From NCBI RefSeq assembly GCF_019649055.1, contig NW_026570348.1, forward strand, positions 304,511-368,510: a stretch of DNA of 64,000 bases, written 5' to 3'. Positions 1 to 64,000 of the stretch are shown here, piece after piece; position 1 is the first letter of the stretch; every line of letters starts with the position of its first letter. Made by a program: the position numbers and the translations under genes. This stretch comes from Paramacrobiotus metropolitanus. Lineage: Eukaryota; Tardigrada; Eutardigrada; Parachela; Macrobiotidae. Below the pieces are notes generated by a model, which did not search any database, had not been told where the DNA came from, and saw only the letters and a list, made by a program, of their open reading frames with translations.

Positions 1-1130
1 GAGAACGGAAGCAGCGTTGCCTCGCTGAATTTCCAGCGACAGACGTTGACGGAGGTACTCATGGGAGCGAGGCTCACCCGTATGCTGTTGAAGTCGCTTG
101 CCAATTTCCTTCACTAAACGGCTAGCTGATTTTCCCCATGGTCCAAGAGTTTCAAAAGCCAGCGGTACGAAGATGTATCTGCCCTGTAGGTACAAGTACA
201 GTCCCGCCTTTCTATCCTCCGCCTGCGCGGCGGCGGATCCCGCAGTGACTGATGTGGCTTTCCGGTGAGACATAGCAACAGTATCCACGCAGGTCACGTC
301 CCACGCCAAACACATACCGCGTTGCCACGCAAACGTGGTGCAGCCATCTGGGCGACGGTCCGATGTGTGGGATGTACCTCGCGGTTCCAATTTTGCAGGG
401 ATGCCGGCTGATACTAACGATCTGCACAAAATACTATTCAAGCCGCCGTGGCGTGGATGTCTTCCGGCTGAGAAAGCACAGGACAATCCGTGGTGGCCAT
501 ACACATCGACGGGCTTGTGGCACTTAGAACATAAGTGCGCTTCACAGATATTCACCCCTAGTCTCAGGCCGACTGATATCTTCACGGTGTCATCGTCCAG
601 GAGGTTGCCGATGTGTGCCGAGGGCAAGGCATTTAACCATATGCCGGCTTCCGGTGTCGACTGTGCGAGGAGCCGGGCCCGGTTGACTTCATCATCGCGA
701 AAGATGTCCAACAGTGTGGATAGTGATGTGTTACATAGCGGAAGGTCCCATGCTCGTTGTACCTTTCTGACATTTTTCTCCGGGAGTTCTGCCAGTCGCG
801 CGTTGACTTTCCACAACTCAGAAGCGGCCGAAACATTTACAGTAGGGTGATCAGGAAGCAATAGTGATATTAAGCCGGATACGGAGTGAATCGATGCCAA
901 AAAGGCAGGGAGAGCTAATTCTTCCGCCCGGCGTATGCCAATACCGCCTCTGCTCACTGGTAGTTTCGCCTGCCGCCAGCACGGATAGTCGTCGTGCGAC
1001 GTGCGTACATTGCACAGGGACTGAAAACACATCCGCACTGCTTCATCCAGTTGATAGAGTTGTTGCGGTTGTTTCCATGCATTGCAACAGCGCAGCATAT
1101 AAATGATTTTTGGGGCCCCTAGACATTTTT
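1..1130 (-). mobile_element. Non-LTR retrotransposon (LINE) with restriction-like endonuclease, 3' part
   Basis: Read on the minus strand from about 1,150 down to base 1, one frame stays open for more than 360 codons and runs off the window. It begins downstream of the reverse transcriptase core, with a GGIGIRRAEE stretch typical of the region after RT. Next comes a zinc-knuckle-like C-x2-C-x7-H-x4-C (CSKCHKPVDVYGHHGLSC). After that is an RRPDG...WDVTCVD motif, like the RPD/D catalytic signature of the restriction-like endonucleases in R2/NeSL/CRE-type LINEs. The enzyme nicks target DNA and primes reverse transcription there. The frame is closed upstream by a stop near 1,153, where similarity also ends, so the copy looks 5'-truncated as most LINEs are. 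Clade assignment is inference. Longer open stretches on the plus strand here are shadows. Confidence 0.75.
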
Positions 1131-1380
1131 TTTTCCAGTTGTGTTTCAACCTCTAGGTACTGTATCTGTATATCTCTATAACATTTATCAAGCTGATTAA
1201 ATCAACGCCAAGCCAATCGAATACAGTAGTTAATTTTATCTGCGCGTGCACATACAGATACACAGCATTTCCGAGCCGCCATTTGGAAAAATTAACCATC
1301 TCGGAATGTGGAATCGCGCATAAGAAACTCCAAACCAATATTAAAGACTCAGTTGAATAATAAAAACAATAATATCTTTA

Positions 1381-2377
1381 TATATTCATACAAGCTTACC
1401 GACCAAAGCGTATTTATGCGCCGTTTTAATAGGCTCGTCAACGCGTGGTCAGTTTAAGTCCAGCTTGGTCTTAAAAAATTCCATATTTTCCATAGGTGTG
1501 CCAATAGATTTTTGTTTTTTTTTATTAACCAATGGTCAGAAGATGGTTTCACCAGGTCTTAAGTATAGGAACGTAAAGAGTACTCGAAGAAGTATTCACT
1601 GCACAGCAATAAAAAGTACTTACGATTAACATAATGACTGTAACCACGGAGATTATAGCAGATGCACAAAAATACTTGCTCTTTAGGTAAAATATGTATA
1701 TTACGTCATGTAAAAGTTCATATGTATTTCAGAGCGTCGAAACGTCAGAAATTCAAAACGTTAGAACGTTAAAACTTTAGAACGTCAAACGTTAGAACGT
1801 CAGAACATCATAACGTCAGAACGTTAGAACGTCAAACGTTAGGACGTTAGAACGTCAGAACGTCAGACCGTCAGACCGTCAGACCGTCAGACCGTCAGAC
1901 CGTCAGACCGTCAGACCGTCAGACCGTCAGACCGTCAGACCGTCAGACCGTCAGACCGTCAGACCGTCAGACCGTCAGACCGTCAGACCGTCAGACCGTC
2001 AGACCGTCAGACCGTCAGACCGTCAGACCGTCAGACCGTCAGACCGTCAGACCGTCAGACCGTCAGAACGTCAGAACGTCAGAACGTCAGAACGTCAGAA
2101 CGTCAGAACGTCAGAACGTTAGGACGTTAGAACATCATAACGTTAGTACGTCAGAACATCAGAACGTTAGAACGTCAGAACGCCAGAACATCAGAAAGTC
2201 AGAAAGTCAGAACGTCAGAACGTCAGAACCTCAGAGCGTCAGAACGTGAAAAAGTAAAATTGTCAGAACGTGAGAAAGTCCGAACGTCAGCCTTTATAAT
2301 TGTAATGACCTCTGCAAAACAAAGCCACTACTATCCAGTACTTAAGTGCCGAGCGCGGATGCGCGAGGCTACCTTGT
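1381..2377 (+). repeat. Dispersed repeat, copy 1 (interrupted by a minisatellite)
   Basis: This stretch is a diverged direct copy of 8,813-9,240. Both start with a TTCATACAAGCTTACCG block and share a GGTCAGTTnAAGTC...CATAGGTGTGCC block. Both end with GCCGAGCGCGGA(T)GCGCGAGGC and then ACCTTGT. The terminal GCCGAGCGCG...CGCGAGGC can fold into a short hairpin, followed here by (GATA)-like simple sequence. A hairpin next to the 3' end recalls Helitrons, but the CTRR terminus is absent, so I leave it unclassified. No coding capacity is seen. Confidence 0.6.
1734..2288 (+). repeat. 8-bp minisatellite (CGTCAGAC / CGTCAGAA)
   Basis: About 550 bp of short tandem repeats. The centre (about 1,861-2,066) is a nearly pure run of CGTCAGAC, roughly 26 copies. 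The flanks use CGTCAGAA, CGTTAGAA and imperfect versions. The homogeneous core with mixed edges is what slippage and unequal exchange usually leave. The array lies inside dispersed repeat copy 1 and is absent from copy 2 (8,813-9,240), so it expanded or inserted after the copies parted. Confidence 0.95.
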
Positions 2378-2830
2378 ATAGATATATAGATATAGATATG
2401 TATGTAGAAGTAGAGATAGAACAAAATTGAAGGTTGTACAAGTCGTACAATACAGCAGTCTGCAGAAGGTTATACATCTATTCCGATCACACATGTTTAT
2501 ATTCAGAAGACTATTTTCTTTATCATTATTAATGTAAATGCAGTAATTTCTGCCATTTTGTGACCGAAATCTGAGAATATTTTTACTTCCGGTGAAAACC
2601 AACTGTCAAGTGTCAACGAGCAGAGTACGTATGACGCAAAGTCAACCTCTCACACGCGGCAGTTTAGTGGTCGCCTGGAAATGCCTGTTTCGGTGTTTCC
2701 GCTCATGATTCATCAATCATTACTGAATGCCTAACATCAGTGTGCATTTTGGAATTCCCTGCAATTTAGTTTTACGTTTTCTGTTGAAAAAGTATTGTAT
2801 AAAAAGTATACATCTAAGTTTCGCTCGAAA
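2378..2830. other. Gap upstream of the FTSJ3-like start
   Basis: AT-rich simple sequence (GATATAGATAT) gives way to unique sequence that must hold the promoter and 5' leader of the gene starting at 2,831. I see no clear TATA box and no coding exon. Confidence 0.4.
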
Positions 2831-3230
2831 ATGGGTAAGAAAACGAAAGTGGGAAAAGCCCGTAAGGATAAATTCTACCATCTGGCCAAGGAGACGGGCT
2901 ATCGGTCGCGTGCGGCCTTCAAACTGATCCAGCTGAATCGCAGCTATGAATTTCTGCAGAAATCCCGTGTTCTCATCGATTTATGCGCGGCTCCCGGTGG
3001 CTGGCTGCAAGTGGCCCGCCAGTTCATGCCCGTGTCCAGTATAATCGTCGGTAATCTTGCGTTTATGCTCATTGGCGGCGAACGGCGCAGCGACGCCTTG
3101 ACGCTGTAGTGCGGAGAACCCTGTCTTAGGTCCCCGGTGCTGTGTTGCAGGTGTCGACTTGGTCCCCATCAAACCGCTGCCCAATGTCATCACCTTCACG
3201 GATGATATCACGACAGAGCACTGCAAACAG
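2831..3230 (+). CDS. FTSJ3: pre-rRNA 2'-O-methyltransferase FTSJ3/SPB1, N-terminal two exons only
   Basis: Exon 1 is 2,831-3,050 and exon 2 is 3,151-3,230, joined by a GT-AG intron (donor at 3,051; acceptor TGTGTTGCAG). Together they give exactly 100 codons in frame. The protein opens [20 protein letters not shown], continues [13 protein letters not shown] and the SAM-binding loop [15 protein letters not shown], and crosses the junction as [16 protein letters not shown]. These are the hallmarks of FTSJ3/SPB1, a nucleolar enzyme that methylates ribose in pre-rRNA during large-subunit assembly. After a good donor at 3,231 I find no further exon on this strand, and the inverted-repeat element begins 270 bp on. 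The family is normally about 800 residues. This is a partial duplicate, a truncated gene, or a gene with a very distant third exon. Confidence 0.85.
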
Positions 3231-3504
3231 GTAGGACACGCGCTGGGAATTTTGGAGTGAGCTAGATGAAGACGGTCCAAATGTTTATCGTCAGTTTAGT
3301 GGTTGCAACATGTTCCCATGAATAAGAGTTGTTTCTTCCGTTTTCTAGAAATTAAATATTTTGGCTCGGGAGATACACAGGAAAATGCGGTCAATTTCAG
3401 TTTTGTAATCTTTCTAATTTTTCTTTGAATTTATGTTTTATTTTTGGTGGGATAAACTTTTATGTCAACACCTTCCAACTTGAGTATGAACTAGTAATAT
3501 TATA

Positions 3505-3690
3505 AAGGGCTAAGGCTATTTAGCCCCAGTACTGCTTAATGGGGGCGGAACAGCTGGTTGGCTATTTTGCCCCAGTCTGGGGTTTAATAACCTATTGGCT
3601 ATTTTACCCCAGTTCTCCGTATGAGCAGCCAGACGGCTATTTTGCCCCGGTCCGGGGGGTGGATATCCTTCCGGCTATATTGCCCCATAC
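3505..3690 (+). repeat. Left inverted repeat array of the 3.5-8.8 kb element
   Basis: Tandem units ending in GGCTATTTTGCCCC or GGCTATTTAGCCCC. They match the right array (8,598-8,790) in inverted order, including the last unit (CCTTCCGGCTATATTGCCCC). Confidence 0.8.
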
Positions 3691-3863
3691 CAGTCCGGCT
3701 GATTGGTTGCCAAAAACAAGATGCATTAAAGTGTGTTGGCTAGAGTTAAAAGTGTTCACACAAACAACTCATTCTAGGTAACGTAATCTTTAATTGCAAA
3801 ATTTAAGTTTTTGCTGAAAGTTCATAGAGGAGGTGAAACTCTAGAAATTTCCGAAAAGTCACC

Positions 3864-4196
3864 ATGTTTTGGGAGTTTTTGTGGATATCGCTTATATCCG
3901 GCATCTTCGCTGTATTGCTGACGATCTGGAATATATTCGCTACATTGCGGCAAGGGTGTCATCCAGATGGTGTTCTGTTCCTGCCTTCTGCTGTCGGAGA
4001 GGCCCTGAATGCTTGCATCGACATATCGTCCGCCGGAAGTTTCCACTGTGATGGATCCTGGAAAAGTGACGGCAGGGGTTGTCTATGGTTCCTCTACCTG
4101 GACTCCATGGGAGCTGCCTCGTTGTCTTTAATTATTGTTGGCTTAAAGAGAATGCTTCAGCGGCGCTGGATTTTGCTAAGGAATGGTAATAGTTAG
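3864..4196 (+). CDS. Hypothetical small membrane protein (doubtful)
   Basis: An ATG-started frame of about 110 codons. A hydrophobic segment at residues 3-27 (FLWISLISGIFAVLLTIW), a cysteine-containing middle and a second hydrophobic stretch near residues 85-94 would give a two-pass membrane protein. It lies inside the inverted-repeat element, next to the left array. No family is recognised, no splice signal or poly(A) context supports it, and a frame of this length can occur by chance. Confidence 0.2.
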   Translation: MFWEFLWISLISGIFAVLLTIWNIFATLRQGCHPDGVLFLPSAVGEALNACIDISSAGSFHCDGSWKSDGRGCLWFLYLDSMGAASLSLIIVGLKRMLQRRWILLRNGNS

Positions 4197-5214
4197 GTTG
4201 CGTTTTGCCGCCTTAAGATTAACGGCAAAATTAACAATAATTTTAGCCTTCGGTAATCTGTTTTCTGATGACGGTTTTAGAGCAGGATTTATACGCACGG
4301 TAAAAATGATCACGACCCCTTCCCCTTAATCTCCCCTTGGGCAGTTACCGGCACATCAAAAGATTCAGATTTGAGTATTCCTGAATCCGCTTTAACAAGT
4401 TACACCATAAACATGCAAAGAGGAAAACATAACGATGCATATAAGTATGGTTAAATTGTTTTGTGCAATTGCCCGCGTGTGGTTGAGCAGAGCTGAAATA
4501 GCCCGATAAATGTCAGGTAGGTATCACCGTGAACAAATTTTTAACAAATTTGACAACAAATTGAATAATCATGCTCAATAAATACCTTTAGAGCTGTCTG
4601 ACCGCAGCAGCATACAGCAAAGACTTTGACTACGGCTGATACCGAGGATAAAATTTCTGATAAGATGTGGACCGTATGAGATAAATACATGGGTGACCGG
4701 CAAGAATGTCCCCCGACTCCCCCAGGACATTTGTCCCCCCTGCCACCATCGCCAAAACACTAACCCTTCGGCCAGAATGGTGACATGGGTACCATAGAAA
4801 GCTGATTTTTAGGTCAATCCTTGAACTTTGAAAAACCGCCACCAGCGGTACCATAGCGTTACCAATGAAAAACAACTGCAATAAATGGTTTCCCGATGGA
4901 CATTACTGCTACAGTAAAAGCTCTCTATAAAATACACGCACGGTTACACCGATTTCGTATGCTATGACGAGGTGTATTTGATAAAGAACAACAGCCCCCA
5001 GAGCCGGAGCTGAATGTTATGTCCAGGTTTTCTACATCGGTAAGACTGCGTTCGGTTCCGCGGAAAGTGTATGTAATCCTTATAAAGAGGGGAATGTTAT
5101 AAAGATAATCCCCCTATGATATACTCTACGAGACAATCCGGTTCCTTGGAGTGGGAATGTTATACAGGAGTGTATTTAAGGAAAGATTTTACTGTACACC
5201 ACTTTTCTTGTTAA

Positions 5215-5365
5215 CCGACATGGGAGACATTATTGCCGGAATAAATTTAGTGATATCCGGCATGGGGGACATTAATACCGGAGTGAATTCATAGTTGTCC
5301 GGCAATGGGAGACATTAATGCCGGAGTGAATTCATAGCTGTCCGGCATGGGGGACTTTAATGCCA
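5215..5365 (+). repeat. About 42-bp tandem repeat, 3.5 copies
   Basis: Units read CCGGCATGGGGGACATTAAT then ACCGGAGTGAATTCATAGTT, with small changes, repeated in phase from about 5,215. Each unit contains CCGGCAT...ATGCCGG as inverted halves and could form a hairpin. It lies just past the 3' side of the Gag-like region (minus-strand sense). Confidence 0.8.
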
Positions 5366-8238
5366 GAATCCTGCATTTCGTTGCGGGTGTCCCTTCGTCG
5401 GCCCTGTTCAGGATGTGGGCCGCTACTGAAGCGCACTCTGGTTGCTATGTGTGGTGCTGCTTCTGGCAATGGTTCCGGTATGGTCCTGACGTTGGTCAGG
5501 CCCAAGTCGTACATTAGCCATATGCTGACGGTTACGCCAGGTTGTTGGGCCAATTATTTTTAAGTTTGATAATGTCATTGAAGAGGTTCGAGTACATCCG
5601 TTGGAGTGCTTTCGGAGTTTCCATGTGGTATTCTCTATAGTCCCACAATAGGGCTAGACGTTCGTCTTCCCATAGTGCTCACTCTTCTTGGAGATTGTTT
5701 AGTTCTTGGGCAAATGATCCATATTGTTCGGCTATCTGCGCCCACGTTAGTGGTGCACCTGTTTCTTCCAGCCAGCCCTTTACTAGGGCAAGGAGTTGGT
5801 CGGCGCGGTATTCGAAGAAATTCTCACCCCCGTGAATCATGTTTTGTATCGCTGGACCAGTTTCCCGTGAGTACTCTGTCAGGCACCGGCAGTTTACCCG
5901 GTGCCACCGCCACCGTTGCCCTGGCTATAGCCAGAATTGCCCTGGTTCCGGGCCTGACCATAACCACCACCACCACCGTGGGAACCTAAGTTCATAGCCG
6001 CGATAGCGGCATATGTTGCTTCAACTTGGATTTAGGTTCGTGTTAGCATCTGTGGAGGATAGTAAGCCGGTGATGTTGGCTGTTGCGCTACGACGGGCAG
6101 GTGGCGTTGGTCCGGCCGTCCGGATGGCCCGGTATCCTTGGCCCGCCTTCCCGTCGTATTCGAGTTTACCTGCCATAAACTGCCGAATATAGTCCCGAAA
6201 TTCTGTCAGAGACTTCGGCAGCCGGATGTCCAGGACACGGCGCATTTCTGGCTCAGTCATATTGGTCTCCAGAAAATCAAGAGTCATGGTGTCGTCTAAG
6301 TTGGCGCGCGCCTGGAAAGTTAGGATTGCGTCATAGTATTGCTCTGGCGTCTCGAAACCGTGCCAAGGAGGTACGGTACGAGATGTCTCCAAGAGCATTG
6401 GCCTGTTGGCTCACGTTGTCGTATCGAGCTGCAAACTTTTGAAGCCACTCGTCGACTGTCCAGCCGTCGCCTTCTTCACGCTTGACCTGGCCAGTGTACC
6501 ATTCCTTGACCGGTTTGGAAAAGGATGCGAAGATGCTGCTCATGAAGTCTGGTCCGGCTTGATGAAGTCGGACGACTGCTTACAGATCCTTCTGATCTGG
6601 GCAATCCATTCTTTCACGGCTGTCCTGTCACCGTCGAAGGTCGGCTGGGTGGTCCGGGCGTTGACCTTTGCATTAGCCTTCGCATACGAGTCGGCCAGCA
6701 TCTGCATGTGTACCAGGTCATGCACTGGCGAACTGGCCCTTGGCGACGGTGCAGGCGTTATCTGCTGCCCCACTAATTGTGCCGGTGGTTGCAGTTCCTG
6801 TGGCGCTGGGCCCGGCTGGTGCCCCTATTGAGGGTTCAACAACAATTTTAGTTGGTATTGGATGGCTCAGTTGGACGCCATCCACCCGTATGTTCTATTG
6901 GGCAGCTGAACTAGCATGGGCGCATTCTGGCCCTGGTTTGGCTGAGCTGCCGGTCCGGTGGCTCGCCGCCGTTGGCGGTGCGCCGGGTGAGTTGGGCACA
7001 TTCTGGCCCGGAGGTACATTCTGGCCCGGCTGTTGTTGGCTTGCCCGTTGGTGCTGCCGCTAGGATAGGAGGACCAATTAGGCTGTGTTGGCTTATGGAG
7101 TGTCCGTTGCACCGTTGGTGTGCCACTTTGGCCTCCTATTTGTCACTGTGTGGCTGTCACTGGCTGATAGCCCAAACATTGGCGGGTTGGTCCGGTTTGG
7201 GTCCGAGCCGCTTGTTGGAGCCTGACCTGAGACCAGATGTGGGCTCAGGTGAAAGTTTATATTCGGGAACAGAGTTGGGTACAGTGGACGTGGCCTTAAA
7301 TATCCTCGGCTCGGCGTCTGGTTCTGAGACGTCGGCTGGCTCGGGCTAAAGAATGGTCCGGTTGGCACGGACGGTTGAGTCTGTGTGGCGGGCGTCAGTG
7401 TGGTCGATTGACCCATAGTTGCCGATATGGTGACCGGGATTGGTTTTGGCGGCAGCGTTACTGTCGCCGTTGATGATCTCTGGTCCACTGGACTCAAGGG
7501 CGTCGGTATGGTCGGCGGTTGTCCCGTTGATGGCTGCGTTTGGAGCACATTGACGTGGTAACGTTGATGATGATGCACTGGCTGCTGGTAGAACCGTTGG
7601 TCCTGCCGCAGGGCCTCGTCGACTTTTTCTTGTCGACGTTGTGTATCCGAGTCCGGAAAGATGTGATAGGTCGGTGGTTCTGCGGACATCTCGAAATGTG
7701 AATTCTCGAGATGTGATTTTCCCGCATCTAAGCAGGCGTTCTCCGTGTTTAGCCTTTCCAGATACTCGTTGAGTTCATTAATACGTGGGTGGCCACTTGG
7801 TAGTCTTTGACCAGACCAGCATTGCTGGCCTCTAATTTGATGATCCGGTCGTGGTTGCCCTGAATCGCCTGTTTGACTTGGCTGAAGGCCTGCTCCAATT
7901 GGACAAAATTCTGTTGCCTAATGGCGCTGTTTTGTACAAGTTGGGCTCGAATCGTTGATTCGGTCCTGAGCTGGCTCTGGAGGGCAGCGACCTGCTACTG
8001 GAGTTGCACGATCTGTGCTGCATTCTGTTGAACCGTTTGGTCCAATAGTCGTCTTTGTTGGGTCACCTGGACGAAAGTTTGATGATTTCATACAGCAGGT
8101 GATATCCGCTGCGCAGGCGGTTGATCTTGTCCTGCAACTTGGACATGTCGTCGATAAGACGATCGTTTTCTGTTTGAAGGCGGTCCGCTTCAGAGTCAGT
8201 TTCGTCGATGATGATTCGACTTCCGGCCAGCCGAGCAA
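5350..8238 (-). mobile_element. Fossil Gag-like region of a Ty3/Gypsy-type element
   Basis: Read on the minus strand the parts come in the order expected of a retrotransposon Gag. First is a coiled-coil segment (about 7,750-8,238), then a Pro/Gln/Thr-rich stretch (about 6,870-7,690), then a capsid-like part (about 6,020-6,780), then a glycine-rich tail near 5,900. The capsid-like part shows FDGDRTAVKEWIAQIR, KPVKEWYTGQVKREEG, GWTVDEWLQKFAARYD and EMRRVLDIRLPKSLTEFRDY, all typical of the retrotransposon Gag family. No protease, reverse transcriptase or integrase and no LTR pair is visible. The region is broken, with several interruptions (about five or more), and looks old. Gag normally assembles the particle that packages element RNA. 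Confidence 0.65.
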
Positions 8239-8597
8239 ACAGTTTGTTTGTCTGTTGAGAGTTTATACCGGGCCCGCATTTTATGGCATTTTTTTAACAT
8301 TTTTCGATTATTTTGTAAATGAGCTGCTGCGACTTCAAAATAATCGTTATGCAATTTGTTGCCATTTCTTGCATCTGACCTTGGAGTATAATATACGACG
8401 TTCTCAACGGGAACAGTGCAAGAGAGATGGCTACAAGCAGGTTATAATGTTTTACCGGCGCACTCCCGTTTGGATTTCTATCCGATATCACTGGTGAAGT
8501 TATTAACTGAATATTTGCACATGACATACCAAAAACTCCAGGATGGCCACGGCAATGTACCAACCTATAACATTTTTTCCGTTACCTTCGAAGAGTG

Positions 8598-8790
8598 TTA
8601 TGGGGCTAAATAGCCGGAAGGCTACTCAGACGCCCACAATGGGGCTAAATAGCCAAGGACTGTGAAACCCCAGTATGGGGCTAAATAGCCAACTAACTAT
8701 TTGACGGGCCCCACTGGGGCAAAATAGCCCAGTAGTTATTTTCCCCCCACACACTGGGGCAAAATAGCCACTCCGATTATAAAGCTGGAG
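8598..8790 (-). repeat. Right inverted repeat array of the 3.5-8.8 kb element
   Basis: Five copies of TGGGGCTAAATAGCC or TGGGGCAAAATAGCC at about 45-bp spacing, inverted relative to the left array at 3,505-3,690. The three copies nearest the interior use TAAATA and the outer two use CAAAATA. Confidence 0.8.
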
Positions 8791-8812
8791 TAAAGTTATT
8801 AATGCCTATCTC

Positions 8813-9240
8813 TATGTTCATACAAGCTTACCGTTCAAAACGTATTTTTCCTGGGTTTTTATGGATAAATCAACGCGTGGTCAGTTCAAGTCAAGCTTAG
8901 TCTTGAAAAATTTCTAATTTTCCATAGGTGTGCCTTCTGAATTTTGATTTTGTTTTGAAAGCGTTGGTCAGAAGAAATTTTGACAGGTTCTTAAGTATAG
9001 AAAATGGAGTATTTAGTTTAATGACGTTCTTTAGATACTGGTGCAGTGGTACTGTAGTACATTCTTAAGAGTAAAAAAAATTGTTGCCACGGAGGCAGCA
9101 ATTAGTGCAATAATTTATAAAGTAGAGAAAAATCGGAATCGCACAGAGGTCAGAGGTTCAAGAAAAAATCGTGGGGAGATCAAATATTAGTTTCCGTCCA
9201 AGAGGGTTTTGCCGAGCGCGGAGCGCGAGGCATACCTTGT
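8813..9240 (+). repeat. Dispersed repeat, copy 2
   Basis: A direct, diverged copy of 1,381-2,377 without the minisatellite. It ends in GCCGAGCGCGGAGCGCGAGG and CATACCTTGT. It abuts the right array of the 3.5-8.8 kb element at a distance of about 20 bp. Confidence 0.6.
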
Positions 9241-10837
9241 TTAATAATAACACATAATTCCCTAATGAAGAATAATAATCAATATGATAACAATTAAATT
9301 TTAATACGCACGCACACGGTACCTTGTCGAAGGTACGCGTTAGGTGCGGATAAATATTCATCACCGGCATGACAGTGACGCTGAGGTTAGCTGTACAAGA
9401 ATATCCCGTAATTTCTATCGCATTAACACCGCGACAAATATGTACAACTGCCGAAGACGGGCTACGCCAAACTCTATGCTACGGCACGTCACGCCACGCT
9501 AATTACGCTTGGCATCCGCCGGCGCTCATTACGGTGACGCCCCTCCCCGGGGTTGGCCCGCAAAGAAAACGCCAGATACTTGATGTTTGAATAACGGCAA
9601 GCTCACGATAAACGATCCGCAAAACAAGGTGAAGATTCTACGCTGTTCTGCGGAGGATTCATCGGAAAGTACATTTGGAGCGGAAGTTGTAGTGTATAGT
9701 AAAGGATTCTCGTGAATGCCAATGTAAACATGTTGTGTTGTACGAATGTTGTACCTGGCAACTGGCGTAGTTAATGTACATACGCAGTTGCGTTGTTGAT
9801 GTTTTAGTCTGCTAAGGTGCAGCTCCTGAGCTGCTAATAAACTGAAAGTATTAGCGCTCAGTAAATACGTCACAGAAGTGTTCCATCCGTACGCAGACGA
9901 CTGCTTCAGTACAAGAGGCAGTTTAAATTAAAACTGCACATAGAGTTTTGCTATGGCCAAACAGGAAGGCGACGACACATGTAGCCTATGCACTTTGCTT
10001 GATCGGTATCGCTTAAAACGCAATAGAAACAAGTTCACGAACGGCACAAAAAGCGCCTGTTAAGCAAAGAGCAGGCGGCAAGGTTTTCTTTTAATTATAT
10101 TATTATAATTATGTTTTGTAATATGTGCAGTGTGTCGTTTGTACCGCTTATTTACTGAACGGTAGTTCGGCTGCCGGCTTCCGTATCAGTACTGCCGGCT
10201 GGTAGCATTGATTCCGTTATTTCATCGGTGCTCTGGTATTATGCTCGGTACAGAGTATTACACAGTGTACTGTAATTGAACAGATAATATGTAGTATTTA
10301 ATAAATTAATCACAAATCACGCTTTTAGTTTGCCAGACGATGCATGTACTGACGCGTTTCTGTTGAGCACGCTGTACGTCGCTGTATGATGCTGTTTGAT
10401 GTGTTTGGTATATATAATGCTTTTCGCCGGTCACTGGCGGTCATCGGCGGTTATTTCGTTGGTGGTAATAATATTTATTACGTATTGTATGTCTGAGCGT
10501 TTGATTGGGTTTACTTGTAGACATGTTAGAAAAATGGGATTGTTTTATAATAAAGATTCCGTGCACCAGAATCACTTCCGCGACATTGAACGGGTCTACA
10601 TTAAGTCCTCTACCAATACGAATACAGACTACTTGTACAGGGCGTTCCTTGTCCAATACATATGCGACATTTCCACGTAATAAAGCAATGCTAATCAGCT
10701 GTTTCACAAACTGAGCAGAACGTTTCTCTTGTAATTATCTGATCGATCCAGGAAAATAAAAAAATGCAAGCAAAACAACTAAATATATTATTTAGGTAGA
10801 TATTAAAAATAATAAGATAAATCTAAATAAGATAAGA
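9241..10837. other. Intergenic stretch without recognisable genes
   Basis: Several short open frames occur on both strands (for example near 9,370-9,590 and 10,400-10,710), but none resembles a known family, none has splice support and their composition is ordinary. AATAAA-like and AT-rich blocks are common. I see nothing I can name before the Polinton terminus. Confidence 0.5.
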
Positions 10838-10982
10838 AGAAGAAACAGTATATTGTATAAACATAAAATGGCGTCGGTTACGTCATAAACTGGAGTTGGG
10901 AGCTGCACTTTCCAACTGCAATTCCCGGTTGGACTTTATGACTACAGCTCCCAACTCCAGAATATGAGTCATCACAATTGTA
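10838..10982 (+). repeat. Polinton left terminal inverted repeat
   Basis: It pairs with 25,041-25,187 in inverted orientation. The first 70 bp are nearly identical and the inner part (ATTCCCGGTTG...CAGCTCCCAACT) is about 80% alike by eye. It contains its own 16-bp perfect inverted repeat: CTGGAGTTGGGAGCTG at 10,890-10,905 and the complement at 10,945-10,960. Confidence 0.95.
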
Positions 10983-11012
10983 TAGTGTATGTCCATAGTG
11001 CATACTATAATA

Positions 11013-11036
11013 CTATATATATATATATATATATAT
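11013..11036 (+). repeat. (TA)n microsatellite
   Basis: A run of about 12 AT dinucleotides just inside the Polinton left terminal repeat. Confidence 0.9.
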
Positions 11037-11153
11037 GTAGTTAAAATTTAATACAATAGTTAACTAATTACAGTCTTTCGGGAGGAAGTAAGTATTAAAG
11101 GCACCACGGAACGCATAAAATCTAGAAAAAAAAAACAAGTGACTTTTGTTACA

Positions 11154-11378
11154 ATGGCGCGCATTGTGTGTAAAAAAAACTTTTGCGAAGCCGTGGTGGG
11201 GACTTGCATTATTGTTATGTTAATTCTTATAATACTGCTGGAAGCATTTTTCGGAGCAAGCCACAGTGTCAGGACCTTTATTAACAATTGCACCGCACTG
11301 GAAGTTGATGATTTACTCAATCGAAACATCACCCCATGGGCGAGTGTTAAAATCAGAGTCAACAATTCTACGTTTTGA
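11154..11378 (+). CDS. Small single-pass membrane protein, Polinton left flank
   Basis: A 74-codon ATG frame on the strand opposite the neighbouring polymerase. Residues 13-33 form a strongly hydrophobic segment (VVGTCIIVMLILIILLEAFF) that would span a membrane. The segment follows a basic/cysteine N-terminus and precedes a polar C-terminal part containing two Asn-x-Ser/Thr sites (NIT, NST). This would suit a small type II or type III membrane protein. It resembles no named Polinton gene I know, and its tail overlaps the antisense end of the polymerase region. It may be a genuine accessory gene or a chance frame; hydrophobicity is the only positive evidence. Confidence 0.4.
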   Translation: MARIVCKKNFCEAVVGTCIIVMLILIILLEAFFGASHSVRTFINNCTALEVDDLLNRNITPWASVKIRVNNSTF

Positions 11379-14300
11379 GTAAGTAAGTTTAAATCGTTTG
11401 TTAATTTCCGCCGACGAAACTTCCAGCTTGCGCTTATTGCGTGTTATGTTGAACGGATAATTCACGGTAATTCCGCTTGGCTGGTCCGGTGGTGCCAGGC
11501 TTTCCAGTAGCATCTCTTTCAGGCTTTCCAGGTTTAGCTGTTTTTCGCTTGCCGTGTCAACGTAAATCCCTTGACTTTTATCGTTTCACATCCAGTATTT
11601 GTCCGGTAAGCATAGCTTTTTGGTCCTGGGACAACAAAGAATTAACATTTTAAGTTGCTCGCATATTATTATCTAGATAATTATTCTTTTACCAAGCGCT
11701 ACAAATTCGTCAATGTACTCGTCAGGCTGTAAAGACGAGGACAAATCACCCAAGCACGTTCCCGTTGGTGGATCGGGCAAATCGTCTCTATGGATGTAGA
11801 AAATGCTGTCTGCAAAATAAAGAAGTGGATGAGCAATTTGCCGATAATACTGTTTCGCGCGTTCACCTGTATCGTGGTATAACAAACGGTCTCCAACCAT
11901 TTCCATGAATTTTAATAAGTGTAGCCGTGCGTACGCAGTCGTAAAAGCTGCGATAACAACATTGGTCTTTTTGCTCGTCGCAATGTAGTCCTTCTTGGAG
12001 CGGTATTGAACTGCCATAACTTCATCGGTGACCAAATCGAACCCGGCGACTTCGTACTTGTTAGAAAACAAGTAATCATGGAATACCTCTTTCTTTTCCA
12101 CCATATCCGTGTTGGATCGGTCTTCCTGTTGACCAAATTTTCCCTGCAATGAGCGTAAAAATAATGAACATGCACAAATTAAATAAGTTCACATGTGTAC
12201 CAAAACTATTTAGCATAAGCTTGCAAAGAGCTCTCAATGCGTCGTTTTTCGCAATATTCTTTTTATCCAGTAGAATATTTTCTTTAGCAAGGAATTCTTG
12301 AATATATCTGTCTTTTTCATCTTCCGTTTGACACTGTGGTGGATATCCAGAAGCTTCCGTTTTCAGCTTCAAAAACAGGTCAATGTATTCTCTGAATAAA
12401 TACTGCATTTGTTCTGGATAGTGCCAAGCCGAGTATATTTTATCGATACGATAGCCAACTTCTAATGCTCGATGAATTTCTGGAGTGCACCAAGTTCCTT
12501 CCAGAGCCCTGTCCTCATCATCGTGAGAACATGGTTCGTTTACGCGTTCCGTCACGCAATTTAGCGCATAAAGGAAAAGTCAGTTTATCAGTTTTGTAAG
12601 GTAGCACCGGTAAAAACAACGACGGTGGAGGAATGACGCGACATTTAATTATTCCAAAATACTCTCCACAGGCGGAAAATCTTTAGTAATGATAACAGGC
12701 GGATAAGGTAGATTTTTGTTAATATAAGGGTATTCGCTGATAACGTCGAGCGAATAGATTTTTTCTCCAGGATCGCACTTGTGGTACAACTTGATAGCGT
12801 TTGTCCTGCCACCAGTAAATGCGTCTCGGGGTGCATAGGTTCTTCAATACCGGTCAACTGAATTATTTTCTGAAATTCCAGGTCAGTAGTGAGCCGGCTA
12901 TCATAGTCGTGTTCCCAGATCGAAACTACGGAATAGCCCATAGTTTTGATAGCTTCAAGGCGTAAGGCAGTTGCTTTGTTAACTTCCTCCATTGGCCGTT
13001 TCAGAAAGGGATGCAGCGTGCTTTTGTTGTGCATTCGCTGCAGCCGTGCCACATACATCCTGCACAAAAACATTGAAGGTGAATTGCGTTTTGAATGTGA
13101 TCGATAACATTTATATCGAGCTGACTAACCTAAAAACTCGTAAGCGGTTTTTGTATCCCGATCAAAACCATCCACAGTCCAGTGACCGATTCGATGCTCT
13201 TTTTGCAATTTTACATCATTTTCCATTTCAATCCAGCGTAGCCAACGCTCTCCTTTGACAGATGACTTTTTGCCCTGACCAGGAGGGCCGATCAACGCAA
13301 TTTGGTTTTCCTTCAGCATTCGCGCTCTCCAAAAGTAATTGCACATGCCGGGTGTGGTTAGTCCAGACGCAAATGGGCATAATCCATCGGTTACCTGTTG
13401 GAAAAGCGCTCGAAATTTTTCGCACGCTTGTTGCAAAATGAGGACATCTTGTGAGCAATACCTAAAACGAATCGGATAAGTTCGATTCTGTAAATAGCAT
13501 AAGGGTTTAGCTTACTTGATAAAGTGTGCATTAAAGTCGAATTTGTTCCTGTGACGGCGTCGCTCTTTGCGGTACCATTTCATGAAGCGCTTTCGTTCTT
13601 TCTTTTCATAGACTGATAGCCATAGTCATGACGATCGGGCCAAGCAGTTATTTTATTCCAGTTTTCAGGCTTATTAAGTTTGTGTGGAAATCTCCTTTGG
13701 TTTCTTGCAAACCAAATGCTTTCGCAAAATTTTTAACGATGATGGTACATAGTTCATAGAGTCACGAAATTTTATTTTGAGTTTGGGCACGTCCATCTGC
13801 ATAACCTTGCTCCCGTTGAAAATAAGCGGACGTGGAATAACGCCGTTTTTCACGAGATAATTCAAAATGAAGTATCCATCAAATCCCTGAAAAATAAATT
13901 ATCAATTTATTTAATAAAGAAGTTACTTAACGTGTTGACTTTCGCTACCTTCAAATTGTGCGCCATAAATGTGTAGCCACGGAAACGCTCACTGAAAATG
14001 AAATCGCCAAGTTCTTGTGAAATGTCGCCGTTAATATTACCGTTTTCTGGAAGAATAAATTTTTCATTTTTTGTCGCGATCACCGCTAGGTTGACTTTAA
14101 ATTCTCCACTCTCGTCTTGATATGTTTCCAGGTCAAAGTATGCCAGCTTGTCGTTATGGTGCTTGGCCTTTTCTTTATCCGTAAATTCCACGGGTTTCAT
14201 ATAACACACATGGTTTTCCTCCGGCATATAGAATAACGAGCAAGTCGCACAAAACTCACCACATCGATGTTGCTGATCGTCAACATCTAGTTCGATTTCC

Positions 14301-15600
14301 TTAGCAATATCGTGGTCCTGGTCATTGTCCTCACCATGAATTGTATCGTAATTGGTCTTCATACGGCGATTTACCATGGAGACAAAGGTTTTACACTCAC
14401 GGCAAATGAAAAATTTGCGCAGATGGTGCTGCTCCCAGCTTGGTGTCTGTCAAAACAATCTTGCCCATAGAAATCGCGGTTACAGTCCAGACAGTGTATG
14501 GTTTCTTGCTTATTCATTTTGCAAGTTGCAGACAAACACTGGTGGCACTTGAACTCGCAGCGGTGATACTGTCTTTGATCGTAGCCTTTCATGCAACGGT
14601 AACAGTAATAGTGGTGCTCAAAATAGGCCGGTAAAGATGTTAAAACATCAAAATGTTGATCGTGATGCAGCAGCATAATTCGCTTTTCGCAGTAGGCGCC
14701 GCAGTAGACGATAGAATTTCCATGATCCACAGATACCACAATAAACTGATAATTCGGTAAAACTTCTTCAAAGCGGGGAATATCTTGCACGTTGAATTCT
14801 CTGTTTGGCAGGTTGGCAGTCAACAATAATTCTTTTGTCTTCTGGTCTTGCAACTTTATGGTTCGGTAAAGCTTTGTGTACAGCTCTTTGTCGCCATCTG
14901 CATGCGCTTGTGCCACAACTATAGCCCTGGCCATACACAAACAGTCCGTATTTCGAATCTGGGTAATACATCTTTTGTTGTCTAAAATCCGCTGCAACAA
15001 TTTTGATACATTTTTTCTGCATGATCCGGATGGCAAATCAGTGTGCTGGACTGACAGTTCAAATGATTCGTCTAGCAGAAAAGCCTGATTAGAGTTTAGA
15101 ATCCGCCTTATTGTCGTCATCCACCGTTCAATTGTTATTTGGTCCCGCCGAATAGGTGGCATCCAAATTGGATACTGCAGAGCATTTTGATACATGCGGA
15201 TTCGCACCAGGTTATGCGCTGGAATCGCAGCAATCACACTCTCCAGAATATCTTTCAAAACGAGTGTTATCGTTTTAACAGCATACTTGAACGATAGATT
15301 ATCCAGCCCCGTCACTGTACATTTGTAAGTTTCGAACGAAACTGAAAATTTCTGGGAATATTTTGCTCCGATATTTTCGAGCACATAATAATCTTTAATG
15401 TCATTCAAGTCTGGATCGACTTCGTCAGCTATATTCAAAGCTGGCAGATCAGCTCGTGGTACAGTATAATTATGATCAAGAAGAGCATAATCATGATTGA
15501 AAAGTGCGGTATCAGCAAACTGTGGGTTACTAGTACAGGCGTTAGAGTTGCCCTGTACACGATCAGGTACTTGCGTCATCGTAAAGACGAGCTCTGGCAA
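11313..15600 (-). mobile_element. Polinton part: protein-primed DNA polymerase B region (fossil)
   Basis: Minus strand. Near the 5' side (14.4-15.6 kb) is a long N-terminal part with cysteine/histidine clusters (CYRCMKGYDQRQYHRC, CHQC). The exonuclease part follows at about 13.7-14.2 kb (YFDLETY, FMAHN). The polymerase palm lies at about 11.7-12.5 kb, with KLMLNSFG and ADSIFYI, the family B motifs for template/dNTP binding and catalysis. The C-terminal end near 11.3-11.5 kb (KRRIVDSDFNTRPWG) resembles the usual end of Polinton polymerases. The enzyme copies the element using a protein primer. The region is broken in several places and some gaps may be introns. Order and motifs leave the identity in little doubt. 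Confidence 0.9.
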
Positions 15601-15679
15601 CGTGATTTTACTAGTCTCAAAGATGCACCCAAGATACTCAGATTATATATGAATAAATTCCGCTACAGCATTTTTGTTA

Positions 15680-16650
15680 TCATCTGAATTTTCCAAACAG
15701 ATCGCTCAATGATTCATGCGCTAAAAATGTCAGGCATGTTAATATCCGCGATCCTTTTTTGTTCAGTGCGGTCCTCACCGGAAATGAATACAGCTCCACA
15801 ACGGATGCAGCACCTGTTACCCTGTTCATCTGCAATTTCGTAAACCTTGTCAGAAATGTTTTAAAAAAGAACATCAAAATTTGAGCACGTACCCGAATAG
15901 TAATTTAGATCTGGTCTTGAAATTCGACTGCGCCATCGTCGATGATGACGAACGCCAGTGTCGGGGATCGGCATGCGGCAAAGCAAGCATTTTTTTGGAA
16001 CTTTTAGATACTGAGTCAGCATCCAGTTTGAGTAAGCCTGTGCTTTGTTGGGACTGTAGCATCTGTCATTGCATAAATCGGAAAAGCGCGGGCAGCCTAA
16101 CGAGTCCAAGTTGATGCAATCAGATTTTAATAAATCCTGGATAATACCGCACTTTTCTGAACCTTTCGCATAGAAAACAACGCTTAGGGGGGTCTTTAAC
16201 GTTTTGCAGATAGTTTCTGAACGCTCGATTTATCTGAATCTCCAGGTCCGAGAAAGCTTTAACAAATATTTCATCGACATTCGTGGAACTGATGCCGTAC
16301 TTGCTAACAATGTAATTATCCGGAGGAAGCAAAAATCGGGTGTAATATAGACAATGGAAATCAACAGAACTAATTGCCAGTTCCGTTATAATTGACTTCT
16401 CATTACGATTATACCATTTGATGTCCACAACAATTCGAAAAACCATTCTGCTTCGCCAAATAGAAATAGATGCAGTAAGGAAAACTGCTATGAAGCACAT
16501 GTTTTTGGCAAGACCACGAGTACAAAATGCGATGTCCTGTTTATATTTCGAAACAAAACATCCACATGGCAGCGCAATGTTGCTGTAGTGTAATATTTTG
16601 TTGCACTGCAATTTGTTGCGGTACAAAGTAACTACACCTACACTCATACG
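15680..16650 (-). mobile_element. Polinton part: unrecognised protein region (fossil)
   Basis: This lies between the polymerase and protease regions on the same strand. Visible stretches include KSIITELAISSVDFHCLYYT followed by a LLPP and KYGI context, and two cysteine pairs (KRCFLCERF, KKCLLCRMP) that look like metal-binding CxxC pairs. The E-L-A-I-S-S-V-D-F segment recalls the first strand of RNase H-fold proteins seen in other large DNA viruses, and also the plus-strand frame at 22,749. That comparison is weak and by eye only. Broken, with one or more interruptions. Confidence 0.5.
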
Positions 16651-16789
16651 TAAGGGTTTGATGGCCAGACTTTATTGCATTATTTGACGGAAAACAGACT
16701 GAATTATCATAGAGCGATCACGTATTACAGTGTTCAAATCAAAATAATGATTAATATAAGCACAAACCATTCGATCATTCGACGATTTG

Positions 16790-17212
16790 CTATTGGTGAA
16801 CAAATGAATAAGAGAGGTAAATGACTCGCCGGAGCATCGTTTTAGAATAAAAAAAGCAGCAGTACTGTCCGCACACGGTACTCCATTCCATTTGTAAACG
16901 ATGCGCTTGCGAAATAACTAACTCGGCGTTCTTGCAAAAACTTTCAATATGGATGCCGTAAAATCTCGGTTCGTGACCATAAGAGTCAAAATATTCCAAT
17001 TTTCCCGGGACGTCCTGGTAGAACGCCAACCAATGCGAGCCTGGCTTTGCAGCTTCGTCAGTATTGACAACGCATGCCCATGGCAGCTTCATTGGCAGGG
17101 ACGGTGGTAACATGTCCGCAGCAAATACACCAATAAAAGCGTCTTTCGTCACGGTACTTGAACGTAGCACGTGGTCGATTTCAGCAGTGTCCATTTTAGT
17201 GCCGATCTGCAT
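16790..17212 (-). mobile_element. PRO: Polinton part: adenovirus-type cysteine protease (PRO)
   Basis: A single open frame of about 140 codons, the usual size for Polinton proteases. The expected order of active-site elements is visible: GSHWLAFYQD (His), YFDSYG (acidic partner) and STVCGQYCCFFY (Gln/Cys region). This family (adenain, C5-like) matures capsid proteins during particle assembly. It starts just upstream of the hairpin that separates it from the capsid gene. The frame looks open throughout. Confidence 0.9.
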
Positions 17213-17257
17213 TCAAAATAAAATCTGAATTTTTTTTTTACACTTTGTCCTGTAGAA

Positions 17258-17298
17258 CAATGGCGACCGAGAGCGCGAAGCGCTCCGGTCGCCCATTG
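17258..17298. terminator. Long hairpin between PRO and capsid regions
   Basis: Arms CAATGGCGACCGAGAGCGC (17,258-17,276) and GCGCTCCGGTCGCCCATTG (17,280-17,298) pair almost completely around a GAA loop. It lies in the short gap between the end of the capsid frame and the start of the protease region on the minus strand. It could stop or stabilise a transcript or mark a processing site; the role is inferred from position only. Confidence 0.5.
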
Positions 17299-17430
17299 TT
17301 TACCACATCCGTCACGATTCTCTTCAGCGTCAAAGGGGCCGACGGCGCGCCCACCCCGCTGGCGACCCTGAAGCTTACCGCGCAGGCAACAACACGGCAT
17401 TTTTAAGTCTTACAACACTTACGTTAGGTT

Positions 17431-18783
17431 TTACGCTGTAAAATCCGCAATTAGCTGGCGATGTGAATTGACTTCAATAATATTATCCCACACCATCATC
17501 GTAATGGCCATAATTGGTTCAGTTAATTGGGCGGCGAACTGCAGGCGGATTGATAGATTTCCTTGGCGCACGGTGCTCATCGGTCCCCGGCCTGTCCGTG
17601 AAGGTGTCAGATCGAATCCCCAAATAGCAAATCCTTCCGCAAATGCTTTACGGTCGAAAGGCAGCGCCCCGTCCGGTGCGTGCAAGCGGCCGAGCGTCTC
17701 CAACAGACCGTCATATGATTGCAAATAATCACCCGTGGCGAAATTTGGTCGGTAGGCTTGTGCGGGATACGACTGTCCGTCGACTTCGACACTTATATAG
17801 TTGAGATTGAAATGTTCAAAGTTAAACGGATTACCTCGGCGCAGCCCGTGAAAACTCGAGCTTTTTACAAATCCCACAAAAACACATTTGGGTACTGCTC
17901 CAATATGTAAATTAGCCAGCACTGTGCTCTGAATCATACCAATATCATTAACACGCATACACACTCGCTCAATAGGGTATTTCACAGTCTTTGTCGATAA
18001 TTGGGCAGTAAGCGCAGACAAATATGCCGGATTAGGCACAAAGCGTTTGACGTACAACCGCGGATTGCGAATGTATGCTTTAAAGGTATCCACTGGAAGA
18101 TTGGCATATGAACGCAGGTAGAATTCCGGCTTATTCAAAATGAGGCGCACATGTAGCGGTACACCGGTGATCAAATTTTTTCCCTGCTGAAAAATGTCCG
18201 TACATAATTTGGCGCTGAACGGGACGTACTCGTTGGTCACAAACATAGCTTTTCGCGTTACTTCTCCAGCGTTATTGGCATGATCTTCTAGGTACCCGGG
18301 AGTGTCTATATAAAATCCAGCACTTGTTGCCTGGCTTTTTAGGGCAGCCGGTGTGTACCCCAACAAATTTTCCAAGTACGCTCGGTAGGCATATAATGGG
18401 GTGGAATTAGTTATCAGGCGGTTGGCCATTGTTACCTCTACCGAGCTGAATATAGAATGTGCAATCAAGTTCACTGGTGCTACCAGATCCGTGTTTTCAA
18501 TATGCGTAGCCGCACCAAGTCCTGCAATTTGCTTTTTGATTGCAATATCCATTTCTAGCGTAATTTCCGGTAGCACTAGCAGCGCCGACGTTGAAGGGGG
18601 AATGTAAAAGGAAATTTCTCCAGAACTAATTTCTTCTGTTTGCCCTGATGTTGGTAGAATGCGTTCTTCTTCTGTCCGCACAAAATCCGCTAGAGTGGCC
18701 GGAACGGAGAATAAATCCGACTCGACCTGCATAGCTGGCACGCTTCCTTCCAAAATAAAAGCCATTTTAAAATGCGTCCTCAA
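17431..18783 (-). mobile_element. MCP: Polinton part: major capsid protein (MCP)
   Basis: One open frame of up to 450 codons (a likelier start is the internal Met of MAFILEGSVP). Recognisable stretches include SFYIPPSTSALLVLPEITL, FSSVEVTMANRLI, YAYRAYLENLLGY, GVPLHVRLILNKPEFYL and YVKRFVPNPAYL. These follow the pattern of Polinton double-jelly-roll capsid proteins, related to hexon-type capsids. Many such units would form an icosahedral shell. Length is slightly short for the family but the flow of conserved segments is normal. It is followed at once by the membrane-active minor protein region, as in other Polintons. Confidence 0.9.
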
Positions 18784-18812
18784 ATTCTCTTGGGGGAATC
18801 CGTTTAAGCCGT

Positions 18813-19232
18813 TTAAGTCGGAAGGAAGGTTTCTTTATCTTTTGTCCTCTTGTGCTGCTGCTTGAGCCGTTTGATGCCTCCTTGCTGTTGAGGTTGCGCA
18901 GTTAACGCTTCCGAAATTTTCTCTCCTACCTTCTTGGATGTTTCACTTAAAACTGTTGTCGCTGCGTCGCGTAAGTGGGGCTTTGCTGCTTCCATTGCTG
19001 CTCTGGCATGTGGTGCCGCTGCTTTAATAACCGGGGCAGCAAAATGCGCTAATTTACTAAACATTGCGCGCAGGAAATTAGGTAGCATAAATCCGCTGCC
19101 ATTTTGCATTAAACTCCCGCGATAGCGTGTCGCGACGGCTCCATAGCCGTGCTGGCTACTAGCGCCCGTGGCGGCCCCCGCAAATAAATCCAGATAGAAC
19201 GATGGTGACGGCTCAAAGAGGATTACGGGCAT
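18813..19232 (-). mobile_element. Polinton part: small basic/amphipathic capsid-associated protein (PVI/PX-like)
   Basis: An open frame of 139 codons. An N-terminal hydrophobic/aromatic start precedes GYGAVATRYRGSLMQNGSGF, a motif common beside Polinton capsid genes. Then come LPNFLRAMFSKLAHFAAPVI and a long alanine-rich amphipathic helix, ending in a lysine-rich tail (IKRLKQQHKRTKDKE). This layout recalls adenovirus protein VI/X, which bind the capsid interior and disrupt membranes; that function is inferred. Confidence 0.7.
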
Positions 19233-19235
19233 TTT

Positions 19236-20165
19236 TTAGCGATAGTAATACTGAATGGGGCGGAAATGCAGCTTTACCATTGACTTTCCAGTCTGAAAAA
19301 TTGCCGCTTCTCCGAGATCAGTTGCAATGTTGATATCAATAGTGTCCAGTCGATCGTATAAAACAGGTAAATAATGTGGATCCTCAAACCTTTCGGAAAC
19401 AATTTCGAAGCGAGGAACACTTGCTTTAATGGGGAAAGCGCGCAAAAGCTGCATAGTTTCATCGCCCACAATATTGTAGTCGCACTTGTTGCAGTAGACA
19501 AAATTGACTGGTTCCCAATGTGCATATTTACGGGCTTATCTGCTGTCATTGTTATAGACGTCTCCAACAGTTGCAACTCTGCCAGGGCTTTCAGCTGGTC
19601 GGACAGTGTTGTAGCTGCGGAAGCAAAATTCGTTTTTCCATTAAAAATTTTCATATTGTTCAGACTGTGCAGCAGAAAATCGTCGTTCTTTAAATCCAAG
19701 CATACGGGATAGATGCAAAGATGAGGGAGGAAAATCCAGAAAAACACGTACGCTGGGAAATTTCACTTTGAGCTTGGGCTCGGTTGCAAATAATTCTAGT
19801 TGGAAAGCCGCCTGTTCTTTCGCTGAAGAATCGCGAAATGGCTTTAACCGTGGTACTTTACTGTTGATAAAATTAATGATGTCACTTTTCTCATAGATCC
19901 CTGCAGGTACCGTAATTGTGTCCCTCTCCATAGCGAAAACACCGTTGCTATCCATAGAAGTAATTTGGTCAACGTGCAACGTTTGGGGACTGGGTAAATT
20001 GTACATTGAATTAGGATACTGTATTTCCACCAATGCCATTTCCCATTGTCCCGGTAGCGATATCACGCTCTTTAACTTTGTGGTCCATTCAGCTGCATTA
20101 TTCTTTGGGAACTGTTGCATACAGGCATCAGATGGAAGCGTGACATAAAAGCTATTATGAGCCAT
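19236..20165 (-). mobile_element. Polinton part: minor capsid (penton-like) protein region (fossil)
   Basis: The N-terminal part (about 19.7-20.16 kb) reads MAHNSFYVTLPSDACMQQFP, then WTTKLKSVISLPGQWEMALV and EIQYPNSMYNL, a standard opening of the Polinton minor capsid/penton protein (PY). That protein is thought to be a single jelly roll at capsid vertices. The rest of the region, down to the protein VI-like gene, fits its C-terminal half. Broken, about one or two interruptions. Confidence 0.8.
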
Positions 20166-20207
20166 TTCTGACACGACTGAGTTCGGCTTCGTAATATTTC
20201 CCGCGAA

Positions 20208-21124
20208 TTAAGTCCCCGTCTTCATCCAGTAATACGTAGAGGGGCTCGGGCTGTTGTGGTAATACTTGGTGTATCTTGTAAATTTCCTCCTTAAATGTTG
20301 ACTCATATCCTTTTTCAAAAGTGTTTTGTCGATGGCTACTCGTACTGTGTCACCTACGCTGTACTTTTGGCTTTTTCTGCTTTCCCAATAATAATTCTGC
20401 ATATAGTCGATTGAATATTTGCAGAGAATTGGACTGGCTAACCTCATTAGGCGTGACTTTATGCGAAGAATGAATTGCGTTGTTGTAACTGTTTACCAAA
20501 TCTCCCAGAACGTCCCAGTACACTTTAGACTGTCGGTGTCGAAATAATTTCCATATTCGTTTCTTGAGATTGCGTATGCCATTTTCAGCTAAGGATGCTT
20601 TGATTGCTTTATTTTCAGAAGAGAACAAAAAACCTTTTGGGCTGTCAAAAACTCTTAACGTCCTTATTGTAAAATTCAAGACCTTTGTCCGTTTGCAATT
20701 TAATGGGAGCTCCGAGTTCTGCAAACACCTTTTCCAACCCAAGTTTTACTTCTAGACCGCTTTTATTCTTTAGTAGTTGACAGCTCACTTTCTTGCTGAA
20801 GACGTCGATCACAAACAATATCCAACGGTATCCTTTGTTCTGCTTCGCATATTTTGACATGTCTGCCAGATCGGCTTGATATTGCTCCGCTAGGTTTGAG
20901 ACAACTACGGGGTTTCTTTTGAACCTTTTGCGTCGAGATTTGTGGACTGTATATGGATCCAGATGCTCCAGCTGTTCCCGCGTTTGTTGATAGTTTGGTG
21001 CTTGTGGAAAGTGGCTGCGAAACTTTTGAATCCCTGTTAAGCTGCCCGGGTGCTGAGGGTTCAGATACGCTTGTCGTAGCAGTAGATTGGCCATCGTATT
21101 CGTCGTCGCTACTGCTTGATCCAT
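20208..21124 (-). mobile_element. INT: Polinton part: retroviral-type integrase region (fossil)
   Basis: The core shows YQADLADMSKYAKQNKGYRW, ILFVIDVFSKKVSC and LQTDKGLEFYN, followed by ENGIRNLKKRIWKLFRH, YWDVLGDLVNSYNNAIHSSH and TPNEV. These are the D, D and E blocks of the rve family. A C-terminal YSVGDTVRVAI segment resembles the small barrel/chromo-type tail of Polinton integrases. The enzyme inserts the element into host DNA. Broken, a few interruptions. Confidence 0.9.
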
Positions 21125-21198
21125 CGCAACAGCTAGATGTGCAGTTCCATGTCATACCTTCACCCAAAGACAAAGAAAAGGAACGCATCCACCACCAC

Positions 21199-21940
21199 TC
21201 ATTTGTTATTAATAGTCATCCAGTTGAACTGGGATTTGGTTCTTGAACCGATGGGACCTTCGATTTGTAAAGTGTTTTCATCAAATACTTCTCGCTTTGC
21301 ACGCTTGCGTTTTGCCGGGGGTGCAGGTGGAATAGGAGGGAAAGCATCTAACATACGATCAGGCATATTAGGGGGTACCCACGGCTTCTTTAATAGTTGT
21401 ACTGGAATGGGGGGCACAGATGCTGGAGGCGGAATAACCATTTGGTCAGGGCCGAACGCCGACTCTTTCAGCGCCAAAAAGCGAGCCAAGTTTCTTGATA
21501 ACAGTTCCGCTTTCTCCCATTCGCTTAGCGTATTCCGTGAAATTATATCTCTCATCAAATCGTCCAGTTTTACAATATCCACAACTTCAGTAGGCTGCTG
21601 TTGTAATTGGACATCCGTTACAATACGACCAACCGTGTCACTTGCAAGTCTTTTCATTTCGCTCGCGGGAACAATATAATGCACTTCCGGTTTCATTTCA
21701 GTAAGGCAGTTCCCAAAACAGCTGCCAATACAGGTAGAACCGCAGGTAAGAATCCTCCGCGCTGTAATAAAATTTCCTCTTGCTTCGTAAAGGATATTTT
21801 TTGAGGGCAATCAGCTTTAATGGTCGACGCCAACGCTGACACACCTTTAGCTGATCGGTGGTAAGAGGCACTGAATTCTTTACCAAATTCAAACAAATTT
21901 CTTCAAAACAGCGAAGTTGTCGTTTCGAAATATTTTCCAA
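21199..21940 (-). mobile_element. Polinton part: hypothetical protein region (fossil)
   Basis: Two segments in this stretch resemble products often found between the integrase and ATPase of Polintons. One is a short basic protein with a hydrophobic glycine/proline tail (LLQRGGFLPAVLPVLAAV). The other is a mixed protein with a proline-rich segment (PPPASVPPIPVQLLKKPWVP) and a basic patch (PPAKRKRAKRE). Functions unknown; the first type has been suspected to be membrane-active. Confidence 0.5.
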
Positions 21941-22012
21941 AGAAAACGACGCTGCTTGGGTTTCAGCGATCGCAGGGTAAGGAGAAACGGTGCAAAGTCT
22001 TTTAAAATCTGA

Positions 22013-22714
22013 TCACACATTCTTGGGCAAGGTTGTCGTATGTGGATTAATGTAAATTTTAGTCAACTCTCCCGGTAATATTGCTGAACGAATCCTTAAA
22101 TAGGCAGGTGTGTCCGGTTTCATATCCAAAATGAGAGGTTGAAATGGTTCCTGGCCGACTTCCTCGTAAGCTCCGCTGAGATGTTTTAAACCAGTCTGCC
22201 TTTCTAGAATCTTGATTTGGTTCACATCACGATTATTTTTGAACAGTATAAGATATTGTGCATTAAGATGCACGTCTCGCATAGCAGACCCTTGTTTATA
22301 TAGGTTATTGAATAATAGAAATACACAAAGCCGTTTATGGTGTACTTTTTTGAGTGAAGAGTTTAGCCAAATGCTCATTTTTCACCAAACCACTTGCCAC
22401 GTCATCCAGTATCAACAAAATATTTTGTTTACCATCAAAATAATTTTCATCCTCCACAATTTGTTGAATATTTTTGTCAGTTCAATCCAAGGGACTTTGC
22501 GCTGAAGCACTTCGTAGGCTGGCTGCATTTCTCCGTACACCAAAATAATTCGTCCAAATGGTTGGTCAAATAATTTATCGCGCTCCATAATTAATTTTGA
22601 CACATATGTCGTTTTCCCCGAAGTCGTTGGCCCCACAACAAGGACTGAAGCGGGTAGTCGGAATCTCAAATCAGCTGTCGTGCGCGGATACCTATTTAAG
22701 GAATCCATTTCCAA
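22013..22714 (-). mobile_element. ATP: Polinton part: FtsK/HerA-type packaging ATPase region (fossil)
   Basis: The N-terminus has a Walker A site in PASVLVVGPTTSGKTTYVSK, followed by FGRIILVYGEMQPAYEVL, as in Polinton ATPases (A32-like). Downstream segments (FKNNRDVNQIKILERQTGLK, YLRIRSAILPGELTKIYINP) match the C-terminal part. The motor pumps DNA into preformed capsids. It is the last minus-strand gene, and the next two frames diverge from it about 35 bp away, so the gap likely holds a two-way promoter. Broken, one or two interruptions. Confidence 0.85.
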
Positions 22715-22748
22715 AGGGCGGAGCTATTGCTAGCGTACCGATAACAGA

Positions 22749-23189
22749 ATGGAGACTTCAAAGCGGAGGGTTGTCTTAGATATTGATTGGTTTATCGCTG
22801 GCTCCCAACGGCTTATAAAACAGCTGGCATTTTGTGATTGCCCAACTAGTGTTAGCAGGTGCTACACATTCACCATTCCATCCCACTTTAATCGTTACCG
22901 CGTTGAATTTAGGAGCCAATCGCGTCACTCACACGGACTTGTCTGGCATAATCGTGGAGATTATTTATACTTGGACATCGCCAGGGCGATTCAGGATATG
23001 CTGGAGCTTATTGGTGAACGACCTGCGCGTTTGACGTTTTTGCCAAAGGATTGGAAAAGCAAAAGATTTTGGAAAATTATTTGCCTGAAGTGTTTAATCT
23101 TGAAGACATTGGGTGCCCGAAGTTTAAGGAGCTTACTTCATTACCACAAACAACGCTTTCAAAAGCGGAGACATTTGCAAATTGGCTGA
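22749..23189 (+). mobile_element. Polinton part: unrecognised plus-strand frame
   Basis: Opens METSKRRVVLDIDWFIAGSQ then RLIKQLAFCDCPTSVSRCYT. The D-I-D...K-Q-L-A pattern resembles the first strands of an RNase H-fold (DEDD exonuclease-like) domain and is echoed by ITELAISSVDF in the region at 15.7-16.65 kb. FLPKDWKSKRF lies further on. It shares the short divergent spacer with the ATPase gene and runs directly up to the TBP-like frame, so the two probably share a transcript. The fold suggestion is weak; looks at least partly decayed. Confidence 0.45.
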
Positions 23190-23717
23190 ATGGCGAAAAT
23201 AACTAACGTTGTTGCAACTGCTGACCTTGGCTGCGCAATTGACTTACCCAGCTTATCCGAACGCGCTCCGCTTGCTCATTATGCACCACATAAATTTTCC
23301 GGGCTTCTTCTCCGTTCCATTCGTCCTTACAAATCGCACTGCCAAGTGTACCGCAACGGCAAGATCACAGTTAATGGTGCAAAGTCCATCAGTGATGCTC
23401 TCGCGTTATTGGATCACTATTACCGGAAACTGCAAAAATACGGCTATCAAAAAGCATCGTTAAAGAATCCAAGAATTGTTAACATTGTCGCCACTTTCAA
23501 TTTTGGGAAATTTCTTAGTTTAGAGAAATTATACAACTCAATAAGAGCAAAAGCTGATGCCATGTTTGAACCTGAAATATTTCCGGCCATGCGAGTCCGG
23601 CTTCAAGGTTGTACGGCGATGATTTTCCATTCTGGAAAAATTAATTTATTAGGTGCAAAAGATGCTGATACTCTTCATACTGCTGAAAACGAATTGCGCC
23701 TGTTATTAGGAACCTAA
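23190..23717 (+). mobile_element. Polinton part: TATA-binding protein (TBP)-like gene
   Basis: One open frame of 175 codons forms both halves of the TBP saddle. Repeat 1 has ITNVVATADLGCAIDLPSL, HYAPHKFSGLLLR and GKITVNGAKS. Repeat 2 has IVNIVATFNFGKFLSLEKL, MFEPEIFPAMRVRL and AMIFHSGKINLLGAK. The match to eukaryotic TBP covers the minor-groove Asn in each repeat (TNVV, VNIV). Of the four DNA-kinking phenylalanines three are visible (HKF, EIF, MIF) and the fourth position is Tyr (CQVY). There is no N-terminal extension. TBP nucleates transcription complexes at promoters for all nuclear polymerases. Here it could drive the element's own genes or compete with host TBP; either is inference. Polintons are not generally known to me to carry TBP. 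It could be a host capture or a shared viral trait. Confidence 0.85.
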
Positions 23718-23719
23718 AT

Positions 23720-25040
23720 GCAGCAGTAAATAAAATTACAAAAAAAGCTATCGTTGCATATTTCTGTTACCTGGCATTACAAAGCATTAGTGCTAAATTT
23801 ATTAAGAAATGTAAAGAACGTTTACCCTTAAAAGTATCTGGTACATACTACATATACAGTGCAATACTGTACAATACATTACTCATTAATTATGATAATT
23901 AGATTTTATTACGAAATGTATTTTTTGTTATAAAAGCATTGAGCAAACATACAAGCATATAATAATAATTTTGTAATCAGGAAACTGCGGAATCAGCAAA
24001 TTACGCCATACCGTTGACAAGGTGGAAAAATTCTTTGAGAAGTTCAGGCCAACTTTTTCCACTCAAACCCTCGTAGTTTATAGCAGCCCCGAAACTATGT
24101 ACACATGACAAATACAGCATGGGTTACAACGTAATATAAACTAAAAACACTTGCTTCACTTACTTCGTGTACAAGAAATTCATAAATTCTGCAATTAGCG
24201 GAGTAATCGTTAACAGAAATGTGGCTTTGGCTCCAGTGGAAAAAATTTTGCAGCGACCCTGGCGGACTTTTTTCCAGTTGATCTGCACGCACGCATAAGC
24301 ATGCACGCAGTAGACTGCAAATAATTGTCAAAATTGATTACACACTACAGGCATAATGTACAGTAATAAAGAAGATAATATTCCATCGTACCTGTTAGTT
24401 TCCATGATTATATATGTATAAATAAATTGAGAATAGAGCAGCTAGTAATATCCACTGAAAAGTAATTATATTTCACTTACTATGCGTTGAAAGGCTTTGA
24501 CGAGCCAGATGCGTTAAAGTGCTCCTCCATAGTGTAAAAGAATGTAAACAACTTGTTGAATCAAGCAGTGAAAGTAAACCAATATAACTGTACAGTGTAC
24601 AGTAGTATCCATATAGTACAGTACCATCCATCCATCCGTACAGTACTCCAACCATTGGGCGCATGTCAAGTTTCACAATTATATATAAGCCGTGCACAAT
24701 CCAGTTAAGCAATTAAACTACTCGATAAGTTGACAAATAATTTGTATATTATAAGTGCGCAGCATTACTATAAGTGTTTTCAATCAATAAGAGACGCGCA
24801 TGGTATGCAGCACCATCGCTGACGAGCCAGTTGCGCTAATGTGCCAATGCCGCTCCATGCGGTAAAAGAATGTAAACAACCACTTGCACGGGTGCAACAC
24901 GGCTGCACAGGTAGCTGCATCTGGGCTGCGAGCATCCTTGAGGTATGCACAGCAGATGCACCAGCGTGTGTGTGTGATTATCAGTAAGTGAGTAAATTAG
25001 TTAGTGTACTTCTATACGTGTACATATGCAGTAATCATAT
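23720..25040. other. Polinton right noncoding flank
   Basis: About 1.3 kb between the TBP-like frame and the right terminal repeat with no convincing gene. It holds two diverged direct copies of about 75 bp (about 24,490-24,560 and 24,815-24,885). They share TTGACGAGCCAG / CTGACGAGCCAG and GTAAAAGAATGTAAACAAC. Confidence 0.6.
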
Positions 25041-25187
25041 GCTGCAGTTGTGCTGAATCATATGCTGCAGTTGGGAGCTGCAAGTACAAAGTACAACCGG
25101 GAATTGTAACTAGAAAGTCCAGCTCCCAACTCCAGTTTATGACGTAACCGACGCCATCTTATGTTTATACAGTATACTGTTTCTTCT
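25041..25187 (-). repeat. Polinton right terminal inverted repeat
   Basis: Inverted copy of 10,838-10,982. The outer 70 bp carry GTTTATGACGTAACCGACGC and end TTTATACAGTATACTGTTTC TTCT (outermost base 25,187). The internal CAGCTCCCAACT / GTTGGGAGCTG pair seen on the left is also present. Confidence 0.95.
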
Positions 25188-25709
25188 AACGTACTATTTT
25201 ATACAGACGGAATTGTCTTTTAGTTATAAACTGCTCTACAGCATTCTTTATTTTTAGTTTTATAGCTGGTTTTATGGCATAGCCCGCTCCGCTGTAAATT
25301 GAACTGTTTTGTAGCTTACCTTTAGACTCGGGGATTCGGATTTGTCGTTTTTAAATAAATCCGAGTAATAACAGCAATGTGTCTTGTTAGAAACCGTAAT
25401 TCTGTAAAAATTCAAACCTAAGATAGAACTTTAAGGAAATTCCGTTATAGAAACGCTAATCTGGATGAGAAATTCCAGTTCTTCGTGTTGTAACACGCAC
25501 GAAATTGGTACCATGGCAACCGCCCGTGTGTTGTTAAATGTTAGGGCAGTGGCAGTCACATAGTGCACAGCTGCTTCCGGTCTGCACAGCTGCGGTGTGT
25601 CAGCGGTTTTCCTGTTTAGTCTTGATTTTTACATTTTTAGCTGCAGCTTTTAAACTCTTCAGACCTTGGCCGTCATTTGCTCTGGTTTAAATCTCTGATC
25701 TTTCATACA
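25188..25709. other. Upstream region of the orphan gene at 25,710
   Basis: AT-rich flank, then a pyrimidine-rich segment with CACAGCTGC repeats (25,558-25,595) and several TTTAG tracts. Presumably it contains the promoter and 5' leader; no TATA box stands out at a sure position. Confidence 0.4.
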
Positions 25710-26501
25710 ATGGAGATGGAATTTTACAAATCAGAGCGCGGGCGTTTGATTTGCGCGGAACAGGATGATAAGAAACGCCGTAAGTTTGTCAAGTTCTCTG
25801 AATCTGTTGCGTATGTTTCCGCGAACCAGGAACACATCGCTGAGTTTGTGTACTTTTGGCGTTCCTTGGTTGGCCCGTATATTTCTATTTCGGAGCTCTG
25901 CAAGCTTTCTAATTCCGAAATCATGGCCTTAACTTTTGTAGAACCGGAGCCGTTGGATTTCGAGGCTCAGGTGGCTCTGGAGATTGAGAACATCCGCCAG
26001 TCGGAGTCGCAGATGTATTACTTGAAGATCGGGTTTATTCTGTATCCCGACACTCCAGTTCGACGTGAAGCATCTGAACGTCTGCGGAAGGAATGTGGTT
26101 TGCCATCCCTATTTAACCCGCCGGAAACTTCGCGTGAGCGTCATCAGCGCATGCTAGAACACAACAAGCGTGTGATGGAGGAGGAACTCTGTTGTGTTGA
26201 CTGCGAGAATAATGGTCCGGGTTCGTGTGGCCGTATTTTGTACACCTTGGATGATGACGAGCCTGTTCCAAATATCTGGGGATCTGGCAACCTCGAGGAC
26301 TGGAAAGAGCCAGACTTAGACGTGGATGACTGGTGGGCAGAGCACAAGCTCAATTTTAAAGACCCGATGGAATTCTTGCCTGTGGACATGCTGTGGGTGG
26401 ACGAAGACTTCGGCTCCGATCAGAAACCGAAGAAGAAGCGTAAGCACATCGTTGTGCAGCGTCACCCTCTGCGTGGCATTCCCCACAACTACTGGAAGTG
26501 A
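25710..26501 (+). CDS. Unknown acidic nuclear-type protein, 263 aa
   Basis: A single-exon ATG frame (MEMEFYKSERG) uninterrupted to 26,501. Features in order: a basic patch near residue 20 (DDKKRRKFVKF); aromatic helices around residues 40-60 (EFVYFWRSLVGPYISISEL); and a charged helical middle with SRERHQRMLEHNKRVMEEEL. A cysteine cluster (CCVDCENNGPGSC) follows. Next is a very acidic, tryptophan-rich segment (DWKEPDLDVDDWWAEH), then a classical nuclear signal (KPKKKRKH) near the C-terminus. Codon use and the open length argue for a real gene. I recognise no family. The four spaced cysteines might bind metal and the signal argues for nuclear residence, possibly regulatory. It lies 520 bp outside the Polinton end and could be host or element-derived. 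Confidence 0.7.
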   Translation: MEMEFYKSERGRLICAEQDDKKRRKFVKFSESVAYVSANQEHIAEFVYFWRSLVGPYISISELCKLSNSEIMALTFVEPEPLDFEAQVALEIENIRQSESQMYYLKIGFILYPDTPVRREASERLRKECGLPSLFNPPETSRERHQRMLEHNKRVMEEELCCVDCENNGPGSCGRILYTLDDDEPVPNIWGSGNLEDWKEPDLDVDDWWAEHKLNFKDPMEFLPVDMLWVDEDFGSDQKPKKKRKHIVVQRHPLRGIPHNYWK

Positions 26502-27145
26502 GGACTTTTGTTGATCGGCCGTTCGTGTGTTTAAATTGTGGTGTGAGATTTAACTCTGTATGAGCCCTTTTGTTGAATCTCTGCTGTTCTGTGCCCTTTT
26601 GTGCGTCTTTAATCATGTCTGAGCACAATATGCTTAATCATGTATAATTTTATAGCTGCTGCCTTTTAGCGTTTAAAACAAGTATTGTTTTGCTCTCCTC
26701 CCAGTTGTGATTGAGCCTACAGTTATGGCTCTGTTTTCCATGAATTTTGTACTGATGGAATGATCCGTAATTTTATAGCCTTTAAGTATTCTGTAAAAAG
26801 GAATTAAAAGCCTGTGGTAGTTACGATTTTATGAATTAAAAGTTGTAATTTGCTGAGTGTATATTCGTTTAATATACACACTCTAGCGAAATTGTTGACG
26901 GTGCTAAGAAGTGTTGCTGTAATACACACGCTCTGCCGTAGGCCGTGTGTTAACGGACTTCGCTGGTTACGAAGTATGCGGTCGCCAGCGTGGGCGGCTG
27001 TCAAACTCCTATCTTGAATGTATCCCAGTATGAGTTTTTATTTAAATTTAATTATTTACTATTACCGTGATCTAATTCCGCTAACTCTGCTGCTTTAAGT
27101 TTTATTTGCGGAATTCGTGATTTGCTCCCAATCGTTCGCATTATC
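26502..27145. other. 3' flank of the 25.7 kb gene and upstream of the next
   Basis: T-rich sequence with ATTAAAAG and AATTAAAAG near 26,800 that could serve as poly(A) signals. No exon is seen. Confidence 0.4.
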
Positions 27146-27328
27146 ATGACTCCTCCGGCAAGCGAGAGGAAGAAAGCGGCCAAGCAGGCGCTGGAGAACC
27201 GTGTTACGGCATGGACGGAGATTGTGGCGCAAAAGATGGCTGAACGCTCCGAAGCCCAACAACGTTTCGAGCGTGGCAGAATTGCCGTCAAGGAGGCTGT
27301 GTCTAAGCTCCCTCCAAAAACCCTGTGA
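27146..27328 (+). CDS. Unknown small helical protein, 60 aa
   Basis: An ATG frame reading MTPPASERKKAAKQALENRV, then QKMAERSEAQQRFERGRIAV, ending KLPPKTL. Apart from the proline-bearing ends it is one long, highly charged helix with little sign of a hydrophobic core. It may be a coiled-coil or nucleic-acid-binding peptide, or the first exon of a longer gene. An AATAAA lies at 27,656 downstream. GC content and codon use are like the neighbouring orphan genes and unlike the surrounding AT-rich spacer, which supports it being real. No family recognised. Confidence 0.45.
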   Translation: MTPPASERKKAAKQALENRVTAWTEIVAQKMAERSEAQQRFERGRIAVKEAVSKLPPKTL

Positions 27329-27859
27329 TGTGTTGTCCTTGGATAGACTTTTCGGAGGTGGACTTCGCGCAGTGATCCAGAGTACCTCCTGTTGTGAATG
27401 GACTGTGTGTAGTGCGTTACTTTAAGCGTACGGATTTTATGCGCGTCTATTCTTTCACCCTTATGATTGTACTTGCACGGGCTGATCTCATGGTCTGGAT
27501 CTTTTGGTTTTCCACTTTTTATCTTCGTTGAACTAGTTCGATCATTCTATCGTTTAGTTTTCCGTTTGACTAGTTTCGTACGGTCTGCAAATTATGGATG
27601 TTCCGTTGTATTCTGTTGCGGGCTCACTTGGTCATTTGTTAGGCGAGTTGCGAATTTAATAAAGTTTAAGTAGTCGCTGTCGCTGCTGTTGTCGGTAATT
27701 TTTGGACAATGTAACGTACGACCGCACGGGACTACACTTCCGTTGGGATATTGTGCTAGTTTTCATGTAGCTGGTTGCCCAGGTAGATTGCTCACTGGCA
27801 CATTCGCTATTGCCTCGTGTTCGTGTACGTTTTCGGTGTTGACGTTTTTCCAATATTTT

Positions 27860-29640
27860 ACGTAGAGCGACCCCGCTAGTATAGTAGAGGCTTCCGTTGC
27901 TTCGTCATTGGAGGTCGGAGGTTCCAGTCCACATAAAAACGCGATTTTGTAAATATCCTCATTTTTGGTTTTTATTTCATGAATCGTTATATTCTTATTC
28001 GTGGGATTTAATATGACGAATATTGGCTGAATCGCTGTTGAGAGGTGTTAACATGAATACTGCCAGCTGTGTTAGTAGTATTATTTTTGTCAATGACTCT
28101 TGTAGTCGAGTGGTCCAGTAAAGAGGACAATACCAGGCGAATCCGTTTACCTGTTGCTGGTCCTGGGTTCCAATCCCTAAAAATCAAAAAGCGTTTTCAT
28201 AGAACCTTCTTTTTCGTGTCTAAATTCTTGCATTTGTGGGTACTTACACGTTCGGTGTGATACTATTAATTTTTTATTAGTTTTCAACGAGCGGTGCTTA
28301 GTTGTACAGCCTTTACCGTGCGGATTTTGTTATTTTGCCGTGAGACTTCGTAGTGTAGTGGTTGTTCGCCTTGTCTCCGCTACGACTCGGTCAATTTAGG
28401 GCCTTGGGTTCAAAACCCTTACAAGTAATGCACATTTTCGTAAACCTTCTTTTTGGGTTTTATTTTTGTTATAATACCATCGAATATGCATTGCCGTTGA
28501 CCGTTCTAATTTTACGTTCCTCTCCGATGAGCAATTTCAAAAATGACTGTCGTAGAACAGCGTAGTATAGTGCTTTGCACCGTTGAACTGCAGCAATGGG
28601 GAAATGAAACGGTTGCGGGTTCAAGTCCCTTACAGCCAATTTGCAATTTTGAGAAACTTACTTTTTTTCGTCTCATATTTTTGTTCTCGTCTTGGGAAAA
28701 GTATTGACAAATAGCTCCCTGAATATTAGAATTAAACACAAAGAGCTGGGCGTAAAATTGTATATACACTCCATGGTTAACATTGCACTTGGCCGTCTGT
28801 TTGTCTGTATTCGAATGACTTTGTAGTTCAGTGGCTATGAATGATGGCCATTCGCCTCATGTTCTACCTCCTAAAACGGCTAGTCTTAATCTCAGGGTTG
28901 CATGCTGCATGTTAAAAACTACATTTTTCCTGCTCTATATTTTTGTACTTTTTTTTAAGCGTTAATGGTTTGCTGCCTTATTATAGCCAGGTTAAATATA
29001 CACGACATGGCGCTTTCGGTGTCCAACCTAACTCGGCTAAAGCGTAGAGCACCTTGTGGCGTAGTGGCTTGACTGAGAATCCATACCGACCCGCTTCTTA
29101 CAAAGTCTAGAGTTCGAAATCCTAAAAGTTAATCCGTTTAATTTAAAACCTTCTTTTTCGGTTTTATATTTTTATATCAATATGCAGTATTATGTTGGCT
29201 TCGAGATCGCTAATTTTACGGTCACTCCCGACGAGCGAATTTTAAGTTTAACTTCGCAGATTGTAGTGGCGTAGTGCACTGAACTGTTGAACCACAACAA
29301 CAGGTGCAATGAAGGTTGCGGGTTCGAAACCCCTTGAAATTAAATTGCATTTTCTGAAATCCTACTTTTTCGTGTCTATATTTTTATTGGCACTCTTGTA
29401 GAAATATTTCCGTTGCCGGCGCGAATTTTGCGATCATGATGGTAGTGAAATCTTAAACTTATCAGCTGCTTCAGTGGCGAATTTTTATTATATTGTGAAT
29501 TTTCGTAGTACGGCGCCTCTAGTGATTGCCAAATTAAAAGTCAAATGTGGCATAGCCATGCTAGCGTATGGGCAAGAGCAGGATTTAGTTGTCCACCTAG
29601 ATGCAAGGTTCAATCCTGCGTGAATACAAATTTTGCAAGT
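27860..29640 (+). repeat. Tandem array of eight tRNA-like (Pol III-type) units
   Basis: Eight units recur every 210-285 bp. Each has an A-box-like TRGTNTAGTGG and, 45-60 bp on, a B-box-like GGGTTCRAAACCC. B boxes start at 27,920 (GGTTCCAGTCC), 28,165 (GGGTTCCAATCCC), 28,406 (GGGTTCAAAACCC), 28,617 (GGGTTCAAGTCCC), 28,894 (weak), 29,109 (AGTTCGAAATCCT), 29,320 (GGGTTCGAAACCCC) and 29,605 (GGTTCAATCCT). Matching A boxes lie at 27,877, 28,101, 28,351, 28,563, 28,822, 29,055, 29,262 and near 29,546. About 25-35 bp after most B boxes comes CCTTCTTTTTCG or similar, a T-run that would end Pol III transcription, followed by TATATTTTT. The units are diverged from each other. This is either an old tRNA-derived SINE-like tandem family or an array of small noncoding RNA genes. 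No unit is a clean cloverleaf. Confidence 0.7.
28344..28427 (+). ncRNA. Best-preserved tRNA-like unit (tRNA-Val-like 5' half)
   Basis: Unit 3 of the array. CTTCGTAGTGTAGTGGTTGT closely resembles the acceptor/D-arm start of eukaryotic tRNA-Val, and TGGGTTCAAAACCC is a near-perfect B box with a T-arm-like stem. The anticodon region is not in the right place and the acceptor ends pair poorly, so it is not a working tRNA. A TTCTTTTTGGG stop-like tract follows. Transcription is inferred. Confidence 0.45.
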
Positions 29641-30055
29641 TTTAAAAGTTCCTTTCCATTCTTTTTACTTTTCTTTGGTGGTTCCTGTAACCTTGTTCCC
29701 AGGATGGAATATTACAATTGTTTTTAGCATTTGATTCACGGTTCCAGGTGTGATAATTGATTTTAAGCTGCTAATTTCTCACTCTGCATTGGAATTCACT
29801 GTTGTTACGGTTGCGCATTCTGTTACACCGATTTTATTGCGGTTATTCAAATGCTGCATAAATCCAAAATTAAAACTCGAATTAAGATCTGTCCGACCAG
29901 CAAAATTAATGACTATATGAGAATCTGTACGGAATTATGAGAATTGCCTGTTAAAACTTTGATGAGATTAATTCAACGAGATTAAAAGATTAAACGGAAG
30001 AAATAACAGTCGGCCGAATTTTAGAACAAATTATCAGATATGTTACAACCGCTGT
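29641..30055. other. Spacer between the tRNA-like array and the 30-31.4 kb gene
   Basis: AT-rich, with no open frame or repeat that I can name. Confidence 0.5.
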
Positions 30056-31413
30056 TTAATCCAGATCCAAGTTCTCCTCCGCAGTTTTCAAGTTGGCAAG
30101 ACGCTGTTCTAGAGCCTCACGGATATACGCGATATGTTTTGCATCCATGGTCGCTCGAGCTTTCAGCGTGTTTACCAGCGCTTTGCAGTTCTCCATAATG
30201 TCTTTTTCGCGCTCAACCTGCTGCAGTAATTTATCGATGGCATCCGGTTCAGCAGCGCTCACCTCAGCGCCAGGTCGTTCAGCTTTCTCCTTCATCTTCT
30301 GGCTTTTCTTTTCGGTGTCTGTATTCTTTGATCGGGGAACATATTTGGGACGGCCGCCCATAGCTTTCAGCTGAGTGAGCGTGATAATTGGTTCTCTCTC
30401 AATACGCCCGTCCTTGCTTGCCCGGATTACCAGATTTACGTTGGTGGTGTTGTTCTTCTCGGGCTCGATTGCGTCCAGCCGCTCCATGACGCCATCGACA
30501 ACCAAATCCCCGTCTTGTCCCACGTAACCGAAGCTGCAATCGGCAAAGTGTTGTTCTGTGTCTCTTCCGTTGACTGTCACCTTCATAGTACCCATTTTGA
30601 TATCTACAATTTAAATCACTTCGGTTAAAATTACGGAAGGCAAGGTGACTTGCAGTAGGCGGCGTTGTTGTGCTATTTTTAAGTGTAAGTATCAAGAATG
30701 CTACTTCGAAAAATACAGAAACACTCACTGATGGTCTGGGCCAGAGTGGTGCAGAGACAGCAGCCGCGAATGCTTCGTAGCCACAGGTCGATGCAACTGT
30801 TCACGAAAAGATTTCCGTAGACAACGACGACATGTTTCTGGTTAACCAGTTGGCGCAGCCCGCGCTCCAGCCAATAGTCCACGTCCTGCAGCTGTACGTC
30901 GAACGTACAGATCCAGTGTTGGATTTCGGTGCGTGACATGGCATATCGGCCGTGGTAGAGGATCACGCGAATCATCCGACGAAACTTGCTAGTTGTGTCG
31001 ATTACCTTCGTCTCTGGATCGCGGTTATTTTTCACTTCCTCGGCCACTTCGAGCACGAAACGTCCATCGCGGCTCATCTTCTTGAGCAAGATTCCAGCAT
31101 TTATAGCGTCGCCAAGGAAGAAATCCACTCGTTCTTCCGTGAAATCATCATGCATTTCCACAACGAATTTCTTGATAGATGACATGTCCACATAATATCC
31201 CGTAATGTCAGCCTCAAGAATGCACGCGTGGGCTGCCGTATGCATCGCCAATTGTCGACGGCTTCGGATGGTTTCGTTTGGCTGTAGAGGCTCTGCCATG
31301 GCAAACTGAACTGATTCGCGGGTTCGTCCCTTCCAGTATTCATAGTGGGCAATCGCATCCGTTTCGGGCGAAGGTAACGGCTCTCCAGCTGGTCCTACAG
31401 GCTGCGCTGACAT
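30056..31413 (-). CDS. Unknown two-exon gene, 410 aa
   Basis: Exon 1 runs from the ATG at 31,413 to 30,729 and exon 2 from 30,603 to the stop at 30,056. The 125-bp intron has donor A|GTGAGT and acceptor TTAAATTGTAG. The joined codon keeps frame (...LAQTI-N-IKMGTMKVT), and the total is 410 residues. The N-terminal half has a flexible Pro/Glu start and then a helical domain (ESVQFAMAEPLQPNETIRSR, FVVEMHDDFTEERVDFFLGD). A segment YAMSRTEIQHWICTFDVQLQ DVDYWLERGLRQLV follows that looks like a winged-helix-type three-helix bundle. The C-terminal half has a short beta-rich part, a basic linker with KYVPRSKN and EKKSQKMKEKAE, and a long coiled coil to the end. DNA or protein binding is plausible; no family is recognised. 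It is divergent from the gene at 32,031. Confidence 0.7.
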
Positions 31414-32030
31414 GATGCTCGGATGATTAGGAATGATTAAGATAAAATGTGGCGAACAGAAATAAAATGTGCTAGTAATAAAATGAAACAGAAAAACCGT
31501 CACCGTAAAAGGATAGATATTGTTGGGTTCCTCACTTTTCCATTAGTGAAGAACAGCTGATATTTCTCGTGCAATGTACCGGTATTTTGTCGCCTGTCAA
31601 CCGCCTTGACTTGACAGTGTGCTCGGAAACTGTGCAGTTTCCGGTCTGTGCTCCGAATATTTCCCAGCCGCGTGTTTTCATTTTGGCTTTCCTCTTTCGT
31701 ATCCCTTTAATCGTCATAATTTGTATGTTATATTAAAATTTGGTTTTGTGGTGGAAATTTACAAATCCTCGGAGAATTAATTGGTTTCCTGTGTGTTCTA
31801 CGCCAAAAGATCATAGTGGCTTCAAAATTCGCAAAAATCCACTTGTCGCCTGTCAACCGCCTCATGGTATACTTCGTGAATTTTGAGTTTTCGGTGTCGG
31901 TGCCAGTGCAGATTATCTGTTGTGCTTTTTCTCTGCACTCCAGTCCTTCCATTTTTCTGCAACAGCTGGTATTCGCTTGTTTTGTTTTCCTATCTTTTTA
32001 CGATTAATTTGTCACTTTTACGATTTGGGA
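31414..32030. promoter_or_regulatory. Divergent promoter region with a duplicated 19-bp motif
   Basis: About 620 bp separate the starts of two divergent orphan genes. TGTCGCCTGTCAACCGCCT occurs twice in the same orientation, at about 31,589 and 31,845. Further shared words (TTTTCGGTGTCGG / TTTCCGGTCTGTG, GTGCAG) follow each copy, which suggests an old local duplication of a promoter block. A regulatory role is inferred from placement. Confidence 0.45.
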
Positions 32031-33509
32031 ATGTCGCCTCCAGCTAAGAAGCCAACCGCACGCAAGACTGCATCCCGTACACCGCGCCCGAGTCGAGCAA
32101 CAGCGGGTTTGAGTTTTGGTTATTCTCCGGACAGCGATGAAGCTCGTTCTTCATCGCGTGTCACTCGATCTCGAGTTTCCCGCCGTACTGCTGCTCAACC
32201 AGTATTTGCCGCGCAATCCCCAGGACCGTCGGGAAATGTAAGTGCAACAGTGAATCAACAGCCTTCAGCCAGTCGGGCAGATGCGATAGTCGATGCTTTA
32301 CAGCGCCGATATGATAAGCAACGGCGACGAACGATTTTGCGACGCAATGCTGCTGTGGTTCGCCGCCGTGCCCGTCGGGGATCATTCCCTACCAGTCCTG
32401 ACGTTGAGATTCGTCAGCCGTCACCAAAGAAATTGCAGACGCAGGCGGAAAGACAGTTGGGTACTCCAGACCTGACTGAAGAAGAGCCATCGTCTTCCGA
32501 GACTCCGTCTGTAAAAGCAAAGCGAGGTATTGCCGTGGTTGCCGTTGTTTTACTGTAATGTTGTGGTTTTTCACAAGTCTGAATTCTACCTCTGGTGTTT
32601 TTCGTTTCTTGTGCAGTCGTTTCGCGTTACTACCCTCATGAGATACGACAATCGTTATCATGTCGCTTCGCTTCTGTTTTATTGCTTCCTCTGCCAGTTT
32701 TGCAGTTGATCATGGTTAAGCTTTGCTTGCGCTCATTGTTGTTTCAACTGTGTTTAGACGAGGAACATTTGCGCAAAGGCGGAATTCTTTATGTGCCGTA
32801 TAACCCGGATGCACCGCGGCCGGTCTTCAAGACCAAGCAGACAGCTCGCAAACGAGCGCATTCCGGAGTGTTTCCAAGAATGGCTATTGCGGATAAGCAG
32901 GGTGAGATGGCAATTACAAAAGCCTATTTTTCCGGTTTAAATCGTTTTCATCCTCGCTTTCCGGAATTGTATCTGTCTCGCTTCTTATACCAGAATGGAG
33001 TATTAATCAATCGTTATGATTTGTGTCTGGCTACTCGGAAATTACCTTCGTTAATTGCATTAGAGCTGCGTCGCCAATATCTATACTTACATCCTGTTTT
33101 TGTTGGATTGTTTAAAGAAATCGCCAAGCGTCAGAAGGCGGATGCAGTTGCGCGTCAAGCGGTTGCTGATGCGGGTGCTGTGGAAAATGCTGAACCGCAG
33201 CCATCCACTTCTGCTGGACCGTATTATTTTCGTACTCGTGGGCAAAAGCGCAAGTACAGGGAGGTCTCGCCGTCCTCGTCTTCTGCGCCAAGTGAAGTTT
33301 CCGTTTCGGATGATGGTGAAGATCGTGAGGATCCTTCGGCTGTGTTATCCCCTGAGCAGAATGCTGATGTCGAAGCTGACGGGAATGCAGATAAGGTGGT
33401 CGATTGTGATGATGACGATGGATCTGATTTTGAGAAGATGGATGTAGATCCGTTGCCGTCTCTGCAGCCGGCTGTTCCAGCTGTCCCACCTGTTGCCAAC
33501 TTGCCGTAG
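32031..33509 (+). CDS. Unknown two-exon gene, 415 aa, basic N-terminus and acidic C-terminus
   Basis: Exon 1 is 32,031-32,526 and exon 2 is 32,758-33,509. The 231-bp intron has donor GAG|GTATTG and acceptor CTGTGTTTAG, and the split codon (G|AC = Asp) keeps frame. The start is the ATG of MSPPAKKPTARKTASRTPRP. Residues 1-150 are extremely basic and disordered (Ser/Arg/Pro/Ala), with a helical stretch ADAIVDALQRRYDKQRRRTI. Next is a compact part with KGGILYVPYNPDAPRPVFKT, LSRFLYQNGVLINRYDLCLA and LELRRQYLYLHPVFVGLFKE. The tail is Ser-rich and then strongly acidic (DCDDDDGSDFEKMDVD). A basic arm plus an acidic tail is common in chromatin or RNA-binding proteins; that is inference. No family recognised. 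The donor is a weak match, so an alternative unspliced product ending at 32,558 is possible. Confidence 0.65.
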
Positions 33510-34141
33510 TTGCCCGCGAGGACTCACCTGAGTTTGCAGAACCGGCAGGCTATATTCAACAGCAGCCGCATTCTGATGAATTGTGAATTTTCCATTACTG
33601 ATTTGTTATCCTTCATGCCGTACATTTTTGCCAGAATTTGATGATCTGTCATTTCGTTTTTGATCTTAATTTGCATATTAGCTGGCCAAACTTTGTGATT
33701 TGTTTTTGATCGGTAGCCTTCATTGTACAATTTAAGGCATTTTGCGTTTATTTTCATCCAATTTTTATTTTTCAATTTTACGCGCTCTGAGTCAATGAAC
33801 TGGTCGTTTGGTATTTTCTATCCGCGCTGTAGCTATCAATGATCAATCTTTCGTTGTACCTGGATTAGATCTGATCTTCCGATTACGTTGCATTAAAAGG
33901 ATATAGCGCGAAGCGCTGATTGGTTGTTTCTCTTACCGGTGTGGAATCTGCCGCAGTTTAAAATTTCGCTCCCGCAGACAGGTATAAAATCGTCTGCGCG
34001 TAGTGTGCAGAAATCGGCATTGTGGATTTTTCGCTTCGGCCTTCTGGCACGTTGGATTTCCAGTGCGTATAGACTGTAATTTTGACGCTTTTCTCTTTGC
34101 ACTTATAGCGTTAAAGGTCACTAGTTTTCTTTAGTTTGGGC
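33510..34141. other. Spacer between orphan genes
   Basis: T-rich 3' flank of the preceding gene, then a short perfect inverted repeat AGCGCGAAGCGCT at 33,907-33,919 with the same core as the Polinton hairpin (GCGCGAAGCGC). A CpG-containing promoter-like zone follows, upstream of 34,142. Confidence 0.35.
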
Positions 34142-34939
34142 ATGCCGCCTATTGATCCTAACCGTGCTTTCGATAAATTGGTAGACGCCATTTTTCATTC
34201 GTCTTCCAATCAGCAGCAACAGTATAATGCCGGTTATAATCACCGAGGAAGGGGTGGAGCCCGTGGTGCTTACCGTGGCAACTTTCGTCCGTACGGCCGA
34301 GGAAATCATAGGAATTTTGGAGACAATAACTTGCGTCGTGGAAACGATCATTGGCGTCGTAATGGCCGACCTCTGGGCGCACCGGAAGTTATTGAAGTAC
34401 CTGATGGAGTCGATCACCCAGTTGCTCCAGTGGAAGCTGCCGCCGCAAACATGGAGGTTGACGACCCGGGCAACCAAGCAGCGAATGCACCGAATCCGGT
34501 CCAAGGCAATGGAAATGTGGCTGCAGGTGAGCCCAATGGTGTCAACCCTGCTGTCAATCTACATGGCCCACTAGCCTTGAATGCCGTTGTCGTTCCTCCG
34601 GCTGTCATTCCACCTGTGCAGCAGCAAGCCCCGCAGAACGCTGAATTTCCCGGTTTGCCACCGAATGTGCTGCCGCTTCCTGAAGTGCCGATTGTCCGCG
34701 ATGCCCGCGACCGTTCTCCGGCTGACCGCCCACGTGCGCCGTCTGCGCCTTCTGGCCCTGTTGGATCAGCTGAGCATAATTTTGTGCCTGGTTATTTGGC
34801 TCAGCAACAGCAGCGGGAATTGGATGCCGATCGCCGACGACAGATGGCTGCGGAAGTTTCTCGCCGTTTGGATGCCGCTGCTGCATCTGGCTCTGGTATC
34901 ACTGGTCTCTTTTCGTTGGCTCCCAGTGCTGGCAAGTAA
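34142..34939 (+). CDS. Unknown RGG/Pro-Ala-rich low-complexity protein, 265 aa
   Basis: A single-exon ATG frame (MPPIDPNRAFDKLVDAIFHS). The first 25 residues could form an amphipathic helix. Residues 35-80 are an Arg/Gly/Asn domain (NHRGRGGARGAYRGNFRPYG, RGNHRNF) with RG and RGG repeats of the kind that bind RNA and are arginine-methylated. The middle is Pro/Ala/Val/Asn-rich and disordered. The C-terminus has a charged helix, AQQQQRELDADRRRQMAAEV. RGG plus disorder suggests an RNA-binding or condensate-forming protein, by analogy only. It lacks an RRM or other folded RNA-binding domain. Codon use matches the neighbouring orphan genes. No family recognised. Confidence 0.65.
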   Translation: MPPIDPNRAFDKLVDAIFHSSSNQQQQYNAGYNHRGRGGARGAYRGNFRPYGRGNHRNFGDNNLRRGNDHWRRNGRPLGAPEVIEVPDGVDHPVAPVEAAAANMEVDDPGNQAANAPNPVQGNGNVAAGEPNGVNPAVNLHGPLALNAVVVPPAVIPPVQQQAPQNAEFPGLPPNVLPLPEVPIVRDARDRSPADRPRAPSAPSGPVGSAEHNFVPGYLAQQQQRELDADRRRQMAAEVSRRLDAAAASGSGITGLFSLAPSAGK

Positions 34940-36650
34940 CCTTGACTCACCTCTGACATTGACCTTGGTTGCTTTCCTTGATCTCATATTGTTACTCGCT
35001 TTGTTGTACCGAAGCTGTTTTGCCTTCTTGATTTTACTGCTGCTTCTTTACTGGTTTAAATTTGTTTCTGTGTACCAGTAATCTGTACTGATCCTTATAT
35101 GATTTTGTCTAGCTTGTTTGTTGTTGTTGACCTTGTTATTGTGGTGCAATCTGGATTCGAGAATTCGTAAGAATACCAGTCGGATGATTCATTGTTCCGT
35201 TTCATTTCGCTCGTACGTCCAATACATAATAGTTCGATCAACCACAAGCCATATTCAACCTTAAGCGTTTATATCACAGCCAATAAAGCTTGATGCCGTA
35301 TGTTGTACATACTAAAACACCATCTAAACTCAAGCGGCACAATGTCAGTAATTCATAGTTCGCCTTCCTGGATCCTTGGACCTCCGCCCTGCCAAACCCG
35401 TGGACTTCCGGATGACTCTCCGCCAAGGATTCCACACTAACTCTCTGGGAATCGCGGCGTACAGTCACATTGGGCATCGGATGGACGCGTGGATTGTGCG
35501 GTGGATCGGGATCAGGATGGCCGGAAGTGCACAATCGCACTGGGATGTTGCGGGATGGATTGTTTATTTTGGCACGGCCTAGCATCGTTCGTGGGGGTGA
35601 CGTATGGGAGTAGGATCATACGCCGGATGTACGTACGGATGCTGACTGTCCGCCTTCCACCTGCAACACAACGGATAATCTAGTCAATCAATGCTGTGAT
35701 TTGCTGTTCTCTTTTACTAGCGATGTATATGATGTCATAACGCAAGTCTATATAAGTTCTTGTGATGCCTAATATCGGAATCAGTAGTCTGAGATTTACT
35801 TCTGAGACTGCTTTCTAATTACGATTTCCTAGCGTTGTAAACTGTGATGTGAATTGGATAAAGAGACAGCAATACTTGTTCCTACTGAAGTGCATAGTTG
35901 TTCCCGGATTATCGCTTAGTATACAGGTTTGCTCGTGACACAATCGTCCTAGCTCTTGCCGATCCTCACAGGACTTACGACCGGAAGTTGTGGTTAGCTC
36001 GTTCCTGAGGGATTCCTGATCTTCTCGTGTTCCTGAATCGTTCGTCATTTCTCCACCATAGTTCTTCTGTTACAGTTTGAGAGTACGAGTGCCTACCGAT
36101 TGAGCATTACAGGCGTGGAAGAGTAAAGATTGTTCATGGAGCCTTAACCGGCGTGAACGCTTATACACGACAATACACTATTTGATGAACACTAGTTGAC
36201 ACTGCATGTTAGCAAAAACGGAGAATACCTTTAGAGAAACGCTTTGACAGTCATTACTTTGTGCAATTGCACCATAATCACGACTTGAGGTGGCGGTAAT
36301 ACCTTTAATATAATTATATCAGCCGCCAGTGGCGGACCGGGCCGCCACTGAGGGCGCACAAAACCAACTAAACATTACAAAATGACGACACTGGCATATT
36401 GCTGTCACAGTTGCCACGCTGGAAGGTGGACACGCAGGATACAAAGGACACAACAATCTCGTGGCACAATACTACGCTACACTATAATATGTAGTTTTGT
36501 GCACTTTTGTTAGCATGCATACGCAGTTACCGGTAGAACAAGTCACACAATTTAGGCCCCACCACCAAGTACAAGTTGTTCCATAATGCACTAATTGTAC
36601 TTACAACTTTAGTGTAAACACGCGTAATAATCTGTCGCTGTGAACCACCA
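34940..36650. other. Intergenic stretch
   Basis: About 1.7 kb with only short, unrecognised frames. Near 36,325-36,360 is a small inverted repeat, CAGTGGCGG...CCGCCACTG, next to GGGCGCACAAAA. It resembles a terminus of a small DNA transposon, but I cannot find its partner end. Otherwise nothing nameable. Confidence 0.4.
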
Positions 36651-36689
36651 ACTTTAGGAAGGCAGATCATAGTGTGGCAACACCAGCGC

Positions 36690-37040
36690 AATGTATTCTA
36701 ATTTATGCCATGCGTAAATATTACACAGAGATACTCTCATGAAAGTGTAATCATTATACATATTATTCAGAAGGACAGACGGAAATGAGGAAGAATGCTT
36801 TGATGCCGTGACCTTCACGTATGCATGGCAATTTCTGGTGGGACAGAACACTAGAAGAGAAGTAACTTCTCTTCTAACACTGATCGTGATAGTTGTTGCC
36901 ATGAAGGACGATGCAACGCGACACATAAATACACACAATACGGTTACTTCGGTGACAGCACGAATAAAAATGTTACCGTTACAAAGACTCATAACTTTGC
37001 GGGACAAAATAGAACTCATGACTGAAAAGATAATTATAAC
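36690..37040 (+). repeat. Diverged partial copy of the GPCR 3' flank
   Basis: TGACCTTCACGTATGCATGG and the following sequence match TGACCTTTACGTATGCATGC at 39,169 and GTGACCTTTATGTATGCATG at 45,946, in the same orientation. It includes the quasi-palindrome at 36,852-36,876. Confidence 0.6.
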
Positions 37041-37239
37041 GATTTATCGTGCATTAGGTTTTCATAGTGGATTAACCGGATTTGCACCCAATTTCCTTTC
37101 CTCCTTTTACGGAAAACAAAAATTTATAGCATTTTATACGTAGTGGTTAAACGTTATTAGAATTTCTTGGTAATACTTTTACCACGGACACGTATCCATG
37201 CAGTCATCAAGCACGCCTCCGTTAAGTAATTAGTGACTC

Positions 37240-37770
37240 GTTTGGGGAATTCCGCCTATTGCTACTGTTAAGCATCCTTATTTGCGACATTTGCAGGGAA
37301 TTCCGCGCCACACAAGCTCTTCTGCATTCCCATCATTCCCGCAACAAGCACATCATCACCCACCATATTCTGCTGTTAGGCGCCGTCGGCGTCTACGTGG
37401 CCACGCAAACTCCCAGCCTGCTAGTCAGCGGAATAGAGCTGTCCACAACTTTGGGCTGCCGGTTCCACTTACACCGACCATCGCGGCTGTTATACAAAGG
37501 GATTTCTCATTAATGACGAATCATTCGCTGAACTTCTTCGCATACCTGGCGGTCAGCAAGGAATTTCAGACAGCAAGTGCGTTCACTGCTGACCACCAGG
37601 TGTGAGAGAGTTCTGTCTGAGTCCACAAAAAGATTTAGCCAATCGCAGCGTATCGTATTGACGTATACCACGGCAACCAACGCACGGTCCGCGTTCTGTC
37701 CAACCAGAATGTTGGGTTCTGTCCAATCTGCTCTGCTTACACATATCTGAACCACTGCTGGTTAATGCAT
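37240..37770 (+). pseudogene. GPCR C-terminal exon pseudogene (TM5-TM7), inverted copy
   Basis: The plus-strand counterpart of the terminal exon at 39,257-39,676. LLLSILICDICREFRATQAL LHSHHSRNKH...HHILLLGAVGVYVATQ matches LLLLSSILICVIRREYRATL and the downstream HHILLLGTVAVYIVAQ. Its TM7 piece, SLNFFAYLAVSKEFQ, lies in another reading frame, so at least one frameshift separates TM6 from TM7. Downstream 37,605-37,770 matches 39,200-39,290 in inverted sense. It is a decayed duplicate lacking upstream exons in the same orientation. Confidence 0.8.
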
Positions 37771-37939
37771 TACTACATACGGGTATACAGTAAAGGTTTC
37801 TAAAGGTCACGAACAGCTCTGGCTCAACAATAGCATATGAAGGTGGTATATAATCGCTTACGGGTAACCTTATAACCATCGCATTACGACGCATAGTGAT
37901 TTTTATAAGTCACGAGTGGCTATGGCTTACCAATCGCAT

Positions 37940-38360
37940 ATTTGGATGGATATTTCGCGCAGGTAATTAGCAATCGTCTTCGTTACCCAAAACGCAAAAC
38001 GAGTTTCCAACCAGAACATGCAAAGTGGTTGATCATTTTCCGAACATATGTTGGGATGTTAGCCCATCTGAGTGAGGACATACAAAAATTATTAATGATT
38101 ATGCACATTCGGTAAATGGCTATTATTACACAACTGGTTAGGTAGTACCTTATAGCGCTCTTAAGTAGGCGACCTGGATTGTATATCAGTAGCCATGTTT
38201 TTCCCATGCTGGCTTTCCCATGATGTTGAAACGCGATCATAGTCAACGTCGATTGCCCATTGAAACAAAAATGAAAATATACAACAACGTTGGTGTACAT
38301 GACCTACAGAGAAATGTTCCAAGTAAAAAAGTAAAAAAAAAGCTATCATTGTCTTAGTCA
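37940..38360 (-). pseudogene. GPCR exon 1-2 pseudogene fragment
   Basis: On the minus strand, 37,946-38,071 matches exon 2 of the GPCR at 43,666-43,808. The acceptor TCAG|ATGGGCT and the pieces WANIP, FWVTKTIANYLRE are still visible, with a frame change between them. A similar intron separates it from an eroded exon 1 at about 38,150-38,300. Splice sites remain but the reading frame does not. Confidence 0.7.
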
Positions 38361-38449
38361 CACACGGACAACTACTATTTCTAGTGCAAACATAAGGAAA
38401 TGGGATATTTGATGTCGGATTCTAAATGCCGGAATTAGTGCGTGCTTTT

Positions 38450-39250
38450 TGCTTGTCGGTGCTCGGTTTTTTGTCAGCGATATACTGATTCAACACAGGA
38501 GACACACGGCGCGTTAACAAGAACGAGAAATACTTTACAGTTTAGAGAAAAGAGTGATAAATTGCAGTGTAGCAAACCAAAACGGTTTGCTACACTGCAT
38601 TTATCACTCTTAAAAACCGACAATAAATATGCAGAAAAGAGCGTGAAGACATCAGCGCAAAGGTGCACACCAAGGGCTTAATTTTGGTGCCGATGAGTAA
38701 ATAATGCACAGGTTTGCGCAGGAGCTCTAATAAAAGTATTCATATAATTTATTCGAGACAGCAGATTGAAACTGAAGAGTCATGAAACTGCTTTGGAGTC
38801 ATGATCGTTTAAGCCGGTGCCTGCTTGAACAGATTTGTTGTGGGCCGCTGACCGTGGTCGTTTATGCCGTAGAGGATGATGCTGTGGGATATAATATTAT
38901 AAGCATAAACTGTGCACACAATACGGCAACTTTAGTGAAAATATTCAGTAAGAATGTTAGTTCTACAAAACTGACAACTTCGCGGAAGAATACAGGATAG
39001 AGTGGGATAAATAGTAGAATAAGGGCTCCTACCAAACGCATAGTTTCCGTGTCCTTGCGAGAAGTATGCAAAGATATACCGGCCTAATCTTAATTTTCAT
39101 GATACTTCTATGTATTATTGTACAGCGTGCATTGAGGCCGCACAAAATACAGATGCTTTTTGATGTGACCTTTACGTATGCATGCTGGTTGATCCTGGTT
39201 GGACATGGGCAGAACACGGACCGCCTACTGTTGCCGTGGAGTACGATACA
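38450..39250 (+). repeat. Segmental duplicate of the GPCR 3' flank (copy with 44,690-45,480)
   Basis: A diverged direct repeat of about 800 bp. Shared blocks include GATTCAACACA, AACGAGAAATAC, TATGCAGAA.AGAGCGT, AAGCATAAACTG.GCACAC and ACCAAACGC. It carries a strong hairpin at 38,550-38,611 that the other copy lacks. Noncoding. Confidence 0.75.
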
Positions 39251-39256
39251 ATGCGA

Positions 39257-42200
39257 CTAGCTGGACTGTGAGACAACCCTCCAACATCTGGTGGTCAGCA
39301 GTCGGTGCACTTGCTGTCGGTACTCCTTGCTGACAGCCAGATATACGAAGAAGTTCAGTGTATAATTCGCCCTCAATGAGACATCACACATGAGCGATAA
39401 ATTTTCCATGATGGTCTTCGTAGGCGTAATAGGCGCCCCAAATAGGCGGGCCAGCCCTACACCGCTGAATAGCACGTTGGGAGCTTGCGCGACAATGTAG
39501 ACGGCGACGGTGCCCAGCAGCAGAATATGATGGTTCATGGTGTGTTTATTGCGAGAGTCGCGGGTTGGATCGGAGTGCAGAAGAGCTAGTGTGGCCCGGT
39601 ATTCTCTGCGGATGACGCAAATAAGGATGCTGCTTAGCAGTAGCAAAAGAAGGAATTTCCCAAAGACGATAAAAACCTGTAAAAGACGACTCGTTAACCT
39701 TACAGTTAACAGAGGCGTTCTGGATGTTTGCAATTGCATGCAGGATGCAAATCCATCAAGAAATTCCAATAACTTACAAAAATTATCTAGCACAGGAAAA
39801 TGTTTATGAACCTGTTAAGACCACAAGAGGCTAGAGGTGGCTTACGGCAAATACCAGGTAGGTCGTTGGGTTGATAAGCAGAAGTATTTGGAATGGTATG
39901 TAGTTGATTGTAGCCGGCAGGAAGGTTGACGGGTTGATGGTTGACGCTCAATGAAGGTCATCAACCTTTCTCTAAAGGTCGTCAACCTTTCTGATCAACC
40001 TTTTTTAAAGGTCATCAACCTTTCCGATCAACCTTTTTTTAAGGTCATCAACCTTTCTCATAAGGTTTCCAACCATTTTGCCGAAGGTTGTCCTCATAAC
40101 CGTCCATCATATTTATCTTTCGGCTTGCTGTTAACTTGCTTACCATTAACATTTTCTTTTTTAACATTTCTTTCTCGGTATCCATGCATTAAAAAATGGC
40201 GCCGTGCTGTGCATTTGGAGACACTGCGGCTACATGAAATCACCTTGCGTTATAATGATAATATGCGCTCAGAGTAGCCAAAATCATACTGCTGAGATTG
40301 TCTTTTGCTAACTCTAAACGTACTGGAAGATGCACCGAATTAACTGGTGCCGAAACGGGCAGATGTCTTTTTTTTGATAGCCCTGTTCGGGCTTTAACAG
40401 CAACAATTTTCCCAACATGTGTGCTTGAGAACTACCTAGTATTATAAGCACTACCGCATTTTACAAAGAAGGTAGTCTCAGATGTGCACGTCTTTGCACT
40501 GGTAGTCTTAGTGAATGTTGTTATGGTAGTCCACCTTTCTGTCGAGAGTCTTAAACCTTTCTATAAAGATAGTCAAACTTTCTGGAAAGATCATCAACCA
40601 ATCTGTAAAGGTCATTAACCTTTCTCGAAAGGTCATCAACCTTTCTGTAAAGGTCATCAACCTTTCTGTGAAAGTCATCAAACTTTCTGTAAAGGTCGTC
40701 AACATTATTTTGTAAAGGCCGTTCCTTAACTTTGCAAGAACCCACTTTATAAAGCCTCACAAATAAATGTTTTGCGGTCGGAGGAGTCAGTCGACAACGA
40801 TAAAAATAAATAGAGCTTTAGAAGAAAGGTCGATTGTAATTTCATCCTGAAAAACCATTTAGATATTACTAGCACTTATTATGGCTTATCTTGATTACAG
40901 TACCATTTAATAATATTTGCACGCGTGACCGATAGAAAGGTGGATGTTCAATGAAATCACTTCCAATAATCTACCGAACCAACCCGTCGGTGTCGATTGA
41001 TCTAACAACGACACCATTGAGTGCATTCAGGCCCATTGTGAGAGTCAATGTCACTGATTCGGAAAAAAAGTGGATGCAGCTATGGATATGTTATTTTTAT
41101 CACTCTGTCTGCCTGACATCCAAATTTCTTCAGTCTCCCATTGAATTTTTCATTTGAGAAAATTTAATTTAACCTTATACATTGACGAGATTCGTGCCGG
41201 CAACCAGCTATGCAGGTGGCTGCCCGCTGTCGCCACAGACTCGTGCGTGGAACTCCAGTTTCTTCTCTCGTTCACATCTCGGTCAAACCTCCCGATTATA
41301 GTTCTAAAAGGTAGAAATGCAGTACTCAGAAGTTTTCTGGTACCCAACAAGCTGCTGTTAGAGCGTATAATGTTGGAGCAAATTAAAACACAAGAATGCA
41401 CGAAAGCTTCTGTAAGTGCTGCGCAGAGAATCTATATGAAGTCTGTCAAAACAAAATTACTCTCGTAGTCTCATCGGGCGTTTTTTGCCTCCAACAGCAA
41501 TTTATGTATTCAGTACCAAAAAACTGCTAAGTGTTTTCTCTGCTTTTTTCAATGTTGATCGTGAGGTTTTACCAAGATGTACGCAAGAGAAAAAGACTAG
41601 AGGTAAACGCACGAGCCACGAGTATATGGAGGGAGTCAGCTGATGGGCAATGTCACCTGATGAAAGAGATAATTTTTATTATTTCAAACCAACACAATAA
41701 ACCGTGTTAAAAAGCTATTAGAAAAACAAAAGCTTATTAAGCATTTCAGCCTTCTCCACGGTACCCATGACAGAAACCGCGTTGCCGCGTTGTATCTCTA
41801 AAAACACAGCGTTAATTATTTTTTATCGCTATCGACTGGTACCTCCGACCGCAAATCACTTTTTTGTGGGGCTTTGTATAATGCGTTCTTGCAGAACTAA
41901 GGAACAACCTTTACAAAAAAGGTTTACGGCCTTTACGGAAAGGTTGATGACCTTTACAAAAGGTTAATGACCTTTACAGAAAGGTTGATGACCTTTACAA
42001 AAGGTTGATGACCTTTACAGAAAGGTTGATGACCTTTTTGAGAAAGGTTGATGATTTTCATAGGAAAGTTTATAACTTTCGACAGGAAGCTGGACTACCA
42101 TAACAACCCTCACTAAGAATACCAGTGCAATGACGTCCACATCTGACCATGGTGAGTCCACCTTCTTTGCAAAACGCGGTAGTGCGTATAATGCTGTAAT

Positions 42201-44173
42201 CTTTAAGCACACAGGTTCGGGAAATTGTTGCTGATACAGTGCACAAGTAGCCCGAACAGGGCAATCAAAATAAAAGCATCTGTGCATTCCGGCCTCAGTT
42301 AGCCTCAACCTCGGTTAGTTTCTAGTGAGTGTAGCCAGACCCGTAGCTAGGTCCGAAGGATGAAGGGTGCGCATATCGGCAGCGCCCGTTTTGAAGTTCG
42401 ATCTGCGCTAACTGCGCCCGTAGATTTCTGAGTCTACGCCAACTGCGCCCCCTTTATCCCTTTGCTACCGACCCGGCCCCCGTTTCACAGTCGACAGCAT
42501 GTCAAAGTCTACCATGGCACTGTGTGCCAAATTTCCAAAAGGGTTAAACAAATTAAACACGACACTGCACATGCGCCACGGGCTCACTGCTATTGGCGCC
42601 CGTTGCGTTTTTATAAAGTCCCTTGAATTTGCGCCCGCGTGCCCGTGCGCTAGTTTCGGACGGCGAATAAAAAGCCGAAGTTAGCCGCGGAGGGCGATGC
42701 GTGCGCCCGTACGCATACCTCCTCGCTACGGCCCTGAGTGTAACTGAGCAGTTAAGAAAAGACAGTCTCTGCAGTATGGTTTCGGCTACCCTGAGCGCAT
42801 TTATTATTACACAAAGTGATTTCAGATAGCTGACAATTCCTCCAAATGCACACCATGGCGCCATTTTTTAGTGCATGGATACCGAGAAAGAAATATCAAG
42901 AAAGAATGTGTTAATGTTAAGCAAGCTTAGACAGAAAAACAGCTAGCAGAAAGATATGATGGACAGCTAGGAGAAGAGCTTCGGCGAAATGGTTGAAAAC
43001 AAGGTTGATGACCTTAAGAAAAGGTTGATCAGAAAGGTTGATGACCTTTAGAAAAGGTTGATCAGAAAGGTTGATGACCTTTAGAGAAAGGTTGATGACC
43101 TTCATTGAGCGTCAACCATCAACCCGTCAACCTTCCTGCCGGCTACACGCGCGCACTCACGTTACATCCGAAGACCGTTGCATTTTTTTAATGTAGAGTA
43201 GAGCTCATCTGTAAAGCTATTGGTTTTGTTTTTGTTGTCAGCTAAAATACTGACCACCAAAGTGTCATAAGCTGCTGCCCACCGCAACAACCAGTGCGGC
43301 GGCGGCGGGTCAGTTTGCTTTCCGAGCAAGAGTTCGTTTGGGTCAGAAAAGTCTTCGCTCGACGGGAAAGTGGAGAGAGTCCAGTAAATATTGGCCAGCT
43401 CAAACGAAGTCACCGTGCCAACCGTAACTATGATACCGCACACCGTGAGCCGGGCTGGCAGCGTGGGGTGCGTCAGGATCCCTCCAAACGGATTGATATA
43501 GGCTAACAGTCGTCCACCCACGAATGCATTTAAAGTCCTGAAAATATCGTAAATTATTTATCTAGCTCATGGCTTTTCAATATTTTATTTATAACTAACT
43601 GAAATAACTTTAGGTTAATATATTACGGGATGGATTTCGATAGGTCCTGTGCAGTTAAGCCCTACCAGTCGCATATTTCCAGCACATTAAGCTCAGGTAA
43701 TTAGCTATCGCATTTGTCACCCACAATCCCTCGGCTTGATGGATTTCCCACCAGACCGCCGCAGATTGGACGGGTATTTCCCAAATACATGATGGGAGGT
43801 CAGCCCATCTGAGAAAGTGCAAAAATTATTAATGAGTCCATCCAGTAAGTGGCTGTTATTACTCAACTGATACAGTATCTTACAGCGCTATCAAGGCGGC
43901 GACAGTGATAGTAGTCATGAACAGATTGGTGCTGGTACGCTTTTTGGCTGACTTCAGCACGGCGATGTTGATCGTATTGCCAACGGTACGACAAGCTAGA
44001 AAGAATGAATAAACTATCCACTGAACAATGTACCGCCATAATTCAATCTTAAGCGCGCGGCTATTGGAATAGTGCGACTCGTAATCAAAGGTCATGTTGG
44101 TAGAGCAATTATACGCCAGTGATTCGTTGGTGGTCCAGTTCGGGGGAATGTAACAATCCAGTGTAGAGTTCAT
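39257..44173 (-). CDS. Class A peptide-type GPCR, four exons, large element in last intron
   Basis: Exon 1 (44,173-43,884) starts MNSTLDCYIPPNWTTNESLA with several N-glycosylation sites. It continues to TM1 (WIVYSFFLACRTVGNTINIA) and the loop RTSTNLFMTT. Exon 2 (43,808-43,666) carries WADLP, WVTNAIANYLSLMCWKY (TM2-TM3). Exon 3 (43,537 to about 43,165) carries RLLAYINPFGGILTHPTLPA and TM4. Exon 4 (39,676-39,257) carries TM5-TM7, ending with ANYTLNFFVYLAVSKEYRQQ, the TM7/helix-8 signature. Such receptors sit in the plasma membrane and signal through G proteins; TM3 and TM7 resemble FMRFamide/myosuppressin-type receptors, but the ligand is unknown. As I read them, the exon 2/3 junction does not keep frame, and the best exon 3 donor (GTGAGT at 43,158-43,163) follows an in-frame TAA. 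The gene may therefore be disabled, or use junctions I misread. Confidence 0.65.
39910..43146. mobile_element. 3.2-kb foldback-type DNA element with tandem-repeat arms
   Basis: Two long arms are inverted: 39,910-40,815 and 41,805-43,146 (the latter lengthened by the nested insertion at 42,336-42,736). Both start GTAGCCGGCAGGAAGGTTGA on their outer ends. Each arm holds two clusters of an 18-bp tandem word, AAGGTCATCAACCTTTCT: 39,950-40,060 and 40,535-40,720, mirrored at 43,000-43,110 and 41,930-42,060. About 1 kb lies between the arms, without a recognisable transposase. It lies in the GPCR intron between the TM4 and TM5 exons. No clear target duplication. Confidence 0.85.
42328..42744. mobile_element. 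Non-autonomous hAT-like MITE nested in the foldback right arm
   Basis: The 401-bp body (42,336-42,736) begins CAGACCCGTAGCTAGG and ends CCTCGCTACGGCCCTG, imperfect terminal inverted repeats of about 16 bp. It is flanked by AGTGTAGC and AGTGTAAC, an 8-bp target duplication with one difference. The left arm of the foldback lacks this segment at the matching place, which proves insertion. Eight-base duplications and CAG-type ends fit the hAT superfamily. No coding capacity. Confidence 0.85.
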
Positions 44174-44689
44174 TATGATGTTCGTGGATGACCTTTGCAC
44201 TTAAACTGTCGAGTTTTGCACGGACAACGAAGGAAAAACACAGTCGGGTGTACAGGATTCAGTATAACGCTATTAATATTTTTTCGGTACCCTTTTGGAC
44301 ACATTCTGGATGATGGATGAGTAAAGAGCGCAGCTGTATGGGAGCCATATCTGTTTACGCAAGCAAATCCTGGTTTTTTAAGCTAACCGTTTGTATCCAG
44401 TGAAATTGATGCTAAGTCTGTCCGGAAGTTCGACACTTGACGTCTTGTTGTGTCAATGACCAAGCTTGCGGAAGAAGGTTTTTGGTAAAAGCAGTACAAG
44501 TTCCTGCGTATGCGCTGAGCATGAAATGCGCTTTTTCGCATTTTCTGCTTGTCGTCTCTAGTTTCCCTATGACATGAAGGAAATCTACACTTACCTAATA
44601 TCCATCGTGCGCTACCCCATTACGTAACCCATTACACTGGACGCCATATTTATGGCGTCCAGTGGCGTCCACTGTGCAGTGTGCACTTG

Positions 44690-45480
44690 TCAGTGATCAC
44701 ACTATGATTCAACACATATTGATGCGTCGCGTTAGCACAAACGAGAAATACCGTTTAGAGCAACGACCTCAAAGATCCTTGCTACACTGCACTTGCACAT
44801 CATTTTTTAATTTCTGTATACCGCGTGTTAGCCCGGGATTAGTTGTTGCACTCATGCACAAGTAATGGCAACACAAAAAGCCTAAAAATTTCGGAATATT
44901 ATTGTTAAGTAGAAATTCCGCGCATAAAACATTAACATTTCTTGTACTTAATGTAATCCCGCGATACAATTTATCGCTTGTAGTACCCGACAACCAGTAT
45001 GCAGAACAGAGCGTAAAAAAAAATAAGAGCGCATTGTGCCGACCAAGCGCTTTTTCTTGGCGCGCTTTTTTCTTCGTGCATTGAGTAAAGAAGCAGAGGT
45101 TACGCGCAGGTTCTAATAGAAGCATAATTTATTCGACCCAGGCCAGATTGAATATGAGGAGACTGCTTTCAAGTTCTGATCTTTACACATCCAAGTCAGT
45201 TCCTGTTTGAGTAGAACGTGGGCTGCTGGCCGTGGCCGCTCATGCAGTGGGTGCAGTCACTGCAGTGCTACTTATATATATAAGCATAAACTGCGCACAC
45301 GATATGATAACTGCAGCGAAAACACAGGTAAAAATGTTACTATTATAAAGTTTACATCTTTGCGGGAGTATACAGTAAATGTGGAGTGGGAAAACAATGA
45401 TATCAGAATAAAGGCTCCAACCAAACGCTTTCAGTATTTTCAGTGTCATTGAGAGAAGTATGCGCAGATACTATATAGAT
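44690..45480 (+). repeat. Segmental duplicate of the GPCR 3' flank (second copy)
   Basis: A direct, diverged copy of 38,450-39,250. Short frames here are not conserved between the two copies, so it is noncoding. Confidence 0.75.
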
Positions 45481-45939
45481 ATAGCCCTACAGAGTAGTTG
45501 TGTTTGTGTAGTATATAGTACACAAGCACATTGTACACCAAAGATGATTAACGAGAAGTTATACCGTGTTCGTGGTCTGAGTGGCAAAATCGCTTGCGCT
45601 CGATGCGCGAAACGTTAATATCCGAACCCACACAATTTATAACAACCAAAATGATTATACCACACACCTTTATGAGAGAAAAAAATGTTTGTATGAAAAA
45701 ACCGAAAAAAATGATGTTTTTCAACCCAATGTTTCGAAATGTAATAACAAATTTCATTGATTCCAAAACAATTAAACTCCAACATAGAAGTGGGGCTTAC
45801 TGAAATAGGAAAAATTTGGTTAGGCATTGGTGTGATGTGAAGTTAGGTCAGACCATACTAAATGCAATCACAAAGTTCGAAAAATGAAAATTTTTGTTAC
45901 CCGACATCGTATAACTTCTTCTTAAAATAAAAATGCGTT

Positions 45940-46490
45940 CTGATTGTGACCTTTATGTATGCATGCCGGTTAATCCTGGTTTGGCATGGTCCGAACGCGG
46001 ACCGGTGACCGTTGCCATTGTCGCGATACGATACAGTGCGAGTACTGGCTGATCTTTTGGTGGAGTGTGAGACAACCCTCCCGCATCTGGTGGTCAGCAG
46101 CCGGTGCACTTGTTGTCGATAGTCCTTGCTGACCGCCAGATATACGAAGAGGTTTAGTGATAATTCGCCATCGATGAGACATCACACAGCGGTATAACAG
46201 CCGCGTTAGTGGGTGTAAGCGTAATACTCGTATATTACGCTTACACCCACCATCGCGGCTGCCTGTATATAGGCAGCCCAAAGACCTCGGCCAGCATTAT
46301 ACCGTTGGTTAGCAGACTGGGAGTTTGTGTGACACTGCAGACGGCGACGGTGCCCAATAGCAGAATATGGGAGTGATGGTGCGCTTATCGCAAGAGTCGC
46401 TGGTTTGATCGGAGTGGCTCCCACCTTTTTTTGGGTATCTTCAGTTTCCCTGTGACATGACGGATATCTGCTCGTAATGCAGCGCACTGG
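45940..46490 (-). pseudogene. GPCR C-terminal exon pseudogene (TM6-TM7), second copy
   Basis: A minus-strand copy of the terminal exon: CTTCGTATATCTGGCGGTCA GCAAGGA-type sequence near 46,130, and the 3' flank at 45,945-46,110, match 39,165-39,360. Recognisable residues are split among frames, and the TM6-TM7 loop holds a 42-bp near-perfect palindrome (46,209-46,250) absent from the sister copies. Decayed. Confidence 0.75.
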
Positions 46491-47782
46491 TTCTTCTGGA
46501 AGCGTGAAGTGCGTCGTGCGTTAACCAATTGCAAAGTCAACGTGATATGTTTCGTCCTTGGCACATATACAGAACGCTTTAGTTTGCTAGCAAACAGGTA
46601 CGGTAGTAGCCGATAGCAAGGCGAGAATTGCATCGGAAGTTGGTCAAAAAATATGCAGGGAATATGCCGGTTATATGAGGATTACATCGGTTTCGTTTCC
46701 ATAAGTATAGACAAACGGCGCCAGTGACCTTTCAAATTCATGCACTATTCATATTCATTTTCTTCGTACCAATCCATATACAGTAGCATGTTCTGACGGT
46801 AATACAACGGTAACAAATTCCGGCACGTAGAAGAACTATACAACTTTATCGGAAAGTGTAATTTTACCTTTGTACCAGCTAGGTATATAAAAAAGCGACC
46901 TTGAATTTTGTATTCCCTAAATACTAAAAGATATACTGTAACAGAATTAAAAGAATCTGTAACGAATATCTGATGATGTTCTGCAATTGCAAACCATGTC
47001 CTGCTATCGCCTACTCGTAGTCCTTTGCTCATTCGCAATGTTAATCGTTGATAATAAATGAACAAGTATTTCAAAACTGTAATTGCATTCTACAAAGTAC
47101 AAAGTATTTGTAATAAGCACCAATTTCGTCGCTTTAATTTTAATTGTTATTATCCCGTGTAAGTATTTCTGATATCACTGTTTAATTTTTCGTCCCACCA
47201 CAAGAAGTACACTCGTCAATAGTCACGAAGAATTTTCTCGTCAAAAGTTTTGAAAACGTACCGCACAAAACTACAACCGTACGAAAAAATCATTACTAAC
47301 ACGAAACAGCGTTATTTGTTTTATTAGTCTCATCACTTTCCCACGGCCTGGATCAGCGATAATATAAAGCTTCACAGAGACAACCAACCAAAAATCACAC
47401 GCGCTCCATCGATCTCGACGAAAAAACAAAAAAATTACATCCAATAAATTTTTTTTCCAGAAAACATGAAACAAAAAATCACGAGAAAAATCGTAGGACA
47501 TCTTTCTCAGAAAAAAAACAAGGGCACTTTCCTTTTTTTACAAAATCCCGGAGGCTGATAGCCCCTGTGGACAGCAGAAAACCCGCTGGACAGCGGCGAG
47601 GAAGGCATAATCGGACACATCACACATTCTTCGGAATCCCTTCGTCAAATAAATAATGTTCACTCCGAAGATGTGTGCACAATTCACACCGGAAGTCCCC
47701 TTGGATCACCACAAGGTTGTAATCAACAAAAAAAATCAGGTAGACGGAGGTGCAGTCCCCACAGGCACGGAATCATGCTCGA
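46491..47782. other. Intergenic stretch and 3' flank of the syntaxin-like gene
   Basis: AT-rich, with only short frames that I cannot relate to any family. It presumably includes the syntaxin-like gene's 3' UTR. AATAAA-like words are frequent, so the poly(A) site is not fixed. Confidence 0.4.
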
Positions 47783-48387
47783 TTATATCGTCGTGGAATT
47801 CGTGGCGTTGTGCGCCGTGACAAACACGGTATGGACTTTGGGCTGCGGTTGGGAGTTGATGTTGATGGTGTCGCCACCGGTCTTGCCGCCGCCGTTGGTA
47901 CTAGCGGTAGTGGCGGAACTGCCGCCGAATTTCTCGGCCAACGGAATGGCAATGGCAAGGATGATGATAATCAGCACCACGATGCCGGTAATAATAAGAC
48001 AAATCTTTTTCTGCAAAGAATAAATCATGTCAAACATACGTGCCTTCGCTTCGGTAAGCTACAGAAACATGTCGTAAATTGTAAGCCACTTCACAGATCA
48101 TGATATAAAACTAAAAGCATCTCAGAACCGCTGAAAATTTATGTCAGTCATTAAGCGAACAGTTACTGATACACTACCATACCGGATTAAACACCTCGTT
48201 ATTGCACGTTGTATTTTAACAAGAAATCTGAAACTGAACAACTATTTTGTGTTCGGATTAACAAGCTAATACGAACCCTTCTTGCACTGCTCTGATATTC
48301 CACAGCCTTTTTGGTCTCCACTTTGGCTTGCGCAACATATTCAGCCGCGTTGACCACGTTGTGTTCTATCCGATCGATCATTTCGCC
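47783..48387 (-). CDS. Syntaxin-1-like gene, last two exons (SNARE end, membrane anchor, tail)
   Basis: Exon A (48,387-48,277; acceptor CAACAG, donor AGG|GTTCGT) encodes [20 protein letters not shown] then [17 protein letters not shown], the C-terminal layers of the syntaxin-1 SNARE helix. Exon B (48,010-47,783; acceptor TCTTTGCAG) continues in frame with [20 protein letters not shown], the membrane anchor. The junction ARR|KKI is the usual one. Syntaxin-1 sits in the plasma membrane and zips with SNAP-25 and synaptobrevin to drive exocytosis. Most syntaxins end within a few residues of the anchor. This one adds about 50 residues outside the membrane ([10 protein letters not shown]...[12 protein letters not shown]) with Asn-x-Ser/Thr sites. 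Earlier exons are not found before the giant retroelement, so they lie beyond the window or are lost. Confidence 0.85.
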
Positions 48388-48949
48388 CTGTTGGATCGAA
48401 AATTAAGAATCAATTAAAAAAACATTAATTCAAAAAACAATTTTTTTTAATGGCGCACTACGGTATATGAGAGTGCACCACCATCAAACGCACCAATACT
48501 TACGTAACTGAAACAGAATATCGTAGTAAAAATTTGAAAGCGTATGAAATACTTATGGCGAAAAACTACTGAAGATTATAACAGCTAAGACAAATAAACT
48601 AAAGCAAAACATGTAAAATTTCCACTGCACTACGATTCGCACTACTCAATTACGAACGCCCCATGCAATTCGGCGTTCAGAAATCGACATGGTATCGACG
48701 TTTCCAGTTTCGAAGTTACAGAACATTAGCAGAAAAAGTGCAGTAAACAATTTCTTCAAAATTTATAGTGCACGTTTTAAATTCAGCAAAAGCAATTCAA
48801 AAACATACTGCGAAGTATATGAACCGTAAAGACGCATCCGATGGAATACCGGTAGCTAGTAAAAACCTGTAAAATGACTATACTGATAATCACCTAAATG
48901 AAAATTAAAACTCTACCAGCGTTAGAAAAAATCTGTTAAATTACTATTG
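48388..48949. other. Syntaxin intron sequence, no exon recognised
   Basis: AT-rich noncoding sequence upstream (in minus sense) of syntaxin exon A. I looked for the preceding SNARE exon (a MDMAMLVESQ-like end) and did not find it. Confidence 0.5.
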
Positions 48950-50099
48950 TGACAGGCAAGCACAGAGAGCTCACAGGTGACTTTATTGTACAAATAAAGT
49001 GGAGCAAATGCCGCGTGAATGCGGGGAAAAACACAACAAAGGCCAATGTCTGGCAGGAAAGTGAGCAGTCAAGTTGCTGCGAGCTAGTTCCAGAGCGTAA
49101 TGAAATGTAGAGAAAGAAATGTGCTGGCGGCAACGGCGTCACGCTGTCCAGACACACGGAATGTGAGTGCGCAGACTGGACTCGTATCCAACGCGAGCGA
49201 ATATACGCTGAGTCATACAGCGAGAGAGAGGAGCGAGAGAGCAAGTATGCTCAGTGAGTGCGCCCGCGGTGTATCCGCATAGGCGGAGAGTGCAGTGCAG
49301 CCACTCACGTACGTACAAGAGAGGGCGAATCAGCATGTGTGCAGTGATACGCATACGCAAAGTGGCGTATCTATCACGCAGGCTGTCGTGCCTCTAACAT
49401 GCCTCTGGGCGGGAATCCGAGCTCCTGCGAGGATGCTCAGACTCAGTACCGCACCAGCGTCGCACCTCTCCGGTCGACCCATGTGGGGTCGCCGGTACGC
49501 GTCCTCTTCCGGCGGGAGTCCGGTGTCTGTTGACCGTCCCATCCTTCACTTCCAGATCCATGAGAGGCAAGCAACTCACGGCCGCAAATCTGGAAGCCGC
49601 TCGGGGTTCGTTGTTGGACCGGTATTGCTTCTGTTAGCCTGGCATCTTGCTTCTGTTGGCTCGCGGAGAAAGTGAAAGAAAAGTAATGACGGTTAAACAG
49701 CGCGAAGTAAAAAGTAATAAAGTTTAATCACAATTCCAGTGAGCAAAAAGTAAATGCAAAACAGATCTGGTTAGAGATTCTAAGTAAAATACAATTCCGT
49801 TTGTTAGAAAATGTATAAAAATACTAAAAAGAGATCTGTCCGGGGTCTTATTCCGACTAGGATGACGTCCACGGGTCTTGAGTTTCCACGGGGTCTCCTG
49901 TCTAAGTGCAGTCCGGTATATCAGGTCCGGGGCGTCGGTTCCCGGGTTACCCAACGTAACCGGTAATCTCGTCCGAGGTCGGGTAAGCACGGCTGACACT
50001 TACGTCCGACTCGTATTCGTCCGTTCCGGAGTAGAGAGGCACTGTCGCTGTTGCGAATGCCGAAGCATCCTCTCTAATTAAGGGGGTGGACCAAGGTCA

Positions 50100-52200
50100 T
50101 CGGACCAAGGTCAGCCTACCGGTAAGTTAGCCGGCGGCAAGGGAGTTCGGCTAAGTCCCGAATTCCAGAAAGTCAGGTCGGACAAAACCGTACTTGTGTC
50201 GTGCGACTTCTGTGGTCGCCAAGTGGTAATGCCGATGGAATGTGGTCGGTTAAAACCGTTAAATCTGCTACCACGAGCCTGGGTGTGACTTCCGATACGA
50301 ACTGGCTCGAAGGTCCGGTCGGAATTTCTTGTTCCTCCATCCAACGGTGGTTTATCCGACCTTCTGTCGGTTGAGGATGGATATCCGACCTGAGGTCGGT
50401 TGTAATGTTGTCCGACCTGAGGTCGGTAATAACGCACCTCCATGGTCGACCTCGGTAACTCGTGTTATTTAGGCCCATGTGGGGCCAAACAAGTCCCGTT
50501 AGGTCGAATTCGTCCATTCCGAGGTCGTTTCCAGTTCCGGTCTTCAGTTTTAGTCGTCTTTCACCGACCTGTTATCGGTGACTCCTGATGTCCGACCTGA
50601 GGTCGGGTATGGTGTTATCCAACCCGTGGTCGGTGGTAATGTTATACGACCCGAGGTCGGTTACCACGTGACTGGTCCGTTCAAAGGTCGTATCTCGGCT
50701 GATCCGCTGGTGTTCCAAGCGAATCAAGCGATCCGGCGTTCCTAACCGACTTCTGTGGTCGGTTGGACCGGTTCTCCGACCTGAGGTCGGTAATAATGTT
50801 ATCCGACTGGAGGTCGGTTACTCCAAGTCCCAGGTCGATTGAGGCCGAATTCTTACATCCGGAAGTCATTTTCCGTGAATCCTTACGATGGCGTTTCCAT
50901 CCACCGACCTGTTGTCGGTTACTTCTCATGTCCGACCCGAGGTCGGTTACAACGTTATCCGACCCGAGGTCGGTGATTCCATGATTCCGTGTTCAACCGA
51001 AGTGAGTTACGGTATGCAGGCTCAAAGTGGAGCCATACAAGTCCGTTTCGGTGGAATCGTCCTTATAACCGACCTGTTGTCGGTTATTCCACTTTTTATC
51101 CGACCTGAGGTTGGACATAATGTTATCCAACTTGAGGTCGGTGATTCCTCATCCAGGTCGGTTCCGTCCGTCAAGAGGTCGGTTTCAAGCCTCTGGGCGC
51201 TCATCCGAGCTCCTCGAAGTCGTTTTCGGAGTAAATTCCGGTTGGTGCCTCTAACATGCCCCGGTTCGGGCTCGCGTTTTTGCCTCTGGACGGGTCCGAG
51301 TTCCGTCAAGTTCGGCGGTTCTATGGCGTCTGTTGGCCATTCAGCATGCATTCCTGATTACTTATGGCGTCGAAGGACTTCTGTGGTCCCTTTTAACCAG
51401 GTAATCTCTTTGGTTCGTTTTGTGCGTCGGGCCCCGACTTATGCCAGACTGCCCGTTCCCATCCCCATGCAGCATGCAACCTGGGGTAGGATCAGATCAC
51501 TTCGCCTCCCTGGTTGGAGTTTCTTTGTTCGGTTCCGCGAACCTGCGACGCCTTGTCTCTTCTGTTGGGGGAAGACATCGCACGTCCGCGGGGAATTTTG
51601 CTTTGCCGGTGACGCTGGCCAACTGGCCGTTACTGTTGCGGGCAGGTGGTCATCGCCATCGGGGTTAAGAGGGGTGCAGGTCGAGTATTCTAACTCGGTC
51701 TGCCTAGGGTGTTCCATTTGAGACATGGGGAAGCAGGTCGCGGCGGAGTCGTTGGTATGGTGGCCAAATCACCGTCGCTGTTCCTCTTCAGGTAATGGCA
51801 GCACGGTCAAGCCGCGCGTAGTCGTGGTCACCGGTGAATCGGTTGGTTTATCCGATATCCTCCGGGGGAGACTGCGGTTGGACTCCAGGTACAGGTTCCT
51901 GGTTGAGAGCCTGTAGGTCCGGGTTCAAACGGAGAATCCGTCCAGACTAAAATCGTAGTCAGGTGTCGCGGTTTGCGGTCACCTTTACCGACTTCTGTGG
52001 TCAGTGAAGACTGCGATAAAGCCATCCCGTTTGTAATTTCCATATGCTTCCGTCAGGTCGACGTCGGTTGGTCAATGTTTAGAAGGTCGGCTACCGTTGG
52101 CAGATCGACTTCTGTGGTCGATTCTAGGTAGCGGGTCATAGTTGACACTATCCGTTCCGTTGCGGTCCAATTGATTCCATGTTATTTAGGGACTTGTTAT
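50100..52200 (-). repeat. Cluster of CCGACCTGAGGTCGG-type palindromes in the element's 3' zone
   Basis: About 15 copies of a 15-bp palindrome or near-palindrome stand at 20-150 bp spacing. Exact copies of CCGACCTGAGGTCGG are at 50,385, 50,412, 50,592 and 50,776. Close variants (CCGACCCGAGGTCGG, CCGACCTGTTGTCGG, CCGACTGGAGGTCGG) are near 50,800, 50,904, 50,932, 50,959, 51,068 and 51,101. The half-site GAGGTCGG also recurs through the coding part of the element. Each full copy could form a 7-bp stem. No gene is seen in this zone. Confidence 0.85.
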
Positions 52201-52225
52201 CCTATCGGCCGTCCGTTTCTCGGAG

Positions 52226-55200
52226 TTAACCGTGGGTGCCTTGGCAAGCATGGTCCTGAACACACCGCAGTGCTGTGTTCCGGGCCATGCTAGCGGAATC
52301 CTCGCTGGTTCGTACTCCGGAGTCCGGTTGCCGGAGTGTTGATGGCTTAAGGGCTTCGTATCGTTCTCCTTCCCGAGTCTGGTTGATGCCAAATCTCTTT
52401 TGGAAGAATCCCTTGCTCAGGACGAAGTCCAAGTCGTCACCCAACATGTACTTCTCGCCTCCTTTCGTTCTGTTGACGGGCTTGTACTTCGGGTCGACCA
52501 GCTGGGGTTTTTTAGCTTCCCATTCAAATTCGAACCTAGCTACCAGCTGATGTAGAACTTCGCCGCGGGTCAGTCCTTCCGGATGCCACGACATTTCCAT
52601 ACACGCTTCGATGGCATGTACCCAACCTTCATAAGTGGTCGGCGCCGGATCTCGTTTCTCCGGTGGGAATTCGTAATACATCCGCTTGCTGCTGGTGTAT
52701 GTCCGTATGATTTTACTTTCGTTGTACCCAAGGTTACAGTACCGGTATACGTTGCTCTGGCTTAGTTGCCTCCAACCTCCACCGATGTCACCGATCTTAT
52801 GGTGCCTGAGGAGCTGGAATGCGATCTTCGGTGTCGCAAACTTCGGTCCACAGGTCGCCAGGGCCTTCAAGGCCGCGAAAGTGTACATCCATCCCGGATC
52901 GTATTCCGAGACGCGTGGGGGTAGAGTATGAGCACGTTTAATGGCCACCGTCGGGTGTTTGACGTTTACCTTCGGTAGGTTAGGAATCTGTAACGGTAGG
53001 ACTTCCTGGGTATCCTCGTTCCATTCCTGGAGGAGTTGATTCGGATCGGAATCCGGTGTTAACCGTACTTGTTGACGGTAGTTCTGAGGAACGTAGACGT
53101 CACCACTATCTTCATCCATCGGCTCGTCAGCTTCGTTGCCGTCGTTGGCCGGTGGTTCGTTCTGATTGTCAGAAATCTCCGGTTCACCCTGCTGTTGTGG
53201 TGCCGAAGCTGGTGGAGGTTGATCGTCATCGTCGTTATCGTCATCCTCCGACCCTTCTGGTGTTTGATAGGTGTCGTCATCGTCCTCATCTTCTTCTTCT
53301 TCGTCCTCGTCTTCCTCTTCCGAGGGCGTCTTTTCCTTGGTCTGCGCCAACTTCTTTGTTGACTTAGCCGGTTTAGGTTGACCCTTCCGTGGAGTCTTAC
53401 CTTCCGGAGCCGGTGAAGTTTCCATAGGTGAGGTCGGTGGAAGAGATTGCGTGTCTTTCACCGCAAAACGTCCGGTTGTAGTCCGACCTAGCTTAGTTGC
53501 ACTTGCCCTTGCTGGTGCCGAGGCGGTGTTGACATATGTTACCGGTTCAAACGGTGCCCGAGGTCGGTTGGTTGGTAGTCGTTTCTGTGACGACATACCT
53601 GACGCCCGTGCAATGTTCAACATGTCCGCCGCCTCGCCGGATGGTTGTTCATCCGACTCACTGTACTCCTCGACGACCGTTTCAGTACCTTCGGGAGAGG
53701 ACTGTAGGTTGATATAGGATATCCGGAGTTTGAAATCGCGTCGTTGCTGTTCCGGTATGAACCGAGGTACTGTGTACCGAAGTGGTAAATCGCGTTCCGC
53801 GTTGGTCGTATGGAGGAAAACTCTGCCACCATCGTTGCGATGACAGGTCCTAAGAGGCCCATTATGACGTCAATATTGCCTTGGCTGTTCTCGTACATAA
53901 CGTTGTATATACGGGCGATATGTAGTAAGGAGGATCCGCGGGGGTTTCTTGCGTATCCGATGCATCTGACGATTCTCGTCGGCGGGTCGTCCAGTGCTCT
54001 GGCAGCGGCACTTTTGAGCTTTTGAATGATGTCCGGTGCGATTAGCTCGGCGGTCCGTCCCCATTGTCGGTGGACCGCTACGGCTAATCCAAAGTCCAAG
54101 GCCCATGCCACTATAGCCATCATAAGTTTCTGTGTGAGCCAGGGTGAGGTCCGACCTACGATCCTTAAGTTGGTCGAGAGGTCGCGCACCAATGACTGGT
54201 ACACATCTCTGCCTTCGTTTCGGGCGTTCCTAACGCTTCGGACTATTTCGACGTGAAGTCGAACCGTATGAAATCCGACTGGTCGGTCGCCAGGTTGAGC
54301 GTCGGGTAGCCGCTGACGTACGTCATCGGGGGCTGGCCATTCAGAAGCGTCAGTGTCTTCTTCGTGACTCCATTCTTCATTACGATCGCCTTTGAATCCT
54401 TCGTATGGGTCGGCTTCTCCATGGTCGGAGATCTCGTCGTCAGGTTCCGACGGTTTCTCCGATTCGTCGTCCGAATCTTTCTTGGACGTAGCAGGTTTCG
54501 GTTGCTTGAGTGGTGGCTTAGGCGTCGGCTTAGACCTTTCGTGTGGTCTTTCGGCCTCTGTTTTGGTCACCGCTGTACCTGCTCTGGCGATCAGTTCTCG
54601 CATCCGCTGTTTGGCTGCGTCGTAGTCAAATTCCTCCTTGGCGTTCCCCTTTTTGTCCGGCTTCTGTGGGCCAGCGTCTGAGGTATCAAGGTCTTCGGAG
54701 GACTTATGCCGTTTGGCCGGGTTAGGTTTCGGCGTCTTAATCGAAAGGTCCGACCTCGGTTTAGTCGGTTCCTTCGGAGGTTGTTTGGTCACCTCCTTTT
54801 CAGCTTCCTTTCTGGCTTCTTTCTTAGCCTTCTTCTTTTCCCTCCGTGACAACTTAGCCGAGTTAGCCGAGTTGATCACCTTTGAATCCAGTAATTCGTC
54901 CTGGATCTGCACGGAAGGTTCCCTTACTGGTTGAGGGTTCTTCATCTTGACCACCAATTGACGTGTTGTCGTGGAGGTCGACTTCGGGTCCGGTGCGAAG
55001 AGTTTCGGTCGGGTCGTGGCGGCCTGTTGTTGTGCCGCAAGTCGGACCTTCTCCGCACGGAATCGTTCTCCCATTCTTTTCATGACCTCAGCCATCCTTT
55101 GTGTAAGGCGTTCATGTTCCTTACGGACCGCGTCGGTGTTTCCAACGAGGTTAGCACGGCGTGACTTCAATGAGTTCCAGAGTTCTTTGTCCTCTGGGAA

Positions 55201-58200
55201 CGCAGTGTCCACACTCGCATCCTGTTCCGACCTGGTCAGGTCCTGAACGTGTTTCAAGGCTGGGTCATCGTGGTATTCTCGCGAGAAATCGTCAGCCGGT
55301 TGCTGCTTCTTTTTGCTTCTCTTACCCGGAGCTGTTGCCGGCTCATCTGTCCGAGATTCGTCAATGACCAACTTGGCTGGTTCCGAAGTCGATTCATTCT
55401 GTGATTCAGGTCCGACCTCCTTTGGAGACGTCGTATCCATCTCCTCCGGGGTCTGTTTCGGTTTAGTTGGAGTATTCCGGGGCGTGAACCTACGTGGTTG
55501 TTCCTTCGGAGGTTGACTCGGCATCGTTGCCGGTTGAGACGCTGCCCGGTTCGGTGAGATCTGTTTCACCGGAGACCTACTCCTTCTCGGCGTTGATTCT
55601 GCCGGTCGAGATCCATATGACGACCTGGAGCTTGTTTGTGCATCCATCAGCAGAGTCTCTTGCCAGGTTAAGTCGTCGTCATAGGTCGGGTCATCTTCGA
55701 TCTGGGCACCCTTTCTGTAGTTGTGGTCAGATTCGTCGCTACTGTCGGACATGATGCACCGAATCTTCTCGGTAACCTGTTGACCGGGTTGAGGGGGCAT
55801 CTCCAACGTGTAGGCTGCAGGGTTGATGCGAGGGTGCCGGAGTAGTTGGGCTGGCTTAATAATGGCCGCATCCAGCGGAAGCTGTCGTAGTGCCTGTCTT
55901 CCGCACCTCACAAACATCAGTCGGCGTAGAGCCTTGTCCCTGTCCTGGATTAGCGCGTATATCCGCTGACCGAGTGCTTGTTGCTCATCAGTGGATAGCT
56001 TTCCTAGCCTCAATCCCTCTGTTAGGTGGGCTTCGTTGAGAATCCGTTCCAGGTCATAGTTCTTGGCCTGTCGGACTAACTTCTTATGGACTCCAGACGT
56101 AAACACTGACTTTGTTACCGAGGTCGGTTTCTGTGACTGACCCGGTTGTGTTTCATCCGCTGGAGTCTTTTTCAAAATTTCCAACAGTTGTTCCTTTGTT
56201 CGGACTGGTGGAGGTGAGAATAGACGTCTCCTCGGACCTTTGTCGTCTGCTATGGGCTCTTTATGTGAGAGTCCCAGCAGAGTTGTTGGTCGAGTGAGTC
56301 GGGCAGCTGGCTTTGGTTGGCCGTCCTGCGGTGTTGTTGGTGTTTCGGAAGTATCCATATCCACCTGTTCGAATGCACCGACCTCGAGTTCGTTCCCGAG
56401 TGGCGGTACTTCATCCATTGGTTCATCTTGTTGAACCTCCAATGGTTTGACAGGTTGGACCGGTGGCTTAAGTGTCGCCTTAATCTTCTTCGCGGGAGTT
56501 TTCAGCTTGCGTTCTGCTTCCTGTTGTTTGCGTTTGTAGAAGTCTTCCGCGAAGCTGTCAATTTTGACTTTAAGAATCCGTAACCGATCCTGATTCTTGA
56601 CGGTCCGTTGCGTCTCAGGTCGGAGAATGAATCGGACCTCCTTGGTATTGTTCTCCAAGTGGCCTAGGTTGATGTCAATCTGGCAGTACTGCGGAGTCTG
56701 CGGGTCGGTTGAGTCCCGTAATTGGTAAAGTTCACCAATCAATCTGTCCGCGGTCTGCAGAGTCAACTGGATTTCGTCATCCGGTATGGATTGTGGAACT
56801 GCGAAAGGGTCCGTCGGGTTACGTGTCGACTGGATTTGTGTGATCCGAGCTCGACGATCCGTTGCTGCAGTTCGCAGCGATGCTTCAGAGGTTTCCTTTC
56901 GTTGTTGGTCACGGTCCCGTTCTTCAATGTAATCTCGGACTCGCGTTTCCAACCAGGAAGAGGTCCTTATTATATGGCCTCTTATGCCGGGAGTCTTCGG
57001 CGCGTCTGGATGGTGGAGTTGGCGGAGGAACTTTACGTTAGTTCCCAGGCCAAAATATCACGGTCCAAGTCTTGTGCTAACCGGCTGTTGGAATCACAAA
57101 AGATTCGACGGGCTCTCATTTCTGTGATGAGTTCCATCGTCTGATTCACCAGGTTAACCAAGTGAGGTGGTGCGCTTGTTGGCATCGTTCCTGGGTCCGG
57201 TATTGCTGACATTATTCTAGCTTCAGTAACCGGGGACATAGGTCGGTCGCTAATGTCCGCTGGCTTAGGCTGAACCGTTCCTACTGTTGAGGTCGGTGGG
57301 CCGGTCCTGCTGTAGAGGTCGGCTGAGTCGAGCTAGTCGAGGTCGGTGCTGACTGCTGACTTTGAAGCGCGGCGATTTCCGCCGTTAGTTCGCGGACTCG
57401 TTGTTGCGAGGACGTCAGTCGGTCTTCAGCGGCCTTCTTGTCGGCTGCTTGGGCTGGATCTTTGTCATCCATGCCGGCGAGTCGCACTGTCATGTTGACA
57501 ACGATTTCTCCGCGTAACTTAGGGCGCTTCTTAACGTAGCCAAGTCCTGTACTGGTGGCTTCGGCTGAGCCGGTCCTCCTGTTGAGGTCGGCTGCTGCTT
57601 TGCTGCTATCCGAGTCATCATTCTACGGTGACCGTCGATTTTGTTTTGGAGGTTAGTGACGCGTATCTGCGAGAATCTAAGTTGATCCTGCAGTGCTCTC
57701 TTCACATTAGCCATTGTTGGGTCGTGGCCTTCCATCTTGTTGATCTGGGCCTGGAGGTTGGCAGCTATTTGTTCTGCCCGGGCGAAGTCCGTCTTCAACC
57801 TCTTCATTTCCTCCCGGTCAAGTTCGCCTTGTGTTTTAAAGCGTGGATTCGCCTCCAACGTTTTCCACAAATCATCAACTCGTCTGAAGCAGATGGTATG
57901 CTGTTGTTCCAGCGCTACCTTCAGGCGTTCTTCCGACTTATCTGCTGAGTTGAGGTCGCGAAGCTGTTTGGCTAGATTCTCCAGCGTATCTACAGCTTCT
58001 CGGTACTGATTTTCGACTTCGTCCAGGTCGACCTCTTGTTGGTCTCTGGTGTCTTCAGCGAATTCATGTCCATCAGCAGGTGTCGGTGATATGGCTGAGA
58101 GGGTTCCGCTGCAGGTGGCGTTGCCTCCTGGCTGGTGCTTGTGTTGGCACCGGCTGATACCGTTTAACATGGTCGATTATCGACCGAAGAGCTTCCTCCA

Positions 58201-61200
58201 ACCGTTCTCTGGGTTGGCCACATGTTGGGACGCCCCATTCGCTAAGTGTTTCAGCGAAATCCAGCTCGATCCGCAGGTGTCGATCCGTTCGTTCGAGGTC
58301 GGTCACCTTCGTTGGTGACATCGGTCGATTCAGCTGGTAATTGTAAATTTCAGCCAAGTCCCGACCTGCGTGGGCAATTGTCTCCACGTGCTTCAGGACG
58401 TCCGGTATCGGCGTTGTTCGTACCAACGTCATTACTGCTGTTGTGGTCGGTGCTGGCCGTTGAGGAGGTAATGGTGTGGCAATCCGAGTGCACGACGATT
58501 CTGAATCAAGGATTTCTACGATCCTTTCAACTACCGACCTGAGTTGTCGGCTTTCAGTGTCGTTCGGATCGACCTTATCGAAGAGGTCCTGGGCTTGCTT
58601 TAAGTAAGCAGCCAGGGTGTCAATCTTCTGACGCGCCGTTCTAATGGCATCTGGGTCCGTAGGTGTCAGGTGTACATATGCCCGTTGGAGGTCGTCGAGC
58701 CGGTCCCATCCATCCGAAATGTGGGTGGATATCCGGGTTTGGCGGTCTTCCTGTACTTTGTTGTGCAGGGCCGTCCTCGGCGACGTCACTGGACTTGCTG
58801 ACTGTGTGGAGAAGTCCGGGGATACCACATAGTTCCGGTTCGGTAGGGGTATCTGCGGTGGCGGGTTCTTTTCAAAGAGATTTTGTTTCTCAATCCACTC
58901 GACCGCCATCCGAAGCTGGTGTTTCTCCTGTACTGTTGCGGTTGACGGGTCTTTCTTAACCAGGCCTCTGCGAGCTTTATGTAAGCTCGGAGGTCGGCAA
59001 TTTTGGTTAAGGCTCTTGGTTCGGTGCCCAACAAGACGCGTTCGTAGATTGTCCGAAGCGTGTCTTTGCCTTCGAGAATGGCTCTCCAAGCTGCTTCTGT
59101 CTGCTTGGACTCCTCCGTTTGAGTGCCATTGCTTGATACTTCCTATCGCGGTTTTGGGGAACTTGTTGTTCCGCCATTAAAGGTTCGTTCTGGATCAGAG
59201 TTTTAATCGCTCCAGGATGTTAATGAGCCGTTGAGCTTCGTCGTCCGTTGTTGGTCGACCTCGGCTGCTAAGGCGTTCTGCCGAGTAGATGGCTCTATCC
59301 AGGTCGGCAAGTCGTTGTGCGTTGCCGATTACCTCGCCTAAATCCATGATGTGTTCATCCATGGTCCATACCTGGCGAAGTCGTCTGGCCTCGTGCAGCG
59401 TGGAAGCGATGGCCACGGGGTCGGGTATCCGTAGTTGTTCGGATCGCCCTTCTGACGCTTCTAAGTTTTGGGAATACTGGGGGTACTGGTCCATTAACTG
59501 CCGAAGGTGAGCTATCTTCTGGTGGAAGGTCGCTAAGGGCAGTTGTTCCTTGGGGATGCCGTTCTTGATCACGTGTTGGATCTGGGCATTGGTTTTCTTA
59601 ATATCTTGGGAGTCCCTTCCCAGTCGGGTTGACTCGTGCAGTTCGAGTCTCCGATCTTGTCCGACCGCCTCCATTCGGGTCATCATTATGTCTGATACCC
59701 GCTGGAGATACTGTAGTTCCTGTATAATCGGATCTACTACCGCCTCCTGTTGGGCCGGTGGGTTCGGTGCTGGTTGAGGTTGCACGTTCGGCATATTGGG
59801 CACCGTAGCTGGCGAGGTCGGACTCGGCTGAACCGGTTGTATCTGCTGAGTCGGGGGGACAATGGCGAGTTCCGGGGGCGGTGTTCCCTCTTTCTCGATT
59901 TGTTCATCCATGTCCCTCATATAATGGTCCCAACCAATTAGTTGGTCCATGACCTCTTTCCATGCGGCATGGTTGTCAGGTTGTTCAGTAGACAGCTTAT
60001 GTAGCGTCTGTCTGAGTTCAACCGTTTCGTTCCACGCGTCTTCTCGTTGTTGTCGGAGTTCGTCCAACTTCGATCGTTTCAGCTCAGCATCCCTCCGCTT
60101 TCTGCGTTCCATGGCCTCCGCGAAGGATGTCCGACTACCAGGCTGTGTGGTAGACGAGGTCGGTTCCTGGTGGAGGCATCGACGTAACGACTTGCGTGGT
60201 CGTTGTCGATGACGGTTGAGCTGTGGAGGCGGACGTCGGTTGGGCCGCTCGTTGGTTCCGAATCGCGAATATATTCGTGTTGTCGTTAATGAAGGTCTGG
60301 AGTCCGGAGATTCGATCCAGGATTTCCACCTTCTGTCCAGGTAACCAGGAGTTGTCGGTGTAATTGTCGACAACTGGTGCGTCAAGTCACGCGCCTGGTC
60401 ACGAGCGATTTGGTCGAGTTTCCGTAACTCTCCGTTGGTATCGACCTACTTTGCGTAGAGGTCGGTATGGGAAGTTCGGTCGGTGGCGGGGGAGGTCGCG
60501 GCGGTACGACTTGTGTGGTCGTTGCCAGTACAGTCCCATGTGGGGCCTGTCCTCCGTACTGACTCAAGTGCTGGTTAAGCGACTGAATCAAGTACTGTGC
60601 CACCTGTGGATTCCCCCATGGAATCGGTTGTCCCGGGAGTCCGATGTGAGTCGGTGAGACTGGTCCCGTAAGCGGTAAAGGTGGAACCACTCCCGCAATG
60701 CTGAATGTTCCAAGTCGGGGAGGTGATAGGTATTGTTTGGCCCTATCGCGCTGAACGTTCCGAATCGCGTTGGTGACGTCGGAGTTATCGTTCCCATTCC
60801 TCCCGACACTGGCACGTATCGAGTTACAGGTCCAGCCCATGTCGGCTGGCTCGACGCCAAAGTAGGCGTTGTGAAAATCGGCGGTGGTACGTTCACCATT
60901 CCAGGCACTAACGTAGGCACTGGATAGGTCGGACCAACCATTGTTGTTGGTACCGGCCATCGGTAAGGTTGCGTTTGACCAAGTGGGTCTCCCGCAGTTA
61001 CCGTAACGGGTTGGTTACCGTTCGCGCCATAGTTGACGAGGAGTCCGCCAGTAGTAAATCCAGTGTTCGGTGGCAGATGCTGCGGTGGTACAGGTCGATA
61101 TTGAGGGCTTCGTTCTGGCCCGACCGTTAAACCTGCTAAGACATTAGCTGTATCGTTAGCATGCGGGTTATGTACCTGCGGCAGCGGTGTGTTCGTTGCC

Positions 61201-61331
61201 GACCGCGAGTTATCCGATCGCGAAGTCGAGCGATGGTGAGACGGGTAAGGGTGCGATCGGTTTGATCCGCTACCACTGCGTCCACTGTTGGATCCGCTAG
61301 AAGGTGGGTCGTTACGTTGTCGGCCCGACAT
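52226..61331 (-). mobile_element. Retroelement part: about 9 kb of hydrophilic coding sequence after integrase (fossil)
   Basis: Minus strand, starting with a Ser/Arg/Gly/Pro-rich part (MSGRQRNDPPSSGSNSGRSG) at 61.3 kb. Coiled-coil and Gln/Asp-rich parts follow at 57.0-60.4 kb. A Pro/Glu/Lys-rich part at 53.6-57.0 kb is open for about 1,100 codons, far beyond chance. It ends in a more structured part (TSPWLTQKLMMAIVAWALDF GLAVAV..., ARIYNVMYENSQGNIDVIMG). The last part (52.2-53.6 kb) has a long acidic run and then a folded-looking segment (YTFAALKALATCGPKFATPK, YEGWVHAIEACMEMSWH). No signal peptide, membrane anchor or envelope feature is visible. I recognise no family. It could be a displaced Gag-like or structural protein. 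Broken in several places. Confidence 0.6.
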
Positions 61332-61499
61332 TGTTGTCTGCTGTTAAGGAGAGGAATACGGCGCGTTAGAATTCTACCAACTCCCGTATATTCAACTGAA
61401 GACGTTCCAATCAACTGAAGAGGTTCCATTTCGACACCAGAGGTCGGCCTATACCTAGTAGTTACTTTTGACTACCTATAACTTATTCTAAGTTACGCC

Positions 61500-62100
61500 T
61501 ATGGCCCTATAACTGAGTCTGTTCTGTTGTGACTGCTTGTTTAGGTGTCTTTGATTTTGCTGTTTTGACTGGTTTCTCCGAGTCGGCTCGTCCTTCCGAA
61601 ATTCTATCGAGGATCTCCTTGTGAGCTTCGTCTTCAGCGACTTCAGTTTCCTCCAGCACTTGTTGTGCTGTCAGCTTCGGTTTCTTAACCGTTCCGGTCT
61701 TCCGTCTCGGCTTGGGCGGTCCGACCTCCTGGTCGGTCACTTCGACTTCCGTGGTCGGTGCCGCCGGGTCGGTTGATTTAACCGTCCTTTTCTTGTGAGT
61801 CCTTTTGGCTTCGTCGGTGCGACTGCCGGGTCGGCTACTTCGACTTCTATGGTCGGTGCCGCCTGGTCAGTCGTCTTATCCGACTTCTTCTTTCTTGCCG
61901 GTTTAGTCACCGACCTCTTGGATTCTTCCGTGGGTTGATTGGATGGCTGAACCGGTTCTTCGGACTTGTTGTCCGACTCCTTAGGCTTCTCCGAGGTCGG
62001 TTCGGCTGGTTCATCCGGTATCACATTTTGCTTCTGCAATTCCTGCAGGGCTGGTGTCTCGAAGTCCATCGGCGGTTTCTTCCGAGGTCGACCTCGACCT
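61500..62100 (-). mobile_element. Retroelement part: charged extension after the integrase (fossil)
   Basis: Lys/Glu/Pro/Thr-rich low-complexity coding sequence (EKPKESDNKSEEPVQPSNQP, KKSDKTTDQAAPTIEVEV). It seems to continue the integrase C-terminus before the next coding block begins. Disordered; no motif. Confidence 0.5.
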
Positions 62101-62160
62101 CTTTCTTAACCGTTACTTCGGGTTGGTCGGTTAAGTCCAATTTCTGCGATTGTTCGATGG

Positions 62161-63600
62161 TTACTTCGGGCTTTTTAGTCGACTTACTGGTTGCCTTCCC
62201 TTCTGTGGGGTCGGTTCCCAGGTCGTTATCCGGCTTCTTTGTCCAGATGACCGAGTTACGGGTCGACGTGCGTCGGCTGGAAAATGTTTCACTCGGTCGA
62301 CGGCTACGGTGTCTTCCCGTCCGTCCTCACTTCGGAGTAGTAGATTGTTCGGGCCAACGTAGCTGATGACCGTCCACTCTCCGTCGTATCGTTCCATCCT
62401 GGCGGGGTCCTTAGTTGGGAATTCCACCGTTACCTTATCCCGTGGTTTGAAGGTCGGTGATGACTTCTTATTATAAACTTCGGCGCTCCGTTCAAAGGCT
62501 TCATCAATGTTGATGCGCGCAATTTCGTGAGCCATCTGAAGTCGTTCCTTTATCCGCCTGATGTAATGTTCCTTATCCGTATACTGTTCCGGTGCATTTG
62601 TTCCGGCCACTAAGTCCTGTGGCATGGTCATTTCCGACCATACAGCATATGGTAAGGTGAAAATTTGGTCGAGGCATGGACTGCTCTGTTCATCCCGCAG
62701 ACGACGTATGGTAAGGCTCTGTGCCAACGGTGTCCGTCCTTTATGTTGCAGAACTTTCGTATTCCGTCCCATATCGTCTGCATTTGCCGTTCGACTTGTC
62801 CTTGACCTTCCGGGTGATAGGCCGTTCCAAGCGTGTGTTGGATGCCAAAGATCCTCGCAACCTTGGCAAATGTTTTCGCCGTGAAGTGCGTCCTCGGTCC
62901 GAGTGGATGAAGGTCGGCATTCCGTACTTCAGCAGGACATCTTCCACAAAGAACTTTTCAAATTCCTTCGCGGTGTTTGTTTTGGTTGCCCGGGCGATGG
63001 TGAACTTCGTCAGCTGGTCGGTTACCACTGCGATGTATTGGTATCCTTTCGTCTGCGTTCGAGGTAAAGGTCCCTTGAAGTCCGCGTAGATACGATACCA
63101 AGCTTCACCAACTTCCATCTTTTGGAGTTTACCCGGTGGGGACGTCGGACCTTGTTGGCCAAAATGCACTGTCGGCATTTCCGAATGTATTCGAACACGT
63201 CGGTTGACATCCGTTCCCAGTAGTAGCGCAACTTCAATGCTTCTACGGTTTTATCGCGTCCGAAGTGGTTTCCGGTTTTCCCGTCATGTAGCGAACGTAT
63301 GATGTTAGTTCGCATGAAGAGAGGTACGACGAAGCATCGTTCCAGCTTGTCGTTATTACCTTCAATCGATACAGGAGTCCTTGAGCCATCTGGTAGTGCT
63401 CGGTGTACTTCGACTTGTAGTCGAGTTTATCCAGGTTCTCCAGTTCATCGATAATTTTCCTCAGGTGCGGGTCTCGCAGCTGTGCTTTCCGCAATTCCGC
63501 GTTCGTTGACACGGGCGGTACGAGTATATCGCCATGTGGGCTCAACTCGTCCGTCTCTTCCGCCGTATTTGCGGTCCGGATGGTCGGTTCCAATATGTTG
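62161..63600 (-). mobile_element. INT: Retroelement part: Ty3/Gypsy integrase region (fossil)
   Basis: In order on the minus strand: a linker; the zinc-binding domain (HDGKTGNHFGRDKTVEALKL then YYWERMSTDVFEYIRKCRQC, an H-H-C-C finger); the catalytic core (YADFKGPLPRTQTKGYQYIA, VVTDQLTKFTIA, MPTFIHSDRG); and a C-terminal segment (KPRDKVTVEF, YDGEWTVISYVGPNNLLLRS) of the GPY/F type. This identifies the Ty3/Gypsy group. The enzyme joins element cDNA to host DNA. Broken, a few interruptions. Confidence 0.9.
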
Positions 63601-63849
63601 AGGTCCGACGTCTTGAGCTGGTACGTTGACGACCCGTACTTCTGTGGTACTTAGGTCATCCCAGTCCGAAATGACGTTACATCCGGGAAGAGGTGGGAGT
63701 GGAATTTCCGGTGGTTCCTTCTCATCCTCTTCTTCCTGTAAGCGTTGTCCTTCAGACGTAGGGTCCGTATGGTGCAGACTTTAATTTCGTCCTTAAAATC
63801 TTCAAAGTTAGGCACCTGATCCAACTCTTCGTGTGGATCTTTGTCATCA

Positions 63850-64000
63850 CCCGCTCGAGTGGCCACTCGACAAGGCGTCCGCATTGTCGCAGAAGACTCC
63901 TGGCTTATACTTGATGGTTATGTCCGCCCTTGCAGCCAGTGCCCATCGTGTTAGTCGAGGGTTGATGCCAGGTCGGTTTGATTCGCATCTGAGCAGATTC
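63850..64000 (-). mobile_element. Retroelement part: end of RNase H (fossil)
   Basis: At the window edge the minus strand reads NPRLTRWALAARADITIKYK followed by PGVFCDNADALS. This is the standard C-terminal block of Ty3/Gypsy RNase H (LTRWALAL...I.Y.PG...ADALSR). Reverse transcriptase must lie beyond the right edge. Confidence 0.85.

Follow-up and report, generated by a model that had tools for sequence, protein, structure and literature searches.

A TATA-binding protein gene in very many Polinton copies of one tardigrade suggests a possible private promoter code steering host transcription

The Polinton of the window and its TBP-like gene

The window, i.e., the whole stretch of 64,000 nucleotides of Paramacrobiotus metropolitanus DNA analysed here, contains a Polinton, a virus-like mobile element, that carries a gene for a protein like the TATA-binding protein (TBP), which marks the places where transcription of genes begins. 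Between positions 8000 and 26000 there is only one inverted-repeat pair of at least 40 nt. Its arms are 143 nt long and 87% complementary, and their outer ends enclose one unit of 14.35 kb. No target-site duplication is visible in the window copy, since the bases flanking the matched repeat ends differ (by eye, the exact ends being uncertain). The element contains the following features.

10838-10980, + strand: left terminal inverted repeat (repeat search)
11673-15579, − strand: family-B DNA polymerase, several broken frames (PF03175 on one frame)
16790-17212, − strand: adenovirus-type cysteine protease (PF00770, 6.2e-06, 26.5 bits, cut-off 21.3)
17431-18765, − strand: putative major capsid protein, 444 aa (homologues at no fewer than 93 distinct genome places)
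18813-19232, − strand: putative small basic protein, conserved in L061-L066
19641-20165, − strand: putative minor capsid (penton-like) protein, conserved in L061-L066
20350-21124, − strand: rve integrase, two frames in the window copy (rve, 4e-07)
21199-21696, − strand: conserved Polinton ORF (tblastn to L062, L063, L065 and L066)
22013-22708, − strand: putative packaging-type ATPase, broken frame (22412-22708 plus 22013-22378; motif GPTTSGKT)
22693-22699, + strand: TATTTAA, TATA-like, 56 nt before the ORFx start and within the opposite-strand ATPase frame
22749-23206, + strand: ORFx, directly 5' of TBP, two frames (22749-23189 and 23018-23206)
23190-23717, + strand: TBP-like gene, 175 aa, ATG to TAA, both TBP repeats
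25045-25187, − strand: right terminal inverted repeat (repeat search)

The polymerase and ATPase frames are broken in the window copy. PF03175 matches one broken polymerase frame at 7e-06 and 25.6 bits, below its cut-off of 25.8, and the gene is homologous to sequences at loci L061 and L065. The rve match of the window integrase reaches 30.7 bits, slightly below the cut-off of 32.6; the L063 homologue is over the cut-off (3.1e-11, 43.9 bits). For the ATPase, Pfam gives weak P-loop matches only. Homologues of this gene occur at no fewer than 149 places, and the unbroken one in L067 has 209 aa. The frames at 17431-18765 and 19641-20165 are what we take to be the major and the minor (penton-like) capsid proteins, named from gene order and recall. 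The putative major capsid has no Pfam or PDB sequence match, and its single-sequence fold model reaches a pLDDT of only 30. ORFx has no Pfam match over cut-off and no PDB match below E 0.1, and its second frame overlaps the TBP start by 17 nt. Close copies show TATTTAA or TATTAAA at the place of the TATA-like motif before ORFx, which is weak evidence alone. Among the element frames scanned with Pfam there is no match to RNA polymerase or TFIIB. Outside the element, a host GPCR-like frame lies at 39257-39739 on the − strand (Srw, 1.3e-05).

The preliminary description of this DNA had read the frame at 23190-23717 as both TBP repeats with no extra domain, and this reading holds. The profile search that it proposed as a check gave a decisive match rather than none (PF00352, E 2.8e-37, 126.9 bits, cut-off 22.9, in two stretches), and no Pfam family besides TBP appears up to E 1. 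Its other observations on the frame are borne out as well: one minor-groove Asn in each repeat (N6 and N98), three kinking Phe with a Tyr at the fourth position (F36, Y54, F131 and F146), a single open frame from ATG to TAA, and Polinton ends on both sides. The ATPase (22412-22708) is the near neighbour, and a conserved ORF (22749-23189) lies in between.

By sequence, the closest solved structure is an archaeal TBP (1mp9, 5.8e-21). PDB sequences matched by the window protein are named TBP, TFIID or TFIID fusion in 34 of 35 cases, and identity to solved TBPs is 27–34%. The structure prediction, also proposed earlier as a check, yields the TBP saddle: the AlphaFold model has a pLDDT of 96.9, and Foldseek and VIA-align place it on TBP structures.

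Copies, neighbours and descent of the element TBPs

The genome searched (G000, Paramacrobiotus metropolitanus, 169.8 Mb in 533 contigs) has a canonical host TBP at C4:406165-406662 (L031, 115 bits). Its core is 85–89% identical to 120 animal and environmental TBPs (among the matches listed), and no element gene is listed within 12 kb. The host coding sequence is interrupted, which we read as an intron, and shows a one-base slip in a run of A. The slip suggests that the assembly probably has indel errors. Hence, assembly errors may account for part of the broken element frames.

Merging the results of four TBP searches gives at least 225 distinct places, i.e., the host gene and at least 224 other TBP-like loci. 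As markers of the element we used the putative capsid (103 matches at at least 93 distinct places), the integrase (150 matches at at least 132 places, 18 being further fragments) and the ATPase (150 matches at at least 149 places). Among the matches listed, a TBP lies within 12 kb of 84 of the 93 putative capsid places, 119 of the 132 integrase places and 135 of the 149 ATPase places. For a random point in the genome, the chance of a TBP this close is about 3.2%. Nine of the 93 putative capsid loci are without a listed TBP. In the reverse direction, 183 of the 224 TBP loci have a listed element marker within 12 kb, where chance would give at most about 5.3%, and 41 have none. Two of these 41, on contigs C168 (L062) and C189 (L016), adjoin Polinton genes; hence, the marker lists are incomplete. 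The rest of the 41 may include remnants or host paralogues. A truncated copy (L019) has no neighbouring gene within its 1.5-kb flanks. Longer contexts, eight in number and picked by hand from seven TBP families, contain Polinton genes in every case.

The earlier worry that the gene might be a host insertion confined to one copy is refuted by the at least 224 loci besides the host gene, 183 of them near an element gene. The TBP frame of the window is a Polinton gene, and most Polinton copies found in this genome carry a TBP.

TBP adjoins the ATPase in the window and in L062, and lies between polymerase and protease in L065. Inverted pairs of very similar TBPs, about 9 to 11 kb apart, are found at C1:124809 (+)/136216 (−), C36:632221/643580 and C13:232600/242033, as if TBP lay inside long terminal repeats. 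ORFx and TBP share a strand, with ORFx lying 5', in the window family as well as the L033 and L037 types. A weaker relative of ORFx precedes TBP in L064, and a different ORF occupies this place in L061 and L067. The ORF before TBP runs past the TBP start by 13 nt in L063, 62 nt in L062 and 68 nt in L065; in L063 and L065 this ORF is ORFx. The L067 protein (L067:2677-3744, + strand) has a long charged C-terminal tail and 355 aa in total, and matches to this tail recur in further copies, often in another frame.

Of the ten places genome-wide where a PC4-type domain exceeds the cut-off, nine have a TBP no more than 1.6 kb away. The PC4-type protein could be a coactivator or a single-strand DNA binder. 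None of the three TFIIB loci is near a listed element gene. The PC4-type and inhibitor-of-apoptosis-like (BIR) neighbours are these.

L063:4148-4861, + strand: PC4-type (transcription coactivator p15), over Pfam cut-off
L064:4706-5083, − strand: PC4-type domain, just under cut-off
L065:4251-4721, + strand: PC4-type domain, just under cut-off
L061:5422-6252, − strand: BIR, IAP-like, with RING finger (E 1e-28)
L063:2300-2902, − strand: BIR, IAP-like (E 2.1e-21)
L067:1203-1736, + strand: BIR, IAP-like (E 3.8e-07)
L068:1048-1584, + strand: BIR, IAP-like (by similarity)

The element TBPs are under purifying selection in the pairs compared. NG86 gives dN/dS values of 0.08–0.29 in 15 of 16 frame pairs (the 16th is undefined), and YN00 gives 0.13–0.42 in the 12 pairs where the method ran; several pairs are saturated, with dS > 1. 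We also considered whether TBP frames survive better than capsid frames, but the difference was not significant: 17 of 21 TBP frames are whole against 63% expected by length (P 0.07), in a rough test that used 19 capsid matches and left out three further fragmentary capsid places.

We built a tree of 61 sequences, without TRF or TLF: 17 TBPs of the Paramacrobiotus metropolitanus genome, 33 environmental, 8 cellular and 3 archaeal. The 50 element and environmental TBPs are split from the 11 cellular and archaeal ones with a UFBoot of 100 on a branch of 1.24, and the window TBP thus does not group with cellular TBPs as a canonical eukaryotic TBP does. The deeper order within the 50-member clade has poor support. 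In a list of 120 proteins that includes P0191, a publicly annotated protein of this tardigrade, the repeat-1 motif is of the element type in 60 and of the cellular type in 38; in a list of 120 animal and environmental TBPs the counts are 0 and 120. The environmental relatives are probably linked to Polintons as well, to judge by their sequences. Scans of IMG/VR returned no relatives of the TBP, the ATPase or the putative capsid. A phage collection yielded a single match to the TBP, in a haloarchaeal virus at 30% identity, and none to the ATPase stretch. Among the copies found in this genome, the element TBP is general, old and constrained.

The DNA-reading groove and the promoters

Few proteins of eukaryotes and archaea are as conserved as TBP, and few natural TBPs whose DNA-reading floor is rebuilt are known. 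We compared the 50 element and environmental TBPs (hereafter element-type TBPs) with the 11 cellular and archaeal ones at groove positions in yeast numbering. Presumably, L114, T124, V203, L205 and T215 contact DNA. All 11 cellular and archaeal rows have these residues, and the window TBP has Q, N, T, M and L instead, i.e., it lacks the conserved DNA-reading residues of a canonical eukaryotic TBP. The change is nearly uniform across the element-type TBPs: L114Q is found in 49 of 50, and T124N and T215L are found in all 50. V203 is lost in 50 of 50 (T in 41, R in 5, S in 4), as is L205 (V in 40). In addition, 44 of the 50 have T for V122, 44 have Y for F116 and 43 have N for V213; at these positions, too, the 11 cellular and archaeal sequences are all like yeast.

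Other parts of the protein are retained. N69 is kept in 48 of 50, N159 in 49, and F190 and F207 in all 50; F99 is kept in 48, with Y in the other 2. E188, which we take to be a TFIIB-facing residue of the stirrup, is kept in 49 of 50, and E186, which we assume to be a second TFIIB contact, in 21 of 50. The lysines that we believe contact TFIIA are not consistently retained, position 138 being basic (K/R) in 22 of 50 and position 145 in 16 of 50. Element TBPs resemble cellular TBP (PF00352) in their two repeats, saddle, groove Asn, kinking aromatics and E188. They differ from it in the rebuilt floor of the groove, the separate clade and the lack of an N-terminal domain.

The altered-specificity mutant m3 of yeast TBP (I194F, V203T, L205V) reads TGTAAA. 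Element-type TBPs are similar to m3 in having T at 203 (41 of 50) and V at 205 (40 of 50), the window TBP having T and M. Unlike m3, they are natural and carry further changes at 114, 122, 124, 213 and 215. A second difference concerns the m3 site TGTAAA: upstream of element genes it is not enriched (5 of 61 against 4.3 in shuffled sequence). TATA-like motifs are likewise not enriched upstream of element genes overall (4 of 62 against a shuffled mean of 3.0, and 5 of 61 against 4.1). Hence, neither search identifies a site for the element TBP. As for the TBP units themselves, 6 of 15 have a TATAWA upstream, compared with 3 of 49 other genes (Fisher 0.0036, in a split made post hoc and with related families that are not independent).

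The only hexamer above the shuffled maxima (4.0 at 95%) is CTGTTT, which occurs upstream in 12 of 50 cases against 2.2 in shuffled sequence (z 5.1); coding controls have it in 2 of 50 cases. Its distances are scattered from −10 to −134, none being fixed. We regard CTGTTT, with TGTTTT inside, as no more than a weak lead. Examples lie upstream of the window ATPase, of the ORF at 21199, of the integrase of L062, L063 and L065, and of the L067 ATPase. A looser pattern, TAT followed by three A/T, was rejected: it occurs upstream in 20 of 50 against 15.1 in shuffled sequence, but also in 20 of 50 coding controls.

What the element TBP may do

The preliminary description did not know TBP as a standard Polinton gene, and the available text of a study of vertebrate Polintons agrees, since its list of eight core genes is without TBP (PMC8097293). 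The tardigrade elements resemble vertebrate Polintons in their inverted repeats, polymerase B, rve integrase, adenovirus-type protease, ATPase-like gene and putative capsids. They differ from the elements described in that text in carrying TBP, and ORFx before it in several families. A full-text literature search, mostly at the level of titles and abstract beginnings, found no report of TBP in Polintons. In the available portions of the sources, TBP appears only in a reference in PMC7786948, is absent from PMC11071308, PMC11071296, PMC12220804 and PMC13419823, and is not part of a survey that lists Mavericks in tardigrades (PMC11071193); that of PMC4028283 mentions neither TATA nor TBP. Larger DNA viruses do bring their own TBP, and the TBP-bearing Polintons are like them in this respect. 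According to the available text, 59% of mirusvirus genomes have a TBP (PMC10132985), TBPs are sporadic in mirus-like elements of an alga (PMC10675990), and giant viruses have them too (PMC11464507; PMC12085832). Giant viruses and mirusviruses have large genomes, however, and Polintons are small. Viral TBP matches in BFVD are 7–22% identical to the window TBP (among the 50 matches listed).

That such an element TBP could change promoter use, as had been suggested earlier, is plausible on the sequence, and the rebuilt DNA-reading surface speaks in its favour. We think it probable, with some reserve, that it is an element-encoded basal factor with altered DNA specificity, which recruits host TFIIB and RNA polymerase II (Pol II) to element promoters. 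The TBP unit, together with ORFx where present, would be transcribed early by host Pol II; the TATAWA upstream of 6 of 15 TBP units supports this proposal. The protein would then bind promoter DNA as a saddle; given its rebuilt groove floor, the site would differ from the canonical TATA box. Finally, the bound protein would bring in host TFIIB and Pol II at element promoters, partly outside the controls that act on host TBP. We infer this last step from the retention of E188 and the inconsistency of the presumed TFIIA lysines. The nine of ten PC4-type places near TBP count for the mechanism, and so does a giant virus, CpV-BQ1, which in the available text has TBP and TFIIB and is proposed to redirect host RNA polymerase (PMC12085832). 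Against it count the retention of E186 in only 21 of 50 and the TFIIB loci, which lie away from element genes (none of three near). The lack of TATA-like or TGTAAA enrichment upstream of element genes overall, the scattered distances of CTGTTT, the 41 TBP loci with no listed marker and the nine putative capsid loci with no listed TBP speak against it as well.

We are more tentative about a wider version, which falls somewhat short of an even chance. In a small virus-like element with no known RNA polymerase of its own, an early gene with a TATA box of the host type would make a new TBP of changed DNA specificity, and this TBP would bring host TFIIB and Pol II to those capsid and replication genes on which host TBP does not act. 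Such a private promoter code would be ancient and general in one branch of Polintons.

One could also argue that the element TBP is a decoy for shutting off the host, which ties up TFIIB or blocks TATA boxes and so lowers host transcription. We consider this unlikely. E188 is kept in 49 of 50 while most tested DNA-reading residues are replaced and the assumed TFIIA-facing lysines vary, as a decoy for TFIIB might have it, and a promoter site common to all element genes was not found. If the decoy acted on host TATA boxes, one would expect its reading residues to be retained, but these are uniformly replaced (T124N and T215L in 50 of 50).

It is also improbable that the TBP fold has been reused outside transcription, for binding the replication origin or terminal repeats, for packaging, or for directing the integrase to promoters. 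For the last of these roles there is a parallel in some retrotransposons, which are guided by Pol III factors. The DNA-reading surface has moved from that of cellular TBP, one family has inverted TBP pairs with a spacing of about 9 to 11 kb, as though one gene sat at each end of an element, and in other families TBP adjoins the ATPase, all of which would suit such a role. However, the position of TBP is inconstant (beside the ATPase, between polymerase and protease, or near the ends), and no tRNA gene was found in the window, although one element is a weak test. An altered-specificity TBP acting on element promoters is thus the best-supported reading when set against a decoy and roles outside transcription.

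Element TBPs are a natural set of variants for learning how TBP reads DNA. They also offer a test of how small nuclear DNA viruses that use the host polymerase control the timing of their genes, and they are a possible source of new promoter factors for hosts.

One copy has been annotated publicly as a tardigrade gene (P0191, TATA-box-binding protein-like, Paramacrobiotus metropolitanus). We regard it as very improbable that the TBPs are host genes, i.e., TBP paralogues that multiplied in tardigrades only, or a gene that the host captured recently and that has no role: this annotation and the 41 loci without a listed marker, which could include host paralogues, would fit, but the host TBP is separate, canonical and without a listed element gene within 12 kb, the clades are split with a UFBoot of 100, many environmental contigs contain relatives, a TBP lies within 12 kb of 84 of 93 putative capsid loci (among the matches listed) against about 3% by chance, and dN/dS is low. 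Residues 1-113 of P0191 are identical to the frame in L047 and L048 (the latter on C112), and its gene model omits part of the element frame. The public gene model is an element gene. Hence, where models in genomes of this kind are annotated as TATA-box-binding protein-like, they may belong to elements.
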